Shown here one piece after another: positions 1 through 64,000 of a stretch of 64,000 bases of DNA. The DNA is from Methanoculleus horonobensis. GTDB taxonomy: Archaea > Halobacteriota > Methanomicrobia > Methanomicrobiales > Methanoculleaceae. The translations under genes were made by a program, and so were the position numbers. The stretch spans positions 62,001-126,000 of the forward strand of contig NZ_BCNY01000014.1 of NCBI RefSeq assembly GCF_001602375.1, in the 5' to 3' direction. Numbering within the stretch: position 1 is the stretch's first letter; every line of letters starts with the position of its first letter. Below the pieces are notes generated by a model, which was not told the origin of the DNA, did not search any database, and saw only the letters and a program-made list of their open reading frames with translations.

Positions 1-446
<446 letters not shown>

Positions 447-472
447 GCGATTTGCGGTCGAGAGGGTACGGT

Positions 473-1321
473 ATGGTGCTGGTGGGATGCCACGTCTCCA
501 TCGCCGGCTCGATCGACCTTGCGGTCGGGCGGGCCCTTGGTGCAGGCTGCGATACGTTTCAGATCTTCTCAAGGAACCCCCGCGGCTGGAAGACAAAAGA
601 CCTCGGCCCCGAGGTGGCCGGGGCTTTCAGGGCGGCGGTGAGTGCGGCGGGGATCGGGCCGGTCGTCGACCACATGCCCTACCTCCCGAACCCGGCCTCG
701 CCCGATGCCGAGATCTACGAAAAATCGGTCGCGTCGCTCGCCGGGGAACTCCGGCGGTGCGCTCTCCTCGGGATACCTTATCTCGTGACCCATCTCGGGC
801 ACCACCGCGGCGCCGGGATGGAAGCGGGGCAGGAGCGGGTCGTTGCCGCCGTCAACCGGGCGTTTGAAGACGCCGGGGATGCCGGCGTGACGCTCCTCCT
901 CGAGAACACCGCCGGGGAGAAGAACAGCGTGGGGTCGGCCGTCGACGACCTCTCGCGAATCATGGACGGGATCGATGCGAAAGAGAGGGTCGGGATCTGT
1001 TTCGATACCTGCCATGCGTTCGCCGCCGGCTACGACCTCCGGACGGCCGAAGGGGTCGATGCGGTCATGGGAGAACTCGACGAGCGGATAGGTCTATCCC
1101 GTCTCCGGATCATCCATCTCAACGACTGCAAAGGGGATCTCGGGAGCGGGCTTGACCGCCACGAGCACATCGGGCTCGGTTCTATCGGGGAAGAAGGCTT
1201 CCGGCATATCCTCCGCCATCCGGCCGTCCGCGGCCTCCCTCTCATCTGCGAGACGCCGGTTGACGGGCGGCGGGACGATACCGGGAATATCGCGAAGGTC
1301 CGTGAACTTGCGGGAGCCTGA
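473..1321 (+). CDS. nfo: Endonuclease IV (AP endonuclease)
   Basis: A 282-residue Xylose-isomerase-like TIM-barrel enzyme that cleaves DNA 5' to abasic sites in base excision repair. The three-zinc ligand segments are visible in order: VDHMPYLPNPA, LVTHLGHHRG, LLLENTAGE, GICFDTCHAF, IIHLNDCKGD with RHEHIGLGSIG, and the closing ICETP. The ATG at 473 is chosen over one at 452 because MVLVGCHVSIAG is the normal start of the family and GAGAGG precedes it. The length is usual for archaeal Nfo (about 280). It may be cotranscribed with the upstream dehydrogenase. Confidence 0.96.
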   Translation: MVLVGCHVSIAGSIDLAVGRALGAGCDTFQIFSRNPRGWKTKDLGPEVAGAFRAAVSAAGIGPVVDHMPYLPNPASPDAEIYEKSVASLAGELRRCALLGIPYLVTHLGHHRGAGMEAGQERVVAAVNRAFEDAGDAGVTLLLENTAGEKNSVGSAVDDLSRIMDGIDAKERVGICFDTCHAFAAGYDLRTAEGVDAVMGELDERIGLSRLRIIHLNDCKGDLGSGLDRHEHIGLGSIGEEGFRHILRHPAVRGLPLICETPVDGRRDDTGNIAKVRELAGA

Positions 1322-1633
1322 GCGCCCGGGGACGTTGCTCCGGCGAGATCGTGCTGCCGGGTATGCTCTGCCGGTGCCCGGGGCGGACTATATTTCACAA
1401 TTTTTATAATAATCTGACATTCCCTCTCAGTCCGCCTGCATTTATGGTAAGATATTTATATTGGTGATTCTATTCTGCAGCGCGCGAACCCTTAGCCTGA
1501 GGAATCCCGGTGATTCTCCGGAATTTCACAGGATCTCCGTTTGTACGCCGCCGGGGGAGTTCCGTTTCCCCGGCGCGCGTACAGACACCATCGTATGGGA
1601 CGAAGGGGGCGTTCTCATCGTGGTGATAGAAGA
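1322..1633 (+). promoter_or_regulatory. Intergenic region with two AT-rich promoter candidates
   Basis: This 312-base gap holds two archaeal TATA-like stretches, TTTTTATAATAA near 1401-1412 and ATATTTATATT at 1452-1462, in otherwise GC-rich DNA. The second would give a leader of about 150 bases before the surface protein at 1634. No gene is recognisable here. Confidence 0.45.
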
Positions 1634-4078
1634 ATGGCTGAATATAATGCGCTGATTGTAGCCTGTACCGTCATTGTTATCGGATTGCTGGCATCGCCTG
1701 CCCTGGCCGGTGAGAGCGCCCCGGGGGATATCGTTTCGGTCTGTATCGCTGGAGGATCGCAGGAGCACCCCGACATCGACGGAGATATGGTCGTCTGGGA
1801 AGACGGCAGGAACGGAGAGTCGATCTACTATTCGAGCGGCCGCGGCGGCGACGGCCAGAAGGTTGCGGGCGAGGGGACGGGGCAGAGATACCCGTCCGTC
1901 TCGGGGGATTACATCGTCTGGGAGGAGAACCGGAATATGAGCCCGGACATCAGCCTCTTCGATCTATCGACCGGCATGACGACGGCGCTCACCGACGACC
2001 CCGCCGACCAGTGGATGCCCGTCGTTCACGGGGAGCATGTGATCTGGTACGATGCCCGGGGCGGGAGCACGGATATCTGCCTCTATACTATCGAGACCGG
2101 CAGCGAGACCTTCCTCTCCTGCTCGCCGGTGACCGAATGGAAGCCCGCGCTCTCGGAGAGGTATGTCGTCTGGGAGGAGAGCACCGGGAATGGAGATATC
2201 TGGCTGTACGATATCTGGAACAGGGATAAGCAGCCGATTACGCAGGATAACTGGCGGCAGACCTACCCGTCGATATCGGGGAGCCGGATCGTCTGGGAGG
2301 ACTACCGGAACGGGGCTCCCGACATCTACCTCTTCGATCTCGACAATCCTGCCGCCGGAGAGCAGAGGATCACCGACGATCCCGAATGGCAGGTCTCCCC
2401 CTCGATCGACGGAGACCTCATCGCCTGGGAGGACAAGCGGAGCGGGATCTGGAACGTTTACATCTGCGACCTCGCCGCAGGGAAGGATAGGCAGATGCCG
2501 ATCATTCCTTCCGCGACCGAACAGCTCTACCCCGCCGTCAGCGGCGATCGGGTCGTCTGGCAGAACGGCCGCGGGGGAGGTTCGGACATCTACGCCTTCA
2601 CCTACTTCGACGGAGCAGCCCCGGTGGCGGAGTTCTCGGCAGACCCGACCGAAGGAGGGGCGGCGCTCAACGTCTGGTTCATCGACCAGTCGGCCGGCGA
2701 TCCGGACGCCTGGGAATGGGACTTCGGCGACGGGAACACCTCGACCTCGCAGTATTCGTGGCACTACTACGAGATCCCCGGGAACTACACCGTCTCGCTC
2801 ACGGTGCATAACGCGTTCGGGTCCGACACCGTCACGAAGACCGATCTCATCCACGTAGATCCCCCGGAACCGCCGGTTATCCATTTCCGCGCGGAACCGT
2901 TGTCGGGGCCTGCGCCTCTTATGGTCTATTTTTACGGTGATTTACCGGACTACGCGACGGCCTGGCTCTGGGACTTCGGTGACGGCGAGACATCGCCACA
3001 ACGGGACACGCGTCACCGCTATGATCGTCCCGGAGTCTATAACGTCTCCCTGACCTGTGACAACGCGGGAGCCAGCGCGACGCACACGGAGTACGGCTAC
3101 ATCACCGTCTATTCCGCAACTCCCACCCCAACCGTGACCCCGACGGTAACCCCGACCGTGACCCCAACCGTAACCCCGACCGTAACCCCGACCGTAACCC
3201 CGACCGTGACCCCGACCGTGACCCCGACCGTGACCCCGACCGTGACCCCGACCGTGACCCCGACTCCAACGGTTAACGTGACGCCGACCCAGACCCAGAC
3301 GGCCACCCCGACACCGACACAGAAACCCGCGGGCGGCGGTGGCGGCGGAGGAGGGGGAGGAGGCGGTGGTGGTGGGGGTGGCGGCGGCTCCGCCCCGGTC
3401 AACTCCGGCTGGAGCACACCGAAGCCCACCCCCACGCCTACCCCCACCGTGACGGCGAAGCCCACTTCCCGTGAAGCCGACTCCGGCAGCCTCCACCTCG
3501 GGGAGACCGGCCTCGTCGACCAGGTCGCCAGGATCCGTTCGTCTGACGGGGTCGCGACCCTCACGATCGCGGAGGGTGTCCGGGCTGTCGATGCCGCCGG
3601 CAATCCGCTTCGTGCGGTGACCCTTGCGGCGATCGATGCGGCCGACGTGCCCGCGGCGCCCGGCGCGTACGTCTTTTCCGGGTACGCCTGCACCGCCGGG
3701 CCGGAGGGAGCGGCCTTCTCCCCGCCGGCGACGCTCTCGTTCGACTTCACAGAAGAGCAGTGGGACGCCGTCTACAACGGCAGCATGCAGGACGGGCTCA
3801 TGGTGCAGCGATACAACCGGTCTGCCGGCACCTGGGAGGAGGTTCCGACAACCGTCCTCCCGGAGATTCGGAGCGTCACGGCCGAAGTCATGCACTTCAG
3901 CGCGTATGCGCTCTTTGCCGCGGCACCCGAGGACGGCGCGGCACAGGCGGTTGCCGCTGATACCGGCCGGGGATTCACGGCCCGTGAGATCCCGTATGCG
4001 CACCTCATCCCGGGCCTGCTTGCCCTCATCATCGCGGGGGCGGGGGCACTCCTCTACTTCCGGAAGGATGAGCCCTGA
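1634..4078 (+). CDS. Secreted cell-surface protein: TolB-like propeller, two PKD domains, Thr-Pro linker, Gly tract, C-terminal TM
   Basis: An 814-residue protein. Order: a signal peptide (about residues 5-25); roughly six repeats with a VVWED or VIWYD core typical of TolB-like beta-propellers (about 40-330); two PKD domains marked by WEWDFGDGNTS and WLWDFGDGETS (about 330-500); eleven TVTP units; 19 consecutive glycines; a compact C-terminal domain; and a transmembrane helix at the very end (IPGLLALIIAGAGALLYF) with a charged tail. This points to a membrane-anchored exposed protein whose Thr-Pro linker is a likely O-glycosylation region. The ATG at 1634 follows GGTGATAG and gives a proper signal peptide; the frame is open further upstream without coding character. 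Ligand or enzymatic role unknown. Confidence 0.9.
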   Translation: MAEYNALIVACTVIVIGLLASPALAGESAPGDIVSVCIAGGSQEHPDIDGDMVVWEDGRNGESIYYSSGRGGDGQKVAGEGTGQRYPSVSGDYIVWEENRNMSPDISLFDLSTGMTTALTDDPADQWMPVVHGEHVIWYDARGGSTDICLYTIETGSETFLSCSPVTEWKPALSERYVVWEESTGNGDIWLYDIWNRDKQPITQDNWRQTYPSISGSRIVWEDYRNGAPDIYLFDLDNPAAGEQRITDDPEWQVSPSIDGDLIAWEDKRSGIWNVYICDLAAGKDRQMPIIPSATEQLYPAVSGDRVVWQNGRGGGSDIYAFTYFDGAAPVAEFSADPTEGGAALNVWFIDQSAGDPDAWEWDFGDGNTSTSQYSWHYYEIPGNYTVSLTVHNAFGSDTVTKTDLIHVDPPEPPVIHFRAEPLSGPAPLMVYFYGDLPDYATAWLWDFGDGETSPQRDTRHRYDRPGVYNVSLTCDNAGASATHTEYGYITVYSATPTPTVTPTVTPTVTPTVTPTVTPTVTPTVTPTVTPTVTPTVTPTVTPTPTVNVTPTQTQTATPTPTQKPAGGGGGGGGGGGGGGGGGGGSAPVNSGWSTPKPTPTPTPTVTAKPTSREADSGSLHLGETGLVDQVARIRSSDGVATLTIAEGVRAVDAAGNPLRAVTLAAIDAADVPAAPGAYVFSGYACTAGPEGAAFSPPATLSFDFTEEQWDAVYNGSMQDGLMVQRYNRSAGTWEEVPTTVLPEIRSVTAEVMHFSAYALFAAAPEDGAAQAVAADTGRGFTAREIPYAHLIPGLLALIIAGAGALLYFRKDEP
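3131..3262 (+). repeat. 12-bp tandem repeat (11 units) encoding TVTP
   Basis: Eleven units of ACCGTGACCCCG with minor changes (GTG/GTA, CCG/CCA) sit inside the surface-protein gene. The last five units are identical, as expected for recent slippage. Each unit adds or removes four residues without shifting the frame. Confidence 0.95.
3332..3388 (+). repeat. Polyglycine tract, 19 consecutive Gly codons
   Basis: Nineteen glycine codons in a row using all four synonymous codons (GGC, GGT, GGA, GGG), so the run is not a simple trinucleotide repeat at the DNA level. It joins the Thr-Pro linker to the C-terminal domain. Confidence 0.95.
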
Positions 4079-4088
4079 AACGGTTCAG

Positions 4089-4094
4089 AAAAAA
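4089..4094 (-). terminator. Poly-T terminator candidate for the propeller gene on the minus strand
   Basis: Six T residues on the minus strand lie 14 bases past the stop of the minus-strand gene, in the 29-base convergent gap. Confidence 0.4.
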
Positions 4095-4107
4095 GTGGTT
4101 GAGGGGG

Positions 4108-5325
4108 TTATCCTCTCCGTCTCCTTCCCGCGAGGAGGAGGAGGAGCGCCGCCCCGGCAGCCGCCGCACCGAATCCCGGTGCCGCCGTCGGGGCGGGGCT
4201 CACCGGTTCCGCGATGCCGGCCAGCCAGGCGGCACTGGTATCGGGGGAGAGGAACCGGATGCCCGCGAGGGTGTATCCGCCGGGAGCGCTGCTGGCCCCG
4301 TAGATTCCGGTGGCGGTGAACGCCGTGTCCCACAGGATCGTCCCGTCCGCATCCGTTCCGAAGACGAACCCTTCTCCGTTCCTTGCGTCCGTGCCTGCAA
4401 CCACGTATCCGCCGGAGGGCCGTAACTCGACGGCGTATCCGGAGAGCCCCTCCATATTCCGGAGCCAGACCTCCTCTCCGTCTCCGTCGACGAGGCCGTA
4501 CCAGTAGTTGCCCGAGTAGACGAACTGTCCGTCATCGGTCTCCTCGACATCGAAGATGATCGGGACCTGGTAGTTCTTCTGCCAGAGCGTGTTGCCGTCG
4601 GCATCCAGCCGGATGAGGAAGCCGTCCCCGATATCGTAGGTGAAGGGCGACTTCGTGCCCCCGATGACGTAGCCTCCGTCGGCGGTCACGCTCCCTGCGT
4701 TCGCGGAGAGCCCGGGGAACGTCCGGTTCCAGGCGGGCGTGCCGTCACCGTCGGTCTTTACGATGACCGCCGTCGTCTCGTTCTCCGATCCTGGCGGGTT
4801 CCAGAGCCACCCTATGGCGGCGTAGCCGCCGTCGGCGGTCTCCTCGACAGACGAGACCTTCATCCCGGGAATGGCCTGCCGCCACTCCTCCTCCCCGGCG
4901 GCACTGATCCTGATCAGGAACGAAGAACCCTGGTAGGTAGACTCCTGATCCGACCCTGACGAGGAGACGTTGAAGGCGCCGACGATGTAGCCCCCGTCAG
5001 CGGTTTCCGCAACGGCTGCTGGAGAAATTCCGGGAATGCTTGCATTCCATGCCTCGTTGCCCTCACCATCCGTCTTCACGAGCAGCAGGCTCTCGCTCAC
5101 CCCGTACCTCTCCGCAAGGGTCGAGCCGAGGGCGATGAAGCCGCCGTCCGCGGTCGGCGCAACGGCGTCGAACTTGTTGTTGTTCTCCGGTGCGAACGTC
5201 ACGTTCCAGGCGACCTCCGGTGAGGTCTCGCTCGCGGAGACGATCCCTGCCGGCAGCACCACCGCAATCAGCAGTGCCGCGAGGATCGCTCCCGGCTTCC
5301 AGAAGTCTCGGACATTTTCCGTCAT
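4108..5325 (-). CDS. Secreted seven-bladed beta-propeller protein with PGF-CTERM sorting tail
   Basis: A 405-residue protein. After an N-terminal signal segment (ILAALLIAVVLPAGIVS) come about seven repeats around the motif TADGGYIVG, the spacing expected of a seven-bladed propeller of the bacterial/archaeal 'ADGGY' type. The tail PGFGAAAAGAALLLLL then GRRRRG is a PGF-CTERM signal: PGF motif, hydrophobic helix, Arg cluster. In archaea this is recognised by archaeosortase A, which replaces the helix with a lipid anchor. The ATG at 5325 is chosen over 5388 because AGTGATC precedes it and it gives a clean signal peptide. It converges on the other propeller gene and diverges from endA. Confidence 0.88.
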   Translation of the reverse strand: MTENVRDFWKPGAILAALLIAVVLPAGIVSASETSPEVAWNVTFAPENNNKFDAVAPTADGGFIALGSTLAERYGVSESLLLVKTDGEGNEAWNASIPGISPAAVAETADGGYIVGAFNVSSSGSDQESTYQGSSFLIRISAAGEEEWRQAIPGMKVSSVEETADGGYAAIGWLWNPPGSENETTAVIVKTDGDGTPAWNRTFPGLSANAGSVTADGGYVIGGTKSPFTYDIGDGFLIRLDADGNTLWQKNYQVPIIFDVEETDDGQFVYSGNYWYGLVDGDGEEVWLRNMEGLSGYAVELRPSGGYVVAGTDARNGEGFVFGTDADGTILWDTAFTATGIYGASSAPGGYTLAGIRFLSPDTSAAWLAGIAEPVSPAPTAAPGFGAAAAGAALLLLLAGRRRRG

Positions 5326-5420
5326 GGAATCGATCACTGGTGCGGTTTTGCACGCAAAAAGCGTAGTGGTTCGCTCCCGACAATCCATTAATGAACGTGA
5401 ACTTCCAATAACTCTAGCAC

Positions 5421-6431
5421 GTGTTGGCGATATTCGACGGAACCTGGGTACGCCTCGGCGGTGAAGGGCGGGCGCTCTACGAGCAGGGCGGCTACGGGAG
5501 GCTCGAAGGAACCGGCCTCCGCCTCTCTCCCGAAGAGGCGCTCTACCTCATGGAGAGGAACAAGATCGACGTGAAGGACTTCGGTTTCGATGCCCTGCTC
5601 GGTCTCTTTGCCGGCCAGCCGAACTTCATCCGCAGGTATCTCGTATACCGTGACATCCGCGAGCGGGGATACGTGATCCAGCCCGGCCCGCAGGATTTCC
5701 GCGTCTTCCGCCGCGGCCACAAGCCCGGCGCGGGGAAGTCCCGGTACCTGATCCGGGTTCTCTCGGAGCGCGACATCGTCGATTTCGACCGGCTGAGCCA
5801 GGATGTGCTTGCCGCAGTCAACATGCGCAAGCAGTACCTCCTCGCGGTCGTCGACGACGAGGACGAACTGACCTACTACGAGGTGCGGGTGCAGGATCTC
5901 CCCGGGGTCGGGGAGCCTGCGGGATGCGCGACGCCGGTGGAGGCCACGCTCTTCGGGACCTACGCGCTCGCCCACCTGCCGCCGGGAACCCCGCTCGAGG
6001 AGGACTGGTACGGCAAGAGGCTCGATACCGAACGGCTGCTCCTGCGTCCGGTCGAGTCGATCTACCTCATGCGCAGACGCTGCCTCTCGATCGTGCAGGA
6101 TGGAAAACGGATGACCGCAGAGCAGTTCCTCGATGCGGCGTCGGGGAAGGATGTCGAGATCCGCGAGAAAGAGCGGGTCTTCTCCGATCTGCGGGAGAAA
6201 GGTTACATCCCCCGAACGGGCTACAAGTTCGGCCACCACTTCCGTGTCTACTCGGGAAAGAAGAGCCATTCCGAGATGCTCGTTCATGCTGTTCCGTCCG
6301 GGACATCCACGCCGATGAGCGGCGTCTCCCGCTCGGTCAGGCTTGCTCACAGCGTCAAAAAGAAGATGTTGTTTGGCTGCATATATAACAGCGATATCAG
6401 ATACGTCGAATTCGCCCGAATAAAACTGTGA
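5421..6431 (+). CDS. endA: tRNA-splicing endonuclease EndA (tRNA-intron lyase)
   Basis: A 336-residue protein of the fused-repeat euryarchaeal type, with two homologous halves (about 1-170 and 170-336), which works as a homodimer and cuts the bulge-helix-bulge motif of intron-containing pre-tRNAs. Only the second half carries the catalytic set: GYKFGHHFRVY (Tyr277), HSEMLVH (His283) and RLAHSVKKK (Lys about 313). The start is a GTG at 5421. It precedes trpS by 10 bases, and the end of the gene contains a TATA-like stretch that may serve trpS. Confidence 0.95.
   Translation: MLAIFDGTWVRLGGEGRALYEQGGYGRLEGTGLRLSPEEALYLMERNKIDVKDFGFDALLGLFAGQPNFIRRYLVYRDIRERGYVIQPGPQDFRVFRRGHKPGAGKSRYLIRVLSERDIVDFDRLSQDVLAAVNMRKQYLLAVVDDEDELTYYEVRVQDLPGVGEPAGCATPVEATLFGTYALAHLPPGTPLEEDWYGKRLDTERLLLRPVESIYLMRRRCLSIVQDGKRMTAEQFLDAASGKDVEIREKERVFSDLREKGYIPRTGYKFGHHFRVYSGKKSHSEMLVHAVPSGTSTPMSGVSRSVRLAHSVKKKMLFGCIYNSDIRYVEFARIKL
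6381..6388 (+). promoter_or_regulatory. TATA box candidate for trpS-pheS-pheT inside the endA 3' end
   Basis: ATATATAA lies about 60 bases before the trpS start in GC-rich coding DNA; it would give a leader of about 34 bases. Confidence 0.4.
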
Positions 6432-6441
6432 GCGTCAGTAC

Positions 6442-7698
6442 ATGCATTCAGAAGTGAACCCGTGGTCGAATAGCCAGACCGTTGATGTGGATCGACTCTT
6501 TGCCGAGTTCGGCATCGAGCCGGTCAGTGAGGTCGCACGAAGGCTTCCCGAAGTACCGTCGTTTATGCGCAGGGGTATCGTCGTCGGGCACCGGGACTAC
6601 AGCCTGGTGGCCGATGCAATCCGGAACCGCACCCCGTTTCACGTGCTGACCGGGTTCATGCCCTCGGGTCTCCCGCACCTCGGGCACCTGATGGTCATGA
6701 AAGAGGTCGTCTGGCACGTCCGGCAGGGCGGGAACGGCTACGTCGCCATCGCCGACCGGGAAGCGCACGCTGTCCGCGGCATCTCGTGGGAGAAGTGCCG
6801 CGAGTACGGGAAGGAGTACCTCAAAGCCCTCTATGCGCTGGGATTCGAGGGTAAGACCTACTACCAGAGCAGGAACGACCGCTTGAAAGACCTCGCGTTC
6901 GAGGCGTCCACGAAGGTGAACTTCTCGGAGCTCGCTGCGATCTATGGGTTCGGGCCGGAGACATCGCTCTCCCACGCCGTGAGCGTCATCACCCAGGTCG
7001 CCGACATCCTCTTCCCGCAGCTCGATGCCGGCCCTGCGCCGACGATCGTCCCGGTCGGCCTCGACCAGGACCCGCACATCCGGCTCACCCGGGACGTGGC
7101 CTACAAACTCAGGCAGTTCACGGTCGAGGATCGCGGCGACCATATCAGCGTCCGGTCGAAGAACGCTCCCGAGGAGGCTATCGAGGCGGTGCACCGCGCC
7201 TTCCCCGGCTCGAAGAAGTACGCGGGCCACGTCGATGTCAAGGGCCTTCCGAAGGCCCGGGTGGAGGACGCCGTCCGCGAGATCGAGATCGCTCACGGCG
7301 GGTTCGGGTTCTACCTCCCCTCGTCGACCTACCACATCTTCATGCCCGGGCTCCAGGGCGGGAAGATGTCGAGCAGCGTGCCCGAGAGTTCGTTCGGGTT
7401 CTACGAGTCCGACAAATCGATCAAGAAGAAGGTCATGGCGGCGATGACCGGCGGGCGGATGACGCTCGAGGAGCAGAAGCGTCTCGGGGGCGAGCCGGAC
7501 GCCTGCTCGGTCTATCTCCTGAATCTCTTCCACATGCTCGAGGACGACGTGGAACTCGCCGACCTGCGCCGCCGGTGCGAGAGCGGCGAACTCACCTGCG
7601 GGCAGTGCAAAAAGGAGACGCTGGAGCGCGTGAATGCGTTTCTTTCGGAGTTGCGGGATAAGATGGATGCGGTCGAGCATCTTGCAGAGGAGGTGTGA
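6442..7698 (+). CDS. trpS: Tryptophanyl-tRNA synthetase
   Basis: A 418-residue class I synthetase that charges tRNA-Trp. The HIGH-type motif is PSGLPHLGH (residues 74-82) and the KMSKS-type motif is KMSSS (308-312). The archaeal/eukaryotic form is shown by VGLDQDPHIRLTRD and by an N-terminal extension of about 60 residues. It is the first of a translation run with pheS and pheT and ends three bases before the pheS start. Confidence 0.97.
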   Translation: MHSEVNPWSNSQTVDVDRLFAEFGIEPVSEVARRLPEVPSFMRRGIVVGHRDYSLVADAIRNRTPFHVLTGFMPSGLPHLGHLMVMKEVVWHVRQGGNGYVAIADREAHAVRGISWEKCREYGKEYLKALYALGFEGKTYYQSRNDRLKDLAFEASTKVNFSELAAIYGFGPETSLSHAVSVITQVADILFPQLDAGPAPTIVPVGLDQDPHIRLTRDVAYKLRQFTVEDRGDHISVRSKNAPEEAIEAVHRAFPGSKKYAGHVDVKGLPKARVEDAVREIEIAHGGFGFYLPSSTYHIFMPGLQGGKMSSSVPESSFGFYESDKSIKKKVMAAMTGGRMTLEEQKRLGGEPDACSVYLLNLFHMLEDDVELADLRRRCESGELTCGQCKKETLERVNAFLSELRDKMDAVEHLAEEV

Positions 7699-7700
7699 CG

Positions 7701-9146
7701 GTGGAACTGACGCTGAACGAGAAGAGGCTCCTGGTTGCCCTGGGGCCGATGGGATCGGCCGACGCGGCCGTCCTTGCGGAGAAGATGGATACCCGCCGGG
7801 AAGCGGTGGTGCAGTACGCGAACCTCGCCGGTGATCGGGGGCTCGTCGACGTGGAGAAGCATGTCGCCCGGCGGTATGTCCCGACGGAGGAGGGCCGGGC
7901 CTACATGGGAAAGGGCCTCCCCGAGCGGCAGGTGCTCGATAGTTTCGAGGAGACGATCCCGATGCGCGATCTCCAGAGCCACCCGCTTGCGAAGATCGCC
8001 ATCGGCTGGATGCGCAAGAAGGGCTGGATTGCGATCACGGGCGGGGTTGTGCAGAAGACCGGCAAGACCGCTCCGGGCCCCGACGAAGCCGCGTTTGCCC
8101 GGCTCGCCGAAAAGGGCGAGATCGCCGACGGCGAGGGGGTTGCCGATCTCGCGAAGCGCGGGCTCGTCGAGGAGGAGGAGACCGTCGCCTACACCGTCTC
8201 GATGACGACCCGCGGCCGCGAACTCCTGAGCCAGGGCCTCGACCTCCGGGAAGAGGTGGGGACGCTCACCCGCGAGCAGATCCTCTCCGGCGAGTGGAAG
8301 ACTCTCCCTCTCCGGCGCTACGACGTCACGAAACTCCCGAAACGTGCCTATCCGGGAAAGGTTCATCCCTACCAGCGCATCATCGACGAGATGCGCGGCA
8401 TCCTCTTCGATATGGGGTTCGAGGAGATGTCGGGCGGGATCGTCCAGAGTTCGTTCTGGAACTTCGACGCCCTCTTCCAGCCGCAGGACCACCCGGCGCG
8501 GGAGATGCAGGACACCTTCTTCCTCGGCGAGCGCCGGCCGCTCCCGGCGGGATACGAGCGCGTCCGCGACATGCACGAGCACGGCGGCGGAACCTCGTCG
8601 ACCGGGTGGGGAGGCACCTGGAGCGCCGAGAAGGCGGAGCAGTGCGTGCTCCGGACACACACGACGAGCCTCTCGATCCAGCACCTCGCAGCGCACCCGA
8701 AGCCGCCGGTCAGGGCGTTCTGCATCGGCCGGGTCTACCGGCGGGAGGCGATCGATCCCACCCACCTCGCGGAGTTCGAACAGCTCGAGGGGATCGTGAT
8801 GGACGAAGACGTCAACCTGCGCCACCTCCTTGGGTTCTTGAAGGAGTTCTACGCCAAGATGGGCTTTGAGAAGGTCCGGTTCCGGCCCGGCTACTTCCCC
8901 TACACCGAGCCCTCCGTGGAGCCGGAGGTCTACGTCGACGGGCTCGGCTGGGTGGAGCTCGGTGGGTCGGGCATCTTCCGCCAGGAGGTGACCGAGCCCT
9001 TTGGAATCGAGCACCCGGTGCTCGCGTGGGGTCTCGGGATCAGCCGGGTGGCGATGCTCCGGCTCGGGCTGCGGGATCTCCGGCAGCTCTACCGGAGCGA
9101 CGTCGAGTGGGTCCGGGATACGCCCACCTACGGCGGGAGGCGGTAA
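7701..9146 (+). CDS. pheS: Phenylalanyl-tRNA synthetase alpha subunit
   Basis: A 481-residue class II synthetase subunit, archaeal type with N-terminal winged-helix segments (about 1-190) before the catalytic core. Motif 2 is [16 protein letters not shown]; motif 3 is [18 protein letters not shown] place the start at the GTG at 7701 because GAGGAGGTG lies just before it; a GTG at 7695 would sit inside that ribosome site. It forms an alpha2-beta2 enzyme with PheT, whose gene starts one base after the stop. Confidence 0.96.
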
Positions 9147-9147
9147 T

Positions 9148-10788
9148 ATGGCAATCATCACGCTACCCTACCGGTACCTGGAACGGCTGGCCGGCACCGA
9201 CCGGCAGACGATCATCGACCGCGTTCCGATGATCGGGGCCGACATCGAGCGGATCGAGGAAGACCACGTGGACGTCGAGTTCTTCCCGAACCGCCCCGAC
9301 CTCTACTCGCCCGAGGGTGTCGCCCGGGCGATGCGCGGGTTCCTCGGAATCGAGGAAGGGCTTCCGAACTACACCGTCCGCCCCTCCGGGATCACCTTCT
9401 CGGTCGACCCGAACCTTGCCGATATCCGGCCGTTCCTCGGCTCGGCCGTGATCCGGAACGTCAACCTCGACGAGGAGGGGATCGAGAGCCTGATGGCCCT
9501 CCAGGAAGCCCTCCACTGGGCGGTCGGGCGCGGGCGGGGCAAGGTGGCGATCGGCGTCCACGACCTCGATGCAGTCACGCCGCCGTTCCGCTACGTCGCC
9601 TCCCCCCGGAACCGCTCCTTCGTCCCGCTGGACTTCGAGCGGGAGATGACGATGGACGAGATGCTCGCCGACCACCCGAAGGGCCGGGACTACGCCCACC
9701 TGGTGGAGAACTTCGATAAGTTCCCGCTGATCGTCGATGCCGAGAACCGGGTGCTCTCCTTCCCGCCGATCATCAACGGCGAGCTGACGCGGGTCACGGC
9801 GGCGACGAAGAACATCCTGCTCGACTGCACCGGAACCGATAGAAAAGCGGTGATGACGGCGGTGAACATCATCTGCACGGCGCTCGCCGAGGCCGGGGCG
9901 ACGGTCGAGACCGTCACCGTCGAGGGAGAGGAGATGCCGACGCTTGCGCCGGTAGAGCGGGTCGTCTCGGTCGGGGAGTGCTCCCGCCTCCTCGGCCTCT
10001 CCCTCACACCGGAGGAGATGTCGCGGCTTCTCCGGCGGATGCGCTTTGACGCCGAACCCGACGGCGCTTCAAGGGTTCGGATCCTCGTCCCCTGCTACCG
10101 CTCGGACATCCTCCACGACTGGGATATCTTCGAGGACGTGGCGATCGCCTACGGCATCGAGAACTTCGATGCCGCCCTCCCGGCGACCTCCACGGTCGCA
10201 CAGGAGCACCCGATCAGTGCCATCACGGGAGCGGTCCGGTCGGTGATGACCGGTCTTGGGTACCTCGAGGCGATCCCGTTCACCCTGACAAACGAGCGGG
10301 TGCTGTATACGAACATGCAGCGGGAGCCCGCGCCCGGAACGCTCCGGCTGCTCCACCCGATCAGCGAGGAGCAGACGGTGGTCAGAACCGATCTCCTCCC
10401 CCTGCTGATGGAGATGCTCCAGGCAAACAAGCACCGCGAACTCCCGCAGAGGCTCTTTACGGTGGGCGATGTGGTCGCGGACTGCGTCACCTCCCAGATG
10501 GCCGCGGCGGTGAGCATCCATCCGGCGGCCGACTTCTCGGAGGCCTACGCGGCGGCGGACGTCCTCTGCCGGGAACTCTCGCTCACCTACACGGTCGCCG
10601 AGTCGGCCGACCCGGCGTTCCTCGACGGCCGCCGCGGGGATATCGTCGTCGACGGAAAAATAGTCGGGGTCTTCGGAGAGATCCACCCCGCCGTTCTCGG
10701 GGCGTTCGACCTCGAGCACCCGGTCGCGGCGCTCGCGCTCGATCTCAGAGCCGTACCGGGATACCCCGCCCTGCCAGATACTCCTTGA
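9148..10788 (+). CDS. pheT: Phenylalanyl-tRNA synthetase beta subunit
   Basis: A 546-residue subunit of the short archaeal form, without the bacterial tRNA-binding and anticodon-binding ends. [18 protein letters not shown] and [12 protein letters not shown] are typical B3/B4-B5 segments. The ATG at 9148 follows GGGAGGCGGTAAT and [12 protein letters not shown] is the usual archaeal start. The last 44 bases overlap the 3' end of hisF on the opposite strand. Confidence 0.96.
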
Positions 10789-11551
10789 CCTGGCGGACGG
10801 TGAACTCGCCGTAGTGGAAGACGCTTGCCGCGAGGCAGGCGTCGGCCTTTCCTTCCGTGAATCCGTCGTAGAAGTGGTCGAGCGTCCCCACGCCGCCGCT
10901 CGCGACCACCGGGATGCCGACCGTCTCCGAGACTGCTCTCGTGATCGGGATATCGAACCCTTCCTTCGTCCCGTCGGTCTCCATGCTGGTGAGCAGGATC
11001 TCGCCCGCCCCGCGCTCCTCCGCCTCTCTCACCCAGGCGACGGCGTCAAGCCCCGTGCCCCGGCTCCCGCCGTGGGTCACGACCTCGTACCAGCACACCT
11101 GGCCGCCGGGGAGGGTTATCGGCGTCTTTCCCGGTGCCGTCTCGTAGTTGCGCCGGACGTCGACGGCGACGACGATGCACTGGGTGCCGAACCGCTCTGC
11201 GCCCTGCGAGATCAGGTTCGGGTCGGCGACGGCGCTCGAGTTGATGCTCACCTTGTCCGCGCCCGCCCGGAGGATCTGCTTCATATCCTCGATCGTCCGG
11301 ATGCCGCCGCCGATGGTGAGCGGGAGAAAGAGCTGGTCGGCCGCCCGCTGCACGACGTCGATGATGGTGCCCCGGTCTTCCCTGGTGGCGGTGATGTCGA
11401 GGAAGACCACCTCGTCCGCGCCCTGCTCGTTGTAGCGCTGGGCGAGTTCCACGGGATCGCCCGCATCGCGCAGGCCGACGAAGTGCGTGCCCTTGACCAC
11501 CCGCCCGTCCTTGAGGTCCAGGCAGGGGATGATCCGCTTGGTCAAAACCAT
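10745..11551 (-). CDS. hisF: Imidazole glycerol phosphate synthase cyclase subunit HisF
   Basis: A 268-residue (beta-alpha)8 barrel that uses ammonia from HisH to make imidazole glycerol phosphate and AICAR in histidine synthesis. [17 protein letters not shown] carries the first catalytic Asp (Asp12) and [10 protein letters not shown] the second; TIGGGIR and ASGGVG are phosphate-binding loops. The frame is open 72 codons further upstream, but the ATG at 11551 gives the family start. Its start codon sits in an inverted repeat (11543-11565). No other his gene is nearby. Confidence 0.96.
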
Positions 11552-11565
11552 GCGTAGTGGTTTTG
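11543..11565 (-). promoter_or_regulatory. Inverted repeat over the hisF start codon
   Basis: CAAAACCA at 11543-11550 and TGGTTTTG at 11558-11565 form perfect 8-bp arms with a 7-base loop. On the hisF transcript the ATG lies at the loop/stem junction, so the hairpin could limit initiation. The loop carries GCGTAG, also found in the hairpin at 11711-11729. Confidence 0.5.
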
Positions 11566-12058
11566 AGGCGGAGATGATGAGGGTTTGGTATGTGCGACTG
11601 GCCGAAGGTGCGATGTTCCTCTGGAACAGAGCTGGAGCACCGGTAGGAACGACGTTCCATGGGAACGGAGTTCGAGCACCGGAGGTGCGAGGTGCGGGGG
11701 CAGGAGCAGGAGAAAACGCGTAGCGTTTTCGACTTGCGAAGTTTCGTTGGAACCGGAGCACGAACACAGGAGGAGCGGGTTGGAGACAGGGGAGGGGGGA
11801 TGCTCCCCCCTCCCCGTCAGCCCCTCCCCCAATGGCGATATCCGGTGGAGATCCGTTTCCGCTTTTTGCGACAGGATAATGGCTGAACGCTTTGGGGATG
11901 CTCCTGAAGGGTATCCGTCAATAGCGGTTGCACATACACGCGGGCGAACCCGATCCCCTGGAGCCCGTGCTGCTCCCCTACTTTTAAGTACTCACGAAAG
12001 ACACCTTTACAGGCAAACCGGAGAATATCCGGGCGGGATAACCGGTCTGGTGGTTTTT
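11552..12058. repeat. Intergenic array of short hairpins with three-base loops
   Basis: This 507-base gap between hisF and the S-adenosylhomocysteinase gene holds successive perfect inverted repeats: GGAAC-GAC-GTTCC (11646-11658), GAAC-GGA-GTTC (about 11663-11673), GCACC-GGA-GGTGC (about 11675-11687), GAAAACGC-GTA-GCGTTTTC (about 11711-11729), and GGGGAGGGGGG with CCCCCCTCCCC (11789-11815, 5-base loop). The last is followed by a C-rich stretch and TGGCGATAT. Related units recur at 28.6-29.0 and 45.8-46.4 kb. I see no gene; the remainder up to 12058 carries the leader of the next gene. Confidence 0.7.
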
Positions 12059-13285
12059 ATGGAGTCTGGAGACCTAAAAATTGCGTGGGCGCGGCAGTAC
12101 ATGCCGGTGCTCTCGTCCATTCGGAAGCGTTTTGTCGAGGAGAAGCCGTTCTCCGGCATGACTATCGGCATGGCCCTGCACGTCGAGGCGAAGACCGCGG
12201 TGCTGGTCGAGACGCTCGCAGCAGGTGGCGCCGAGGTATACATCACGGGGTGCAACCCCCTCTCGACCCAGGACGACGTCTCGATGGCGCTCGATACCCG
12301 GGAACGGATTCACTCCTACGCCCGCCGGGGCGCCAACGTCGAGGAGTACTATGCGGCCATCGACCGGGTGCTCGACGCCCGCCCCGCGATCACCATCGAC
12401 GACGGGATGGACCTGATCCACCGCATCCACACCGAGCGGCGGGAGGTGCTTGACTCGATCATCGGCGGGTGCGAGGAGACCACGACCGGCATCCACCGGC
12501 TCCGCGCGATGGCGCAGGACGGGGCGCTCAGGTTCCCGGTCGTCGCCGTCAACGACACCCCGATGAAGCACTTCTTCGACAACGTCCACGGCACCGGCGA
12601 GAGTTCGCTCGCGTCGATCATGATCACCACAAACATCCTCATCGCCGGAAAGCGGTTCGTCGTCGCCGGCTACGGCTACTGCGGCCGGGGGCTCGCGCAG
12701 AAGGCCCGGAGCCTCGGCGCCCGCGTCATCGTGACCGAAGTCGACCCCCGGCGTGCGCTCCAGGCGCACATGGACGGGTTCGACGTCATGACGATGGACG
12801 AGGCGGCAGCGCTCGGCGATATCTTCGTCACCACCACCGGCAACACCAGCATCCTCACCGAACAGCACTTCAAGAGCCTGAAGGACGGGGCGATCCTCGC
12901 GAACGCCGGCCACTTCAACGTCGAGATCGACGTCGACTGGCTCGCGTCGCACGCTGACTCCACCGTCCACCGGGACGGCATCGACACCTACGTGCTCGGC
13001 GGGAAGGCCGTCCACGTCCTTGCCGAAGGAAGGCTCGTGAACCTCGCGACGCCGAAGGGCATGGGCCACCCCGTCGAGGTCATGGACCTGAGTTTTGCCG
13101 TCCAGGCGCTCTCCGCCGAGTTCATCGCGAAGCACGGCCGCGAACTCGCTCCCGGCGTGCACGACGTCCCGTCCGCAATCGACGAGGCCGTGGCACGGCT
13201 GAAACTCGACGCGCTCGGCCTCTCGATCGACCGGCTGACGGCCGAGCAGGAGACCTACATGAGCAGCTGGACGATTGGGACGTAA
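12059..13285 (+). CDS. ahcY: Adenosylhomocysteinase family protein (S-adenosyl/S-inosyl-homocysteine hydrolase)
   Basis: A 408-residue NAD-binding hydrolase that removes the by-product of SAM-dependent methylation. Visible are [12 protein letters not shown], the dinucleotide fold [13 protein letters not shown], and [11 protein letters not shown]. In Methanocaldococcus the homologous enzyme is an S-inosylhomocysteine hydrolase, so the substrate here may be either. The ATG at 12059 follows GGTGG at good spacing and [18 protein letters not shown] is a normal start; the frame is open far upstream through the repeat array, which is not coding. Confidence 0.95.
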
Positions 13286-13295
13286 AACACTCTTC

Positions 13296-13302
13296 TTTTT
13301 TT
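13296..13302 (+). terminator. T-rich terminator after ahcY
   Basis: Seven T residues begin 11 bases after the ahcY stop, preceded by TCTTC. Confidence 0.5.
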
Positions 13303-13515
13303 CACCGTAACTACTCGTGCAAGGTCCGGAACCTGCTCGCCGCCAGGTTTCTCCATCGCGATTCATGCCGCACTCCGGCCATCTCTACCGGTGGCTGATC
13401 GTTCGACCCGTGGCCGCCGTTCGGCACGATGACCCTGCCCCAAATTCCTGCATCCCCTGCTCCGGCAGCACAACATGTTTTTATACTCGCCAGGCACGTA
13501 AACCAAATTTCCTTT

Positions 13516-13548
13516 ATTTGGGCGCCAAATCAGCTAAATTAAATATAC
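13516..13548 (+). promoter_or_regulatory. Promoter of the molybdate/tungstate operon with inverted-repeat operator candidate
   Basis: ATTTGG (13516-13521) and CCAAAT (13525-13530) flank GCG, a 15-base dyad directly upstream of the TATA-like TTAAATATA at 13539-13547. The modA start at 13581 and an AGGTGT ribosome site lie just behind. The position suits a regulator sensing molybdate or tungstate; no regulator gene is adjacent. The rest of the 295-base gap holds nothing else I can name apart from a second TATA-like stretch near 13473. Confidence 0.5.
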
Positions 13549-13580
13549 CGTGCCGCAATCCTCTATAGCAAGGTGTCATT

Positions 13581-14408
13581 ATGAAAGCATCAACCCCGGC
13601 AACCCTTGTTGCCCTGACCCTCATGATCATCGCCGGCCTCCTGGTTGCAGGATGCACGACCGCTCAGCAGGCGCCCGAGCAGACCACCCTGACCGTCTTT
13701 ACGGCCGCATCGCTCACGGGGGCCTTCACGGATATCGGCAAAGCCTACGAGGCAGAGAACGGAAACGTCAGGATCGATCTGGTCTTCGACGGATCGCAGG
13801 CCCTCCGCACCCAGATTGAGCAGGGAGCGAACCCCGATATCTTCGTCTCCGCGAGCACGAAGCACATGAAGGCCCTCCAGGACGGCGGGTTCATGGATGA
13901 CGGTACCGTGGCGCCGTTCCTCGGGAACAGCATGGCCCTGATCGTCCCGGCCGACAACCTGGCAAATGTCACCGGTCTGGCCGACCTGGCTGAACCGGGG
14001 ACAAAGATCGTCATCGGCACCAAAGACGTCCCCTTCGGCGACTACACCCGGCAGGTGCTCGATAAGATGGCCGCCGACCCCGCATACGGCCCGGCTTACC
14101 GGGACGCCGTGATGGAGAACGTCATCTCCGAGGAGACGGCGGTGAGCTCCGTGGTGCCCAAACTGACGCTCGGCGAGGCGGACGCGGCGTTCGTCTACAA
14201 GTCCGACGTCTCGAAGGACGACCTCGAGAAGGTGACGCGGATCGAGGTTCCGGCGGAGTACAACGTCATGGCCACGTACCCGCTCGGCATCCTTGCGGAG
14301 TCGCCGCACAGGGCCGAAGCGGAGTCCTTCATAGCGTTCGTCCGGGGCCCGGACGGCAGCGCCATCCTGACCGAGTATGGATTCGACCCCATTCCGGCAG
14401 AGTCCTGA
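13581..14408 (+). CDS. modA: Molybdate/tungstate ABC transporter, substrate-binding lipoprotein
   Basis: A 275-residue extracytoplasmic binding protein. The signal segment ends in the lipobox LVAGC (Cys25), so it is lipid-anchored. LTVFTAASLTGAF is the oxyanion-binding start of ModA-type proteins, with FDGSQALRTQIEQGANPDIF and VIGTKDVPFG as further ligand loops. It could equally be WtpA-type; the sequence does not settle molybdate versus tungstate. First gene of modABC plus a small membrane protein. Confidence 0.92.
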   Translation: MKASTPATLVALTLMIIAGLLVAGCTTAQQAPEQTTLTVFTAASLTGAFTDIGKAYEAENGNVRIDLVFDGSQALRTQIEQGANPDIFVSASTKHMKALQDGGFMDDGTVAPFLGNSMALIVPADNLANVTGLADLAEPGTKIVIGTKDVPFGDYTRQVLDKMAADPAYGPAYRDAVMENVISEETAVSSVVPKLTLGEADAAFVYKSDVSKDDLEKVTRIEVPAEYNVMATYPLGILAESPHRAEAESFIAFVRGPDGSAILTEYGFDPIPAES

Positions 14409-14409
14409 G

Positions 14410-15222
14410 GTGACCCGGCCCGAAGGTGGCCTGGCGCGAGTCTCGAGGGCGGGTCTTGCCCTCCTCGTCGCCGCCCTCGTCGCCCTCTTCCTCCTCTTCG
14501 TCACGCTGCCGGTCGCCTCGCTCTTCCTGCGCATATCGCCTGAGGCGTTCCTCCGGTCGCTCGCCGAACCGGTGGTGCTCGACGCGCTCTCCCTCTCGCT
14601 AGCCACCGCGACGGTGAGCACGGCGATCGTCGTCGTCTTCGGGACGCCGCTTGCCCTGGTGAATGCCCGGCACGACTACCCGGGGAGGGCGATCGTCGAT
14701 ACGCTCACCGATCTCCCCATCGTCCTGCCGCCGGCGGTGGCGGGCATCGCACTCCTCATGGCGTTCGGCCGCCGGGGCGTGGTCGGGCAGTACCTCGACC
14801 AATTCGGTATCAGCATCGCCTTCACCACGGTCGCGGTGATCCTCGCGCAGGTCTTCGTGGCCTCGCCGTTCTACATCCGGCAGGCGAGGGCGAGTTTCGA
14901 GGCGGTCGACCGCATCTACGAGGATGCGGCCCGGACGCTCGGGGCATCCCCCATGAAGGTCGCCCTCCGGGTCACCATCCCGCTTGCTTGGGGCGGGCTC
15001 ATCTCGGGTGCGATACTCTCGTTCGCCCGGGCGCTCGGGGAGTTCGGCGCCACGATCATGTTTGCCGGAAACTTCCAGGGACGAACCCAGACGATGCCGC
15101 TTGCCATCTACACGACGATGCAGGGCGACCTCGATGCCGCGATCAGCCTCGCGATCGTCCTCGTCGTGATATCGTTTGCGGTGATCGCCGCGGTGAAGAT
15201 CATGACCCGGCGGAGGCTCTGA
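14410..15222 (+). CDS. modB: Molybdate/tungstate ABC transporter, permease
   Basis: A 270-residue permease with about six transmembrane segments. EDAARTLGASPMKVALRVTI is the EAA coupling loop that docks on the ATPase. I take the GTG at 14410, two bases after the modA stop; an ATG at 14377 in the same frame would overlap modA by 32 bases and add polar residues. The stop overlaps the modC start by one base (TGATG). Confidence 0.92.
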   Translation: MTRPEGGLARVSRAGLALLVAALVALFLLFVTLPVASLFLRISPEAFLRSLAEPVVLDALSLSLATATVSTAIVVVFGTPLALVNARHDYPGRAIVDTLTDLPIVLPPAVAGIALLMAFGRRGVVGQYLDQFGISIAFTTVAVILAQVFVASPFYIRQARASFEAVDRIYEDAARTLGASPMKVALRVTIPLAWGGLISGAILSFARALGEFGATIMFAGNFQGRTQTMPLAIYTTMQGDLDAAISLAIVLVVISFAVIAAVKIMTRRRL

Positions 15223-16013
15223 TGCTCTCGTTCTCTGCCGTCCGGCAACTCCGCGACTTCACTCTCGACGTCACGCTCTCGGTCGGGTGCGGGGAGACCC
15301 TCGTCCTCGTCGGCGAGAACGGGGCGGGCAAGTCCACGGTGCTGAACCTGATCTCCGGCATCCTCACCCCTGACCGTGGGGAGATCGTCCTCGGGGAGAG
15401 GAGGCTCTACTCAGGCGAGGAGGGGATCGACGTCCCCGCCGAGAGCCGGAAGGTCGGCCACCTCTTCCAGTCTTACGCCCTCTTCCCGCATATGACCGTC
15501 TTTGAGAACGTGGCGTTCGGCCTCCGCTGCCGGAAGGTCTCGCGGCCGGAGATCGCGTTCTCCGTGACGAACCAGCTCCGCGCGATGAACCTCGCCGATC
15601 TTGCGGACGTCAACGTCGGCAGGCTCTCGGGCGGGCAGCGGCAGCGGGTGGCCCTCGCCCGGGCGCTGGTGCTCGACCCGGACATCCTCCTCCTCGACGA
15701 ACCGCTCGCCGCCGTCGATATGCGGGCGCAGGCTGCGATGCGAATGGAACTCCGCGACCGGATACGGAGCGCCGGCATCCCCTGCATCGTCGTCACCCAC
15801 AACCTCCGCGACGCCCTCGAACTCGCCGATCGCCTCTGCCTCCTCGAAGAAGGGAACGTGGTGGCCGAGGGTGCGCCGGAGGAGGTGCTCGGCATGCAGG
15901 ATAACGGGTTCATCGCGAGTTTTGCCGGGTCGGAACCCCACAACGGCTTTATGCCCCGGGCGTCTATCACTGGTCATAGCCGGAGGCTGCCGGACTCCCG
16001 GCCCCTCGGATGA
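15222..16013 (+). CDS. modC: Molybdate/tungstate ABC transporter, ATP-binding protein
   Basis: A 263-residue ABC ATPase. Walker A is GENGAGKST (residues 31-39), the signature is LSGGQRQRVALARAL, Walker B is ILLLDEPLAAVD, and the H-loop is VVTHN. It lacks the C-terminal TOBE domain of ModC proteins about 350 long; a free molbindin gene lies at 24.4 kb. CGGAGG precedes the ATG. The stop overlaps the next gene. Confidence 0.93.
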   Translation: MLSFSAVRQLRDFTLDVTLSVGCGETLVLVGENGAGKSTVLNLISGILTPDRGEIVLGERRLYSGEEGIDVPAESRKVGHLFQSYALFPHMTVFENVAFGLRCRKVSRPEIAFSVTNQLRAMNLADLADVNVGRLSGGQRQRVALARALVLDPDILLLDEPLAAVDMRAQAAMRMELRDRIRSAGIPCIVVTHNLRDALELADRLCLLEEGNVVAEGAPEEVLGMQDNGFIASFAGSEPHNGFMPRASITGHSRRLPDSRPLG

Positions 16014-16474
16014 CGACCATGAAGAAGCAGGGATATGTTCTCCTCCTCGCACTGCTCGCGGCGATCTCTCTCGTGCCGGGTTCGGCCGCGGGCGGGGAGA
16101 TCCCCATCAACTACTCGTTCAACGAGTCGCACGCGGAGATATACCAGCAGATGCTTGAGCAGAACGCCTCCGTCGGCGAGTATTATGAGCAGGTCTGCCC
16201 CGAGTTCCTGGAGAGCATGCCCCCGGAGACGAGGGCGCATCTCTACAACACGACGATGGCGCGGCAACGGCCTCCTGGTGCCGACGGGGAATTTGTGCCG
16301 CCCCTGATAATGGGAAAAGTCGCCATCGCCACCGCCTCGCCCGTGACCTCGGTGTGCGGGGTACCCATCCCGATTGTGGGTATCGCCATCCTCGGCCTCG
16401 CTGGTATCATCATCCTTGCCCTGCTCGCAGCGGTCGCTCTCATCCTGGAGCGGATCCGTAACCGGAACGAGTGA
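16010..16474 (+). CDS. Small exported membrane protein of unknown function
   Basis: 154 residues: an N-terminal signal segment (VLLLALLAAISLVPGSAAGG), a hydrophilic middle with SHAEIYQQMLEQNAS and PEFLESMPPETR, and a long C-terminal hydrophobic segment (PIVGIAILGLAGIIILALL) ending in charged residues. It overlaps modC by four bases and so belongs to that operon, suggesting an accessory role in oxyanion uptake; no family is recognised. A start at 16019 is also possible. Confidence 0.75.
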   Translation: MTTMKKQGYVLLLALLAAISLVPGSAAGGEIPINYSFNESHAEIYQQMLEQNASVGEYYEQVCPEFLESMPPETRAHLYNTTMARQRPPGADGEFVPPLIMGKVAIATASPVTSVCGVPIPIVGIAILGLAGIIILALLAAVALILERIRNRNE

Positions 16475-16477
16475 GTT

Positions 16478-17335
16478 TCACTGCGCCCGGCGCGCCGGGC
16501 CGCGTGCGCAGTAGAGATACTCCTGCGCGTATCCGGCATACTCCCCGAAGTAGTCCCGGCTAAATCTCCGGATCCGCTCGTACTCCGCCGGGGTGCAGTT
16601 TTTGCCGCCAAGATCGGGGAGATACGTCTCCCCCACGATCCGGCGTATCCAGACATCGACCGGGAACGCCTCGAAGAATCCGAACGCAAAGAGGAGCACG
16701 CAGTCCGCCGCCTTCGGTCCGACGCCCTTTAACTGCATCAGCGCCTGCCGCGCCTCCTCGAACGGAAGGGCGGCGATCCGCTCCGCCCAGTCCGGGTGCT
16801 CCGCCGCATATCCGGCAGCCTCGCGAACGTAGTCCGTCCGGTAGCCGAGTTTGCAGTCCCATAAGTCCCCGTGCGGAACCCCGGCGAGCACCTCCGGCTC
16901 CGGGAACGCGTATGCCCTGCCGGAGGGTTCGTCTATCGGTCTCCCGTAGCGTTCCGCCATCAGGGCGACCCGCCGCTTCACCGCCGGGATGTTCGTGTTC
17001 GTGGCGCAGAGATACGAGGCCAGGCACTCCCACGGAGATTGTCTGACCAGGCGGAGCCCCCTGCACTCCCGGACGGCGGCGCCGATAGCCGGGTCGCGGT
17101 CGATCGACGAGAGGATCCCGGGAAGGTCCTGGTCGAGCCGGAAGTAGTCGCGGACGAACCCTGCATCCGCCCCGGTAAATGTGAGCCGGTTTGTATCCTG
17201 CCGTATCCTGACGGCCCGGCCGCCGGCGACGCCCTGCCACCACCCGTCCGCCTGCTCCCAGCGGAACGCCTGCCCGCAGGAGAGCGTCAGGTCGAGGTCG
17301 AACGGCTGGTCGGGCCGGAGTTGTATCGTCGTCAT
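16478..17335 (-). CDS. ogg: 8-oxoguanine DNA glycosylase, OGG1 type
   Basis: A 285-residue DNA glycosylase/AP lyase. The N-terminal domain holds SCGQAFRW, matching the LSGQSFRW region of OGG1. The helix-hairpin-helix segment LMQLKGVGPKAADCVLL supplies the catalytic Lys, and AFPVDVWIRRI supplies the catalytic Asp, the K/D pair of the OGG1 family. It removes 8-oxoguanine opposite cytosine. It converges with the mod operon (3-base gap) and follows nifB on the same strand. Confidence 0.93.
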   Translation of the reverse strand: MTTIQLRPDQPFDLDLTLSCGQAFRWEQADGWWQGVAGGRAVRIRQDTNRLTFTGADAGFVRDYFRLDQDLPGILSSIDRDPAIGAAVRECRGLRLVRQSPWECLASYLCATNTNIPAVKRRVALMAERYGRPIDEPSGRAYAFPEPEVLAGVPHGDLWDCKLGYRTDYVREAAGYAAEHPDWAERIAALPFEEARQALMQLKGVGPKAADCVLLFAFGFFEAFPVDVWIRRIVGETYLPDLGGKNCTPAEYERIRRFSRDYFGEYAGYAQEYLYCARGPARRAQ

Positions 17336-17365
17336 GGCCGGCGGCGCCGCCGGGTAAAAAAGAGG

Positions 17366-18277
17366 TTATTCTTTCTTCTCATCCTTCATCTGCTGGTAGA
17401 CGCAGGACTGAACGTCCTGGCCCAGTTTCCCGATCGCGTCCGCCCGGCAGCGTGCGCAGTGGCGCATCTGCTTGATGTACGGGGCGCACTGATCCTGCAT
17501 CTCCCGCTTCTCCTTCGACGTCGGGGGGGTGATGTCGGCGAACTTGTACTGCGGGATGAGCGGGATGACATTGAAGGTGAACGCCCCCATCTCCCCGACC
17601 TTCTTTGCGATCTCGGGGATGTGCTCGTCGTTGATCCCGGGGATGTAGACGGTGTTGATCTTGACGAACATCTTCTTCGCGACCGCCATCTCGATCCCCT
17701 TCATCTGCTGGGAGAGGAGGAGTTCGGCCGCCTCGCGCCCGTGGTACTTCTTCCCGTCGTACTCGACCCAGGAGTAGATCTTCTCGCCGATAGCAGGGTC
17801 GACGGCGTTGAGCGTGACCGTGACGTTCCCGACGTCGTACTTCGCGAGTTCCTCGATCGACTCGGGAAGCGCGAGACCGTTCGTGCTGATGCACATGATC
17901 AGGTGCGGGAACTCCTCGTGGATCAGCCGCAGTGCCTCGAAGGTCTCCGGGTTTGCGAGCGGTTCGCCCGGCCCCGCGATCCCGACCACCTTCACGTACG
18001 GGTACTCCTTGACGACGTTCCTGACGAGATCGAGCGCCTCCTCCGGGGCGAGCACCCTGCTCGTCACGCCCGGCCGGCTCTCGTTCACGCAGTCGAAGTC
18101 CCGTATGCAGTAGTTGCACTGGATGTTGCACTTCGGGGCGACGGGGACGTGACACCGCCCGAAGGCGTGGCACGCTTTATCGGAGTAGCAGGGGTGCTCG
18201 CTGATCTTGCGCAGCTGCTCCGGATCGTAAGGAACCTCCCTGCCCTGGACCGTCGCGGTCCGATACTCGTCGGCCAT
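17366..18277 (-). CDS. nifB: Nitrogenase cofactor biosynthesis radical SAM protein NifB
   Basis: A 303-residue radical SAM enzyme. The cluster motif is C50-NIQ-C54-NY-C57, preceded by the NifB-specific HPCYSDKACHAFGRCHVP that binds the additional iron-sulfur clusters. It builds NifB-co, the 8Fe-9S-C precursor of nitrogenase cofactors. The NifX-like domain of many bacterial NifB proteins is absent, as usual in methanogens. A closing Cys-rich stretch (HCARCRADAIG, then VQSCVYQQ) is also typical. No nitrogenase structural gene is in the window; the Mo/W transporter is 1.4 kb away. Confidence 0.95.
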   Translation of the reverse strand: MADEYRTATVQGREVPYDPEQLRKISEHPCYSDKACHAFGRCHVPVAPKCNIQCNYCIRDFDCVNESRPGVTSRVLAPEEALDLVRNVVKEYPYVKVVGIAGPGEPLANPETFEALRLIHEEFPHLIMCISTNGLALPESIEELAKYDVGNVTVTLNAVDPAIGEKIYSWVEYDGKKYHGREAAELLLSQQMKGIEMAVAKKMFVKINTVYIPGINDEHIPEIAKKVGEMGAFTFNVIPLIPQYKFADITPPTSKEKREMQDQCAPYIKQMRHCARCRADAIGKLGQDVQSCVYQQMKDEKKE

Positions 18278-18344
18278 ATGACAGATCTATGTGCCGGAGG
18301 ATATTATATACTGATGGTTGCCGGTCTGCCCGGGTGGGCCGGGG

Positions 18345-18350
18345 AAAAAA
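18345..18350 (-). terminator. Poly-T terminator candidate downstream of the methyltransferase/ATP-grasp gene
   Basis: Six T residues on the minus strand begin 9 bases past the stop. Confidence 0.4.
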
Positions 18351-18358
18351 TAGTGGGG

Positions 18359-20350
18359 TCAGGCCGTTTCCTGGCTGAGGTCGAACGGGAGGTGTTCCTT
18401 GCCGGCCTCCTGCGTATCCCGCTCCGGCTCCATACCAAACCGTTCCTCCGCGGCTTTCAGGATCCGGCCGAGCATCTCGGCGTAGGTCAGGCCCGCGTAC
18501 TTCGCCATCCTGGCGAGGTGACCGTCCCAGCACCAGCCGGGGTTCGGGTTGACCTCGAGGAGTTTCGGGTTGCCGTGCTCGTCGAGCCGCCAGTCGAACC
18601 GGCAGTAGTCGCGGCACTCCAGGCGTTCGAAGAGGGCGAGGCAGCACCGCACGATCACCTTCTCGATCTCCTCGGGGAGATCCGCCGGCTTTGAGGTGAT
18701 CTTCCAGTACGGCGAGTCCGGGAGCCACTTCGCCTCGTAGCCGCAGATGCGGGGGAGATTCGGCGGCAGCGCGGAGTAGTCCTCCTCGATGACGGGCAGC
18801 ACCATGCTGTATCCCGACGGATTCCCGATGATCCCGACGCTGATGTCTTTTCCCGTGAGGAACTCCTCGACGAGGAGCGAGCGGTCGTAGCCGAGCGTCA
18901 TCCGCAGCGTATTGATGATGTCGGAGAGTTCCTCGATGGAGTGGGCGATGCTCTCTTGCGTGATGCCGAACGAGGAGTCGCCGGCGTTCGGCTTGACGAT
19001 CGCCGGGAACTGCATCCCGACGTCGTAGGTGCGGTCGCCGGGGGTGATGAAGCAGGCGTCCGGCACCGGGATCCCCATCTCCTTCGCAATCCCGCGCACG
19101 AGCGATTTGTCGTAGCAGAACGCGAGCGACTGCGGCCCGGCTCCCGTGTACGGGATCCCGTACATATCGAGGAGCGCCGGCACGTGGAGTTCTTTCCTCG
19201 CGTCGTTGTTGAACCCCTCGTCGCAGAGGTTGAAGACGTAGTCCACCTTCCCCTTCAGCCGCGGGAGATCCTGGATCAGCGTCTCGTGTTTGCAGAGGTA
19301 GGTGAACCGGTAACCGGGCAGTTCCCGCAGCGCCGCCTTCATCTGGTCGATGGTGTAGAAGTCGTCGTCGTCGAAGGTGCAGGAGGGTTTCAGGGCGTCG
19401 GGCCTTGCCGGGTCGCCGAGGAGCACCGCGACGTGTTTTGCCGTCTCCCGGCCTTTCGTCTTCGTCGCAGACCATTCCTTCCTGACCTGCGCGGTGACGA
19501 TGTGGCGGCGCTCCATCATGCCGAGATCCTGGTTGCGCTGCGACTCGGTCGCGATCTCGTGGAAGGCGATGCCTGAGAACCCCGCCTTCTCAAGGAGCCG
19601 CCGGAGCGCCTCTGGGGTGTAGAGGTGCTCGGCGTAGAACTGGTCGGCCACGACGCCCTTCTCGACGTCGGTGATCACCTCGCGGGATATCAGGCGCTGG
19701 TCGTCGAACGAGAGCGATCTCTCGCGGCAGACGAACATGGCGTCGTCGATCCACTCCCACGACCTCGGCTGGAAGTGTTCTTTTAAGTACTCGCCGTCGG
19801 CGACGTCCAGGAGCACCCGGCCCCAGGGTTTGAGGATGCGCCGGATCTCGGTGAGGATCCGGAGATCCTCCTCGACGGAGTCGAAGTAGCCGAAACTGTT
19901 CCCGAGGATGAGGACGACGTCGTAGGTGTCGGTGCGGTACGGGAGCCGCCGGGCGTCTCCCTCCCGGAACCGGATGGGAAGCCCCTCTTTCTTCGCGGTC
20001 GACCGGGCCCGCTGGATCAGGTAGTGCGACTGGTCGAGGCCTTCGGCGCTGTAGCCCCTGCGCGCGAGTTCGAGGGTGTGCCTGCCCTGGCCACAGCAGA
20101 GATCGAGGACTTTTTCGTGGGGCTGGAGGTGCAGAACCCGGGCGATCCGGTCGATCTCCCGCTCGGTGATCCGCGGGTCGTCGACGACGTCGCCGTCGGT
20201 CTTTAAGTAGAGGCGATTGAAGATTCCTCTCCACCAGTCGGGTTTTACATGGTCTTCAAGGTTCGGGACCGGACCGATTGTTCTCCTGTCCCGGTGTTTC
20301 CCCTTGCGTCTGCTATCGGGAGGCTCGTCGGTGTGGACCTCGTCGATCAT
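18359..20350 (-). CDS. Fusion of SAM-dependent methyltransferase and D-Ala-D-Ala-ligase-like ATP-grasp domain
   Basis: A 663-residue two-domain protein. Residues about 35-300 are a class I methyltransferase: motif I is VLDLCCGQGRHTLELA (81-96), followed by the acidic motif II EGLDQS and a post-I region DVVLILGNSFGYFD. Residues about 310-640 are an ATP-grasp ligase of the D-alanine-D-alanine ligase type: PYTGAGPQSLAFCYDK, FPAIVKPNAGDSSFG, LVEEFLTGKDISVG and the metal site LLEVNPNPGW. Methanogens of this group have no murein, so the substrate is unlikely to be D-Ala-D-Ala; an amino-acid or peptide ligation coupled to methylation is possible. The ATG at 20350 follows GGGGAG. The upstream open frame is not convincing as coding. 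Confidence 0.88.
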   Translation of the reverse strand: MIDEVHTDEPPDSRRKGKHRDRRTIGPVPNLEDHVKPDWWRGIFNRLYLKTDGDVVDDPRITEREIDRIARVLHLQPHEKVLDLCCGQGRHTLELARRGYSAEGLDQSHYLIQRARSTAKKEGLPIRFREGDARRLPYRTDTYDVVLILGNSFGYFDSVEEDLRILTEIRRILKPWGRVLLDVADGEYLKEHFQPRSWEWIDDAMFVCRERSLSFDDQRLISREVITDVEKGVVADQFYAEHLYTPEALRRLLEKAGFSGIAFHEIATESQRNQDLGMMERRHIVTAQVRKEWSATKTKGRETAKHVAVLLGDPARPDALKPSCTFDDDDFYTIDQMKAALRELPGYRFTYLCKHETLIQDLPRLKGKVDYVFNLCDEGFNNDARKELHVPALLDMYGIPYTGAGPQSLAFCYDKSLVRGIAKEMGIPVPDACFITPGDRTYDVGMQFPAIVKPNAGDSSFGITQESIAHSIEELSDIINTLRMTLGYDRSLLVEEFLTGKDISVGIIGNPSGYSMVLPVIEEDYSALPPNLPRICGYEAKWLPDSPYWKITSKPADLPEEIEKVIVRCCLALFERLECRDYCRFDWRLDEHGNPKLLEVNPNPGWCWDGHLARMAKYAGLTYAEMLGRILKAAEERFGMEPERDTQEAGKEHLPFDLSQETA

Positions 20351-20658
20351 GCCGGCCCACTCCCCCCGGCTTCGTTTCCGGAATAGAACCGGTATCCTGC
20401 CGGGTTGCAAAAGAGAACGGTTATCCTGTACATAGTTGGATGATCTTTCGATAGGATGGTATCGATAAAAGCATTGCGTCGCGCACCTCCCTCCCGGGGG
20501 AAACCGGCACATTGGAGAAGCCTTCTCCGTCCCGGGCATCCCGGCCACGCAGAGGCCGGCGAAGGACGGGTCATGCCGCCCCGGATCCCCGAGACGCATC
20601 TATTATATGCAGGCAGGTAGTTGTGTATGTGCAGACTCTATCTGCATGGTTGAAGTAT
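20351..20658. other. Divergent intergenic region
   Basis: 308 bases between the fusion gene and the first CxxC gene. A TATA-like TATTATATG at 20601-20609 would serve the plus-strand gene with a leader of about 30 bases. No gene is recognised. Confidence 0.4.
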
Positions 20659-20835
20659 ATGGAAGAGAGATACCCCCGCAGGGGCCCCCGATCGTATGAC
20701 GACCGTCCCCGCGAGTTCCACAAGGCGGTCTGTTCCGACTGCGGCAAAGAGTGCGAAGTTCCTTTCACGCCCACGGAGGGTCGGCCGGTCTACTGCCTCG
20801 ACTGCCTCCCGAAGCACAGGAAACCCCGGTTCTGA
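20659..20835 (+). CDS. CxxC-x17-CxxC zinc-ribbon protein, copy 1
   Basis: A 58-residue basic protein with the paired motif CSDC, 17 residues, then CLDC, exactly the CxxC-x17-CxxC domain known from methanogens; it should bind one zinc. MEERYPRRGPRSYDD is Arg-rich and disordered-looking, suggesting nucleic-acid contact. The family's function is not established. The ATG at 20659 is the same as in copy 2, where the homology begins. Confidence 0.85.
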   Translation: MEERYPRRGPRSYDDRPREFHKAVCSDCGKECEVPFTPTEGRPVYCLDCLPKHRKPRF

Positions 20836-20878
20836 GTAGCCAGTATGAATTCTGTTTCCAGAAGTGAGTGAAGTTCCA

Positions 20879-21055
20879 ATGGAAGAGAGATACCCCCGCA
20901 GGGGCCCCCGTTCTTACGACGACCGCCCCCGCGAGTTCCACAAGGCAGTCTGCGCTGACTGCGGCAAAGAGTGCGAAGTTCCTTTCAAGCCTACGGAGGG
21001 TCGGCCAGTCTACTGCCGCGACTGCCTCCCGAAGCACAGAAAACCCCGATTCTAA
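20879..21055 (+). CDS. CxxC-x17-CxxC zinc-ribbon protein, copy 2
   Basis: 58 residues, differing from copy 1 at only three positions (Ser26Ala, Thr37Lys, Leu47Arg). The DNA is also close to identical, with mostly silent changes, and the unit repeats with a 220-base period, so this is a tandem duplication. Cysteines are CADC and CRDC. An in-frame GTG at 20864 is an alternative start, but homology to copy 1 begins at 20879. Confidence 0.85.
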   Translation: MEERYPRRGPRSYDDRPREFHKAVCADCGKECEVPFKPTEGRPVYCRDCLPKHRKPRF

Positions 21056-21058
21056 CCC

Positions 21059-21064
21059 TTTTTT
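21059..21064 (+). terminator. Poly-T terminator after the CxxC pair
   Basis: Six T residues four bases after the copy 2 stop, in the convergent gap with the ABC-2 permease. Confidence 0.45.
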
Positions 21065-21078
21065 ACCTGATAACGCCG

Positions 21079-21846
21079 TCACACGATGAGCCTCCTTCGC
21101 ATCAGCCTGATGGCGAGGACGAAGAAGATCATGGTAGCCACCGCTATCCAGGCGAGATTGAGGAGGTTTACCGGCGAGAACGCCGAGAGCGTGATTGCCC
21201 GGTTGAAGCCGACGACGTGCGTGAGCGGCAACGTGGCGAGGGCGAAGTACTGGATCGGTTCGGGCAGGAGGTCGAGCGGGAAGAACGTCCCCGAGAAGAG
21301 GAACATCGGGGTGATGAAGAGGAACGAGGGGTAGTTCAGCGCGTCGATGCTCGGGGTGATCGCGGTGAAGCACATCGCGATGCCTGCAAAGAGGAGGCCG
21401 GCGAGGAACGCGAAGGGTATGAGGAGCAGGGACGACGGCATGGAGACGACGTTAAAGAGGAGGAGCACGGGGAGCATCAGCGTGGCGTAGATCATCCCCC
21501 GGGTGGCGCCCCAGATCATCTCCCCTGCGATCACCTCGTCGATGCCGACCGGGGTTGCGATGATGGCGTCGAACGTCTTCTGGTAGTACATCCGGACGAA
21601 CGAGGAGTAGGTACACTCGAAGAAGGCCGAGTACATCACCGATATCGAGACGAGGGCGGGTGCGATGAAGACGGGGTAGGGGATCCCGTCGACCGCCTCG
21701 ATGTAGGTTCCGAGACCGAACCCCAGCGCCAGGAGGTAGAGGACCGGCTCGATGAAGGGCGGGATGAAGTTCACCCGGTAGGTCCTGAGGAAGGCGTCCC
21801 AGTTCCTCCGCCAGACGCTCTGTACTCTCGCGGTGATATCGATCAT
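21079..21846 (-). CDS. ABC-2 type transporter permease
   Basis: A 255-residue integral membrane protein with about six helices. FIPPFIEPVLYLLALGFGLG and the late FLFSGTFFPLDLLPEPIQYF are typical of the NodJ/ABC-2 exporter family. It pairs with the ATPase encoded directly upstream (3-base gap). The substrate cannot be read from sequence; drug, lipid or polysaccharide export are all seen in this family. Confidence 0.92.
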   Translation of the reverse strand: MIDITARVQSVWRRNWDAFLRTYRVNFIPPFIEPVLYLLALGFGLGTYIEAVDGIPYPVFIAPALVSISVMYSAFFECTYSSFVRMYYQKTFDAIIATPVGIDEVIAGEMIWGATRGMIYATLMLPVLLLFNVVSMPSSLLLIPFAFLAGLLFAGIAMCFTAITPSIDALNYPSFLFITPMFLFSGTFFPLDLLPEPIQYFALATLPLTHVVGFNRAITLSAFSPVNLLNLAWIAVATMIFFVLAIRLMRRRLIV

Positions 21847-21849
21847 CGC

Positions 21850-22731
21850 TCACTCCCGCAGGCTCCGGCCGGTCAGCCGCAGAAAGACGTCCTCGAGGGT
21901 TGCCGGCCGGACCGTCACCGCCGCCTCGTGCCGGCAGACCTCGAGCAGTTCGCGTGCGACGTCATTCGGGTGATCCGTGAAGACCTGGATCACGTCGCCG
22001 GCAGGGTCGTAGTTCAGCCCGAGCTCGTCCAGGTGGGCAACCACCTTCTCCGTCCGCTCGACCTCGACGACGTCGTTTCCCGCGTGCTCCCGGATGAGGT
22101 CCGCCGGGGCGCCCTCGACGAGGATTCTGCCGTGCTCCATGATCACCAGCCGGTCGCAGAGGCGTTCCGCTTCGTCGAGGTAGTGGGTGGTGAGGACGAG
22201 GGTGTTTCCTTCGGCCCGGAGACTCCGGAGTTTCTCCCAGATCAGGTGCCGCGCCTGCGGATCGAGCCCGATGGTGGGTTCGTCGAGGATGAGCAGTTCC
22301 GGTTCGTTGACGAGAGCCCGGGCGATGATCAGCCGCCGTTTCATCCCGCCCGAGAGGTTGTCGACCAGGACGTCGCGTTTCTCCTCGAGCTGCATGAACG
22401 CGAGGAGTTCGTCGGCCCGCTTCTCCGCCGTTCGTTTCGGGATGCCGAAGTAGCGGGCGTAGACCAGCAGGTTCCGGTAGGCCGAGAAGTCCGGGTCGAG
22501 GTTGTTCTCCTGCGGCACCACCCCGAGACGGCTCTTGATCCGGCGGTGGTGGGTATCCACGTCCATCCCGAAGACCTCCAGGGTGCCGCCGGATTTGGGG
22601 GAGATGCACTGGATCATCTTCATGGTCGTTGTCTTTCCCGCTCCGTTCGGGCCGAGAAACCCGAAGACTTCCCCTTCTCTGACCCGGAAGGCGATATGGT
22701 CGACCGCGACGAGGTCTCCGAACCGCTTCAA
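21850..22731 (-). CDS. ABC transporter ATP-binding protein (ABC-2 exporter)
   Basis: About 293 residues, DrrA/CcmA-type. Walker A is GPNGAGKTTT, the signature is LSGGMKRRLIIARAL, Walker B is LLILDEPTIGLDP, and the H-loop is LTTHYLDEAE. A C-terminal extension of about 70 residues follows. The only conventional start in this frame is the TTG at 22731, yet the family pattern (VIVAHDLLKRFGDLVAVD) continues at least six codons further, to an ATC at 22749 behind GGTGA, before an in-frame stop at 22798. The true N-terminus is therefore uncertain. Confidence 0.9.
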   Translation of the reverse strand: MKRFGDLVAVDHIAFRVREGEVFGFLGPNGAGKTTTMKMIQCISPKSGGTLEVFGMDVDTHHRRIKSRLGVVPQENNLDPDFSAYRNLLVYARYFGIPKRTAEKRADELLAFMQLEEKRDVLVDNLSGGMKRRLIIARALVNEPELLILDEPTIGLDPQARHLIWEKLRSLRAEGNTLVLTTHYLDEAERLCDRLVIMEHGRILVEGAPADLIREHAGNDVVEVERTEKVVAHLDELGLNYDPAGDVIQVFTDHPNDVARELLEVCRHEAAVTVRPATLEDVFLRLTGRSLRE

Positions 22732-22971
22732 GAGGTCGTGCGCTACGATGACGTCACCGATCGTCTCTCCTCCCGAAGGGTCAGTGGAGTCGTGCGACTA
22801 CAACATTCTTTCGCTCACCCTTCTGCCGCGCCGGCGGTTCCCGGCCGGGATGCATGCCGGATCGCAGGCGATCCGGGCCGGAATTCCGGTCTACGGGACG
22901 GAGCCTCCGCAGCCTTTTTGCCCGGCAGCGTAAACCGCTCTTATCCGCACGTGTGGAGTCGCAGCGAAACC

Positions 22972-23388
22972 ATGATCGACAATTCCAGGGAGACGGGAGG
23001 GGTCTTCTCCCCTCCGGAGACCGTATACGTCGGTTCGTCGGGGTGCCGCGGGCGGGGCGTCTTCGCCCGCAGGGATCTTGCGGCCGGCGAGTTGATCGAG
23101 ACCTGTCCGGTGGTCGTGCTCGGGGGGGCGGACGAGCAGGAACTTCTCGATAAGACGCACCTCTTCGACTACTACTTCGCGTGGGGGGAGCTCGCCGCCG
23201 TGGCGCTGGGCTACGGGTCGCTCTACAACCACTCCTACCACGCGAACGCGGATCACGTCTGCGATCTCCTCCAGGGCGCGATCCGCATCTCCGCCCACCG
23301 CCCCATCTCGAAGGACGAGGAGATCACCATCAACTACGGCGGGCCGGCGGACTGTCCCGATCCCGTCTGGTTCGATGCGGAGGAGTGA
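22972..23388 (+). CDS. Small SET-domain protein (putative protein-lysine methyltransferase)
   Basis: 138 residues forming little more than a SET domain. The motifs are GRGVFARRDLAAGELIE (N-terminal strand and SAM loop), YGSLYNHSYHANAD (the NHS-x-N pseudoknot motif) and DEEITINYG. SET enzymes use SAM to methylate lysines; the target is unknown. The ATG at 22972 gives the normal SET start. The frame is open for 2 kb upstream, but that stretch is the antisense of the ABC exporter genes and is not coding. Confidence 0.85.
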   Translation: MIDNSRETGGVFSPPETVYVGSSGCRGRGVFARRDLAAGELIETCPVVVLGGADEQELLDKTHLFDYYFAWGELAAVALGYGSLYNHSYHANADHVCDLLQGAIRISAHRPISKDEEITINYGGPADCPDPVWFDAEE

Positions 23389-23794
23389 TCCTGACGGCTG
23401 GAGCCGCGGCGATCCGCCCCTCAGCCCTCTTTTCGCTCCGGGTTATCCCCGGGAGAGAGCGGTCTTTCCCGGTATCCCGAACCGGGTGCCGGTACCTCGC
23501 CCTATCCTTCCCGGGCAGTTCCGGGCCGTCTGACGAAATCTCCAGTGGAAATCAAGGGGTTTGCACGATCCTCCTCATATCGTAGAGATTCTCTCGATCC
23601 TCCGTAACGGCTGCCGACCCCGGTAACCGTCCCGGAGGCCCTGTGGGCGCCTCAGAATCGCGCTCTGATTTGGGCAATTATGGCACATTCGAGAACAATT
23701 TGGGGGTATCGTAGACGGGTGTCCGGGATCTCGGAGTGTGAGAGGAGAGATGCGGTCCGGACGTGCCGCGATCCGCCTGCAACGGCCGGGTGCC
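23389..23794. other. 406-base intergenic region with an origin-recognition-box-like motif
   Basis: At 23541-23560 the sequence TCCAGTGGAAATCAAGGGGT closely matches archaeal Orc1/Cdc6 origin recognition boxes (TCCA, TGGAAAC, then a G run). A weaker same-orientation candidate, GAACAATTTGGGGGT, lies at 23693-23707. No gene is recognised here. Confidence 0.35.
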
Positions 23795-24289
23795 TTATCG
23801 TCTGATGACCACCTGCACCCGCTCGGTCCGCACGATGCCCCCTCCGGTCGCCGTAACCACGGCATCCACGGTCGCGGTGGAGACGAAGGGAGGGAGGTCG
23901 GGGGCCGCGGCCTCGTAGGTGAGCGGCGGGTAGGGTGCGGAGATCGTGCCGAGGTCGCGGTTCTCGCGGTATACGCCGCCGAGCGCCGTGGCGGAGACAC
24001 TGAGATCGATGGGTGCGGAGAATCCGCCTTCGGGGTGTACCGTGAGCGTGAACCTGACCGTATCCCCCGGCCGTGCGGTGGCGGACGACGGGGCGACGCT
24101 GATCGAGAAGGTGCGGGACGCAACCTGCACCGGGGCGCCCGTCGCGACCGGGGTTCCCGGCGTTCCGGCCGGGGGCGGTGCCGGAGGGGGTGTGCCCTCG
24201 TTCGCGAGGAGAGCGTAGGCGACGGCGAACACGGTCATCAGGACGCAGATGATGACTGCGGTCAGCAGGGGAGGGTATTCTCGTGCCAT
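23795..24289 (-). CDS. Membrane-anchored extracellular protein with Ig-like domain, unknown function
   Basis: 164 residues: one N-terminal transmembrane anchor (LLTAVIICVLMTVFAVAYAL), a Pro/Ala/Thr-rich linker, then a beta-rich domain with SSATARPGDTVRFTLTVHP, the usual pattern of bacterial/archaeal Ig-like domains in surface proteins. No enzymatic motif. It follows the molbindin gene on the same strand with a 75-base gap. Confidence 0.75.
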   Translation of the reverse strand: MAREYPPLLTAVIICVLMTVFAVAYALLANEGTPPPAPPPAGTPGTPVATGAPVQVASRTFSISVAPSSATARPGDTVRFTLTVHPEGGFSAPIDLSVSATALGGVYRENRDLGTISAPYPPLTYEAAAPDLPPFVSTATVDAVVTATGGGIVRTERVQVVIRR

Positions 24290-24364
24290 GGGGATATGCC
24301 GGCAGAACGGTTGCCGGCCTATTTATGCGTTGCCGCCCTGCCCGGGATAAAAGGGGTGGGTTGT

Positions 24365-24574
24365 TCAGTCGATGGCGACCATGACCTCGGTCGACTTGAC
24401 CACGGCGTAGACCTTCTTGCCGACGGCAAGCCCGAGGCTCTCGACGGACTTCTTCGTGATGACCGCGACGAGTTCGCCGCCGCCGTCCAGCGCGACGACG
24501 ACCTCGGCGGTGACGACGCCCTCATCGATGGCCTTTACTTTTCCGGGAAGCTGGTTTCTTGCACTTAACTTCAT
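24365..24574 (-). CDS. mop: Molbindin (single Mop/TOBE domain molybdate-binding protein)
   Basis: 69 residues making one Mop domain: MKLSARNQLPGKVKAIDEG, then TAEVVVALDGG and the late VGKKVYAVVKSTEVMVA. Such proteins assemble into hexamers that bind molybdate or tungstate in the cytoplasm. The ATG at 24574 follows GGTG and starts exactly where the family starts. ModC at 15.2 kb has no such domain. Confidence 0.92.
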   Translation of the reverse strand: MKLSARNQLPGKVKAIDEGVVTAEVVVALDGGGELVAVITKKSVESLGLAVGKKVYAVVKSTEVMVAID

Positions 24575-24683
24575 GATGCACCGCGGCGGTAATCCTGCTC
24601 GCCGGGCAATATAGGTTTCGATGCCCGAGAGATCGGCGCGGTGCGCATACTCTCCCTGCCGACGGGAGTGCCGGCGTTTTTTT

Positions 24684-24726
24684 GGGCGCAAAAAAAGTGG
24701 GTTTGCCTCTCCCGGGTCACCGTGCC
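24684..24726. repeat. Direct repeat, left copy (43 bp), flanking the toxin-antitoxin operon
   Basis: The sequence starts GGGCGC, has seven A residues, and continues GTGGGTTTGCCTCTCCCGGG to the end. It matches 25480-25521 throughout except for one A. The right copy contains the stop codon and terminator of the hydrolase gene, so the left copy looks like a displaced duplicate of that gene end. Confidence 0.9.
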
Positions 24727-24772
24727 TGCACCCCGTTCAGCATGTAGCCCCGACAGAACCATTATGTCTTAT

Positions 24773-24799
24773 GGTCGCCCATAGTTAACTATGGCGACC
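24773..24799 (+). promoter_or_regulatory. Autoregulatory operator candidate over the antitoxin start
   Basis: A 27-base near-perfect palindrome: GGTCGCC, one extra C, ATAGTTAACTAT, then GGCGACC. The inner CCATAGTTAACTATGG is perfect. It covers the ATG at 24791 and the first codons. A TATA-like stretch near 24760-24768 would place transcription start at or near the ATG. Confidence 0.6.
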
Positions 24800-25018
24800 A
24801 CGATCCAACTCCAACCAGAGACCAAGTCCCGCCTGGATACCTTGAAAGTGCATCCCCGGGAGAGTTATGACGAGACGCTCAACCGGATTATGGACGTATT
24901 GATCGATCCGGAGCCGCTCTCCGAAGAGACGTTGCAGCGGATCGAAGAAAGCGTCGCAGACATGCGGGCCGGCCGGGGTCGCCCCTTTGAAGAGTATGTT
25001 CAGGAACGGGGCCTCTGA
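24791..25018 (+). CDS. RelB-like antitoxin
   Basis: 75 residues. The N-terminal part TTIQLQPETKSRLDTLK is a ribbon-helix-helix-like DNA-binding segment and the acidic C-terminal half (SEETLQRIEESVADMRAG, then PFEEYVQERGL) fits the toxin-binding arm. The stop overlaps the toxin ATG by one base. It should neutralise the toxin and repress the operon through the palindrome on its start. Confidence 0.85.
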   Translation: MATTIQLQPETKSRLDTLKVHPRESYDETLNRIMDVLIDPEPLSEETLQRIEESVADMRAGRGRPFEEYVQERGL

Positions 25019-25290
25019 TGATCTGGCGGCTCATCCTCATGCCGGTTGCCGAGCGGGTTCTCAATAAAATCCCGGATCCTGATGCCAGACGGATTAAGGA
25101 AGAACTCTATGCTCTGGCAGATGAGCCGTACCCCCGATTTCACGTTAAGAAACTGAAGGGACACGAGAACAGTCCGCTATACTCTCTTCGTGTAGGACAG
25201 TACCGGATCATTCTTGTGATCGAGGACAATGTGGTGGTCATCACCGTGATTGAGATTGGAAATCGGAGCAATATCTATCGGAAATATTGA
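25018..25290 (+). CDS. RelE/ParE-family toxin
   Basis: 90 residues with the typical RelE/ParE layout: an N-terminal strand, two helices (IPDPDARRIKEELYALAD), HVKKLKGHENSPLYSLRVG and the closing YRIILVIEDNVVVITVIEIG. Most relatives cut mRNA on the ribosome; ParE-type relatives hit gyrase. The basic stretch HVKKLKGH and Arg in SLRVGQYRI favour the RelE mode, but this is inferred. The codon use looks less GC-rich than the neighbours. Confidence 0.87.
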   Translation: MIWRLILMPVAERVLNKIPDPDARRIKEELYALADEPYPRFHVKKLKGHENSPLYSLRVGQYRIILVIEDNVVVITVIEIGNRSNIYRKY

Positions 25291-25479
25291 TCTGTGTCGC
25301 GAGATGTTCGCTGCTCTTGCCGATCAACGTCTCCTCCTGCGTATGGGCCGATGTGTCCCTCCGCTATGAAAAACACATTTCTTTGGCAGGAAAATTCTCA
25401 AACTACGGCTCTGGAGAATACCTTCCCCTGAGACCGTGGCACCTGCTGTTTCCATTGACGCATGCGAAACATCTCTCCA
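25291..25479. other. Non-coding stretch inside the repeat-bounded segment
   Basis: 189 bases between the toxin stop and the right direct repeat, more AT-rich than surroundings. I see no gene, no transposase and no inverted terminal repeats. Confidence 0.4.
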
Positions 25480-25521
25480 GGGCGCAAAAAAGTGGGTTTG
25501 CCTCTCCCGGGTCACCGTGCC
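25480..25521. repeat. Direct repeat, right copy (42 bp)
   Basis: Identical to 24684-24726 except six instead of seven A residues. On the minus strand it contains the last codons, stop (TGA at 25512-25514) and T-rich terminator of the hydrolase gene, so this copy is probably the original. Confidence 0.9.
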
Positions 25522-26525
25522 GCATCGACCCGGGATAAAAATTCACGCACGGTCGCGAGGTACGCGTCGGTCTCTTCGAGGTGGTGCTCGTGCGAGGCGC
25601 CGTTAAAGACCTTGAGTTCCGATCCCGGCACCTGGCTCCGGAAGTACGCCATGGTCGCGGGCGATGCCTCGTCGTGCTCCCCGCAGGTGAAGAGCACCGG
25701 AACCCCGACGTCGGCGAGCCGGCCGGTGACGCTGAACTCCCGGAGGGTTCCCGTGCAGGTGAACTCGCTCGGCCCCCACATCTGGAGGTAGACCGGCAGG
25801 GAGATCTTCTCGAACGTCCGGTTCAGGCATTCGGGCCAGGGGTCCATCCGGCAGACATGCCGGGCGTAGTACGCCGCCATGGCGTCCTGGTACTCCGGCG
25901 AGTCGAAGTTCCCGCTCGCTTCCGCCTCCCGGATATCCTCCTGCGTCCCGTCGGGAAACGCGGCAAGATTTGCCCGCTGGTCGGCGACCCACCGGTCGGC
26001 GTCGAGCAGCGGTGCGGAGAGGACCAGGCTCTCGATACCGCCGGATTCTGCGGAGAGCACGTATTCGGCTGCGAGTCCGCCTCCCCAGGACTGCCCGAGG
26101 AGGTGCACCCGTGATAGGCCGAGCGCCTCCCTGACCTCGCCGACCTCGCCGACGTAGCGCTCCACCGTCCAGAGGGCGGGGTCGTCGGGCCGGTCGGAGT
26201 TCCCGCACCCGAGCTGGTCGTAGAAGACGACCGGCCGCTCGGCTGCGAGCGCCGCGAGCGGTTCGAGGTAGTCGTGGGTCGCCCCCGGCCCCCCGTGGAG
26301 GACGAGGAGGGGCGTTCCGGGCCTGTCGGCACCGACGATCCGGAACCAGACCCGGCCGCCGGTGACGTCGATGCAGCCCTCGCGGGTGCTGCCGTCGGTT
26401 CTGGTTGTGGTGACGTTCGATCCGCCGGCCGGCCGGTCCGTCGTGATGCAGAGCGCGAGCAGCGCTGTTGCGGTTGTGAGAAAGATGAGTAACATGAGGT
26501 AACCTCTGGATCTGTTGTCCGGCAT
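25512..26525 (-). CDS. Proline iminopeptidase-like alpha/beta hydrolase, exported or membrane-anchored
   Basis: Up to 337 residues. A hydrophobic N-terminal segment (LMLLIFLTTATALLALCI) acts as signal or anchor. The hydrolase shows the oxyanion motif LHGGPGATHDYLEP, the nucleophile elbow GQSWGG, an acid in FTCGEHDEAS and the catalytic His in GASHEHH, matching the S33 peptidase family. The start may be the ATG at 26495 instead, because GAGGT precedes it and the signal segment then begins at once. Its 3' end carries one of the two direct repeats. Confidence 0.88.
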   Translation of the reverse strand: MPDNRSRGYLMLLIFLTTATALLALCITTDRPAGGSNVTTTRTDGSTREGCIDVTGGRVWFRIVGADRPGTPLLVLHGGPGATHDYLEPLAALAAERPVVFYDQLGCGNSDRPDDPALWTVERYVGEVGEVREALGLSRVHLLGQSWGGGLAAEYVLSAESGGIESLVLSAPLLDADRWVADQRANLAAFPDGTQEDIREAEASGNFDSPEYQDAMAAYYARHVCRMDPWPECLNRTFEKISLPVYLQMWGPSEFTCTGTLREFSVTGRLADVGVPVLFTCGEHDEASPATMAYFRSQVPGSELKVFNGASHEHHLEETDAYLATVREFLSRVDAAR

Positions 26526-26771
26526 GGTTGAGCCCTGAATGCACGGTCGGGGGGGTTATCGGGCGCCTCCGGCGGTGTGTTCCTGGTGTGGTGTTTGTTC
26601 GGGGCGGGATTAGAATGTTGTGAAATGGGGCGGGGAATGGAGGCGGTGGGCTTCGTGCTGGTTGGAACCGCTATTTTAATGGAGTCCCGCTATCTCCATT
26701 TGTCTCGAAGGCGAGAGTTAATCACATATGGCGCTAAAAGGTGGGTGGTGGCTCTATAGATCCATTATTTT

Positions 26772-26852
26772 TCATACTCTCTTCCGTATTAACAATACGG
26801 CTGCACAACTCAATCCGATAAGTGCGATCAATGCGCCAAATCCGGGTAACAT
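26772..26852 (-). pseudogene. Remnant of a PGF-CTERM surface-protein gene
   Basis: On the minus strand this frame reads MLPGFGALIALIG, then a hydrophobic run ending LLIRKRV and a stop: a complete PGF-CTERM sorting signal without its protein. Directly upstream, a different frame reads KRPIQAENKVDAQPGVDT to a stop at the start of three 11-base repeats (unit TGAACGATGAA on the minus strand, about 26850-26882). Removing two repeat units would put both parts in one frame, separated only by the stop codon, so a frameshift plus a nonsense change is the simplest history. Confidence 0.6.
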
Positions 26853-26882
26853 CGTTCATTCATCGTTCATTCATCGTTCATG
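26850..26882. repeat. 11-bp tandem repeat, three units
   Basis: Three units of TTCATTCATCG/TGAACGATGAA, the last imperfect, at the break point of the PGF-CTERM remnant. Confidence 0.85.
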
Positions 26883-26966
26883 TATCCACGCCAGGTTGGG
26901 CATCTACCTTGTTTTCGGCCTGGATCGGCCGCTTATTCGCCGGAGCGCTCTGGAAATGCCTCCAAT

Positions 26967-28343
26967 TCATCGTGGCCTCTCCCGCAGGATATATCGTGTA
27001 TTCCTCCTCGACGTGCCCACCTGCTCCAGGATACCACGGTCAACCAGGCCCTTGAGATCCCTGAAAGCCGTCGGTGCCGAGACGCCGGTGAGTGATTGAT
27101 AGACACCGCTCGTGATACTCCCCTCGGCCTTGATCCGCTCCACCGCAAGGATCTGCCGTTCACTCAGTTCCATCTTCTGAAGATAACTCGCGCTCAGCGT
27201 ATCCATCCGCATCGTCAGGGTGAACCCGAGCGAGGTGCTCGCGAAGGCGGGAACCGGCATACCGGCATCGCGGAAGGCCGTGATGATCCGCTCAACCCCT
27301 GACCCGTAGCGTTCGACAAGCCCGGCACGGTAGAAGATATCAGCAACCTTCGGGTTGCGGTGAAAGGAGTAGTGCTCCTGTATGATCATCTCAACGGTGA
27401 CACCTTCGGGAAGATGGCCCGGATTGTGAAAGCGGATATGGTCGTCAAAGATCTTGACCTGCGTCTGGATCGTGTTGTTGAAGTAATCGCGGTGGATAAG
27501 CGCGTTGAGAAGCGCCTCCCGGATCGCCAAAAGTGGGTAGTCCCAGATCTCTCTCCTCTGGAAGGACTCTCGCATCGCCTCCTCTGAGATGTCGTACCTG
27601 ACGCCGAGATACTGCTTGATAATCCGCTCGCCCTCCTCGAACTGCTGGAAGAGATTGCCCCCGATCTCGTGGTCGCCGATGATGATATCCGCCCGCTTGA
27701 ACCGCCCGATCCGGAGGATGCAGTTCAAGAAATACCGCTGCGGGTTCTTGCCGAAGAGGGCGATGGCGCCGTTGCTGATCCCTCCGTCCCTGGCAAGCCC
27801 GAGTCGAGAGAGCACTGTCTCTACTGATTCGGCCGGATCGACAGAAGTGAGTCGGCCCGTCGCATTTGCCCGTGCAAGGAAACGCCGCACCGTCTCTTCG
27901 TCGATCTCATCGAACGAGTACGGCCCGGTGACGCTGTCCCACTCAATGCTCTGCTGGAAGTACTCCCTGAGCTCGTCGGGGAGCATCTCGCGGGTTGTAT
28001 CGCCGACACGGGTGTAGTACCGCCCGTCAAAGGCGACCGGAACGCGGCTCCGCTCGACAGTGACGATGACGATGGACTTCCCCTCGATCTCATGGATATC
28101 GATGACCGGATGAACGCCGAGCCGGGTGGTTATGCTGTCCGCGAGTTTCTTAACAGCGTTATTCCTCAGGTCGAGCCCGATGACGGCATGGTCATGGTCC
28201 CGGATTCCGATGACGGCGGCACCACCGGCGGTGTTGGCGAAGGCGGACAGGAGCCGGTAAAGGCTTGCGCTCACATCTTCCTTGAAGTCGATCTGCCGCC
28301 CTTCAAAGCGGGCGAGCAGGGAGTATAGGTCATCCACGCGCAT
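26967..28343 (-). CDS. AlbA_2 / HATPase_c_4 winged-helix regulator
   Basis: 458 residues. The N-terminal Schlafen AlbA_2 domain begins FEGRQIDFKED and continues NTAGGAAVIGIRDHD. The middle carries the HATPase_c_4 region: AIREALLNALIHRDY, IRFHNPGHLPEGVT and GLVERYGSGVERI. The C-terminus is a winged helix (SERQILAVERIKAEG, then VSAPTAFRDLKGLVDRG). Proteins of this build are described as putative transcriptional regulators and are common in accessory regions, often near defence or mobility genes; the target is unknown. The start ATG opens a domain that fits the family from residue 1. Confidence 0.9.
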   Translation of the reverse strand: MRVDDLYSLLARFEGRQIDFKEDVSASLYRLLSAFANTAGGAAVIGIRDHDHAVIGLDLRNNAVKKLADSITTRLGVHPVIDIHEIEGKSIVIVTVERSRVPVAFDGRYYTRVGDTTREMLPDELREYFQQSIEWDSVTGPYSFDEIDEETVRRFLARANATGRLTSVDPAESVETVLSRLGLARDGGISNGAIALFGKNPQRYFLNCILRIGRFKRADIIIGDHEIGGNLFQQFEEGERIIKQYLGVRYDISEEAMRESFQRREIWDYPLLAIREALLNALIHRDYFNNTIQTQVKIFDDHIRFHNPGHLPEGVTVEMIIQEHYSFHRNPKVADIFYRAGLVERYGSGVERIITAFRDAGMPVPAFASTSLGFTLTMRMDTLSASYLQKMELSERQILAVERIKAEGSITSGVYQSLTGVSAPTAFRDLKGLVDRGILEQVGTSRRNTRYILRERPR

Positions 28344-28735
28344 CTCTCCTGATATCTTCCCTTTGTAGCATGGCGGAGCTCCTCTCCGGTTGTACGTTCT
28401 TCTGCATGCCTGATCGGGTGAAAGGCAAAGTTGCCGAATTTCCTCCAGGATGAATGGCAGAGCAATGGTAACTCTATTTTTCTGCTGAAAATTTCTTTGT
28501 TTGTGGGATGGGATTATGATTTCGGTTTTAAGGCCCTGCTAAACGAGGAGATTCAGGAAATAGAGGGATATACCTCAAAAGTCCCTATGGTGGTGCACGC
28601 CACCGTTGACTGTCCATCGTTCACCTCACCCCCTCCCCCACCGTGGCGATACCCGGTGGGAGGCCATGCCGGCGTTTGACCTCAGGCGAACGTGCAGGAG
28701 TGCTCAGAATCATGGGGGATATTCTACAAAAGGGA
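28344..28735. other. Intergenic region with a C-rich interspersed repeat
   Basis: 392 bases between the AlbA_2 gene and tRNA-Val. Around 28625-28665 it carries CCCCCTCCCCCACCGTGGCG and ATACCCGGTGGG, very like 11820-11850. Nothing else is recognised. Confidence 0.5.
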
Positions 28736-28809
28736 TGGGCCTGCCCGGATTCGAACCGGGGATCTTCGCCGTGTAAGGGCGACGTCATAACCGGCTAGAC
28801 CACAAGCCC
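28736..28809 (-). tRNA. tRNA-Val (anticodon TAC)
   Basis: A 74-base cloverleaf on the minus strand. The acceptor arm pairs GGGCTTG with CAGGCCC; the anticodon stem is TCGCC/GGCGA around loop CTTACAC (anticodon TAC, reading GUA); the T arm is CCCGG-TTCGAAT-CCGGG. The discriminator is A and CCA is not encoded. T-rich DNA follows the 3' end. Confidence 0.96.
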
Positions 28810-29120
28810 TGTGGATGCCTTATAGTGTTTTGCACCGTGACGGATAAACGTGTTGCCTGCTGGTGATTACGGTGCCATTGCCTGCGTGCTCCCCTGTGCT
28901 TCACTGCTCCCACTCGCAAACCTCTCCTCAAAGACCCCCACCGCCCGCGCTTCGCGCTCCTCCCGCCCCCTCGGGGGGCGGGCAGTGCGTGGCGATATCC
29001 CATGGAAAGCCGCATGTAGATCCCCGGCGTTCTGGTAAGAAACCGCTCGCGGGACGCCCCGATAGAGGTGCCCCTCCGGAGAGAGTTGAGGAAACGTACC
29101 AACAGTGCCTAAAAAAGAGT
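28810..29120. other. tRNA promoter and GC-rich hairpins
   Basis: 311 bases. A TATA box CACTATAAGG (minus strand, 28818-28827) sits upstream of tRNA-Val. Two hairpins follow: GCGC-TTC-GCGC at 28947-28957 and one with arms CCCGCCCC and GGGGCGGG at 28962-28982, then TGGCGATATCC. No gene is recognised. Confidence 0.55.
29111..29116 (-). terminator. Poly-T terminator after mch
   Basis: Six T residues on the minus strand four bases past the mch stop. Confidence 0.45.
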
Positions 29121-30068
29121 TCAGATGAACCCGAAGGACTTCAGCGTCACTTCGGGGTTGACGGCGCCCACGTGGTAGACCTTGCCCTCGGAGAGCTCGT
29201 TGATGACGACCTCGGCCGGGGAGAAGAGCGAGGTGTCGATCTGGTAGAAGTCGAAGTTGGCTTCCTTGAAGATATCGTAGAACGGCTTCCCGTATCCCTT
29301 GGACTTGTTGCTCGGGATCTTGTCCAGGTAGTCCTTGATCTCCGGCGCGTTCATCGTCAGCATGATGCTGCCGTGGTAGATCGTCGCGTCGTTGGTGCTG
29401 CCCATCGCCTTCGTGCCGTCCTTCTTGACGGGCGCGATCGGGGCGTGGCCGATACCGGCGGTGATCTTCTTGGTATCGAAGCCGAGCTCGTTCAGCTTGT
29501 AGATCGCCGTCTCGACACAGCGGCCGGCGACCTGGATCGAGCCGACCAGAGAGGCCGTCGGGGCGACGACCGCGCAGGTGTTCGCCACGTCCACGTTGCA
29601 GGCCTCGGCGATGTTCTCCATCACCGCGGCGTTCGGGAGGTGGTCGCTCTCGAGGCAGATGACCGCGTAATCGAACTCGTCCTCGTACTCGATGACCTCG
29701 TAGGTGTGCTTGGGTTTCAGGGAGAGCGCCCGTGCGGGGCCGCTACCCATCGCGAAGTACTTGTTGACGTTGATCGTCCAGCCCGCCTTCTGGGCGCCGA
29801 GGCACGCAATCGACGGAAAGTCGGTGCTGACCTCGATGAACGGGATCGGGAAGTCCCGGATCTTGCCCATGGAGATGTCGACCTGGCCGAGCCCGCCCAT
29901 GCAGATCTCGGTGAACTGCTTGCCAGTCTGGTACCCGCCGGAAGTGCTGACGCCGCAGTCTACGATGCGTGCGCCGTTGTCGAGCTCGTGCGGGACGGCA
30001 TGTAACTCCTCGGCATATTCGAAGAGTTCCTCAAAAATATCCAGTGCCAGTTCGTTCACGCTGAGCAT
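29121..30068 (-). CDS. mch: Methenyltetrahydromethanopterin cyclohydrolase
   Basis: A 315-residue enzyme that interconverts N5-formyl- and N5,N10-methenyl-H4MPT, the third step of CO2 reduction to methane. MLSVNELALDIFEEL is the family start, and DCGVSTSGGYQTGKQFTEIC, ACLGAQKAGWTINV and GIGHAPIAPVKKDGTKAMG are highly conserved. The ATG at 30068 follows GAGGT; an upstream ATG at 30092 is disfavoured. It lies 50 bases downstream of orc1/cdc6 on the same strand and may share its transcript. Confidence 0.97.
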   Translation of the reverse strand: MLSVNELALDIFEELFEYAEELHAVPHELDNGARIVDCGVSTSGGYQTGKQFTEICMGGLGQVDISMGKIRDFPIPFIEVSTDFPSIACLGAQKAGWTINVNKYFAMGSGPARALSLKPKHTYEVIEYEDEFDYAVICLESDHLPNAAVMENIAEACNVDVANTCAVVAPTASLVGSIQVAGRCVETAIYKLNELGFDTKKITAGIGHAPIAPVKKDGTKAMGSTNDATIYHGSIMLTMNAPEIKDYLDKIPSNKSKGYGKPFYDIFKEANFDFYQIDTSLFSPAEVVINELSEGKVYHVGAVNPEVTLKSFGFI

Positions 30069-30117
30069 GTGGAAAACCTCATCAGAGTACAAACGGTGGG
30101 GGAACAGATAAGGATTA

Positions 30118-31263
30118 TCAAATCGTCTGCTCCTGCCCCAGGTGCTCCAGCACGCGCCCGGGATCGTACCGGAGACTGATCAGCCTCGTTCGCCCCCTTC
30201 CCTGGCGGTAGTGGAGGTTCAAGAGCCGCATCGAGTCGAACTTCTGGATGATCTCGTAGAACTTGGTGTAACTGACCCCGCCCACCTGTTCTTTCACGAA
30301 CCGGTAGACGTCGCCGGCGTTCATCTCCTTATCGTCGTGGGCCGACATATCCGCGATCCTGGCCAGCACCTCCCGCTCCTCGGCCTTGAGCGCCCGAAGC
30401 GAAAACGCGAGGTGGAGATACCGGGAGACCTCGTAGGCCTTGCAGACGTCGTCCCGCTCGACCGACCGGCGGGCCTCCCGCTCGGCGTTCAGGGCCGCAC
30501 GCTTCAGGAGATCGATGCCGACGCGGAGGTCGCCGCTCTTCATCGTCTGCTCCACCACCAGATCCAGCATCTCGGTCTTGATGACGTTCGGGTAGAGGCC
30601 CTGCAGGACGCGCTCCTCGAGGATGCCGTGAACCTCCTCCTCCGAGTAGGGAGGGAAGTAGATCTCCGTGGGGCGGAAGACCGACGCCACCCGTGCGTCG
30701 ACCTCGGTCTGCAGGGTGACGGACATATCGCTGACGATGGCGACGACGCCTATCCGGACGCCCGGGTAGGCCTCGTGCGAGCGCAGCAGGGGATAGAGCA
30801 CCTGGTTGATCTCGTTCTCGTAGAGGAGGTAGTTCGCGTCGTCGAGCGCCACCAGGAGCACCTGCTCCTCGCGCTGCAGCACTCTCGCTATGGCGTCGAA
30901 GACCTGCTTGAACGACGTGCCCGACGGCGGCGGCGGATGCCCGGTGACGCGGCGGTAGATCTGGGAGAAGATCGCGAACTTGGTGTTGTCGATCTGGCAG
31001 TTGATGTAGACGGGGACGAGTTTCTTCGTGGTCTCCTCTATCTCGGCAAAGACCTTCTTGACGCTCGTCGTCTTCCCGGTTCCCGGGAGACCGCGGCAGA
31101 TGGTGTTGAGCGGCCTCGCCCCCCGCAGACCGGGCTTGACCTGAAACGCGAGTTCCCGGATCTGGGCGTCACGGTGGTTGAACTGCTCGGGGACATAATC
31201 GATCTCGAAGACCTCGGGATCCCGAAAAAGCGTCTCGTCCCACATGAGCAGGTTCTTCTTCAT
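30118..31263 (-). CDS. cdc6: Orc1/Cdc6 replication initiator protein
   Basis: A 381-residue AAA+ ATPase with C-terminal winged helix that recognises replication origins and loads MCM. Walker A is GLPGTGKTT. The Walker B position reads LLVALDDANYL, so the usual Asp-Glu pair is Asp-Asp. Sensor 2 is in SGDLRVGIDLLKRA, and the winged helix covers about 290-381 (VSYTKFYEIIQKFDSM). A TATA box at 31287-31295 lies 28 bases upstream of the ATG, with GAGGAT between. No origin box is evident directly beside the gene. Confidence 0.94.
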   Translation of the reverse strand: MKKNLLMWDETLFRDPEVFEIDYVPEQFNHRDAQIRELAFQVKPGLRGARPLNTICRGLPGTGKTTSVKKVFAEIEETTKKLVPVYINCQIDNTKFAIFSQIYRRVTGHPPPPSGTSFKQVFDAIARVLQREEQVLLVALDDANYLLYENEINQVLYPLLRSHEAYPGVRIGVVAIVSDMSVTLQTEVDARVASVFRPTEIYFPPYSEEEVHGILEERVLQGLYPNVIKTEMLDLVVEQTMKSGDLRVGIDLLKRAALNAEREARRSVERDDVCKAYEVSRYLHLAFSLRALKAEEREVLARIADMSAHDDKEMNAGDVYRFVKEQVGGVSYTKFYEIIQKFDSMRLLNLHYRQGRGRTRLISLRYDPGRVLEHLGQEQTI

Positions 31264-31286
31264 TATACAATCCTCGGGTACGGTAG

Positions 31287-31295
31287 TATATATAT
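31287..31295 (-). promoter_or_regulatory. TATA box of cdc6
   Basis: TATATATAT centred 28 bases before the cdc6 ATG, implying a very short or absent leader. Confidence 0.6.
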
Positions 31296-31337
31296 CCTCC
31301 AGGTTGGGATCTCCTCAACGTGCGGATCCTGCAGGAA

Positions 31338-31961
31338 TTACGGCTGTTCCATGCACTTTTTGCAGAGCGTTTTGCTCATGAAGAGCTGAGAGAGCTTTGC
31401 CTGTGATTTCGTCACTTCCGCTCCGCAGACCTCGCAGACGTCCCCTGCCGGAGCCGCGGCCGGCTTTGCCGGAGCCGGTTCCTGCTGCGGCGGTTCCTGC
31501 ACCGGGGCTGCCTCCGGCTGTGCGGGGGGCTTCTCCTCCGGCTTCTCGGGCACCCGGGGCGGTTCCGGCGCCGGCGGGATCGCCGCTGCGATGACCTCGG
31601 GCGTCGGGCAGGCTCTCGCCTCCTCCTCGCGGGCGGCCGGTTCCGCCGCCGGTGCCGCCGACTCAGGTGCCTTCTCCTCCGGTGCGGGCGCCTTCTTCTC
31701 CGGGAGAGGTGCCTTCTTCTCCGGGGCGGGTGTCTCCGGAACCGCGGGCCTGGCCGCGAGAACGCGGCGGCGGTATGCGTCCACACGCTCGGCGGTCGCC
31801 TGATCGCCGCGCCCGAGCCGCGCAAGGATCCCGTCGAGGAATGTGATAAGGTCGTCCACATCCTCGTGGGTCTCTACATCCCCCTCGACCTCGAGACGGA
31901 GATTTTCGTAGTTCTCGAGGTTGATGGTGATCCCGATGGTGACTTCCTTCTTGCTGGACAT
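31338..31961 (-). CDS. Conserved protein with Pro/Ala-rich linker and C-terminal zinc ribbon
   Basis: 207 residues. Residues 1-70 form a small folded domain (VTIGITINLENYENLRLEVE, then DVDDLITFLDGILARL); the middle is a low-complexity Ala/Pro/Glu/Lys linker with PEKKAP repeats; the end is a zinc-ribbon pair, CEVCGAEVTKSQ and LCKKCMEQ. No function is recognised; the layout suggests a tether between a protein-binding domain and a zinc module. The start at 31961 has a TATA box (31986-31994) 29 bases upstream and no ribosome site, so it is probably leaderless. Confidence 0.82.
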   Translation of the reverse strand: MSSKKEVTIGITINLENYENLRLEVEGDVETHEDVDDLITFLDGILARLGRGDQATAERVDAYRRRVLAARPAVPETPAPEKKAPLPEKKAPAPEEKAPESAAPAAEPAAREEEARACPTPEVIAAAIPPAPEPPRVPEKPEEKPPAQPEAAPVQEPPQQEPAPAKPAAAPAGDVCEVCGAEVTKSQAKLSQLFMSKTLCKKCMEQP

Positions 31962-31985
31962 ATATTCAGGTAAATATTGTATTCC

Positions 31986-31994
31986 ATTATATAC
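31986..31994 (-). promoter_or_regulatory. TATA box of the zinc-ribbon protein gene
   Basis: GTATATAAT on the minus strand, 29 bases before the ATG: a leaderless arrangement. Confidence 0.6.
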
Positions 31995-32202
31995 AATTCC
32001 TCCGGCGACCCGCATCGCCCCGCTGTTCGTCCCGTCCGGCCGCATTTCTCCGCCTCCGGCACCGGGCACGATCCGGGCCGGCAGCCGGCGGCACGGTGGA
32101 GACGGGGGTTGCCCCGGGTATCCGGGGCGGTTCCGGCCGCCGCCCGCGGGGGTGCCTGAAACCCTGTGTGTGGCGGCGTACGGCTGTTTTGTCGCGCATG
32201 AA

Positions 32203-32213
32203 TTTTTATATCT
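32203..32213 (+). promoter_or_regulatory. TATA box of beta-helix gene 1
   Basis: TTTTTATATCT about 75 bases before the ATG at 32284, predicting a leader near 50 bases. It lies in a 322-base gap that is otherwise empty. Confidence 0.55.
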
Positions 32214-32283
32214 CTGTTGCTATACCGGAGGATGTTTCCGACACCTCTACCCGGTAGCCCGTACAGTATGCCAGAGGAGCGTG

Positions 32284-33837
32284 ATGACTACCCGCCTGCG
32301 TCAAAAAGCTTCAGACTCACCCCGGCCACGCCCACCCACCGCGGACCTGCCGGTCGTTCTCCTGGTCGGCATAGTTCTTGGCCTTCTGCTCGTCCAGGGT
32401 GTCGCCGCCGCACCCGCGGCGCCGATCGTTGTGGCGGCGAGCGACAGCAGCGCCGCAGCGGATGCGCACTACGTCTGCGACGGCCTCAACGACCAGGTGG
32501 AGATCCAGACGGCGCTCGCCGCACTCCCCGACGGGGGCACGATTCTCCTCTCGGACGGCACGTTCAACTGTTCGGGCAGCCTCGTCCTCCTCGCCGGAAC
32601 GACGCTTCTCGGGCAGGGGCCGGAGAATACGTCCCTCGAGTTCAGCGGAAACGGCCTCCTCAACGTCTCGGAGGAGGGCGTCACCCTGGATGGATTTCAC
32701 GTCACGGGCTCGAACTACGTGAATGCAAGTACGAACACGACCCTCGATCTCACCCGGTGGCTCGGGGTGATCACCGTCTACGCGAGCCGCACGAAGATTC
32801 ACAACGTCACGGGCACGGCGGACGCGAGCATCCAGGCGGTCTTCCTCCTGCTGCACAACCCGAACGTCTATGCACCCGTCCTCGAAGACGTCGAGTTCGC
32901 CGACTGCAGCGCCGCGGAGACCGGAACCTACGGGTTCCTCCATAACGCCTGGGGATCGGAGAACACGACGATCAAAAACATCCGCTACGAGAACTGCACC
33001 GCCATCAACTGCGGGAGCGCCGGTGCGTTCAACCAGTGGGTGACCGGGTTCAACTTTGCGGAGTTAAACGACATCGAGGGCCTCCGGGTGACGGACTGCC
33101 TTGCGGAGGGGAACCTGGAGTCCGGGTTCCACTTCGAGTGGGACCCGGAGAAGCGGGACTGTCTCTTCACGAACTGTGTCAGCAGAAACAACGGCCAAAA
33201 ACCCTATCCCGATGACTACCTGGTAGGCGACCCCGACTTCTTCGGCGCCGGCTTCTACCTCCCGGGGGGGGAGGTGGCGCTGGTGAACTGCCGGGCAGAG
33301 GGGAACGGTGCGTTCGGGTTCTTCGTCATCAACCCGGAAGGCATGCTCCTCTACAACTGCACCGAGAACGAGACCGGCCGTAACTCGGCCTCTGGCGGCT
33401 CCGTAGGACCCATCTCCTACTGCATCCTCCAGTCCCTGCCTGTCTCGAAGAACCCGTCCATCGTGATGGATCACTGCCGGAGCCTCGACTCCTACGGTTG
33501 GGGCCTCTTTGTCTGCGGCACGGAGAACGCGCTCATCAGGAACTTCACCATGACCAACCCGGCGGGCATCGATGGGATCGGGGCGATGCTCGGGTGCCCG
33601 TCCCATGAACTCCCGATAAACTCGACGATCGATGCGGGCATCTCCGACTCGGCCATCGATCTCGCCGCATCGGGAGATCGGCCGCAGACACTGGTCTCCA
33701 TCGTCAACAACAGAAACGTCGTCTACTCCGGGAGGATCGTCTCCGATGCCCTCCTCCCGGTGGCGGTCGAATGGACGCTGGAAGGGGGTGCGGACCTGAC
33801 CGACCTCGAGGTGCTGCCGGCCGGCGGTGCGGCATAA
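32284..33837 (+). CDS. Secreted right-handed beta-helix protein 1 (pectate-lyase superfamily fold)
   Basis: 517 residues. A long N-region with hydrophobic signal (VVLLVGIVLGLLLVQGVAA) precedes the entry motif DQVEIQTALAALPDGGTILL, the usual opening of pectate-lyase-3-like parallel beta-helices. The shared core of the four paralogues is visible: GTADASIQAVFLLLHNPNVY, GTYGFLHNAWGS, ITGF-type WVTGFNFAELNDIEGL and AEGNLESGFHFEWDP. No classical polysaccharide-lyase catalytic motif is identified, so enzyme or adhesin cannot be decided. This is the most divergent copy. GAGGAG precedes the ATG. Confidence 0.87.
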   Translation: MTTRLRQKASDSPRPRPPTADLPVVLLVGIVLGLLLVQGVAAAPAAPIVVAASDSSAAADAHYVCDGLNDQVEIQTALAALPDGGTILLSDGTFNCSGSLVLLAGTTLLGQGPENTSLEFSGNGLLNVSEEGVTLDGFHVTGSNYVNASTNTTLDLTRWLGVITVYASRTKIHNVTGTADASIQAVFLLLHNPNVYAPVLEDVEFADCSAAETGTYGFLHNAWGSENTTIKNIRYENCTAINCGSAGAFNQWVTGFNFAELNDIEGLRVTDCLAEGNLESGFHFEWDPEKRDCLFTNCVSRNNGQKPYPDDYLVGDPDFFGAGFYLPGGEVALVNCRAEGNGAFGFFVINPEGMLLYNCTENETGRNSASGGSVGPISYCILQSLPVSKNPSIVMDHCRSLDSYGWGLFVCGTENALIRNFTMTNPAGIDGIGAMLGCPSHELPINSTIDAGISDSAIDLAASGDRPQTLVSIVNNRNVVYSGRIVSDALLPVAVEWTLEGGADLTDLEVLPAGGAA

Positions 33838-34058
33838 GACCCCGGAGCACGAGAGGCGTCATGCGTACATCCCTCGACCCCTGGCGCCGGCCGTTCCCCT
33901 CCCGGGCTTCCCGGACGGACTCCTCCGGTGCGGGAGGGTCGGCTAAACCCTTAAATGGTACTTCCGTGCCATAGGGGTATGATCCGGGATGGCAGGCGTC
34001 ACCGGGCTCTCGCGGCTCCGCACGATCCCCGGATAGCAGTAACGAACAGGTCGGTTCC
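33838..34058. other. Gap between beta-helix genes 1 and 2
   Basis: 221 bases with a TATA-like CCTTAAATGG at 33949-33958; no gene. Confidence 0.35.
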
Positions 34059-35711
34059 ATGTCGGCAGGACTGCAGCTCGGAGAGAGAGAACGGCGCATC
34101 CTCATCGCCATCGCGATCATACTCACGGTGATCGTCGCCGTCGTGCTGATCCTGCACTTTTACCCTCCGGTGCCGGTGCCTCCGCCCCCGCCGCCTCCGC
34201 CGATCACCCCGATCCCGACGACGCCGGCGGTGCCCCCGGAGATCGCCGGGCCGACGATCGTCGTTGCGGCAGGCGACAGCAGCCCGGCGGCCAAAGCCCG
34301 GGCCGATATCGTCTGCGACGGCACCGACGACCAGGTGGAGATCCAGGCGGCGTTCGATGCGCTATCCTCCGGCGGCACGGTCGCCCTCCTCAAAGGTACG
34401 TTCAACTGCGCCGGGAACATCTATCCCGGCGCGAAGACCATGCTCCGCGGGGAAGGGGCCGATGCGACGTTCATCGAGTTCACCGATAACGGGCGGCTCC
34501 TTGTCTCCCGCGAGTCCGTCACGCTCTACAACTTCCGCCTCAGGGGCACGGGGTACCCGAAGACCGAGCCCGATCTCTGGCTCGGCGTCGTCACTATCCA
34601 CGCGAGCCACGCGAAGATCCTCGCCGTCGAGGGAACCGCCGATGCCAGTACCCAGGCGGTCTTCCTCCTGCTGCACGACCCGGACGTCTACGCCCCTACC
34701 CTCGAGGACGTCGAGTTCGTCAACTGCAAGGCCGTGGACACCGGCACCTACGGGTTCCTCCACAACGCCTGGGGATCGACGAACGGGGTTATCCGGGACG
34801 TCCGGTACGAGAACTGTGCTGCGATCAACTGCGGGAGGTTCGGGGCGTTCAACCCCTGGGTGACCGGGTTCGACTTCGCGGAGCTAAACGACATCGAGGG
34901 CCTTCGGGTGGCGAACTGCCTTGCGGAAGGGAACCTGGAGTCCGGGTTCCACTTCGAGTGGGACCCCGAGAAACGCGACTGCATCCTCACCAACTGCATC
35001 AGCAGAAACAACGGGCAGAAGGCCTACCCGACAAAGCCCTACCGCGAGGACGATAAGTCGACGCACTACTTCGGGTGCGGATTCTACGCCCCGCGGGGTG
35101 ACATCACCTTCATCACCTGCTACTCCGAGGGGAACAGCCGGCACGGGTTCTACGCGACGAACGGCGGCAAACTCTACAACTGTGTCGATCACAGCGTCGG
35201 GGCCGGGAAGACCGATTACCGGATCGTCCAGCCCGCAGCGTTCTACGCCGCCCCGACGCGATCGATAGCCCCGTCGCTCGTGCTCGAGAACTGTTCGAGC
35301 ATCGACTCGTGCGGCTACGGCCTCCATATCGACCTCGCGAGCGATGTCCTGATCAGGAACTTCCACCTGGAGAATCCGGCCGGGATCGACGGCAAGGCGA
35401 CGAACCTCGGGGGATCGCAGGGCGGGCCGCTGGCGAACTCCGTGGTCAACATCTATGCATCGGGCGACAGGGCTGAGACGCTGATATGGGCAAGGAACAA
35501 CGAGAACGTCGAGTATTCGGGCAGGATCGTCTCGGACTCGGCAAAACCGTTCGTGATCGAGGGCGATCGCACGCAGAACGTCCGGGTCAAGGACATGGAG
35601 ATCGTCTCCGCGAACCTCGCGCCGTTCACCAACGGCGTCATCCTCACGAACACGGTTCCTGCCGGCGCGGTGACGTTTGAGAACGTGGCCGTCACCTCGG
35701 GCTCGCTCTGA
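34059..35711 (+). CDS. Membrane-anchored right-handed beta-helix protein 2
   Basis: 550 residues. In place of a cleaved signal it has an N-terminal anchor (ILIAIAIILTVIVAVVLILH) and a polyproline stalk, then the beta-helix with DQVEIQAAFDALSSGGTVAL, GTADASTQAVFLLLHDPDVY, GTYGFLHNAWGS and WVTGFDFAELNDIEGL. It probably stands on the membrane at a fixed distance. Eighty-three of 84 bases at 34701-34784 match gene 3 at 36617-36700, suggesting recent exchange between copies. Confidence 0.88.
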   Translation: MSAGLQLGERERRILIAIAIILTVIVAVVLILHFYPPVPVPPPPPPPPITPIPTTPAVPPEIAGPTIVVAAGDSSPAAKARADIVCDGTDDQVEIQAAFDALSSGGTVALLKGTFNCAGNIYPGAKTMLRGEGADATFIEFTDNGRLLVSRESVTLYNFRLRGTGYPKTEPDLWLGVVTIHASHAKILAVEGTADASTQAVFLLLHDPDVYAPTLEDVEFVNCKAVDTGTYGFLHNAWGSTNGVIRDVRYENCAAINCGRFGAFNPWVTGFDFAELNDIEGLRVANCLAEGNLESGFHFEWDPEKRDCILTNCISRNNGQKAYPTKPYREDDKSTHYFGCGFYAPRGDITFITCYSEGNSRHGFYATNGGKLYNCVDHSVGAGKTDYRIVQPAAFYAAPTRSIAPSLVLENCSSIDSCGYGLHIDLASDVLIRNFHLENPAGIDGKATNLGGSQGGPLANSVVNIYASGDRAETLIWARNNENVEYSGRIVSDSAKPFVIEGDRTQNVRVKDMEIVSANLAPFTNGVILTNTVPAGAVTFENVAVTSGSL

Positions 35712-36082
35712 CGTATCCGGCCGGGGTGCGGCAGGGGGTGGTTGTCGCCGCGGCCGGCCGGGCGCGGGGCGCCGCGCAATTCCGCGAGTTTTATAATAAT
35801 TCCCGTATTATAATTGCTGTTCAGGCCCCGTTCGCCTGTCAGGAATCCCCCCACCGATCCCCGGTCCGGGTGCGTATTCTGCGGGGCGCATGCGCTAAAT
35901 TTCACATTAGTATATATTCTTTGTTGTCGATGCACAAACTCCTCAAATTGTGAAAATTAGCGATTACAACAATAATGCTGGGTCTTTTTAAAAATCAAAA
36001 CCGCCAAATTTGTCTATTTTATTTGAAAAACCTTTTAAAATACGACTATCAGATAATGCAGTATCTCCCAAGAGGTGAGATA
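35712..36082 (+). promoter_or_regulatory. AT-rich upstream region of beta-helix gene 3
   Basis: 371 bases with a strong AT bias from 35785 on. TTATAATA (35791-35798) and TATTATAA (35806-35813) form a perfect 8-bp dyad. The TATA candidate nearest the gene is TTTTAAAATA at 36033-36042, and AGAGGTGAGAT is the ribosome site for the ATG at 36083. Confidence 0.55.
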
Positions 36083-38668
36083 ATGCGAGATAGACGGACA
36101 ACGAAGCTTCTCATCGCAGTGTTCCTGATCGTCGGGCTCGTCCCGATTGTCGGAGCACTCGAAGCGACTCCCACCACGATTGTCGCGGCAAGCGACAGCA
36201 GCGCGGCCGATAAAGCGGCGGCTGCCTATGTCTGTGATGGGGTCAACGATCACGTGGAGATCCAGGCGGCGCTGAATGCCCTGCCGTCATCCGGCGGTAT
36301 TGTCCTCCTCTCCAGTGGTACATACAACTGCGCAGGGATCATTTCTCCTAAAGCAGGCTCCACCCTCAAGGGGGAAGGTGAATCGGAGACGAAACTTGTC
36401 TTCACCCGTGACGGGCGGATCAACGTCGACCGCGAGTACATCACGCTGGACGGGTTCCACATCAAGGGAACCGGTTACAGCAGCGGTGTCAAGTGGCTCG
36501 GCGTGATGAACGTCCGTGCAAGCCACGCGAAGATCCACAACATCACGGGAACCGCTGATGCCAGCATCCAGGCGGTCTACCTCCTGATTCATGATCCTAC
36601 CGTATATGCCCCGACACTCGAGGACGTCGAGTTCATCAACTGCAAGGCCGTGGACACCGGCACCTACGGGTTCCTCCACAACGCCTGGGGATCGACGAAC
36701 AAGGTGATCAAGAACGTCCGCTACGACAACTGTGCTGCGATCAACTGCGGCAAGTTCGGCGTGTTCAACCCCTGGATCACCGGGTTCGACTTTGCGGAAT
36801 TGAACGACATGGACGGCCTTCGGGTGACGAACTGTCTTGCGGAAGGCAACCTGGAGTCCGGGTTCCACTTCGAGTTCGACCCCAAGGTGACGAACGCCGT
36901 TCTCGAGAACTGCGTGAGCAGGAACAACGGCCAGAAAGCCTTCCCGACGAAGGCCTACAACGTAAACGACATGTCGACGCACTACTTCGGGTGCGGCTAC
37001 TACGCCCCGAACTGTGACGTGACGTTCATCAACTGCGTTGCAGAGGGCAACTCCATGAACGGGTTCTACACGACGAACGGTGGTAAACTCTACAACTGCG
37101 TCGAGAAGGACACCGGTGCCGGGAGAACCGACTTCTCCTACCGTGTGCCCGCCGGGTACTACAGTATCCCGACCCGTTCGGTCAACCCCTCTACCGTGAT
37201 GGAGAACTGCACGAGCATCAACTCGCGCGCGTTCGGTCTCCAGGTCGACCTCGCGAACAACGTGAAGATCCGGAACTTCCACCTGGTTGACCCGATCGGG
37301 TACAAGGGTAAGGGTTCCAGCCTCGGCGGCACGAACGGCCAGTTCGACAACTCCGAGGTGAGCATCTATGCGTCCGGCAACCGCGTTGAGACGCTCGTCT
37401 GGGCGAAGGAGAACGTCAACACCGTCTTCTCCGGCCAGATCGTCTCCGATGCGGCAAAACCGTTCGTGATTGAAGGCTACAGAACCAAGAACGTCCTTGT
37501 GAAGGACATGGAGATCGTCTCCAAGACCCTCCCCGCCGGTTCCTCCGGCGTGACCGTCGTGAGCACGGTTCCGGCAGGTCAGGCGACCCTCCAGAACGTG
37601 AAGGTGACGTCCACCGGCTCGCCGGCACCGACCCCGACCGTTCCGGGTACCAACCCGACCCCCACCACCCCGGCTCCCTCCGGGAAGCCGGACCTCGTGG
37701 TGACCGACATCTCCTGGACGCCGGCGAACCCGGCAACCGGTGATGCGGTGACGTTCAAGGCAACGATCAAGAACCAGGGCGACGCCCCGACGCCTGCGGG
37801 CGTGACGCACGGTATCATCGTCACGTTCGATGACGGTGCTGCCGGGCCGGGTGTCTGGTCAGATACCTACACCAGATCGATCGCTCCGGGTCAGTGGGTC
37901 ACCCTGACCGCGAACGGCGGATCGGCCGGTGCAACCTGGAAGGCCGTCGAAGGCACGCACACCGTGAAGGCGCACGTCGACGACGTCAACCGGATTGCTG
38001 AGAGCAACGATGCGAACAACGTTCGCACCGAACAGGTCGCGGTCTCGAAGGCCGCGTCGGGGTCTACCCCGACCCCCACCCCCACCACCACGCCGGCCCC
38101 CACCGGGAAGCCGGACCTTGTGGTGACCGACATCTCCTGGAAGCCGGCGAACCCCGCCAACGGAGATCCGGTGACCCTCTCGGCTACGATCAAAAACCAG
38201 GGTACCGCTCCCACGCCTGCGGGCACGAAGCACGGCGTCCTCTTCACCTTTGACGACGGTGCCGCGGGATCCGGGGTCTGGTCGGACAGTCACGCGACGG
38301 CCATCGCTCCCGGTGCGTCAATCACCCTGACCGCGAACGGCGGATCGGCCGGTGCGACCTGGAAGGCAGTCGAAGGTAAGCACACCGTGAAGGCGCACGT
38401 CGACGATGTCAACCGGATCGCCGAGAGCGCTGAGAACAACAACATCATGAGCAAAGAGATCGTCGTTGGAAGCCTGCCGGCTCCCGCCAGGGGCGACCTT
38501 AACGGAGATGGCAGCGTCGACTGGGCCGATGTAACGATCGCCGCCGGAATGGCGCAGAAGACCGCTCCGTCCGACCCCGCTGCCGACGTTAATGGAGACG
38601 GCACTGTGGACTGGAAGGACGTTGCCCTGATCGCCGACTTCTTCTTCGGCAGAACCTCTTCTCTCTAA
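36083..38668 (+). CDS. Secreted beta-helix protein 3 with two CARDB domains and a dockerin tail
   Basis: 861 residues in the order signal peptide (LLIAVFLIVGLVPIVGALE), beta-helix (about 25-520), Thr/Pro linker, CARDB domain 1 (about 530-650, begins KPDLVVTDISWTP), linker, CARDB domain 2 (about 670-790, begins KPDLVVTDISWKP), and a dockerin type I repeat pair at the end (DLNGDGSVDWADV and DVNGDGTVDWKDV). Dockerins bind cohesins through calcium-binding loops, so the protein may dock on a cohesin-bearing surface partner, none of which is seen here. The start at 36083 has an excellent ribosome site. Confidence 0.92.
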   Translation: MRDRRTTKLLIAVFLIVGLVPIVGALEATPTTIVAASDSSAADKAAAAYVCDGVNDHVEIQAALNALPSSGGIVLLSSGTYNCAGIISPKAGSTLKGEGESETKLVFTRDGRINVDREYITLDGFHIKGTGYSSGVKWLGVMNVRASHAKIHNITGTADASIQAVYLLIHDPTVYAPTLEDVEFINCKAVDTGTYGFLHNAWGSTNKVIKNVRYDNCAAINCGKFGVFNPWITGFDFAELNDMDGLRVTNCLAEGNLESGFHFEFDPKVTNAVLENCVSRNNGQKAFPTKAYNVNDMSTHYFGCGYYAPNCDVTFINCVAEGNSMNGFYTTNGGKLYNCVEKDTGAGRTDFSYRVPAGYYSIPTRSVNPSTVMENCTSINSRAFGLQVDLANNVKIRNFHLVDPIGYKGKGSSLGGTNGQFDNSEVSIYASGNRVETLVWAKENVNTVFSGQIVSDAAKPFVIEGYRTKNVLVKDMEIVSKTLPAGSSGVTVVSTVPAGQATLQNVKVTSTGSPAPTPTVPGTNPTPTTPAPSGKPDLVVTDISWTPANPATGDAVTFKATIKNQGDAPTPAGVTHGIIVTFDDGAAGPGVWSDTYTRSIAPGQWVTLTANGGSAGATWKAVEGTHTVKAHVDDVNRIAESNDANNVRTEQVAVSKAASGSTPTPTPTTTPAPTGKPDLVVTDISWKPANPANGDPVTLSATIKNQGTAPTPAGTKHGVLFTFDDGAAGSGVWSDSHATAIAPGASITLTANGGSAGATWKAVEGKHTVKAHVDDVNRIAESAENNNIMSKEIVVGSLPAPARGDLNGDGSVDWADVTIAAGMAQKTAPSDPAADVNGDGTVDWKDVALIADFFFGRTSSL

Positions 38669-38774
38669 AGCGTTTACCTGGAGGAGTGGTTGATCCCTCT
38701 TCTCCTCCTGGTTTTGCCACGGGTGCCGCCCCCAAACATCTGTACAGTGCGTGGTCATATTGGTTGTGGGGAGG

Positions 38775-38780
38775 TTTTTT
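38775..38780 (+). terminator. T-run terminator candidate after beta-helix gene 3
   Basis: Six T residues about 105 bases after the stop, preceded by G-rich DNA. Confidence 0.35.
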
Positions 38781-38886
38781 GACCCGATACGGTGAGCATT
38801 CTCCGTTGCCGCATCGTGCAACACGACCCTGAGAACTCTCTTCTCCAGGATCTCCGGCTCTTATGGGGTCGGAGTGGTGGATACAT

Positions 38887-38895
38887 CTATATAGG
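38887..38895 (+). promoter_or_regulatory. TATA box of flippase 1 (leaderless)
   Basis: CTATATAGG centred 28 bases before the ATG at 38919, so the transcript probably begins at the start codon. The same core occurs before the glycosyltransferase at 43737. Confidence 0.6.
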
Positions 38896-38918
38896 TGCCG
38901 ACCGATACTGGCGACCGA

Positions 38919-40160
38919 ATGGCAGTAGCACTCCCGAAAAACTTCAGCGAGGTCAGGCAGCACCTACAGCAGCCGCTTATCCGGAACTCGTTCTTTATCA
39001 TGGCTTCGTCGTTCGCTGCAGCAGGATTCGGGTTCTTCTTCTGGATGATCGCCGCCCGGTTCTACTCACAGGCGGAAGTGGGTATTGCAACCGCCCTGAT
39101 GTCGTCGATGGGCCTCCTCATCCTCATCTCTCGCCTCGGTCTCGACCAGTCGGTGATCCGGTTCTTTCCGACCCGCGACAAGAACCGGGTTCTCGGAACC
39201 GCCGTCCTCGTCCCGACGGCGGTTGCGCTCGGTGCGGGCCTCGTCTTCATCGCCATGGTCGACGTTCTGGCTCCCGAGCTCGCTATCGTCAGGTCGATCG
39301 CCCCGCTCTACCTCGTCATCCTCGGGGCATACTCCATCACCTGGGTCTTTGAGGGTGCGTTCAACGCCCTGCGGAAGTCCGAGCACTATTTCGCCCTGAA
39401 CCTGCTCTACGGGACGCGGATCCTCTTCCTCATCCCCCTGGTCTTCCTCGGCGCGGTGGGCATCTTCGGCGCTTTCGGTCTCTCGTTCATCCTCGGTCTC
39501 GTTCTGGCGCTCGTCCTCCTTGCCCGGTGCTCCGTCAGGCCGACGCCGTGCGTCGACCGGGTCTTCCTGCGGGAGGCATGGCAGTTCTCCGCCGGCGCGT
39601 ACGTCGCCGGGATCCTGATGTCCGCCCCGAACATGCTCATCCCGATCATGGTGCTCAACGTGCTCGGGGCCGAGAGCACTGCCAACTACTACATCACCTA
39701 CGCGATCGTCTCGATCCTCTTCATGATCCCCTACGCGTTCACGACCTCGCTCTTCGTCGAGGGAAGCCACGGAGGGGAGATGAAGAGGAGCGTTCTCCGG
39801 ACGCTCGCGAGCATGTTCCTCCTGCTCATACCCGCGATCATCGGCCTCTCCCTCTTCGGGGAGCAGATCCTCAACCTGATCGGCAAGGACTACGTCGAAG
39901 GGATGGCCCTGCTTCGCGTGCTTGCCGCATCCGCCCTCTTCGTCTCCGTCTGCCAGACGTTCATCTCCATCGCAAAGGTCAGAAACGATATCCGGAGTCT
40001 CGTCGTCCTCAGCGGTTTCATCAGCGTCGCGCTGCTCGGGCTCGGCTACGCCCTGATGGACAGATTCGGTCTCATCGGCATGGGATACGCGTGGCTCGCT
40101 ACGTATGTCGCCGGAACGCTCCTCGTCGGCCTGATCCTGAAGAAGAAAGGTTGGCTATAA
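38919..40160 (+). CDS. Polysaccharide flippase 1 (Wzx / MATE-like, MOP superfamily)
   Basis: 413 residues with about 12 predicted transmembrane segments and the Wzx-type start RNSFFIMASSFAAAGFGFFF, then ARFYSQAEVGIATALMS and LGLDQSVIRFFP. Such proteins turn lipid-linked oligosaccharides to the outer face of the membrane. The ATG at 38919 is preferred over an upstream GTG (38895) because the TATA box fixes transcription start close to 38919. The only flippase of the first glycan block; a second lies at 58-59.6 kb. Confidence 0.92.
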   Translation: MAVALPKNFSEVRQHLQQPLIRNSFFIMASSFAAAGFGFFFWMIAARFYSQAEVGIATALMSSMGLLILISRLGLDQSVIRFFPTRDKNRVLGTAVLVPTAVALGAGLVFIAMVDVLAPELAIVRSIAPLYLVILGAYSITWVFEGAFNALRKSEHYFALNLLYGTRILFLIPLVFLGAVGIFGAFGLSFILGLVLALVLLARCSVRPTPCVDRVFLREAWQFSAGAYVAGILMSAPNMLIPIMVLNVLGAESTANYYITYAIVSILFMIPYAFTTSLFVEGSHGGEMKRSVLRTLASMFLLLIPAIIGLSLFGEQILNLIGKDYVEGMALLRVLAASALFVSVCQTFISIAKVRNDIRSLVVLSGFISVALLGLGYALMDRFGLIGMGYAWLATYVAGTLLVGLILKKKGWL

Positions 40161-40161
40161 C

Positions 40162-40167
40162 TTTTTT
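40162..40167 (+). terminator. T-run terminator after flippase 1
   Basis: Six T residues directly after the stop, in a 29-base convergent gap. Confidence 0.45.
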
Positions 40168-40189
40168 GCGTGCTGCGGCAGCCGGATCT

Positions 40190-42400
40190 TCACCGGTAGT
40201 AGATGGCGGAGCCGGCGTTGTCGTAGATCCGGTGATGGCTCCGGGTGAACCGGTCTGCATCCGTATACATTGCCCTGGTGACCGCCTGCTCCTGCGTCTC
40301 GATCCGGATGCTCTCCCGCACGAGATTATACGTGCCGAAGTAGAGGTAAGAGTTGGGCTCCAGCAGCGATGCGTTTGCCGGAACGTATCGCTGGCTGCCC
40401 GGATTGAACCCTAAGAGAAGCCACCAGCGTGTGCCGTCGACGTAGATCGGGCGCTCGTTTCCCTCCGAGAAGAGCCATGTTGCTCCCTGCACCTCCCTGC
40501 CGTTGAAGACCGGTTTGTCGCCGGCGGTGTCGAGCGCCATCGATGTCGGGTTGTCGTCCATCACCTGGTAGAGGAGCCCGCTGTTGAAGAGGAAGAAGAC
40601 GACGAAGAACGCCGAGAGCGCCTGGTAGGCCGTTCCCATGAACGGGGCAACCTTTATCGCGCGTATCCACCCGGTCAACCTCTCGTACAGCGCTATGCCG
40701 CCGATGATCGCGAACGGGGCAAGGAAGATCAGGGTGATGTGGTAGAGCCTGCTGGTGTTGAGCGAGCTTGCGAAGAACGGGACGACGATCCCGGCTACGT
40801 TGATGAGCAGGAAGACGAGCGAGACGGCGAGATACTCGGGCTCGATCCGCCACCGATCGCGTCTTGCAAGGGTTGCGAGCAGCCCGACGGCGATGAGGCC
40901 CTGGGTGGCGATATGGACGATCTTCGCGAGACCGTGGAGAGGCGTCGTCGACTGGCTGGTGAGGATATGCATCCCCTGGGCGGTTGTCGGATTGAACGAG
41001 TCCACAAAGAGGGTGTTCCATATCCTGTCCCCGATGCCGGTGACGGTAGCGAGCGCCGTGCCTTCGGCGACCGTTGAGTACCAGAGATAGGCAAGGGCGG
41101 CGAAGATGATGATGTAGGGGAGGATGAGCGTCCTCACCGGTGTCGTCCTCCCGCCGGTTCCCGCCGGAGCGAGGGGGTCGTGCCTCAGGAGACCCGCAAC
41201 CCGGGCGAGCTTCTCCGGCAGCCAGGACTGCAGGCGCTCCGGAACGGCAAGCAGCAGCCATGCCGGAACGAGCGAGAAGAGGTAGATGTAGGAGAGCCCG
41301 TAGTGCGAGACGATCATGGCGAACGCGAATGCGACCATGAGAAATGCCTGCCTGCCCCGGTCCATGGTCTTGTCGATCATCACGAGAACGGTCAGCGCGA
41401 GGAAGAGTTCCGCGATCTGCTGGCGGGCGAGGGAGATCATCTCCGTATAGAACGTAAAGAACGAGAAGAAGAAGAAGATCGAGAGAAACCCGATCCTTGC
41501 GTCCGTCTGTTTCTCGACCGCACGGTAGAGTCCGAGCGGCACGAGCGCGAAGAGAAGGGGGTAGACGATCTTGAAGACCCAGACGGGGTCTAAGTCGCAT
41601 ATGAGCGAATAGATGGGGACGAGCGCAACGACGGAGAGCATCCCGTTCGTGTTATACGGGATGGTCATGTCCCAGAGCCCCGGTATCAGCACGCCGTTTG
41701 CGAGGTGGAGTTCGTGGTGGATGTCGTAGCCCCAGACGTACTCCGATATCAGCGAGGTGTGGTAGAGGAGCGCTAGCGCGATGGCGTAGATCCCGAGCGG
41801 GTAGCAGGATCTCGGGATGAAACGGTCGAACCCAACGGCGAGACCGATGACGGCGATCAGGACGAGGAGCAGGAAGAGGAGCGTGACCATGTGGTAGTCG
41901 TCGCGCATGTAGGTTCCGATGATCGCGAGGAACGGGAGGAGTATCAGGAACGGTACCGCAGGAGAGAAGGGGACGGCCAGCCCCGGGCTCTCACCGCTGC
42001 GCCCCGTATCCCTGGTGAGCGCGAGATAGAGCAGAACCTGTACGACGGCGACGAGGGTGAGAAGGAGGATCGGAAACGAGAACGGCCGCGTATACCCGAG
42101 CAGCGGGTACGCGAAGTTGGCGGTAAGGCCGGTGAGCATGACGACCACGAGACTCAGCCCGGCGGAGTAGAGCACCGTCTCGATCGTGCCGAGATCGTGG
42201 AGCCTGAGCGCCTTCAGCACCAGGACCCCGGGCAGGAAGGTGAGGTAGAGAAACGCCAGGGCTTCCCGTGCAACCGGTATGTAATACCCGACGAGATCGA
42301 GGCAGACCACCCCGAGGAAGACGAGCTGGATCGCCTGGAATACCCAGAAAAACGTCCTGTTATCCCAGTCATTCATCCGGAACGGGTTCGGAAAGTGCAT
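40190..42400 (-). CDS. Polytopic membrane protein, DUF2206-like (possible GT-C glycosyltransferase)
   Basis: 736 residues with about a dozen or more transmembrane helices and a C-terminal soluble part of about 130 residues (RWWLLLGFNPGSQRYVP). An early cytoplasmic/extracellular loop has HEVHL-like HHELHLANGVL, and the layout resembles archaeal DUF2206 proteins found with glycan clusters. A polyprenyl-phosphate-sugar transferase of GT-C fold is plausible but not shown. ATG at 42400 follows AGGGAT; an ATG at 42376 is possible. Confidence 0.8.
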   Translation of the reverse strand: MHFPNPFRMNDWDNRTFFWVFQAIQLVFLGVVCLDLVGYYIPVAREALAFLYLTFLPGVLVLKALRLHDLGTIETVLYSAGLSLVVVMLTGLTANFAYPLLGYTRPFSFPILLLTLVAVVQVLLYLALTRDTGRSGESPGLAVPFSPAVPFLILLPFLAIIGTYMRDDYHMVTLLFLLLVLIAVIGLAVGFDRFIPRSCYPLGIYAIALALLYHTSLISEYVWGYDIHHELHLANGVLIPGLWDMTIPYNTNGMLSVVALVPIYSLICDLDPVWVFKIVYPLLFALVPLGLYRAVEKQTDARIGFLSIFFFFSFFTFYTEMISLARQQIAELFLALTVLVMIDKTMDRGRQAFLMVAFAFAMIVSHYGLSYIYLFSLVPAWLLLAVPERLQSWLPEKLARVAGLLRHDPLAPAGTGGRTTPVRTLILPYIIIFAALAYLWYSTVAEGTALATVTGIGDRIWNTLFVDSFNPTTAQGMHILTSQSTTPLHGLAKIVHIATQGLIAVGLLATLARRDRWRIEPEYLAVSLVFLLINVAGIVVPFFASSLNTSRLYHITLIFLAPFAIIGGIALYERLTGWIRAIKVAPFMGTAYQALSAFFVVFFLFNSGLLYQVMDDNPTSMALDTAGDKPVFNGREVQGATWLFSEGNERPIYVDGTRWWLLLGFNPGSQRYVPANASLLEPNSYLYFGTYNLVRESIRIETQEQAVTRAMYTDADRFTRSHHRIYDNAGSAIYYR

Positions 42401-42561
42401 GGTATCCCTTGTTCTGTCTCTGGTCGGCTACGCGAGTGGACGGCGAGTCTTCTCCTTTGGTGACATCGGACGTATCGTGCGCTGCATCAGTGCACCTACT
42501 CTCCGGCCAACCTATTAATGTGTTGCGCCGGTTCGAGCCCCGTCGCGGGAGGTAGATCCGG

Positions 42562-43737
42562 TCAACGCTCTTTCCCGGCAGCAGGGGCGGTGTCGGGGAA
42601 CGCCTCATCCGCGGGAACGTTTCCCTTCCCCGGAGCGGATCCGAGCTCGCTGTAGACCGCGAGGAGAGACTGTGCTATCGTCGACCAGGCCATGTCCGTC
42701 TTCAGTTTCGCGTAACCCTGCTCCCCCATGCGGCGGCACGCCCCGGGATCCTTCAACAGGCGGACGATCGCGTCTGCCAGTGCTTCCGGGTTTCGCGGCG
42801 GCACGACATAGCCGGTCACCCCGTCGTCGACGACCTCGGGCAGGCTCCCCACGTCGGTCACCACCACCGGCCGCCGGAACCCGTATGCGGTCGGGATGAC
42901 GCCGCTCTGGGACGCTTCGAGATACGGGAGCGCCACGACGCTCGCCTGCTGGAAGAGCCGGGCGCCCTCTTCGTAGGGTATCCGGTAGTTGTAGACCTCG
43001 AACGCGTCCCGGCCCGCCATCGCCTCCTCGTACCTGCCGAACTCCTCGCCCGTTCCGGCGATGACGATCCGGGCGTCCGGGACCTCCCGGGTGATGAGTG
43101 GTTCTGCCCGGATCAGGCAGTCGAGCCCTTTATAGCGGTGGATCCGGCCGAAGAAGAGGACCCGGCGGCCGTCGGGCTCAAGATCGTCCCGCTTGAACTT
43201 CACAAACGGCGCCACCTCGTGCTCGCCGATGGGGATGACGTGGACGTTTCGCTCCGGGACGCGGTAGTCCTTCACCAGGGTGTCGCGGAGGGCCTTCCCG
43301 TGAACGAAGATCCGCTCAGGCATGACCCTCGATACGAAGAGGGTGAGCCGGTAGAGGAGCGATCCTGCGTCGAGAAGGCGGTCTTCACCGGGGTGGGGTT
43401 CGATGTCGTGGAACGTCGCCACCAGCGGATACTTCCGGAGCATCGGGAGGAGCGGGCAGAGCATGGGGTTGTTCACCTGGAAGTGGACGACGTCGGGCCC
43501 GAAGTCGTTGATTGCGGCGACGATATCTTTGAGCATCGGGTAGCACGACGGGCCGAGTCTTCCGGCGTACCGGGAGTAGCCGAAGATATGGACGTTCACC
43601 GCCGGGTCGATGCTCTCCACGTACTCCTCCGACTTATAGTCGGGGAGCAGGAGCAGCACCTCGGTATGCCGGGCAAGTTCGTTTGCCATCTGGATGGTAT
43701 AGTCGTAGAACCAGAAGGTCAGGCACGCCACTCGCAT
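42562..43737 (-). CDS. Glycosyltransferase, GT4 family (subtype with QSG motif), copy 1
   Basis: 391 residues of GT-B fold. The N-terminal half has VVHFQVNNPMLCPLLP and VATFHDIEPHPGEDR; the C-terminal half has VLFFGRIHRYKGLD and ALPYLEASQSGVIPTAYGF followed by PVVVTDVGSLPEVVDDG. The E-x7-E element is replaced by the SQSG form, also found in its paralogue at 56.8 kb. It should add a sugar to a lipid-linked acceptor in the cytoplasm. A TATA box 28 bases upstream implies a leaderless transcript. Confidence 0.93.
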   Translation of the reverse strand: MRVACLTFWFYDYTIQMANELARHTEVLLLLPDYKSEEYVESIDPAVNVHIFGYSRYAGRLGPSCYPMLKDIVAAINDFGPDVVHFQVNNPMLCPLLPMLRKYPLVATFHDIEPHPGEDRLLDAGSLLYRLTLFVSRVMPERIFVHGKALRDTLVKDYRVPERNVHVIPIGEHEVAPFVKFKRDDLEPDGRRVLFFGRIHRYKGLDCLIRAEPLITREVPDARIVIAGTGEEFGRYEEAMAGRDAFEVYNYRIPYEEGARLFQQASVVALPYLEASQSGVIPTAYGFRRPVVVTDVGSLPEVVDDGVTGYVVPPRNPEALADAIVRLLKDPGACRRMGEQGYAKLKTDMAWSTIAQSLLAVYSELGSAPGKGNVPADEAFPDTAPAAGKER

Positions 43738-44281
43738 AGGGGCTCTCTCTATGAGGATGCTCTATATAGAGATTGTGTCGTGAGGCGTCGTTTGGCGGAT
43801 GACCTTTTCTTATGGTTGCATAGGCCCGGCGAATCCCGTTCGGGCGGCCGTTTCCCTCCGGGCGCATCAGCATCGTCTTCCTCACGCATCAGGCCGCAAC
43901 GGTTTCCGATACGCTCAAGCGGTATGGAATCCTTGCCGTCTCACGCCGTCGCTTCGTAGCGAGGGCCGGGGAGTCCGTGCCATGCCGGCGCACGAAACAG
44001 AATTCCCATTCGTTCCGGATGAAAGCGTTTCGGGGAGGGTCACTCCTGCCGAATGGTAGCGGGAAGCGCGAGTATTTGTAATCTTCGGTTTTAATCAAAA
44101 TAATGATATAATATCTTTTCGCAGACAACAATCTCCGTTATGACGCAATGCCATCTGAACAGATGGCATCTTTGCGGCTCATATTCCCCGGTAATCCCTC
44201 AGATTAATTTTATTTTAACAATAAAATATTTATATGGCGATTGTAAGACGGTAGTGATACCTCACAGAGAGGCTGAATGGC
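43738..44281 (+). promoter_or_regulatory. Divergent promoter region with a perfect inverted repeat
   Basis: 544 bases. For the minus-strand glycosyltransferase, TATA TCTATATAGA lies at 43761-43770. For beta-helix gene 4, AATATTTATAT is at 44225-44235. Between them ATGCCATCTG (44148-44157) and CAGATGGCAT (44160-44169) form a perfect 10-bp dyad around AA, about 113 bases before the gene. The DNA from 44080 on is AT-rich. No gene is recognised. Confidence 0.55.
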
Positions 44282-45742
44282 ATGACAGACAGGCGAAATA
44301 TACTAAGACTGGCTGCAGCACTACTGGCGTGTTGCCTTATTATCCCGGCACTCTCTCCGGTAAGTGCAGCAGAGTCTGCAAGTCCGGCCACGCTCACCGT
44401 GGCTGCAAGTGATAGCACCGAACTGTCGAAGAACCAGGCAGACTATGTCTGTGACGGAGTCGACGACCAGGCCGAGATCCAGGCGGCGCTCGCCGCACTG
44501 CCCGACGGCGGTAACGTCGTCCTTACGGACGGTACGTTCAACTGCGCCGGCGTCATCGCGCCGCCGGCAGGCACGACCCTCTCCGGACAGGGTCCGGATG
44601 CAACGAACCTCGTCTTCACCAGCGACGGACGTATCAGCGTCGACAAGGAATACGTGACTCTGGACGGGTTCCACATCGAGGGCAGCGGCTACAGCAGCGG
44701 CGTCAAGTGGCTCGGTGTGATGACCATCCGTGCAAGCCATGCGAAAGTTCACAACATCACGGGCACCGCTGACGCAAGCATCCAGGCGGTCTTCCTCCTG
44801 ATCCACGATCCGGCGGTCTATGCCCCGACCCTCGAAGATGTCGAGTTCATCAACTGCAAGGCCGTGGACACCGGCACCTACGGGTTCATCCACAACGCGT
44901 GGGGCTCGACGAACAAAGTGATCAAGGACGTCCGCTACGAGAACTGCGCCGCGATCAACTGCGGGAGCACGGGTGTGTTCAACCCCTGGATCACCGGGTT
45001 CGACTTTGCGGAGTTAAACGACATGGACGGTCTCTACGTGAAGGACTGCTATGCGGAGGGCAACCTGGAGTCCGGGTTCCACTTCGAGTTCGACCCGAAG
45101 GTGACGAACGCCGTCCTCGAGAACTGCACGAGCATCAACAACGGGCAGAAGCCCTACCCGACGGTGCCCTACAAGCAGAGCGACATGTCGACCCACTACT
45201 TCGGGTGCGGCTACTACGCCCCGAACTGTGACGTGACGTTCATCGACTGCACCGCGGAAGGCAACTCGCTGTATGGTTTCTATGCGACCAACGGCGGCAA
45301 GCTCTACAACTGTGTCGAGAAGGACACCGGTGCCGGGAAGAGCGACTACACCCACCGTAAGCCGGCCGGCTACTACAGCATCCCGAGCCGCTCGGCCGAC
45401 CCCGCCCTGGTGCTGGAGAACTGCACGAGCATCGACTCGCACGGCTACGGCCTCCAGGTCGACCTCGCGAGCAACATCCAGATCGAGAACTTCGAGCTCG
45501 TGAACCCGGCAGGGATCGACGGTAAGGGCGCAAGTCTCGGCGGCACGAACGGCCAGTTCAGCAATGCCGAAGTCGACATCCACGCCTCCGGAGACCGGGT
45601 CGATACGCTCGTCTGGGCGAAGAACAACCAGAACGTCCAGTACACGGGAGACGTAACCTCCGCCTCCGAGAAGGCGTTCCTGGTTGAAGGCGGCCAGAAC
45701 GTCCAGACGGACGGCATGGCGGTTGCGTCTGCCGACGCGTAA
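44282..45742 (+). CDS. Secreted right-handed beta-helix protein 4
   Basis: 486 residues: signal peptide (LAAALLACCLIIPALSPVSA), then the beta-helix alone with DQAEIQAALAALPDGGNVVL, GTADASIQAVFLLIHDPAVY, GTYGFIHNAWGS, WITGFDFAELNDMDGL and AEGNLESGFHFEFDP. It is closest to gene 3 but lacks the CARDB and dockerin parts. Sixty-two of 63 bases at 45182-45244 equal 36968-37030 in gene 3. Exported and, without an anchor, probably loosely bound or released. Confidence 0.9.
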   Translation: MTDRRNILRLAAALLACCLIIPALSPVSAAESASPATLTVAASDSTELSKNQADYVCDGVDDQAEIQAALAALPDGGNVVLTDGTFNCAGVIAPPAGTTLSGQGPDATNLVFTSDGRISVDKEYVTLDGFHIEGSGYSSGVKWLGVMTIRASHAKVHNITGTADASIQAVFLLIHDPAVYAPTLEDVEFINCKAVDTGTYGFIHNAWGSTNKVIKDVRYENCAAINCGSTGVFNPWITGFDFAELNDMDGLYVKDCYAEGNLESGFHFEFDPKVTNAVLENCTSINNGQKPYPTVPYKQSDMSTHYFGCGYYAPNCDVTFIDCTAEGNSLYGFYATNGGKLYNCVEKDTGAGKSDYTHRKPAGYYSIPSRSADPALVLENCTSIDSHGYGLQVDLASNIQIENFELVNPAGIDGKGASLGGTNGQFSNAEVDIHASGDRVDTLVWAKNNQNVQYTGDVTSASEKAFLVEGGQNVQTDGMAVASADA

Positions 45743-46412
45743 ACCGGTTGATACCATCGGACCCTGACCGGGTCCGGTCATAATCTTTTTTTTAGTTTTG
45801 CACCCGGCCGGAGGGCGGGTGCATGAGAAACTCGGAGAATTTTGATAGTGCCGGCCCGCTGTTCCGCCGGAGTCGCAACTCGAAGACCTTTGGCCTTCTC
45901 ATGCTCCGGCCCTTTGGCCCATCGCAACTCGCACCTTCGGTGCTCGCACCGTGGTGCTTCCAGCCAGTCGCGTTTCGGGACGTCATACTAATGAACCATC
46001 GCACGTTCCGACAGTTTCACTCCGAACGGTTGTATACTGCGGGCAGTCGTTTCAGTCGGAACATTACATGCCCCGTGTACGGCTTTCGAGGGGCTATCCC
46101 CGAGAGGGGGGTGGGGACAGGGGAGGGGGGAATACTCCCCCCTCCCCACCTGATGGTGGTCGAGCTCCGGTTCTACGAACCGTCGCACTCCCCGTCAGCC
46201 CCCCCGTATGGCGATAACGATGCGTGCCCGAAGGGCAGGCAGAGTTCGAGCACCGGAGGTGCGCAGGCCACCACGGTCCACTGTTTTGGGCTTTTTCCTC
46301 GCTTCGGCCTTCCGAACGCCCATCGCAACTCCCACCTTCGGTGCTCGAACTCCTGTCCTACGGGCAGTCGTTCCTAACAGTGCTCACGCACCCGCCGTTC
46401 CGCCGGGTGCAT
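45743..46412. repeat. Intergenic hairpin/repeat region, second large array
   Basis: 670 bases without a gene. Hairpins with three-base loops: GCACC-TTC-GGTGC (45931-45943), CGGTTC-TAC-GAACCG (46168-46182), GCCC-GAA-GGGC (46226-46236), GCACC-GGA-GGTGC (46250-46262), CACC-TTC-GGTG (46333-46343); also GCACC-GT-GGTGC (45946-45957). GGGGAGGGGGG / CCCCCCTCCCC (46120-46147) is followed after an insertion by GTCAGCCCCCCC and ATGGCGATA, the same order as at 11789-11840. A T-run at 45786-45793 ends the beta-helix transcript. Confidence 0.7.
45786..45793 (+). terminator. Poly-T terminator after beta-helix gene 4
   Basis: Eight T residues 44 bases after the stop. Confidence 0.5.
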
Positions 46413-47648
46413 TCAAAAGGTATCCGGGGCCTTCGGGGCGGCCTCTTTTGAGAGCCCCACGGGGAAACTCCCTTCCGCGCCCCCGGCAACCTTCGCGTAA
46501 AACGTCTCGATATTGTGGACGATTGCCTTCCAGTTGTACCTCGTCCGGACGAGTTCTTTCCCCTGCTCCCCGAACCTTGCCCGCAGCGTTTCGTCAGCAA
46601 GCAAGCGTCCGATGGTGTCGGCAAGCGCCTCCGGCGTATACCCGGTATTGAACCCGACGGTGTTGTCGATCCACCCGAGCAGATCGCCCTTGCCCGTCGT
46701 CACGATGGGTGCCCCGCAGAGGCACGCTTCGAGGAACGTGACCGGAAAGCCGGTGAAGCTCGGCGTCACGAAGACGTCGGCGTCGGTGTACGCGGCCATC
46801 TTCTCCTCCTTGCTCACGAACCCCGTGAAGATCACCCGGTCGTCGAGACCGAGCGACTCTACCCGCTGCCTGAACTCGCCGTTGTGGCCCATGTCCCCTC
46901 CGACCAGCACCAGGACGGCGTCGTCGAACTCCCGGGCGACCACGGCAAACGAACGGATCAGAAGATCGATCCCCTTCGTCGGGTCGAGCCTCCCGAGGTA
47001 GAGCACGACCTTCGTGGCGGCGTCGATCCCCCAGGCCGCACGGAACCTGCCGCGGGCAGGAAGGGAGGGATACTCGGCGAGGTCGATGCCGTTCGGGACG
47101 ACCGCGATCTTCTCGTCGGCAACACCGAGTTCCCGATACCGCTCCGCCTCTGTCTCGTTGAGCGCGATAACCCCCGCGGCGCCGAGGATCACCTTATCCG
47201 ACCAGAACTGGTCGAAGAGCCGCTTCATCCGTTTTGACCCCGTATCCTGCGGGAGCGCCCCGTGCGCCTGGAGCACGTAGGGCACGCCGTACTTCCTCGC
47301 GTAGTGCGAGGCGATGACGGTGAGCATGGTGCGGTGGTCGTGGATGTGGACGAGGTCGAATGCGGCAATCTCCCTTCTTGCGACCGCCGGCATCCGGTAG
47401 GGCATCACCGGCAGAGTCATGCCACGGGTATATTTTCGTAAATTCTCGAAGTAATAGACGTTCATCCCGTCGACGGAGGTAGCGCGGTTCGTCGGCAGAT
47501 TGTTCGGGTAGATGCTCCGGTTTGTCGTGTAGACGGTGATATCGTGCCCGTTCTCGTGCAGATTCCGGGAGATGTCGTATGCGACCCGTGCCACCCCGCC
47601 CGACTCCCAGAGCGGTTTGAAGAACGGGGTCACCTGTAATACCTTCAT
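46413..47648 (-). CDS. Glycosyltransferase, GT4 family
   Basis: 411 residues, GT-B fold. The acceptor side starts VLQVTPFFKPLWESGGVARV, with VHIHDHRTMLTVIA; the nucleotide-sugar side has VVLYLGRLDPTKGIDLLI and the E-x7-E-like GFPVTFLEACLCGAPIVTT. The ATG at 47648 follows AGGAGGATGTGA. It lies 10 bases after capA on the same strand, so the two form an operon. Confidence 0.93.
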   Translation of the reverse strand: MKVLQVTPFFKPLWESGGVARVAYDISRNLHENGHDITVYTTNRSIYPNNLPTNRATSVDGMNVYYFENLRKYTRGMTLPVMPYRMPAVARREIAAFDLVHIHDHRTMLTVIASHYARKYGVPYVLQAHGALPQDTGSKRMKRLFDQFWSDKVILGAAGVIALNETEAERYRELGVADEKIAVVPNGIDLAEYPSLPARGRFRAAWGIDAATKVVLYLGRLDPTKGIDLLIRSFAVVAREFDDAVLVLVGGDMGHNGEFRQRVESLGLDDRVIFTGFVSKEEKMAAYTDADVFVTPSFTGFPVTFLEACLCGAPIVTTGKGDLLGWIDNTVGFNTGYTPEALADTIGRLLADETLRARFGEQGKELVRTRYNWKAIVHNIETFYAKVAGGAEGSFPVGLSKEAAPKAPDTF

Positions 47649-47658
47649 TCACATCCTC

Positions 47659-48726
47659 CTATGCTGCGTGTCTCAACCGTTTCCGGATCACACCCGCGTA
47701 GCAGTTCAGGCAGAACGGCGTAAAAAGCCAGACCCCGCACTCGATAAGGGGCGTAAGCCCGTGCTGCCGGATCCGGTAACGGTAACTCTCCAGGTTGTAC
47801 AGCAGGTAGTCCTCGCCGATCTGCTCGAACCACCACTGGCGGGTGACGTTCCCGTTACGCACCCGTTCAGAGCACTTTGCTGTCCAGTGTGCCACCATCT
47901 CCCTGGTTCGACCCTCCGCCACTTCAGGCTGGAAGTCGCTGTTGATGACGCAGGGGATGGTCGTGTAGTCCCGGATGCCGTGCCGGTCGAAATCCACCGA
48001 GAGGATCATGGAACTGTTTGTCTTCTCCTTGAAGATCGCGGTATCGAACTGGAAGTTCCCGAGCGAATAGGCGATCAGGCCGTCTTTATACCGTTCCAGC
48101 CCCTGGATGGTATGCGAGTGGTGTCCGAGAATCAGGGCCGCCCCTGCATCGATGAAGGCGTGAGCAAGTCTGACCTGTTCGGGCGAGGGGTAGTAGGTAT
48201 TCTCGATCCCCCAGTGCAGGGAGACGACGATATGGTCGGTGTGCTCTTTTAACGCCCTGATATCCTCGATGACGCTCTTCTTCTTCAGTTTGGCTACGTT
48301 GACTCCCGGCGGCGACCGGAACCTTCCGGTCGTGTATGCGAGGAAACCGAACCTGAGCCCATTACGCTCGACGATCCGCCCCGGGGGTTTTTCGTCGCCT
48401 CTCCCCCCTCCGACGTAGGCGATGCCGCGCCCCTCAAGCCCCTCGAGGGTCTTCTCGAACCCTTCCCGGCCCATATCGAGCGTGTGGTTGTTTGCCACGC
48501 TGAGGATGTCGAACCCGGCCTCTTTGAGGTACTCCCCCGCCGCCGGGGGTGTTGTATTGACCCAGCGTTTCTTCCTCTCGGTTCCGCTCTCGGAGAGGAC
48601 CGTCTCCAGATTCCCGAAGAGCAGGTCCTTCTGCCGAAGTTCGTGCTGAACCAGGGCGAATGGTCTCTTGCCGTTCTTGATCCAGAGCAGCACGTCTCCG
48701 ACCGCTCGCAGCCGCACCGATGTCAC
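47659..48726 (-). CDS. capA: CapA family protein (poly-gamma-glutamate capsule-type metallophosphatase fold)
   Basis: 355 residues of the PGA_cap fold, related to calcineurin-like phosphoesterases. Motifs are LRAVGDVLLW, LFGNLETVLSE, SVANNHTLDMGREGFE, VVSLHWGIENTY and GHHSHTIQGLERYKDGLIAY. In Bacillus CapA takes part in poly-gamma-glutamate export; here only a related surface role can be inferred. The GTG at 48726 is chosen because GGAGGAGA lies before it and the fold starts at once; the frame is open 181 codons upstream without coding character. Cotranscribed with the following glycosyltransferase. Confidence 0.9.
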   Translation of the reverse strand: MTSVRLRAVGDVLLWIKNGKRPFALVQHELRQKDLLFGNLETVLSESGTERKKRWVNTTPPAAGEYLKEAGFDILSVANNHTLDMGREGFEKTLEGLEGRGIAYVGGGRGDEKPPGRIVERNGLRFGFLAYTTGRFRSPPGVNVAKLKKKSVIEDIRALKEHTDHIVVSLHWGIENTYYPSPEQVRLAHAFIDAGAALILGHHSHTIQGLERYKDGLIAYSLGNFQFDTAIFKEKTNSSMILSVDFDRHGIRDYTTIPCVINSDFQPEVAEGRTREMVAHWTAKCSERVRNGNVTRQWWFEQIGEDYLLYNLESYRYRIRQHGLTPLIECGVWLFTPFCLNCYAGVIRKRLRHAA

Positions 48727-49901
48727 ACCTCTCCTCCTGCAGAATCTTTGCTCGGGGCGGGAGATCCTGGCCCGGATCGGGTCTTCATCGCCGATCTGAA
48801 GGCCCCCCTCCCCTCGAGCCGGAGCAATGGAACCCTGCCGGCGTCTGCGAGAGAAACTGCCATGGACGGGTAATCGTGAATACTGCCCTCCCTCCCCGAT
48901 ACGATGAGTTCCAGACAGGCGATGCGACAATATATATTTTGCCCTGTTCGTGCCTCCCGGCATGCTTATCTCGACACATACGGCTTCCCGGGAACTCCGG
49001 AATCCCGGCGAGGCATGGTGCGGGCCCCGGTAACGGTGGAGCTCATGATGCCGAACCATTAACTGCTTATGCACCGAGTATGTACCTGGATCGCCGGGCG
49101 GCAGATGATGAGAGTTACCCCCACTGATCGGTGATGAAGCAGGGGACTGATGCCGCCATCCTACGGGAGAGGCCTGTTCACCGGAGATCGCTGTTCTATC
49201 CCTTTGCTCATCGTCGGGCTGTCCGTCTCCTCGATCGCCCGGAACCGTCGCCTTCACATTCGGTATCAACAGCGATCAGGGCGTTGCGGCTTGATGCGGG
49301 TTTTGGGAGGTATCCTGGTCTTTGTATGCCCGCTGTTCTGGTTCCTTCGGATCCGTCGGCAAAAAAGCGGTCGTTCCGGAAGGGGTTCGGTTCCGAATTC
49401 CCAATATCCGCCGGTATGTTCGTCAATCCCGGTCTTGGCGTGCCGGGTGTCGGCATCCGTATGGACGTCTGTCGCGGGAATGTATATATGTCCGGAGTGG
49501 TATGGCAGACCAGAGTGGTGCGATGGAATCGGGCAACTCCACGGATTCACCCCCGATTCGTCATTCCGGCGGCCTGCCGGTTTAGACGGATTGCCCGGAT
49601 GTCCTGCGACGGAGGATTTCGCGTGCATTGGCTAGAATCCATTCTTCACGTTGCTCCCACGGCGTTTGCCGGTGCGAAGATAGCAGGTCTTGAGTTCTTT
49701 CTCCCTCCCTGCGGCAATTCCCCGCCGGTACACACTACCGGCAGGGGCAGCGATACGGCCGATCGTGTGGCAGACGCACGCGGGGAGCAGCCTGCAGGGA
49801 ATGTGTGGGCCCCCTCTTCCGGCCACCTCTCCGGAGGGGGCAACCCGCTCATGGAGGGTGTCTGCTCCTCCGATGCAGCGCTCATGGGGGGATCGCTTGG
49901 C
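48727..49901. other. Long divergent intergenic region (1.2 kb)
   Basis: I see no convincing gene although several frames are open. TATA-like runs occur at 48929-48938 (TATATATT, usable on either strand) and 49480-49489 (TGTATATATG). A 27-codon frame starts at 49502 (MADQSGAMESGNSTDSPP) just behind the latter, without known relatives. Confidence 0.4.
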
Positions 49902-50831
49902 ATGCCGGGTGAGCCGGCAATCCCCGGGAGAGAACTCTCCCCGTTTGCGGTTGTCGCTCCTGCGTACAACGAGGCCCTCGTCATCGGCTCCATCGTCCTT
50001 CAGGCGAAGCGGCACGCCGACCGGGTGATCGTCGTCGACGACGGCTCGGCCGACCGGACCTCCGAGACCGCCCGGCTCGCAGGTGCCGACGTGATCAGGC
50101 TTCCGGAGAACGGCGGTAAGGCGAAAGCCATGATGGCCGGGTTCGCCCGGGCCCGGGAGCTCGGCTACGATGCCGTCGTGATGCTCGACGGCGACGGGCA
50201 GCACGATCCCGCCGAGATCCCCGTCGTAGCGGCGCCGGTGCTTTCGGGAGAAGCCGATCTGGTCATCGGCTCCCGGTTCCTGGATACCCGGGCCGAGATC
50301 CCCGCGTACCGGCGGGCCGGGCAGCGGGTGCTCACCGGGTTCACGAACCTCTCGGTGGACGACGGCGGCTTCGCGACGACAGACTCGCAGTCGGGCTTTC
50401 GGGCTCTCTCCCGGCGAGCACTCGATAACCTCACCTTCGCATCGGAGGGGTACAACATCGAGTCCGACATGATCGCTCACTTCGCCTCTCTCAACCTCCG
50501 GGTGACCGAGGTTCCGATCTCCGTCACCTACGACGTCCCCCACAAGCACAAAAAGAACCCGCTCTCCCACGGTTTCGGGGTGCTTGCCCGGATCGTGGGG
50601 CTGATCGGGTATAAACGGCCGTTGCTCTTTTTTGGCATACCGGGCGGGGCTACTGCGCTCTTCGGGATAGTCCTTGAGATCTACACCTTCTCCGAACTCT
50701 ACCGGATCAACCAGTTTCATTACGTCATATTCACGTTAGGGATAACCGCACTCATTCTCGGGCTGTTATTGACGGTATCCGGGTTGATCCTGAATGGCCT
50801 CCTGTCGATACTGCGGAGCCGCACAGGGTAG
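49902..50831 (+). CDS. Glycosyltransferase family 2, dolichyl-phosphate sugar synthase-like, with C-terminal TM helices
   Basis: 309 residues. The GT2 core shows VVAPAYNEALVIGSIV, VIVVDDGSADRTSETA and the DxD-type VVMLDGDGQHDPAEIP, then VIGSRFLDT and SGFRALSRRAL. Two transmembrane helices end the protein (ALFGIVLEIYTFSELY and LGITALILGLLLTVSGLIL). This is the layout of enzymes charging polyprenyl phosphate with glucose or mannose for later use outside. GGGGGATC stands before the ATG at 49902; an ATG at 49851 is an alternative. Confidence 0.9.
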   Translation: MPGEPAIPGRELSPFAVVAPAYNEALVIGSIVLQAKRHADRVIVVDDGSADRTSETARLAGADVIRLPENGGKAKAMMAGFARARELGYDAVVMLDGDGQHDPAEIPVVAAPVLSGEADLVIGSRFLDTRAEIPAYRRAGQRVLTGFTNLSVDDGGFATTDSQSGFRALSRRALDNLTFASEGYNIESDMIAHFASLNLRVTEVPISVTYDVPHKHKKNPLSHGFGVLARIVGLIGYKRPLLFFGIPGGATALFGIVLEIYTFSELYRINQFHYVIFTLGITALILGLLLTVSGLILNGLLSILRSRTG

Positions 50832-51317
50832 CCCGTGCGGTCCCCGCAGGTGTATGCCGGGTTACGATAGTTCAGCGATGCGTAAGACAGATGCCGCATC
50901 GATACCTCCTGTGTGATCCGGTGCTCTCAGCAAGTGCCCTGCTCTACCTGCCGATTTCATCTTCAGCAATCCCGGAAGACCTGCAGAACCCGTTTTTCAT
51001 GCTGAGCACGGCAGGTTTCATCGACAGTGCGTCCATGGATGCGCAGCTGGCCACCCGGCTCTCGCGGCAGGGTATCTTTGCCCCGGGCGGTTCAGGAACG
51101 AAGGCGGGAGTTCGGCCACCGATCCGTCACTTTCGAAGGGGCCCCGGTCTCCAGGATAGCCGGCAGATGCGTTCTTTGTCTGCAAGTTCATCATGGATCT
51201 CAATTGCCGAGAAAAATCTCGGATCTCTAATCCGGCAGGAAATTACCGTTGATGAAACCGATACTGTCATTTTTATATACCTGTAGCAGTATGTCTCGGG
51301 CGGCAAGGAGGGGTATT
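50832..51317 (+). promoter_or_regulatory. Gap upstream of the rml genes with promoter
   Basis: 486 bases, empty except for a strong TATA box TTTTTATATAC at 51270-51280. It predicts a transcript start near 51305 and AAGGAGGGG as ribosome site for rmlA. Confidence 0.55.
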
Positions 51318-52415
51318 ATGAAGGGACTAATCCTTTCGGGGGGTCACGGGGTACGGCTTCGGCCGCTCACCTATTCCCAGCAGAAGCAGTTGATTCCTGT
51401 GGCAAACAAACCTATCCTGTTCTATTGCATTGAGGATATCATTCGCGCCGGTGTCGACTCAATCGGCATCATCGTGGGTCCGAACCGGGAACAGGTGATC
51501 GATGAGGTCACATCAGCTGAGTGGGATGCGGAGATCGAGTTCATTCACCAGGAGTATCCTGGCGGTCTGGCGCACGCGGTAAAGATCTCAGAAGACTTTC
51601 TCGGGCGTGACGACTTCATCATGTACCTCGGTGACAACATCCTGATGGGTGGTATCAACGGATTTGTGAGAGATTTCAAGGACTCGAACGTCGAGGCCAG
51701 CATTCTGTTAACCCCGGTCAGCAACCCGGAACAGTTCGGGGTAGCACTGGTCGACTGGCACCGGAAGGTGATCCTGGAGTTGGTTGAGAAACCAAAGAAT
51801 CCTGCCGCAAATACTGCCGTCGTAGGAATATATGGGTTTACACCGAAGATCTTCGACGCAATCGAGCACATCGGCCCTTCCTGGAGGGGAGAACTCGAGA
51901 TCACCGATGCCCTCCACTGGATGATTAAAAATGGCTATCCGGTCAGGTGCGGAATGGTCGAAGGGTGGTGGAAAGATACCGGAAAGCCTGAAGACCTCCT
52001 TGATGCGAATCGGCGAATCCTCGATATGCTGAACTTAACAAACGGTACGTTACAGGAGAACGGAGGGCATATCGAGAATAACGGGATTGTGAAGGAGAGC
52101 ACCCTTACGGGCAGGGTGATGATCGGTAAAAACTCGGTCATAGAGGAGAATACCGTTATCAAAGGGCCGGTTATCATCGGTGATGGGTGTTTGATTTCAG
52201 GTGCGTACCTCGGACCGTACACAAGCATCGGAAGTGGCTCGCAGATCATCAACACAGAGATAGAAGACTCCATTGTAATGAGCGGATCTACCATCATCAA
52301 CGCAGATCGGGTCGTGGAGAGTCTGGTCGGAAAGAACGTCTGCATCGTGAAGAACACGAAACCCCCCATGGGACGGAGATTCGTCATCGGCGACAACTCG
52401 AGCGTGGTACTATGA
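51318..52415 (+). CDS. rmlA: Glucose-1-phosphate thymidylyltransferase (long RmlA type)
   Basis: 365 residues. The N-terminal nucleotidyltransferase has LILSGGHGVRLRPLTYSQQK, the metal/sugar-phosphate site YLGDNILMGG and VALVDWHRKVILELVEKP; from about residue 245 a left-handed beta-helix of hexapeptide repeats follows (VMIGKNSVIEENTVIKGPV). This is the long archaeal/actinobacterial form. It makes dTDP-glucose (or the UDP form) from glucose 1-phosphate. First gene of rmlA-rmlC-rmlB; overlaps rmlC by four bases (ATGA). Confidence 0.93.
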   Translation: MKGLILSGGHGVRLRPLTYSQQKQLIPVANKPILFYCIEDIIRAGVDSIGIIVGPNREQVIDEVTSAEWDAEIEFIHQEYPGGLAHAVKISEDFLGRDDFIMYLGDNILMGGINGFVRDFKDSNVEASILLTPVSNPEQFGVALVDWHRKVILELVEKPKNPAANTAVVGIYGFTPKIFDAIEHIGPSWRGELEITDALHWMIKNGYPVRCGMVEGWWKDTGKPEDLLDANRRILDMLNLTNGTLQENGGHIENNGIVKESTLTGRVMIGKNSVIEENTVIKGPVIIGDGCLISGAYLGPYTSIGSGSQIINTEIEDSIVMSGSTIINADRVVESLVGKNVCIVKNTKPPMGRRFVIGDNSSVVL

Positions 52416-52879
52416 TCGACGGCGTACTCGCGAAACCTCTCAATGTCATCCACGATGAGCGCGGCAGGCTCATGGAGATCCTTCGGCACGATGACGCTCT
52501 ATTTGTGAAGTTCGGGCAGGTCTACATGACCACCAACTATCCCGGGGTGGTGAAGGCGTGGCACTATCATAAAATCCAGACGGATAACGTCTGTTGCCTG
52601 AAAGGAATGATAAAGATGGCAATCTTCGATGGTAGAGAGGATTCCCGGACGCATGGAGAGATAGGTGAGTTCTTTATCGGTGAATACAACCCGATGCTCA
52701 TCGCGATCCCCCCGGGAGTTTACCACGGATGGAAGTGCATCTCTCCGGAGGAATCCATCGTCGTGAGCATGCCCACCGAACCCTACAACCGTGAAAATCC
52801 CGATGAATATCGACTCCCGCCGGACACCCCTCTCATCCCGTATGATTGGATACTTTCGCCGGGGAAGAAGCATGGATGA
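52412..52879 (+). CDS. rmlC: dTDP-4-dehydrorhamnose 3,5-epimerase family protein
   Basis: 155 residues of cupin fold, shorter than the usual 180-190. VIHDERGRLMEILR opens it, AWHYHKIQTDNVCCLKG aligns with the catalytic His region, and IAIPPGVYHGWK, then TEPYNRENPDEYRLP, close it. It should invert C3/C5 of dTDP-4-keto-6-deoxyglucose, or act on C3 only, which would give a sugar other than rhamnose. ATG overlaps the rmlA stop. Confidence 0.88.
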   Translation: MIDGVLAKPLNVIHDERGRLMEILRHDDALFVKFGQVYMTTNYPGVVKAWHYHKIQTDNVCCLKGMIKMAIFDGREDSRTHGEIGEFFIGEYNPMLIAIPPGVYHGWKCISPEESIVVSMPTEPYNRENPDEYRLPPDTPLIPYDWILSPGKKHG

Positions 52880-52891
52880 GGAGGATGGGGT

Positions 52892-53845
52892 ATGCGGCTG
52901 CTGGTGACAGGCGGAGCCGGCTTTATCGGCTGTAATTTCGTTCGGATGCTGGTTGAACGGTATCCGGCCGATGAACTTGTCGTTCTTGACAAGTTGACGT
53001 ATGCGGGCAGGCTTGAGAACCTCCAGGACCTACGTGAACGGATCACCTTTATTCATGGGGATATCTGTAACCGGGACGACCTTCGGCAGGTTGGGGACTG
53101 CGATGCGGTCATCAATTTTGCGGCGGAGACACACGTCGACCGCTCCATCACGGATGCCGCCACGTTCGTGAAGACCGACGTGCTCGGCACCTGCACACTG
53201 CTGGACTATTGCCTGAACAGCGACGTTAACCGTTTCCTCCAGGTCAGCACCGATGAGGTCTACGGCAGCGTGGCGAGCGGAGCCTCCCGGGAGACCGCTT
53301 CGTTCAATCCCTCCTCCCCTTACTCCGCCAGTAAGGCGGGTGCCGAGCTCCTTGCGAAGGCCTATCATACGACCTATGGGTTGCCGGTGCTGATCACCAG
53401 ATCCTCCAATAACTTCGGCCCCTACCAGTATCCCGAAAAATTGATCCCCGTGCTCATTCTGCAGGCGTACCAGAACCGGTCTCTGCCTATCTACGGGGAT
53501 GGGTCAAACATGCGTGACTGGCTGTTCGTGCAGGACAACTGCGAGGCGATCGATCTTGTCCTGCGGAAAGGGAAACCTGGAGAGGCATACAACATCGGGG
53601 CGGGCAATGAGCGAACCAACCTTGAGATCGCAACCCGGATCCTGACGGCTTTGCAACGGCCCCCGGATCTGGTTCAGTACGTGGGAGACCGGCCCGGACA
53701 TGACTTCCGCTACGCCGTTGACACGAACAAGATCCTCGAGATCGGATGGAAACCGTCATATGCCTTTGAGGATGCGCTCGACCTGACGGTGGCGTGGTAC
53801 CTGGAGAACGAGTGGTGGTGGAGACCGTTATACGGCGGTTTATAG
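52892..53845 (+). CDS. rmlB: dTDP-glucose 4,6-dehydratase
   Basis: 317 residues, extended SDR enzyme. The NAD site is VTGGAGFIGCNFVR; substrate contacts are FAAETHVDRSI and STDEVYGSV; the catalytic pair is YSASKAGAE; SSNNFGPYQYPEKLIP and NMRDWLFVQDNC are RmlB-specific. It converts dTDP-glucose to dTDP-4-keto-6-deoxyglucose, the step before RmlC. GAGGATGGGG precedes the ATG. No RmlD reductase follows. Confidence 0.95.
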   Translation: MRLLVTGGAGFIGCNFVRMLVERYPADELVVLDKLTYAGRLENLQDLRERITFIHGDICNRDDLRQVGDCDAVINFAAETHVDRSITDAATFVKTDVLGTCTLLDYCLNSDVNRFLQVSTDEVYGSVASGASRETASFNPSSPYSASKAGAELLAKAYHTTYGLPVLITRSSNNFGPYQYPEKLIPVLILQAYQNRSLPIYGDGSNMRDWLFVQDNCEAIDLVLRKGKPGEAYNIGAGNERTNLEIATRILTALQRPPDLVQYVGDRPGHDFRYAVDTNKILEIGWKPSYAFEDALDLTVAWYLENEWWWRPLYGGL

Positions 53846-53963
53846 GTGTCAAAACCCATGATTTCCTTTCTTTATCGCTGTTTGGGTACTCCCGATGTGT
53901 AGTTTCTGTGGAGTGAGGTGTGGCCGGGTGAACGACGGATCTTCCGGTAAAGGCGCCTTTAAA

Positions 53964-54995
53964 CTATAGCAGACCGTGCCTATTGATGAACTCGTAAACT
54001 CTCTGGCTTCGCCTGCTTACATTGACGGCACTGTAGCCGAGTACATATATCTTACCTCGAACGTATAGGCTCCTATTAATAAGTTCACCCCCCCATTTCT
54101 CTTTAAATCTGTGTATCCCGTACAGGTGGCTGTCCGGGTCCGGTTGCGTGTCTCCCAAGTCCAGATACCGTATACCTGATTTAGCCCCCCACTGTATTGC
54201 ATGCCACATGATCAGATCGGATGGGCAGTGCTCCAGATCTTCCTTGCTTGAGGAACTGATGTAGTGGGTCATCGTTCCCTGGAATATGAAAAAAAGCATG
54301 CCTCCGATCACGTGCCCCCTCAGGGACGCGACGAAGAGTTTCACCATGCCCCTCGGTAGCAGTGTTGTATACAGCATCTCAAAGAACTGCTGGCTTTTCG
54401 GAGTTATACCTTTGTTACGGCTATGCTTGTAGTGAAGATGGTAAAAGCGGATCCAGTCCTGCCAATCAAGCGCCTCCGCTACACAGACGCCGTTTTGAAC
54501 TGCTTTCTTTACTCTTCCCCGTGCACTCCTGGCGATCTCTTTCCAGAGTACCTCTTCGGGTTTATCCAACCGGAGTATATACGTGAACAGAGGACACTTC
54601 ACGTATCCTTTTCGAATGAATACGTCGTCAACGCCTGGAGAGGAGATCGGCCTTAATCGAGTATATACCGACAACCTCCTCTCCTGAAGGAAGAGATCGC
54701 ACTCCTCTTGCAGGGTCTCATATATCAGTGAACCATTGGAAAGCGGGCCTCCTGCCGACTCCCGTGCGGATAAGTGCCTTGCGACTCTCTTTCTAAAAAT
54801 GAGATGCCCTGCTACCGGTTTTGAACCGTTACACGTGAGTAAAAAACCTGGCTCGTATCCATAAACCTTCTCCAGCAGTGTTGCCCACTCGAGAGTCTGG
54901 TAGATGTTGTGAATATCCGGTTTGCAGGTGCTGAGCAGCTGATTCCAGGCTCTCTCATCCACTTCGTCAAGGCCATAACTGAGTGTGCTTATCAA
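53964..54995 (-). CDS. FemAB-like / GNAT-fold aminoacyltransferase family protein
   Basis: 343 residues with the double-GNAT layout of FemAB relatives: NIYQTLEWATLLEKVYGYEP, ARSARGRVKKAVQNGV (typical 'R..rr.irKA' segment), FYHLHYKHSRNKGITP, GGMLFFIFQGTMTHYISSSS and YLDLGDTQPDPDSHLYGIHR, then FKEKWGGE. Bacterial FemAB add amino acids to peptidoglycan precursors using aminoacyl-tRNA; relatives occur in many exopolysaccharide clusters. The start is a TTG at 54995, supported by GGGAGG five bases upstream. Lower GC than region 1. Confidence 0.87.
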   Translation of the reverse strand: MISTLSYGLDEVDERAWNQLLSTCKPDIHNIYQTLEWATLLEKVYGYEPGFLLTCNGSKPVAGHLIFRKRVARHLSARESAGGPLSNGSLIYETLQEECDLFLQERRLSVYTRLRPISSPGVDDVFIRKGYVKCPLFTYILRLDKPEEVLWKEIARSARGRVKKAVQNGVCVAEALDWQDWIRFYHLHYKHSRNKGITPKSQQFFEMLYTTLLPRGMVKLFVASLRGHVIGGMLFFIFQGTMTHYISSSSKEDLEHCPSDLIMWHAIQWGAKSGIRYLDLGDTQPDPDSHLYGIHRFKEKWGGELINRSLYVRGKIYVLGYSAVNVSRRSQRVYEFINRHGLL

Positions 54996-55344
54996 ACGAG
55001 CCTCCCGGTATACCCCTCGTTCATCGCCTTCCGGAGTCCGGGGCTGATCCCATTACCGGAACGATGCTGCTTTCAAGATGACCTCCATGCGCTGCATATA
55101 CCCGGAAGGCTCTGAGTTTACATTCGGCGGTAATATCTCCATACACCTTTTTGTGCGAGCATTTTCCATGCCTTCTCCGGCATATATATCTTGCCCGTGT
55201 CCCTCCCTACCTTTGGATCACCCGATCCGGATCTGCGTTTTGCCGCCCCACAACCACCTCCCCCGGGCGATGCATACCTTTTTATGGAATGTTGGTAAGG
55301 CCCAAACCCAGGTACGAACCGAGATACGGGGGAGGCAGTAAGAC
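54996..55344 (+). promoter_or_regulatory. Divergent gap with promoter for the SAF dehydrogenase
   Basis: 349 bases. TTTTTATGG at 55279-55287 is a TATA candidate about 60 bases before the ATG; GGGGGAGG is the ribosome site. A second AT-rich stretch, CATATATATC, lies near 55180-55189. No gene. Confidence 0.45.
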
Positions 55345-56505
55345 ATGAACGACGCAGTTCGCATTGGGGTCATTGGGACCGGGTTTATTGCACGTGGGCT
55401 CATCATGGCACTCGAAGGACGACCGGATATGGCGGTATCCCGGATCCTGACACGTTCGAAACCGGACGACAGGCGTGATCTCCCGCAAAAAGGGGCGTTG
55501 ACAAATTCCGCTGAGGATCTTATCGAGTATTCGGATGTGGTAGTCGAATGTACGGGAGACGTTCTCTATGCAACGGATGTGCTCGATCAGGCCCTGAAGG
55601 CGTCCCGCCCCGTCATAACCATGGATGCCGAAGTTCAGGTTACGACCGGTTCATACCTTGCGGGGTTGGGCTATATCACCGAAGCCGAAGGCGATCAGCC
55701 GGGTTGCCTTGCGACCCTGAAGGAAGAGGCGATCCAGATGGGGTTCAAGCCCCTGGTGTACGGGAACATCAAAGGATTCCTCAACCATACGCCTTCAGTA
55801 GACGAAATGCGGTACTGGGCGGGGAAACAGGGGATCAGCCTTGATAAGGTGACCTCGTTCACGGATGGGACAAAAGTACAGATCGAACAGGCTCTGGTGG
55901 CAAACGGCCTGGGGGCGGGGATAGCGCAACCCGGATTGGCCGGAGTTCCTGCCGACGATGTAAGCAGCGGGGGAGCAATTCTGGCAGCGAAGGCGAAAAG
56001 CCTTGGTTATCCAATAAGCGACTTTATTCTCTCGCCGGGATCTCCTGCCGGCGTTTTCATCGTGGCCGAACATGATGAGAAGTTCAGGGAGTATCTGCGT
56101 TACTACAAGATGGGCGACGGTCCGTACTATACGCTGCTACGGAATTATCATCTCTGTAACCTTGAGATCATCAAGACACTGAAGAAGGTGCAGGATGGCG
56201 GGGATGTTCTGCTGAATAACGGGTTACACCCGGAGGTTAGCGTCGCCGCGGTCGCGAAGCGATCCCTCCAGCCCGGGGATCGGATTCATCGAGGCATTGG
56301 AAGTTTTGATGCATACGGTAGCGCCGTCAGAATCCAGGACTTTCCGGATCACATCCCGATAGGTCTGCTGTCGGAGGCAGTCGTACGGAGGCATATAACG
56401 CCCGGTAGCCTGCTCAGTTTTGATGATGTTGAGATTCCCGAGACCCTTGCACTCGATGCGTGGCTCGGATGCGCGAAGCCGAGATGTGCCGTGTCCCGGG
56501 CGTAG
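55345..56505 (+). CDS. NAD(P)-binding oxidoreductase with C-terminal SAF domain (predicted homoserine dehydrogenase-like, COG4091 type)
   Basis: 386 residues. Rossmann start IGVIGTGFIARGLIMALEG, then DVVVECTGDVLYATDVLDQA and MDAEVQVTTGSYLAGL as in homoserine-dehydrogenase relatives. The C-terminal 90 residues (SLQPGDRIHRGIG and VRRHITPGSLLSFDDVEIPE) form a SAF domain as in sialic acid synthases and antifreeze proteins. The family is often found in nucleotide-sugar or surface-glycan loci; its substrate is not established. Nothing else here indicates threonine/methionine synthesis. Confidence 0.85.
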   Translation: MNDAVRIGVIGTGFIARGLIMALEGRPDMAVSRILTRSKPDDRRDLPQKGALTNSAEDLIEYSDVVVECTGDVLYATDVLDQALKASRPVITMDAEVQVTTGSYLAGLGYITEAEGDQPGCLATLKEEAIQMGFKPLVYGNIKGFLNHTPSVDEMRYWAGKQGISLDKVTSFTDGTKVQIEQALVANGLGAGIAQPGLAGVPADDVSSGGAILAAKAKSLGYPISDFILSPGSPAGVFIVAEHDEKFREYLRYYKMGDGPYYTLLRNYHLCNLEIIKTLKKVQDGGDVLLNNGLHPEVSVAAVAKRSLQPGDRIHRGIGSFDAYGSAVRIQDFPDHIPIGLLSEAVVRRHITPGSLLSFDDVEIPETLALDAWLGCAKPRCAVSRA

Positions 56506-56817
56506 GCTCTCCGGGTCGGACGGCCCCCTCCACTCCGGTATCTGCTGGAGATGGACTGGCCGCCCGCCACGCACCTCTGCTCCTGTACTGAAAGCAGGCA
56601 CTGCTCGAGCGCGCACACCTGGTATGGGATTCGGAGATCATGAATGCCGGAACCCGGGTGAAGGCGGCCAATGTTCCCCGCCGGATGCATCCTGCCTCTC
56701 TATGGATCCCCGGCGTCGGATAATTTCAGGAAACCTATATACGTCCGTAGCAGTATAGCGCAGTCCCGTGCGGTGCGACGGGATCAGGAGGAGAATTAGT
56801 GCATTTCGGGGGCTACA
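56506..56817 (+). promoter_or_regulatory. Gap with promoter for glycosyltransferase copy 2
   Basis: 312 bases. CCTATATACG at 56734-56743 is the TATA candidate. AGGAGGAG at 56785-56792 stands not before the main ATG but before an overlapping short frame at 56799-56849. Otherwise empty. Confidence 0.45.
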
Positions 56818-57915
56818 ATGAAGATTCTCATTCTTGCCATGAACATTAAGGGTGGTATGGTTCATTACGTTTCGCAACTTGCCAATGCTTTATCTGAAGA
56901 GAATGACGTGGTGGTTATCGCTCCGATTGGCGTGAATCGAGATACTTTTTCAGAGAACGTACGGTTGACAGAGTTGCCCTTAGGAAATATCGCCCGGAAT
57001 TTTATTGTTAACACCCTCATCGTTACGCGGCCTCTAAATCTTATAAGGACGATCCGTAGAGAAAATCCCGATGTAATCCACATTCAAGAGCCGCACTTGT
57101 GGTGGTCTTTCTTTCTTCCGTACCTTTCGAAATATCCGCTGGTATTCACCGTTCACGATGTGAATCCACATCCCGGAGATAGAAGATTCGACCAGATCAT
57201 CGGACAGAAGCATGTTGTTGACCATTCCAATGATCTCATCGTTCATGGCGAATCTGCAAAAAAAGAATTGCTGACGAAGTATTCAATTCCTGAAAGCCGA
57301 TGCCACGTTATTCCTCATGGTGATTACTCCTTTTTTTCACAGTATAAGACCGATGCGACGACCGAAAAAGAGACTATTTTATTTTTCGGCCGCATCGAGG
57401 ACTATAAAGGGCTGGAATACCTGATAAATGCAATATATATTGTTTCTGATGTGTATCCTGAGATCAAACTGATCATCGCCGGGCAGGGAGACCTCACCCG
57501 GTATGAAGACAAAATTCGTGAGAATACCGATCTATTTGAGATATACAATGAATATATCAGCGATTCCAGGGTCGCGGAATTTTTCCAACGGGCATCTCTG
57601 GTTGTTCTCCCTTACATCGAAGGAACTCAAACCGGGATCATTCCGATCGCCTATGCGTTTAAAAAGCCGGTGATCGTGACGGATGTTGGAAGTATCCCTG
57701 AGGTCGTTGAACATGGAAAGACGGGCCTTGTTGTCCGCTCAAGAGATGCTTTCGCGCTTGCAGATGCCATTCAAGAATTGCTGCACGACGAAGCGATGCG
57801 ACAGCGGATGGGCATTGAAGCTCATAAGAAGATGCAAAACGAACTTTCATGGGACGTTATTGCCCGGAAAACAGTTGATGTGTATGCGTGCGCAATGAGT
57901 CGGGATAACGTTTGA
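56818..57915 (+). CDS. Glycosyltransferase, GT4 family (QSG-like subtype), copy 2
   Basis: 365 residues, clear paralogue of the gene at 42.6 kb: VFTVHDVNPHPGDRR, ILFFGRIEDYKGLEYLI, VVLPYIEGTQTGIIPIAYAF and PVIVTDVGSIPEVVEHG match segment by segment. The DNA is markedly more AT-rich than that copy, which argues for separate acquisition, not duplication in place. An in-frame TAG 19 bases upstream fixes the ATG at 56818. Confidence 0.92.
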   Translation: MKILILAMNIKGGMVHYVSQLANALSEENDVVVIAPIGVNRDTFSENVRLTELPLGNIARNFIVNTLIVTRPLNLIRTIRRENPDVIHIQEPHLWWSFFLPYLSKYPLVFTVHDVNPHPGDRRFDQIIGQKHVVDHSNDLIVHGESAKKELLTKYSIPESRCHVIPHGDYSFFSQYKTDATTEKETILFFGRIEDYKGLEYLINAIYIVSDVYPEIKLIIAGQGDLTRYEDKIRENTDLFEIYNEYISDSRVAEFFQRASLVVLPYIEGTQTGIIPIAYAFKKPVIVTDVGSIPEVVEHGKTGLVVRSRDAFALADAIQELLHDEAMRQRMGIEAHKKMQNELSWDVIARKTVDVYACAMSRDNV

Positions 57916-57988
57916 ATGACCTGGGTTCACTCTATATTTTTCTTCGTTCGGATTTTTCGGGCGAATACACATCCCCCGTTTTAACACC

Positions 57989-57994
57989 TTTTTT
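57989..57994 (+). terminator. T-run terminator after glycosyltransferase copy 2
   Basis: Six T residues about 75 bases after the stop. Confidence 0.35.
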
Positions 57995-58068
57995 GATATG
58001 TGCTGGATGATGCATGCTATGTGCTTAGGCTCAAGTCCGAACGAAGGGTGCTATCTGCCCTGTTCTCA

Positions 58069-59637
58069 TCACAATCGCATGGACATGGTTGCAACGATCT
58101 GGCGGATGGGAAGGGGGACAAACTGAAGAATCAGTTCACGTTCTACCCCGGTCAATCCCACAAACCAGATGGTTGCCGAATATAGTATACCCACTATGCC
58201 GGAGACGAGAATAAGCGATCCCCAGTTCACAATGAGAATATATTGTTTGACCCCTAATATTGCGGCGATCAATATTGCGGCCGATATAATCCCCGGAATA
58301 ATCTGGCGTAGGAATGTGTATGGGGAGACGAGAATGATTCTTGCAGCATACCACGGCAGGAAAAATGAACTTCTCAGTGTGAATGTGATGACACCCGCGA
58401 GGGCAACGCCGTAGAAACCCCAGCCCATCTGTGAGAAGAATATTGCCAGAGGGACGGTAAGGGCACCCAGCCCCAGGGTGGCAAGGCCCGGTATGCGCAC
58501 CTTGTTGAATGCTATATTGATGTTTGTCAGGGGAAGGAACGCTAAATTAACGACGAGGTGAATTGTGAGAATTACGAGCAGGGGAGCAACCGGAGCCAAT
58601 TCATTACCGACCCAGATAGTGAGTACCTCCGGTGCGAAACCACAAAGGAGTCCTATCGGCAATGCAAATCCCAGAGTGAATAACTTAATCGATGTACGGG
58701 AGAGGCGAACGATCTCGTCGTGCATGTTGTTGGCATAATACGCAAGTGTGAGCGGCATCAATAGTGCATACAGCGTTGTTGCTATGGTGCGAAATACGAT
58801 GCTCAACTGAAGCGCGACCGAGTATTCTGTGGTGGCGATGCTGCCGAACAGGATGTTGACAAGGATGAGATCAACGTTAAGGAACAGCAGTGTACCTACC
58901 TGATTGACGATCATCCACGACGTCATACCCCCGATGCTTCGGTAACGGCTTTTATCGAAATCTCGCAGACACACGCTCAGTTGAGGTGTCAATCTCCTCC
59001 AGACGAGAACAATAATTCCCAGTATCAGTGCGGATGATATCGCATAGGAGATTCCTACTTGACTGATAGATGGAACGGCTATCGAAAAAAGGGCGATGAT
59101 GAATACGACCTGTAAGATTCGTTGCAAACTCTGGATGGCACCCCAGATGTCCAGGCGGTTCCGCACAAACATGGATACATTAAAACTGCCTGCCCATGCG
59201 TCAATTGTAAAAGAGCCCAATATCCCTAGAAAGAGGAGCATAAACTCGAAGGATTGGCCTTCAGGTACATTGAAAATTGTCGGTGCATTGAGGATCAGTA
59301 AGAGAATGACGGGAGTCAATAACAGAAGGATAGCAGAGTTTCCGAACACGGCAGTGTTGAATACCCGGTTTGCTGTTCTGTAATCGTCTTTCTGAATCTC
59401 GATCATTAAGAATCGTGCAACAGACTGGCCGAAGGACTGCATGAAGACTGCCATGAAGGCAGTTAAGGAGATTGCAAGAGGAACAAGACCATATGCAGCA
59501 ACTCCTAGCGTGTGTATCAGGAATGGGGTCAGCCAGATTCCGATGCCGAGACTTACAACAATGTTTGTGACCTGCAGCAGCAGGCTTCTAGGAATATGTT
59601 TGCTTAAATCTTGTATGTTATTTATTGCACTCCCCAA
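58069..59637 (-). CDS. Polysaccharide flippase 2 (Wzx/oligosaccharide transporter)
   Basis: 522 residues with about 14 transmembrane segments: LLLQVTNIVVSLGIGIWLTP, then LGVAAYGLVPLAISLTAFM at the N-terminal end and a late MGWGFYGVALAGVITF. It resembles O-antigen/teichoic-acid-type exporters, longer than flippase 1 and not closely similar to it. The likely start is a TTG at 59637 behind GGTGAT, with short spacing, so the exact N-terminus is uncertain. AT-rich relative to region 1. Confidence 0.9.
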   Translation of the reverse strand: MGSAINNIQDLSKHIPRSLLLQVTNIVVSLGIGIWLTPFLIHTLGVAAYGLVPLAISLTAFMAVFMQSFGQSVARFLMIEIQKDDYRTANRVFNTAVFGNSAILLLLTPVILLLILNAPTIFNVPEGQSFEFMLLFLGILGSFTIDAWAGSFNVSMFVRNRLDIWGAIQSLQRILQVVFIIALFSIAVPSISQVGISYAISSALILGIIVLVWRRLTPQLSVCLRDFDKSRYRSIGGMTSWMIVNQVGTLLFLNVDLILVNILFGSIATTEYSVALQLSIVFRTIATTLYALLMPLTLAYYANNMHDEIVRLSRTSIKLFTLGFALPIGLLCGFAPEVLTIWVGNELAPVAPLLVILTIHLVVNLAFLPLTNINIAFNKVRIPGLATLGLGALTVPLAIFFSQMGWGFYGVALAGVITFTLRSSFFLPWYAARIILVSPYTFLRQIIPGIISAAILIAAILGVKQYILIVNWGSLILVSGIVGILYSATIWFVGLTGVERELILQFVPLPIRQIVATMSMRL

Positions 59638-60176
59638 AAATCACCACATCCCCGATCCAGGTTCGTGATGAGATACTAGCGTGATTATTAAACATTGTCC
59701 CTCCCGGGAAAAAGCGTCATGATCCCGTGGATGCTCTCCCGGCAGAGGGAAAACGGGTGATTTCTGTAAATTACATCAGGCGATGCCCCTGAAGGGATAC
59801 CGGATAGACTCGTTGGTAGTGCTATAATTTCACTCCAGGACGTTCGTTCAAAAAAACAAACGGTGTGAGGAACCCAGCGGCCGGGACTGTGGGGATTGGT
59901 GGACTTGCACAACTACCCGGGACGATACGGGACTGATGGCCGCTCATTAAGCCGGGAAAAGGACCTGTGCAACCTGTACCCGGCTCCTCTTGTGGGTTTT
60001 CGCGACTCCGGATCTCCGGCCAGACGGCCGGGATCAGCATCACGACCGGGAAATCGCCAGTATCTCGTTGCACTCGCAAAACGATGCCGGGATGGTTGTT
60101 ATGCTGTCTCACCGAATGATCCCTGGTTCAGCCCTTAACTGCTGGAATGACCCCCTGTTTCTTCGACGGATTGATG
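59638..60176. other. Gap between flippase 2 and the GT2 gene
   Basis: 539 bases. Several short open frames but none with recognisable content; a TATA-like stretch GCTATAATTTC near 59821 could act on either side. I see nothing else. Confidence 0.4.
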
Positions 60177-61226
60177 CTATTTGTGGACGAGGCACCCATC
60201 CACTGTTGCCTTGATAAATGCAGAGAGGGCCTGCATGTTCCTGTGATACAGGAGATATATGCTGCTCTGGAACCAGAACCAGAACATGAAGAAGTAGAGG
60301 AGAAAGGAGAGATATTGAAGAGGATTTGCATACTTCTTCATGAATAAAAACCGGTTCCGCGTATAGTAATAGATGGATCCGCTGCCGCTATTGGATGCTC
60401 CGCCCTTATGCCTGATGACGGATCGATGGGTATACCGTGAGGTGAATCCTGCAAGATTTCCACGCCGGCACCAGTCGATCTCTTCCCAGTACAGGAAGTA
60501 ATCCGGGCTCATCAGCCCGACCGCATCTATGACGGACTGTTTACAGAGTATGCAGACGCCAGCGATGTAATCCACATCGGAATCGCAATCGAATTGACCG
60601 ACATCTTCTTCTCCCCATCCTGCCGGCGAGGCCACGCCCTTACCGAATTTGATGACGCCGCCGCCGGTGTACTGCAGAATGTTTCTGTCGGAGTAGTGGT
60701 AGATCTTCGGACCGACAAATCCTATTCTGTCATCTGCCTCCCCCCCCGAGACGAGTTCGGCAAGAAACATTCGATCTACGACGACGTCATTGTTCAGGAG
60801 CAGAATATAGTCGGGCTTCTGCACCTTCCGGGCAAAACATATCCCGAGATTGTTTCCTTCGGCAAATCCGCTATTCCGTTCGTTGATAATGAGCGTGAGC
60901 ATTCGATCCGGGACGCTCTCCTCATGCTTCTCCCATGCATTCGGCAGATCCTTCTCGCTGGAGGCAGAATATTCGGATATCCGTATTGGTTTGTTATCGG
61001 GCGAGTATCGGACAAACGGTGATTCTACGGTGATCGCTCCTTTGCAGTACTCCCGAATCCGTGGGATCGACTCATCACCGGATCCGTTGTCTACGACGAT
61101 GACGTGATAGGTCGGATACTCTATCTGGTAGAGGGATTCCAGACATTCCAGAGTATCTCTCCATCCTTTCCAGTTGACAATAATAATCGATATGATTGGT
61201 GTATTACAGCCAGCCCTCATACTCAC
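60177..61226 (-). CDS. Glycosyltransferase family 2 (rhamnosyltransferase-like)
   Basis: 349 residues. GT2 motifs are SIIIVNWKGWRDTLECLESL, VIVVDNGSGDES, NSGFAEGNNLGICFA and the DxD-type YILLLNNDVVVD; YFLYWEEIDWCRRG supplies the catalytic-base region of WbbL-type enzymes. An inserted stretch of about 40 residues separates the first two motifs and the third. The C-terminal hydrophobic segment suggests membrane association. Start GTG at 61226, or the ATG at 61220 behind GGGGTGA. Confidence 0.9.
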   Translation of the reverse strand: MSMRAGCNTPIISIIIVNWKGWRDTLECLESLYQIEYPTYHVIVVDNGSGDESIPRIREYCKGAITVESPFVRYSPDNKPIRISEYSASSEKDLPNAWEKHEESVPDRMLTLIINERNSGFAEGNNLGICFARKVQKPDYILLLNNDVVVDRMFLAELVSGGEADDRIGFVGPKIYHYSDRNILQYTGGGVIKFGKGVASPAGWGEEDVGQFDCDSDVDYIAGVCILCKQSVIDAVGLMSPDYFLYWEEIDWCRRGNLAGFTSRYTHRSVIRHKGGASNSGSGSIYYYTRNRFLFMKKYANPLQYLSFLLYFFMFWFWFQSSIYLLYHRNMQALSAFIKATVDGCLVHK

Positions 61227-61421
61227 CCCTGCGTTGGAGCCGTGCCCCTGGCGCCTTCATCTTTACTCTCGATGGAGGGTCCCTGCGCCCCCCGGTTGAT
61301 AGTAACCGAATGCCATGGACTCGCTGATATATAAATAGTATGAAGGCATTTTGGGGTTTCCCACGCCGGAGAGTCCCGGTGTGGTTCATGTTGTCGAATG
61401 AGTTACGGAGGTTGAAGGCCT

Positions 61422-62600
61422 GTGAAGGTTTTTGTTGCAGATGGAGCAATGCGGTCTAGTCTATCTATCGTGCGGTCTCTTGGTAGCAAAGGGATCGAGG
61501 TTGACGTTGGGGAGACCTACCGCCACTCGACATCGGCGCTTTCCAGGTATTGCGCGAAGAGCTATGTATATCCGGATCCCAGAACGAGCACGGATGAGTT
61601 CATCCAGTGGCTGATGAGCCTCGTGGAGAACGGGGATTATAGCGCGATCTACGCTACCACCGAGGCGGTGACGCTACCCATCTGTTACCACAAAGAGAGG
61701 CTTGAGCACCATACCCGCGTACCCTTCCCGGGCTATGAGCAGTTGATGCTGACTCATGATAAGGGCAAGACACTCCGTATCGCGCAAAATTGCGGCGTCA
61801 GGACGCCCAGAACCGTTCTTTCGCCGGACATCTCGGATCTCACCGAGGCTGCAGATACGTTTGAGTTTCCTGTGGTCGTGCGGTCACGGTGTAAGAACCT
61901 GTGGTTGAGGGGTAAGTTCACCACGATGAATGTAGCCGCGGGTAACTATGTCTTCGACAAAGATGCTCTGATACGGCAGGCCGAAGCGATCCTGTCTCAA
62001 ACCGGTGCGATGCCGCTCGTGCAGGAGTACATTCCCGGAACCGGCTACGGGGTGGAACTGCTTCTCTGCCGGGGAGAACCCAGGGCTATCTTCATGCACA
62101 GAAGACTGCGGGAGTATCCCATCACCGGCGGTGCAAGCACGTTGCGTGAGGGGATCTACTCCGATGCATTGCGGGAACCCGCCGTCACTCTCATGCAGAA
62201 CCTGAATTGGCACGGCCTTGCGATGGTAGAGTTCAAAGTTGATTCCAGGGACGGAACTCCGTACCTTATGGAAGTGAACGGAAGGTTCTGGGGATCGCTG
62301 CCTCTTGCGGTTCTCTCGGGTGTTGATTTCCCGTATCTCCTGCATAAGATGATCATCGAGGGGGACATCCCGCCGGGGGAGGATTACCGCACCGGTCTTC
62401 GCAGCCGATGGCTCATCCCGGGTGATATCGCCTGGTGCGCAACATCTCTGCTTCGGCGCCAGAACCGTTTGTCGACGCTCCGGGATTTTTTCAATCTCCG
62501 CGATCTGAATGACGACATCATTGCCTGGAACGACATTCTGCCGACGTTCGGCGCCATGATGGGTGCATCGCGAGATCTTACCCGTGTATTATTCAGATAA
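61422..62600 (+). CDS. ATP-grasp carboligase-like protein (COG3919 type)
   Basis: 392 residues. The N-terminal domain starts VFVADGAMRSSLSIVRSLG; the ATP-grasp core has HDKGKTLRIAQNCGVRTP, FPVVVRSRCKNLWL, PLVQEYIPGTGYGVELLL, and the metal-binding end PYLMEVNGRFWGSLPLA. Family members join a carboxylate to an amine or thiol using ATP, and are common in capsule and exopolysaccharide loci. The substrate is unknown. Start GTG at 61422 behind GGAGGT. Together with the FemAB-like gene it hints at amino-acid modification of the surface polymer. Confidence 0.88.
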   Translation: MKVFVADGAMRSSLSIVRSLGSKGIEVDVGETYRHSTSALSRYCAKSYVYPDPRTSTDEFIQWLMSLVENGDYSAIYATTEAVTLPICYHKERLEHHTRVPFPGYEQLMLTHDKGKTLRIAQNCGVRTPRTVLSPDISDLTEAADTFEFPVVVRSRCKNLWLRGKFTTMNVAAGNYVFDKDALIRQAEAILSQTGAMPLVQEYIPGTGYGVELLLCRGEPRAIFMHRRLREYPITGGASTLREGIYSDALREPAVTLMQNLNWHGLAMVEFKVDSRDGTPYLMEVNGRFWGSLPLAVLSGVDFPYLLHKMIIEGDIPPGEDYRTGLRSRWLIPGDIAWCATSLLRRQNRLSTLRDFFNLRDLNDDIIAWNDILPTFGAMMGASRDLTRVLFR

Positions 62601-62693
62601 AACTGCCCCGCTATCGTTATACCCGAATCATTCTGCTATTGGATAGCGTATGCTGCATTCCTCAGGGTTCATGTCGCTCCCCCAATCTGCAGG

Positions 62694-63893
62694 CTATTCT
62701 TGTGGGTCAATCTCCGTATAGACAACGTCTCTCTCAAGGTGTCTCATCTCGGTTATCCACCATCCCATGATCAGATCCCAGGAAAAATTTTCCATTACGT
62801 ATGCCTGAGCGTTCTTCCCCACGGTCTCGCGGATAACTTTATCGCTGAGTAATAAACCGATCTTTTCGGTTAATTCCTGCCGATCGCCGGGCTTGATCAG
62901 GAACCCGGTCGACCCGTCATGGATAATCTCTTCGGTTCCGCCGACATCGGTCGCAATAACCGCACAGCCGGCAGCACAGGCTTCAAGAACTGACGTCGGT
63001 AGCCCCTCCGAATAAGAGGGGTTCACAAAAATATCAGTGCTCTTCAGGATGCCCGGGACATTTTCCGGACGCAGTTCCCCAAAAAACGTAATATTCGAGA
63101 TGTGCCCGCGATGAGCAAGCGCTTCAAGTTCACTTCTATAAGACCCGTCTCCAACAATAAGCAACTGCACATCTCCTTGTATCCCCGGGAAGACAGAAAG
63201 TAAATCCTGCACTCCTTTCGCATAGATCAGCCGTCCGATATAGGTAATAACGATGCTTCCAGGCCTTTTTATCTCTGTATCGGGTTCTGCATCCTGAAAT
63301 GAAGAGATATCGATGCCATTATGCATGGTCTTCGCTTTCTTCGCACCCAGATGTCTTAAGAAATCGGTGGCAGCAGTTGATACACCAAAGTTTATTGCAG
63401 CCTTTCTCACCAGGAGGGAGCCGACGGAATGATCGTAAAGATTCGCGATGAGAGATATCCAGGAGTTGTTTGAAACCGTATGTTGTGATCCGTGTTCAAG
63501 GTGGATAAGAGGGATTGCATGCCACCGTGAAAGTAGCCATCCTATGAAACATATGGGGTAGAATCGGGTGTTGGTGATGATGCAGTGGTAATCATTCTTC
63601 GCAAGGTTCAACAACGAGACAGTATTTCTGTAACTGATCTTGGGTACCGGAAAATTTCCCTGTACCAGATCCCAGGAAGAGAGCCGGTAAACGTTGACGC
63701 CGTCAAGAGTCTCATATGGAGCCGCGTTACCGCCGTTGCATGTCAATATATCTACGATATAGCCGGAATCCGTAAGTTTCTGTGCTAACTCACGGATTAT
63801 CTTTATATATCCGCCAACAACAGGGACATAAACGCCTGCAAGTATGAGAATACGACCCTGTCCTGTAAGATTGGCGTCTGTTTCCCTTCCCAT
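62694..63893 (-). CDS. Glycosyltransferase, GT4 family
   Basis: 399 residues, GT-B fold. ILAGVYVPVVGGYIKIIREL opens the acceptor domain; IVITYIGRLIYAKGVQDLL and the E-x7-E element in SYSEGLPTSVLEACAAGCAV define the donor domain, with DVGGTEEIIHDG. The ATG at 63893 follows GGGGAGGAGGG. AT-rich relative to region 1. Confidence 0.92.
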   Translation of the reverse strand: MGRETDANLTGQGRILILAGVYVPVVGGYIKIIRELAQKLTDSGYIVDILTCNGGNAAPYETLDGVNVYRLSSWDLVQGNFPVPKISYRNTVSLLNLAKNDYHCIITNTRFYPICFIGWLLSRWHAIPLIHLEHGSQHTVSNNSWISLIANLYDHSVGSLLVRKAAINFGVSTAATDFLRHLGAKKAKTMHNGIDISSFQDAEPDTEIKRPGSIVITYIGRLIYAKGVQDLLSVFPGIQGDVQLLIVGDGSYRSELEALAHRGHISNITFFGELRPENVPGILKSTDIFVNPSYSEGLPTSVLEACAAGCAVIATDVGGTEEIIHDGSTGFLIKPGDRQELTEKIGLLLSDKVIRETVGKNAQAYVMENFSWDLIMGWWITEMRHLERDVVYTEIDPQE

Positions 63894-64000
63894 CTGACCC
63901 TCCTCCCCGTAAAGCCGGACCCTCGTACGCCTTTATGAGAGGGTCACTTCAACCGGCTCACTGCCGCACCGCCATATCGCCATTTTAATATAAATTTTTC
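63894..64000 (-). promoter_or_regulatory. Upstream region of the last glycosyltransferase
   Basis: 107 bases to the window edge. AAATTTATATT (minus strand, about 63988-63998) and CTCATAAAGG (about 63934-63943) are TATA candidates. The minus strand also carries ATGGCGATAT, the motif that ends the interspersed repeats elsewhere. Confidence 0.4.

Follow-up and report, generated by a model that had tools for sequence, protein, structure and literature searches.

Which reaction, or pair of reactions, is catalysed by an archaeal protein in which a methyltransferase is joined to a ligase resembling those that make D-alanyl-D-alanine? The question is raised by a gene of Methanoculleus horonobensis located in the window, that is, the whole stretch of 64,000 nucleotides that was analysed (contig NZ_BCNY01000014.1, positions 62,001 to 126,000). 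The first-pass annotation had described its product as a single 663-residue protein containing a class I methyltransferase and an ATP-grasp ligase, both complete, had read the fusion as two consecutive steps on one substrate and had not expected the natural D-Ala-D-Ala role in these archaea. The ligase label alone would mislead towards peptidoglycan chemistry in archaea. The gene and the parts of it considered here are:

18359..20350, minus strand: fused methyltransferase/ATP-grasp ligase P0001, 663 amino acids (open frame, Pfam)
19484..20236, minus strand: class I SAM methyltransferase half, residues 39-289 (Pfam, conservation, fold)
18419..19444, minus strand: ATP-grasp ligase half with the D-Ala-D-Ala-ligase fold, residues 303-644 (Pfam, fold, residues)
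18518..18535, minus strand: rebuilt acceptor loop W606-C-W-D-G-H611, against M277-T-S-H-S-L282 of E. coli DdlB (alignment)

One reading frame in many phyla

The minus-strand frame runs without interruption from 20350 to 18359, with 663 codons followed by a stop. The longest mechanical ORF reaches upstream to 20599 (746 amino acids); the 663-residue start is supported by the frames of several Methanoculleus relatives (e.g., L012, L014 and L015), which open at residue 1 of this form. Pfam places Methyltransf_25 at residues 81-177 (E 2e-20, 73.7 bits against a curated cut-off of 27) and Dala_Dala_lig_C (PF07478) at residues 423-631 (E 2.4e-26, above the curated cut-off), and the frame, these matches and the folds described in the next section confirm that both enzymes are whole within one protein. 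An AlphaFold2 model of the entire chain, built on 62 natural sequences, reached a mean pLDDT of 82.3; owing to a pTM of 0.56 and a poorly predicted linker (residues 297-302, low confidence), it does not fix the relative placement of the halves.

Relatives are encoded by at least 583 stretches in a collection of genomes from 84,980 species, and the best 80 of them were kept. Among the matches listed are Methanoculleus, other Methanomicrobiales, Methanophagales, Jordarchaeia, Planctomycetes, Deltaproteobacteria, Atribacteria, Aminicenantes, Zixibacteria, Dehalococcoidia and others; the copies from other phyla, within the best 80 of at least 583, cover the full length or almost all of it and show 61-69% identity to the Methanoculleus fusion. 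Matches at E <= 1e-20 occur in 54 of 150 genomes of the own order, those of G104 and G131 by one half only and weakly. At thresholds of 1e-90 or 1e-100, and with phylum labels following the loci used as search centres, the fusion was found in 31 of 50 genomes of Atribacterota, 8 of 294 of Planctomycetota, 6 of 347 of Acidobacteriota, 3 of 132 of Zixibacteria and 2 of 350 of Chloroflexota, while Desulfobacterota gave a long match to the fusion in 7 of 247 genomes and any match at 1e-30 in 84 of the same 247. A search of plasmids returned only weak, half-length matches and PADLOC only generic domain matches. The architecture recurs, full length, in many phyla, and the hosts of the fusion include many unrelated bacteria and archaea that avoid oxygen. 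High identity between domains of life, together with a scattered distribution, suggests that the gene was transferred repeatedly while strongly constrained.

Since the uninterrupted fusion is found in so many phyla, it is neither a chance joining nor a sequencing frameshift, and two genes joined by a frameshift, which the annotation had named as a finding that would refute it, are ruled out by the open frame and by the full-length fused copies. Broken copies occur singly in the own-order search (G004, G013 and one copy of G049): those of G004 and G013 are interrupted by a stop or lack a part, and contig G049:C1 (L208, L285) holds two full copies with identical scores beside the broken third. 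The Chloroflexota copy L279 (G1161:C34) carries about 80 extra codons between the halves, in a frame of 793 codons. The annotation had also asked whether relatives encode the halves as neighbouring genes: full-length fused copies predominate among close relatives in each group searched, and no split pair of close relatives was found there. Stand-alone relatives of each half do exist, with up to 51% identity for the methyltransferase and up to 41% for the ATP-grasp (Desulfobacterota search).

Conserved cofactor sites and a replaced acceptor pocket

Residues were compared in a 62-member alignment (A1) drawn from loci L049-L113, from which L052, L053, L065, L073, L074, L089, L096, L105 and L112 are omitted as near-copies, contig edges or loci with no clean anchor frame, and which holds in addition just 6 of the Methanoculleus-type sequences. 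The N-terminal half displays motif I (DLCCGQGRH), the acidic D106 and the block G150-N-S-F-G-Y-F. The SAM motif residues D83, G87, G89 and D106 are present in 62 of 62 members, and R90 and the G150-N-S block are also kept across them. Modelled alone, residues 22-298 gave a pLDDT of 91.2, and the model aligned to the class I methyltransferase 3d2l over 225 residues (Z 25.3, rmsd 2.5). Membership of the class I SAM methyltransferases is indicated by a Pfam score above the cut-off, a Rossmann-type fold, motif I and the acidic motif II residue. The nearest solved methyltransferase by sequence is 9ri2 (E 4.1e-25; profile E 2.6e-45), whose title is bacillithiol methyltransferase NmbA, an enzyme that we take to methylate the amine of bacillithiol. 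N-methyltransferases are frequent among the fold matches (TylM1, CypM, GSMT); since C-methyltransferases stand among the tied rows, methylation of a nitrogen by this half is no more than likely.

A stand-alone methyltransferase 51% identical to this half is present in G262, a genome with no ATP-grasp match at E <= 1e-30. Other stand-alone relatives, about 40% identical, adjoin a family of 465 amino acids and a DUF885 gene, and the three form a conserved trio in L169-L173 of Desulfobacterota. The 465-residue family has a lysine motif resembling that of ATP-grasp enzymes and weakly matches a putative glutathionylspermidine synthase (profile E 0.029), which suggests another methyltransferase/ATP-grasp pairing.

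The C-terminal half, modelled as residues 303-644, aligns lengthwise to E. coli DdlB (1iow; Z 28.6, rmsd 2.5, 293 aligned, 26% identity) and to 1ehi (Z 29.3, rmsd 3.6, 313 aligned). It retains K415, K453, E495, K541, R584, D586, E599 and N601; across the alignment, K415, K453, E495, K541, R584, D586 and N601 are present in 62 of 62 members, E599 and D502 in 61 of 62, with Asp502 at the position of DdlB E187. All of the DdlB residues K97, K144, E180, E187, K215, R255, D257, E270 and N272, which we take to be those binding ATP/Mg, are thus matched, and the ligase half is therefore not decayed in the members examined, contrary to the concern that it might be inactive in relatives.

The residues expected to confer specificity have been replaced. 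With the E. coli DdlB and DdlA sequences as controls, the catalytic Tyr216 of DdlB corresponds to Trp542 in 62 of 62 members, Ser281-Leu282 to Gly610-His611 in 62 of 62 (Gly/Lys in four divergent fusions) and His63 to Glu378 in the fusion; Asp-Gly-His is found in the acceptor loop of all 62 aligned members. Ser150 is kept in 59 of 62, and Glu15 falls opposite Phe326, where the alignment is uncertain. Accordingly, neither Glu15-Ser150-Tyr216, presumably the DdlB triad, nor the Ser281/Leu282 pair that presumably holds the acceptor carboxylate is present as such. The NCBIfam Ddl models score far below their cut-offs (PRK01372, 124.6 against 243 bits; TIGR01205, 120.5 against 245.65). Within its own genome, no other Dala_Dala_lig_C match comes near that of the fusion; the four others belong to frames of 501 codons, 1064 codons (two matches) and 300 codons, and the match in the 300-codon frame is below the cut-off. 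As judged from the aligned residues, the ligase half is unlike the cell-wall enzyme and its pocket differs from that of D-Ala-D-Ala ligases; a canonical Ddl role was rejected on the specificity residues and the sub-cut-off scores. The earlier expectation of no D-Ala-D-Ala role thus holds, but its restriction to these archaea does not: the fusion is widespread in bacteria, so the missing bacterial cell wall of the host is not the argument.

Gene neighbourhoods and polyamine clusters

Most fused genes stand alone as one-gene units, and polyamine genes were found near the fusion at 1 of 141 fused loci examined (some genomes counted twice). In the analysis of recurrent neighbours, L052, L053 and L112 had no anchor and L089 was skipped. 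Genes noted near the fusion in the window are:

17366..18277, minus strand: NifB-like radical SAM protein, 303 amino acids, next gene downstream (Pfam, NCBIfam)
13581-15222, plus strand: molybdate ABC transporter genes, ModA and ModB type
23050-23340, plus strand: SET-domain protein, about 2.7 kb from the fusion

The NifB-like protein exceeds the TIGR01290 cut-off while matching just the first 281 of 441 model positions; it is nearby only in Methanoculleus and near relatives and was rejected as a functional partner, and a link of the fusion to SET-domain and ABC neighbours is weak. In L167, two SET frames (7017-7778), the second of them homologous to the SET protein of the window, precede the closest stand-alone methyltransferase relative (51%). 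The gene immediately upstream of the fusion encodes a CorA or MgtE magnesium transporter at four Atribacterota loci, one Acidobacteriota locus and L072, with the family assigned by homology in the first five (two of them Pfam-scanned), which is too little to build on. Positions for three of the six are:

L271, 6377-7444: CorA/MgtE magnesium transporter
L280, 6535-7575: CorA/MgtE magnesium transporter
L072, 1323-2675: CorA/MgtE magnesium transporter

An AstE/AspA-family hydrolase, which gives no hint of polyamines, recurs beside the fusion in at least two lineages (L063, L099, L106); it is encoded in 6 of 16 fused genomes searched, absent from the other 10 and from the window's own genome, and was rejected as a required partner. 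After the fusion in L099 (8964-16408) and L178, this hydrolase belongs to a run that includes a Ddl-like ATP-grasp fused to an M20-like hydrolase, a gamma-glutamyltranspeptidase, an N-formylglutamate amidohydrolase, a GNAT-nitrilase and an amino acid permease; the run fits general amide-conjugate metabolism better than polyamines in particular. No small precursor gene recurs among the recurrent neighbour families, as seen with a gene caller that skips frames below about 45 codons.

The single locus with polyamine genes is an operon of Zixibacteria SM23_81 (L070):

5356-5931: arginine decarboxylase
5970-6989: deoxyhypusine-synthase family (PRK00805, 441.8 against a cut-off of 434)
6944-7915: agmatinase
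7923-9956: the fusion, fourth gene, after a gap of 7 bases

We take SpeY to be a deoxyhypusine-synthase-family protein of the type encoded here. Bacterial clusters of arginine decarboxylase, SpeB and SpeY are presented as homospermidine pathways in a passage of PMC10407285, and it is because of this description that the operon is read as homospermidine-type. A close agmatinase was found in 39 genomes of Zixibacteria and 20 of the 39 loci were examined; in ten of the 20, the next gene downstream (in one case after a gap of 1.4 kb) encodes a stand-alone methyltransferase that is a relative of the fusion's half, with tblastn E values of 3e-27 to 2e-42; for comparison, three other methyltransferases encoded in the own genome gave blastp E values of 1e-12 to 1e-14. 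A weak methyltransferase in another position (L324) was left out of this count. The ten loci probably represent one inherited arrangement and are therefore counted as one event. The 1120-residue gene that follows the methyltransferase is mfd, a bystander. Since the fusion and a separate polyamine operon coexist in at least two genomes of Zixibacteria, in G516 with its own related methyltransferase and in G536 without one, the relationship is not one of simple replacement.

A further link to polyamines comes from the ligase half. The Desulfobacterota search also gave stand-alone ATP-grasps, 30-41% identical to it and many of them side by side in twos; the closest (34-41%) are often tandem pairs, whose Ddl-like members we name AG1 and AG2 and for which no function was found in print. 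Of the many ATP-grasp loci in this phylum, 12 were taken for neighbourhood analysis: a pyruvoyl arginine decarboxylase and an agmatinase lie beside the pair in eight (L159-L166), four of which additionally have a deoxyhypusine-synthase-family gene, and no polyamine genes were found in the remaining four (L174-L177). The methyltransferases of these polyamine clusters are distant from the fusion's half (E 4e-9 to 6e-12). At L176 (G192:C6:330000-344000), the ATP-grasp match is surrounded by a frame of 24,479 codons, a 2455-codon part of which has a Pfam match only near its end, to Dala_Dala_lig_C.

In a tree of 33 rows, from which L177 was left out as one of its two frames failed to align as an ATP-grasp, the fusion and AG2 split from AG1, DdlA, DdlB and two others with a support of 100/95, whereas AG2 as a group of its own is weakly supported (66/30); on this tree, the fusion's ligase half and AG2 are sisters. 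In the acceptor loop, the 11 fusions compared and the eight AG2 from polyamine loci all carry Asp609, which is found in neither the three other AG2 (which have Asn, Pro and Gly) nor the three Ddl. The corresponding loop of DdlB presumably binds a carboxylate, and an acidic residue here would suit a cationic acceptor; the pattern could also be one of shared descent.

Candidate reactions and related systems

We regard it as probable that the protein combines a methyltransferase with an amide ligase for some small molecule other than D-Ala-D-Ala. The N-terminal half would use SAM to methylate its substrate, probably at an amine, as suggested by its nearest relatives; the C-terminal half, by analogy with its fold family, would activate a carboxylate with ATP to an acyl phosphate and join it to an amine, giving an amide. 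The fusion itself suggests that both halves work on one small molecule, and the two consecutive steps proposed by the annotation are plausible. The candidate amine is a polyamine of the putrescine/homospermidine kind, to which the gene neighbourhood and one acidic residue point, and the product would then be an N-methylated acyl- or aminoacyl-polyamine conjugate. A bifunctional amine methyltransferase/amide ligase acting on a small amine, with a polyamine as the best-supported candidate, is a reading to which we give slightly less than half of our confidence, and the polyamine as the amine substrate is, on its own, a shade more tentative. Against the polyamine speak the 140 of 141 fused loci with no such genes nearby, the four of 12 ATP-grasp loci that likewise have none, the Zixibacteria genomes in which fusion and polyamine operon lie apart and the distant methyltransferases of the Desulfobacterota clusters.

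The polyamine loci and Asp609 also bear on a different product, namely a non-polyamine N-methylated dipeptide, low-molecular-weight thiol or osmolyte, in which the ligase would join two amino acids (or cysteine and another unit) and the methyltransferase would cap the amine in the manner of NmbA. That NmbA is the nearest solved methyltransferase, with glycine/sarcosine N-methyltransferases also close, speaks for such a product, as do the gene run of L099/L178, the AstE/AspA genes adjoining the fusion in L063 and L106 and the prevalence of one-gene units, which suit a self-contained product; however, the ligase half groups as sister with the AG2 found in polyamine operons, Asp609 is ill-suited to an acceptor bearing a carboxylate, and AstE/AspA is missing from 10 of the 16 fused genomes and from the own genome, so that we hold this alternative to be unlikely, while giving it appreciable weight. 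Modification of a protein or ribosomal peptide, with methylation and an amide link on a side chain, is suggested by the NCBIfam daptide RiPP methyltransferase model and CypM, to which the methyltransferase half or proteins related to it are remotely akin, yet the recurrent neighbours include no small precursor (at the caller's limit of about 45 codons) and the ligase has the D-Ala-D-Ala fold, whose known members join small molecules; we regard it as improbable.

Equally improbable is that the halves do unrelated jobs and were brought together for regulatory reasons or by chance: the model shows little order in the linker and the methyltransferase of G262 stands without an ATP-grasp match at E <= 1e-30, but fused full-length copies dominate among close relatives and split ones were not found in the groups searched. 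Least credible of all is a genuine D-Ala-D-Ala (or D-Ala-D-Lac/Ser) ligase to which a methyltransferase has been added, which shares the fold and the ATP site but is opposed by Trp542 and His611 (at Tyr216 and Leu282 of DdlB) in 62 of 62 members and by 124.6 bits against a cut-off of 243.

Returning to the amine methyltransferase/amide ligase, a bolder extension, which we think doubtful, is that the fusion and AG1/AG2 form an undescribed branch of polyamine metabolism, spread by gene transfer through Bacteria and Archaea and making N-methylated aminoacyl-polyamines, as an independently invented anaerobic counterpart of glutathionylspermidine or N-methyl-bacillithiol. If true, such a conjugate would be an overlooked small molecule of subsurface anaerobes. 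Given the polyamine lead, one purified protein is enough for a direct test of the product. A survey of ATP-grasp amidoligases was reportedly made by Iyer and colleagues (2009). No paper on this fusion or its function was found in the open full-text literature, which leaves subscription papers largely outside, and the ATP-grasp passage of an article on archaeal fusions concerns a different one (PMC11237513). Both domains are of known kinds; their combination and spread seem undescribed in the open literature searched, where a highly conserved two-domain enzyme of 31 of 50 Atribacterota and 54 of 150 own-order genomes is without an assigned function.

Among known systems, NmbA of Chlorobaculum tepidum (PDB 9ri2) is the nearest solved sequence to the methyltransferase half; it is a stand-alone enzyme and about a quarter of the aligned residues are identical. 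Ddl (PF07478/PF01820) and VanA-type ligases share with residues 303-644 the fold and the ATP/Mg residues, and differ in that the fusion has Trp542 for Tyr216, the Trp-Cys-Trp-Asp-Gly-His loop and Glu378 for His63. Glutathionylspermidine synthase and trypanothione-type enzymes are ATP-grasp proteins that ligate an amide to a polyamine, a reaction they would have in common with the fusion if the proposed function is right; they presumably belong to another ATP-grasp lineage and have no methyltransferase. AG2 of the Desulfobacterota polyamine clusters has Trp542, Glu378 and Asp609 in common with the fusion, whereas AG1 and AG2 are stand-alone, paired and 34-41% identical to it, and the fusion combines one ligase with a methyltransferase of its own.
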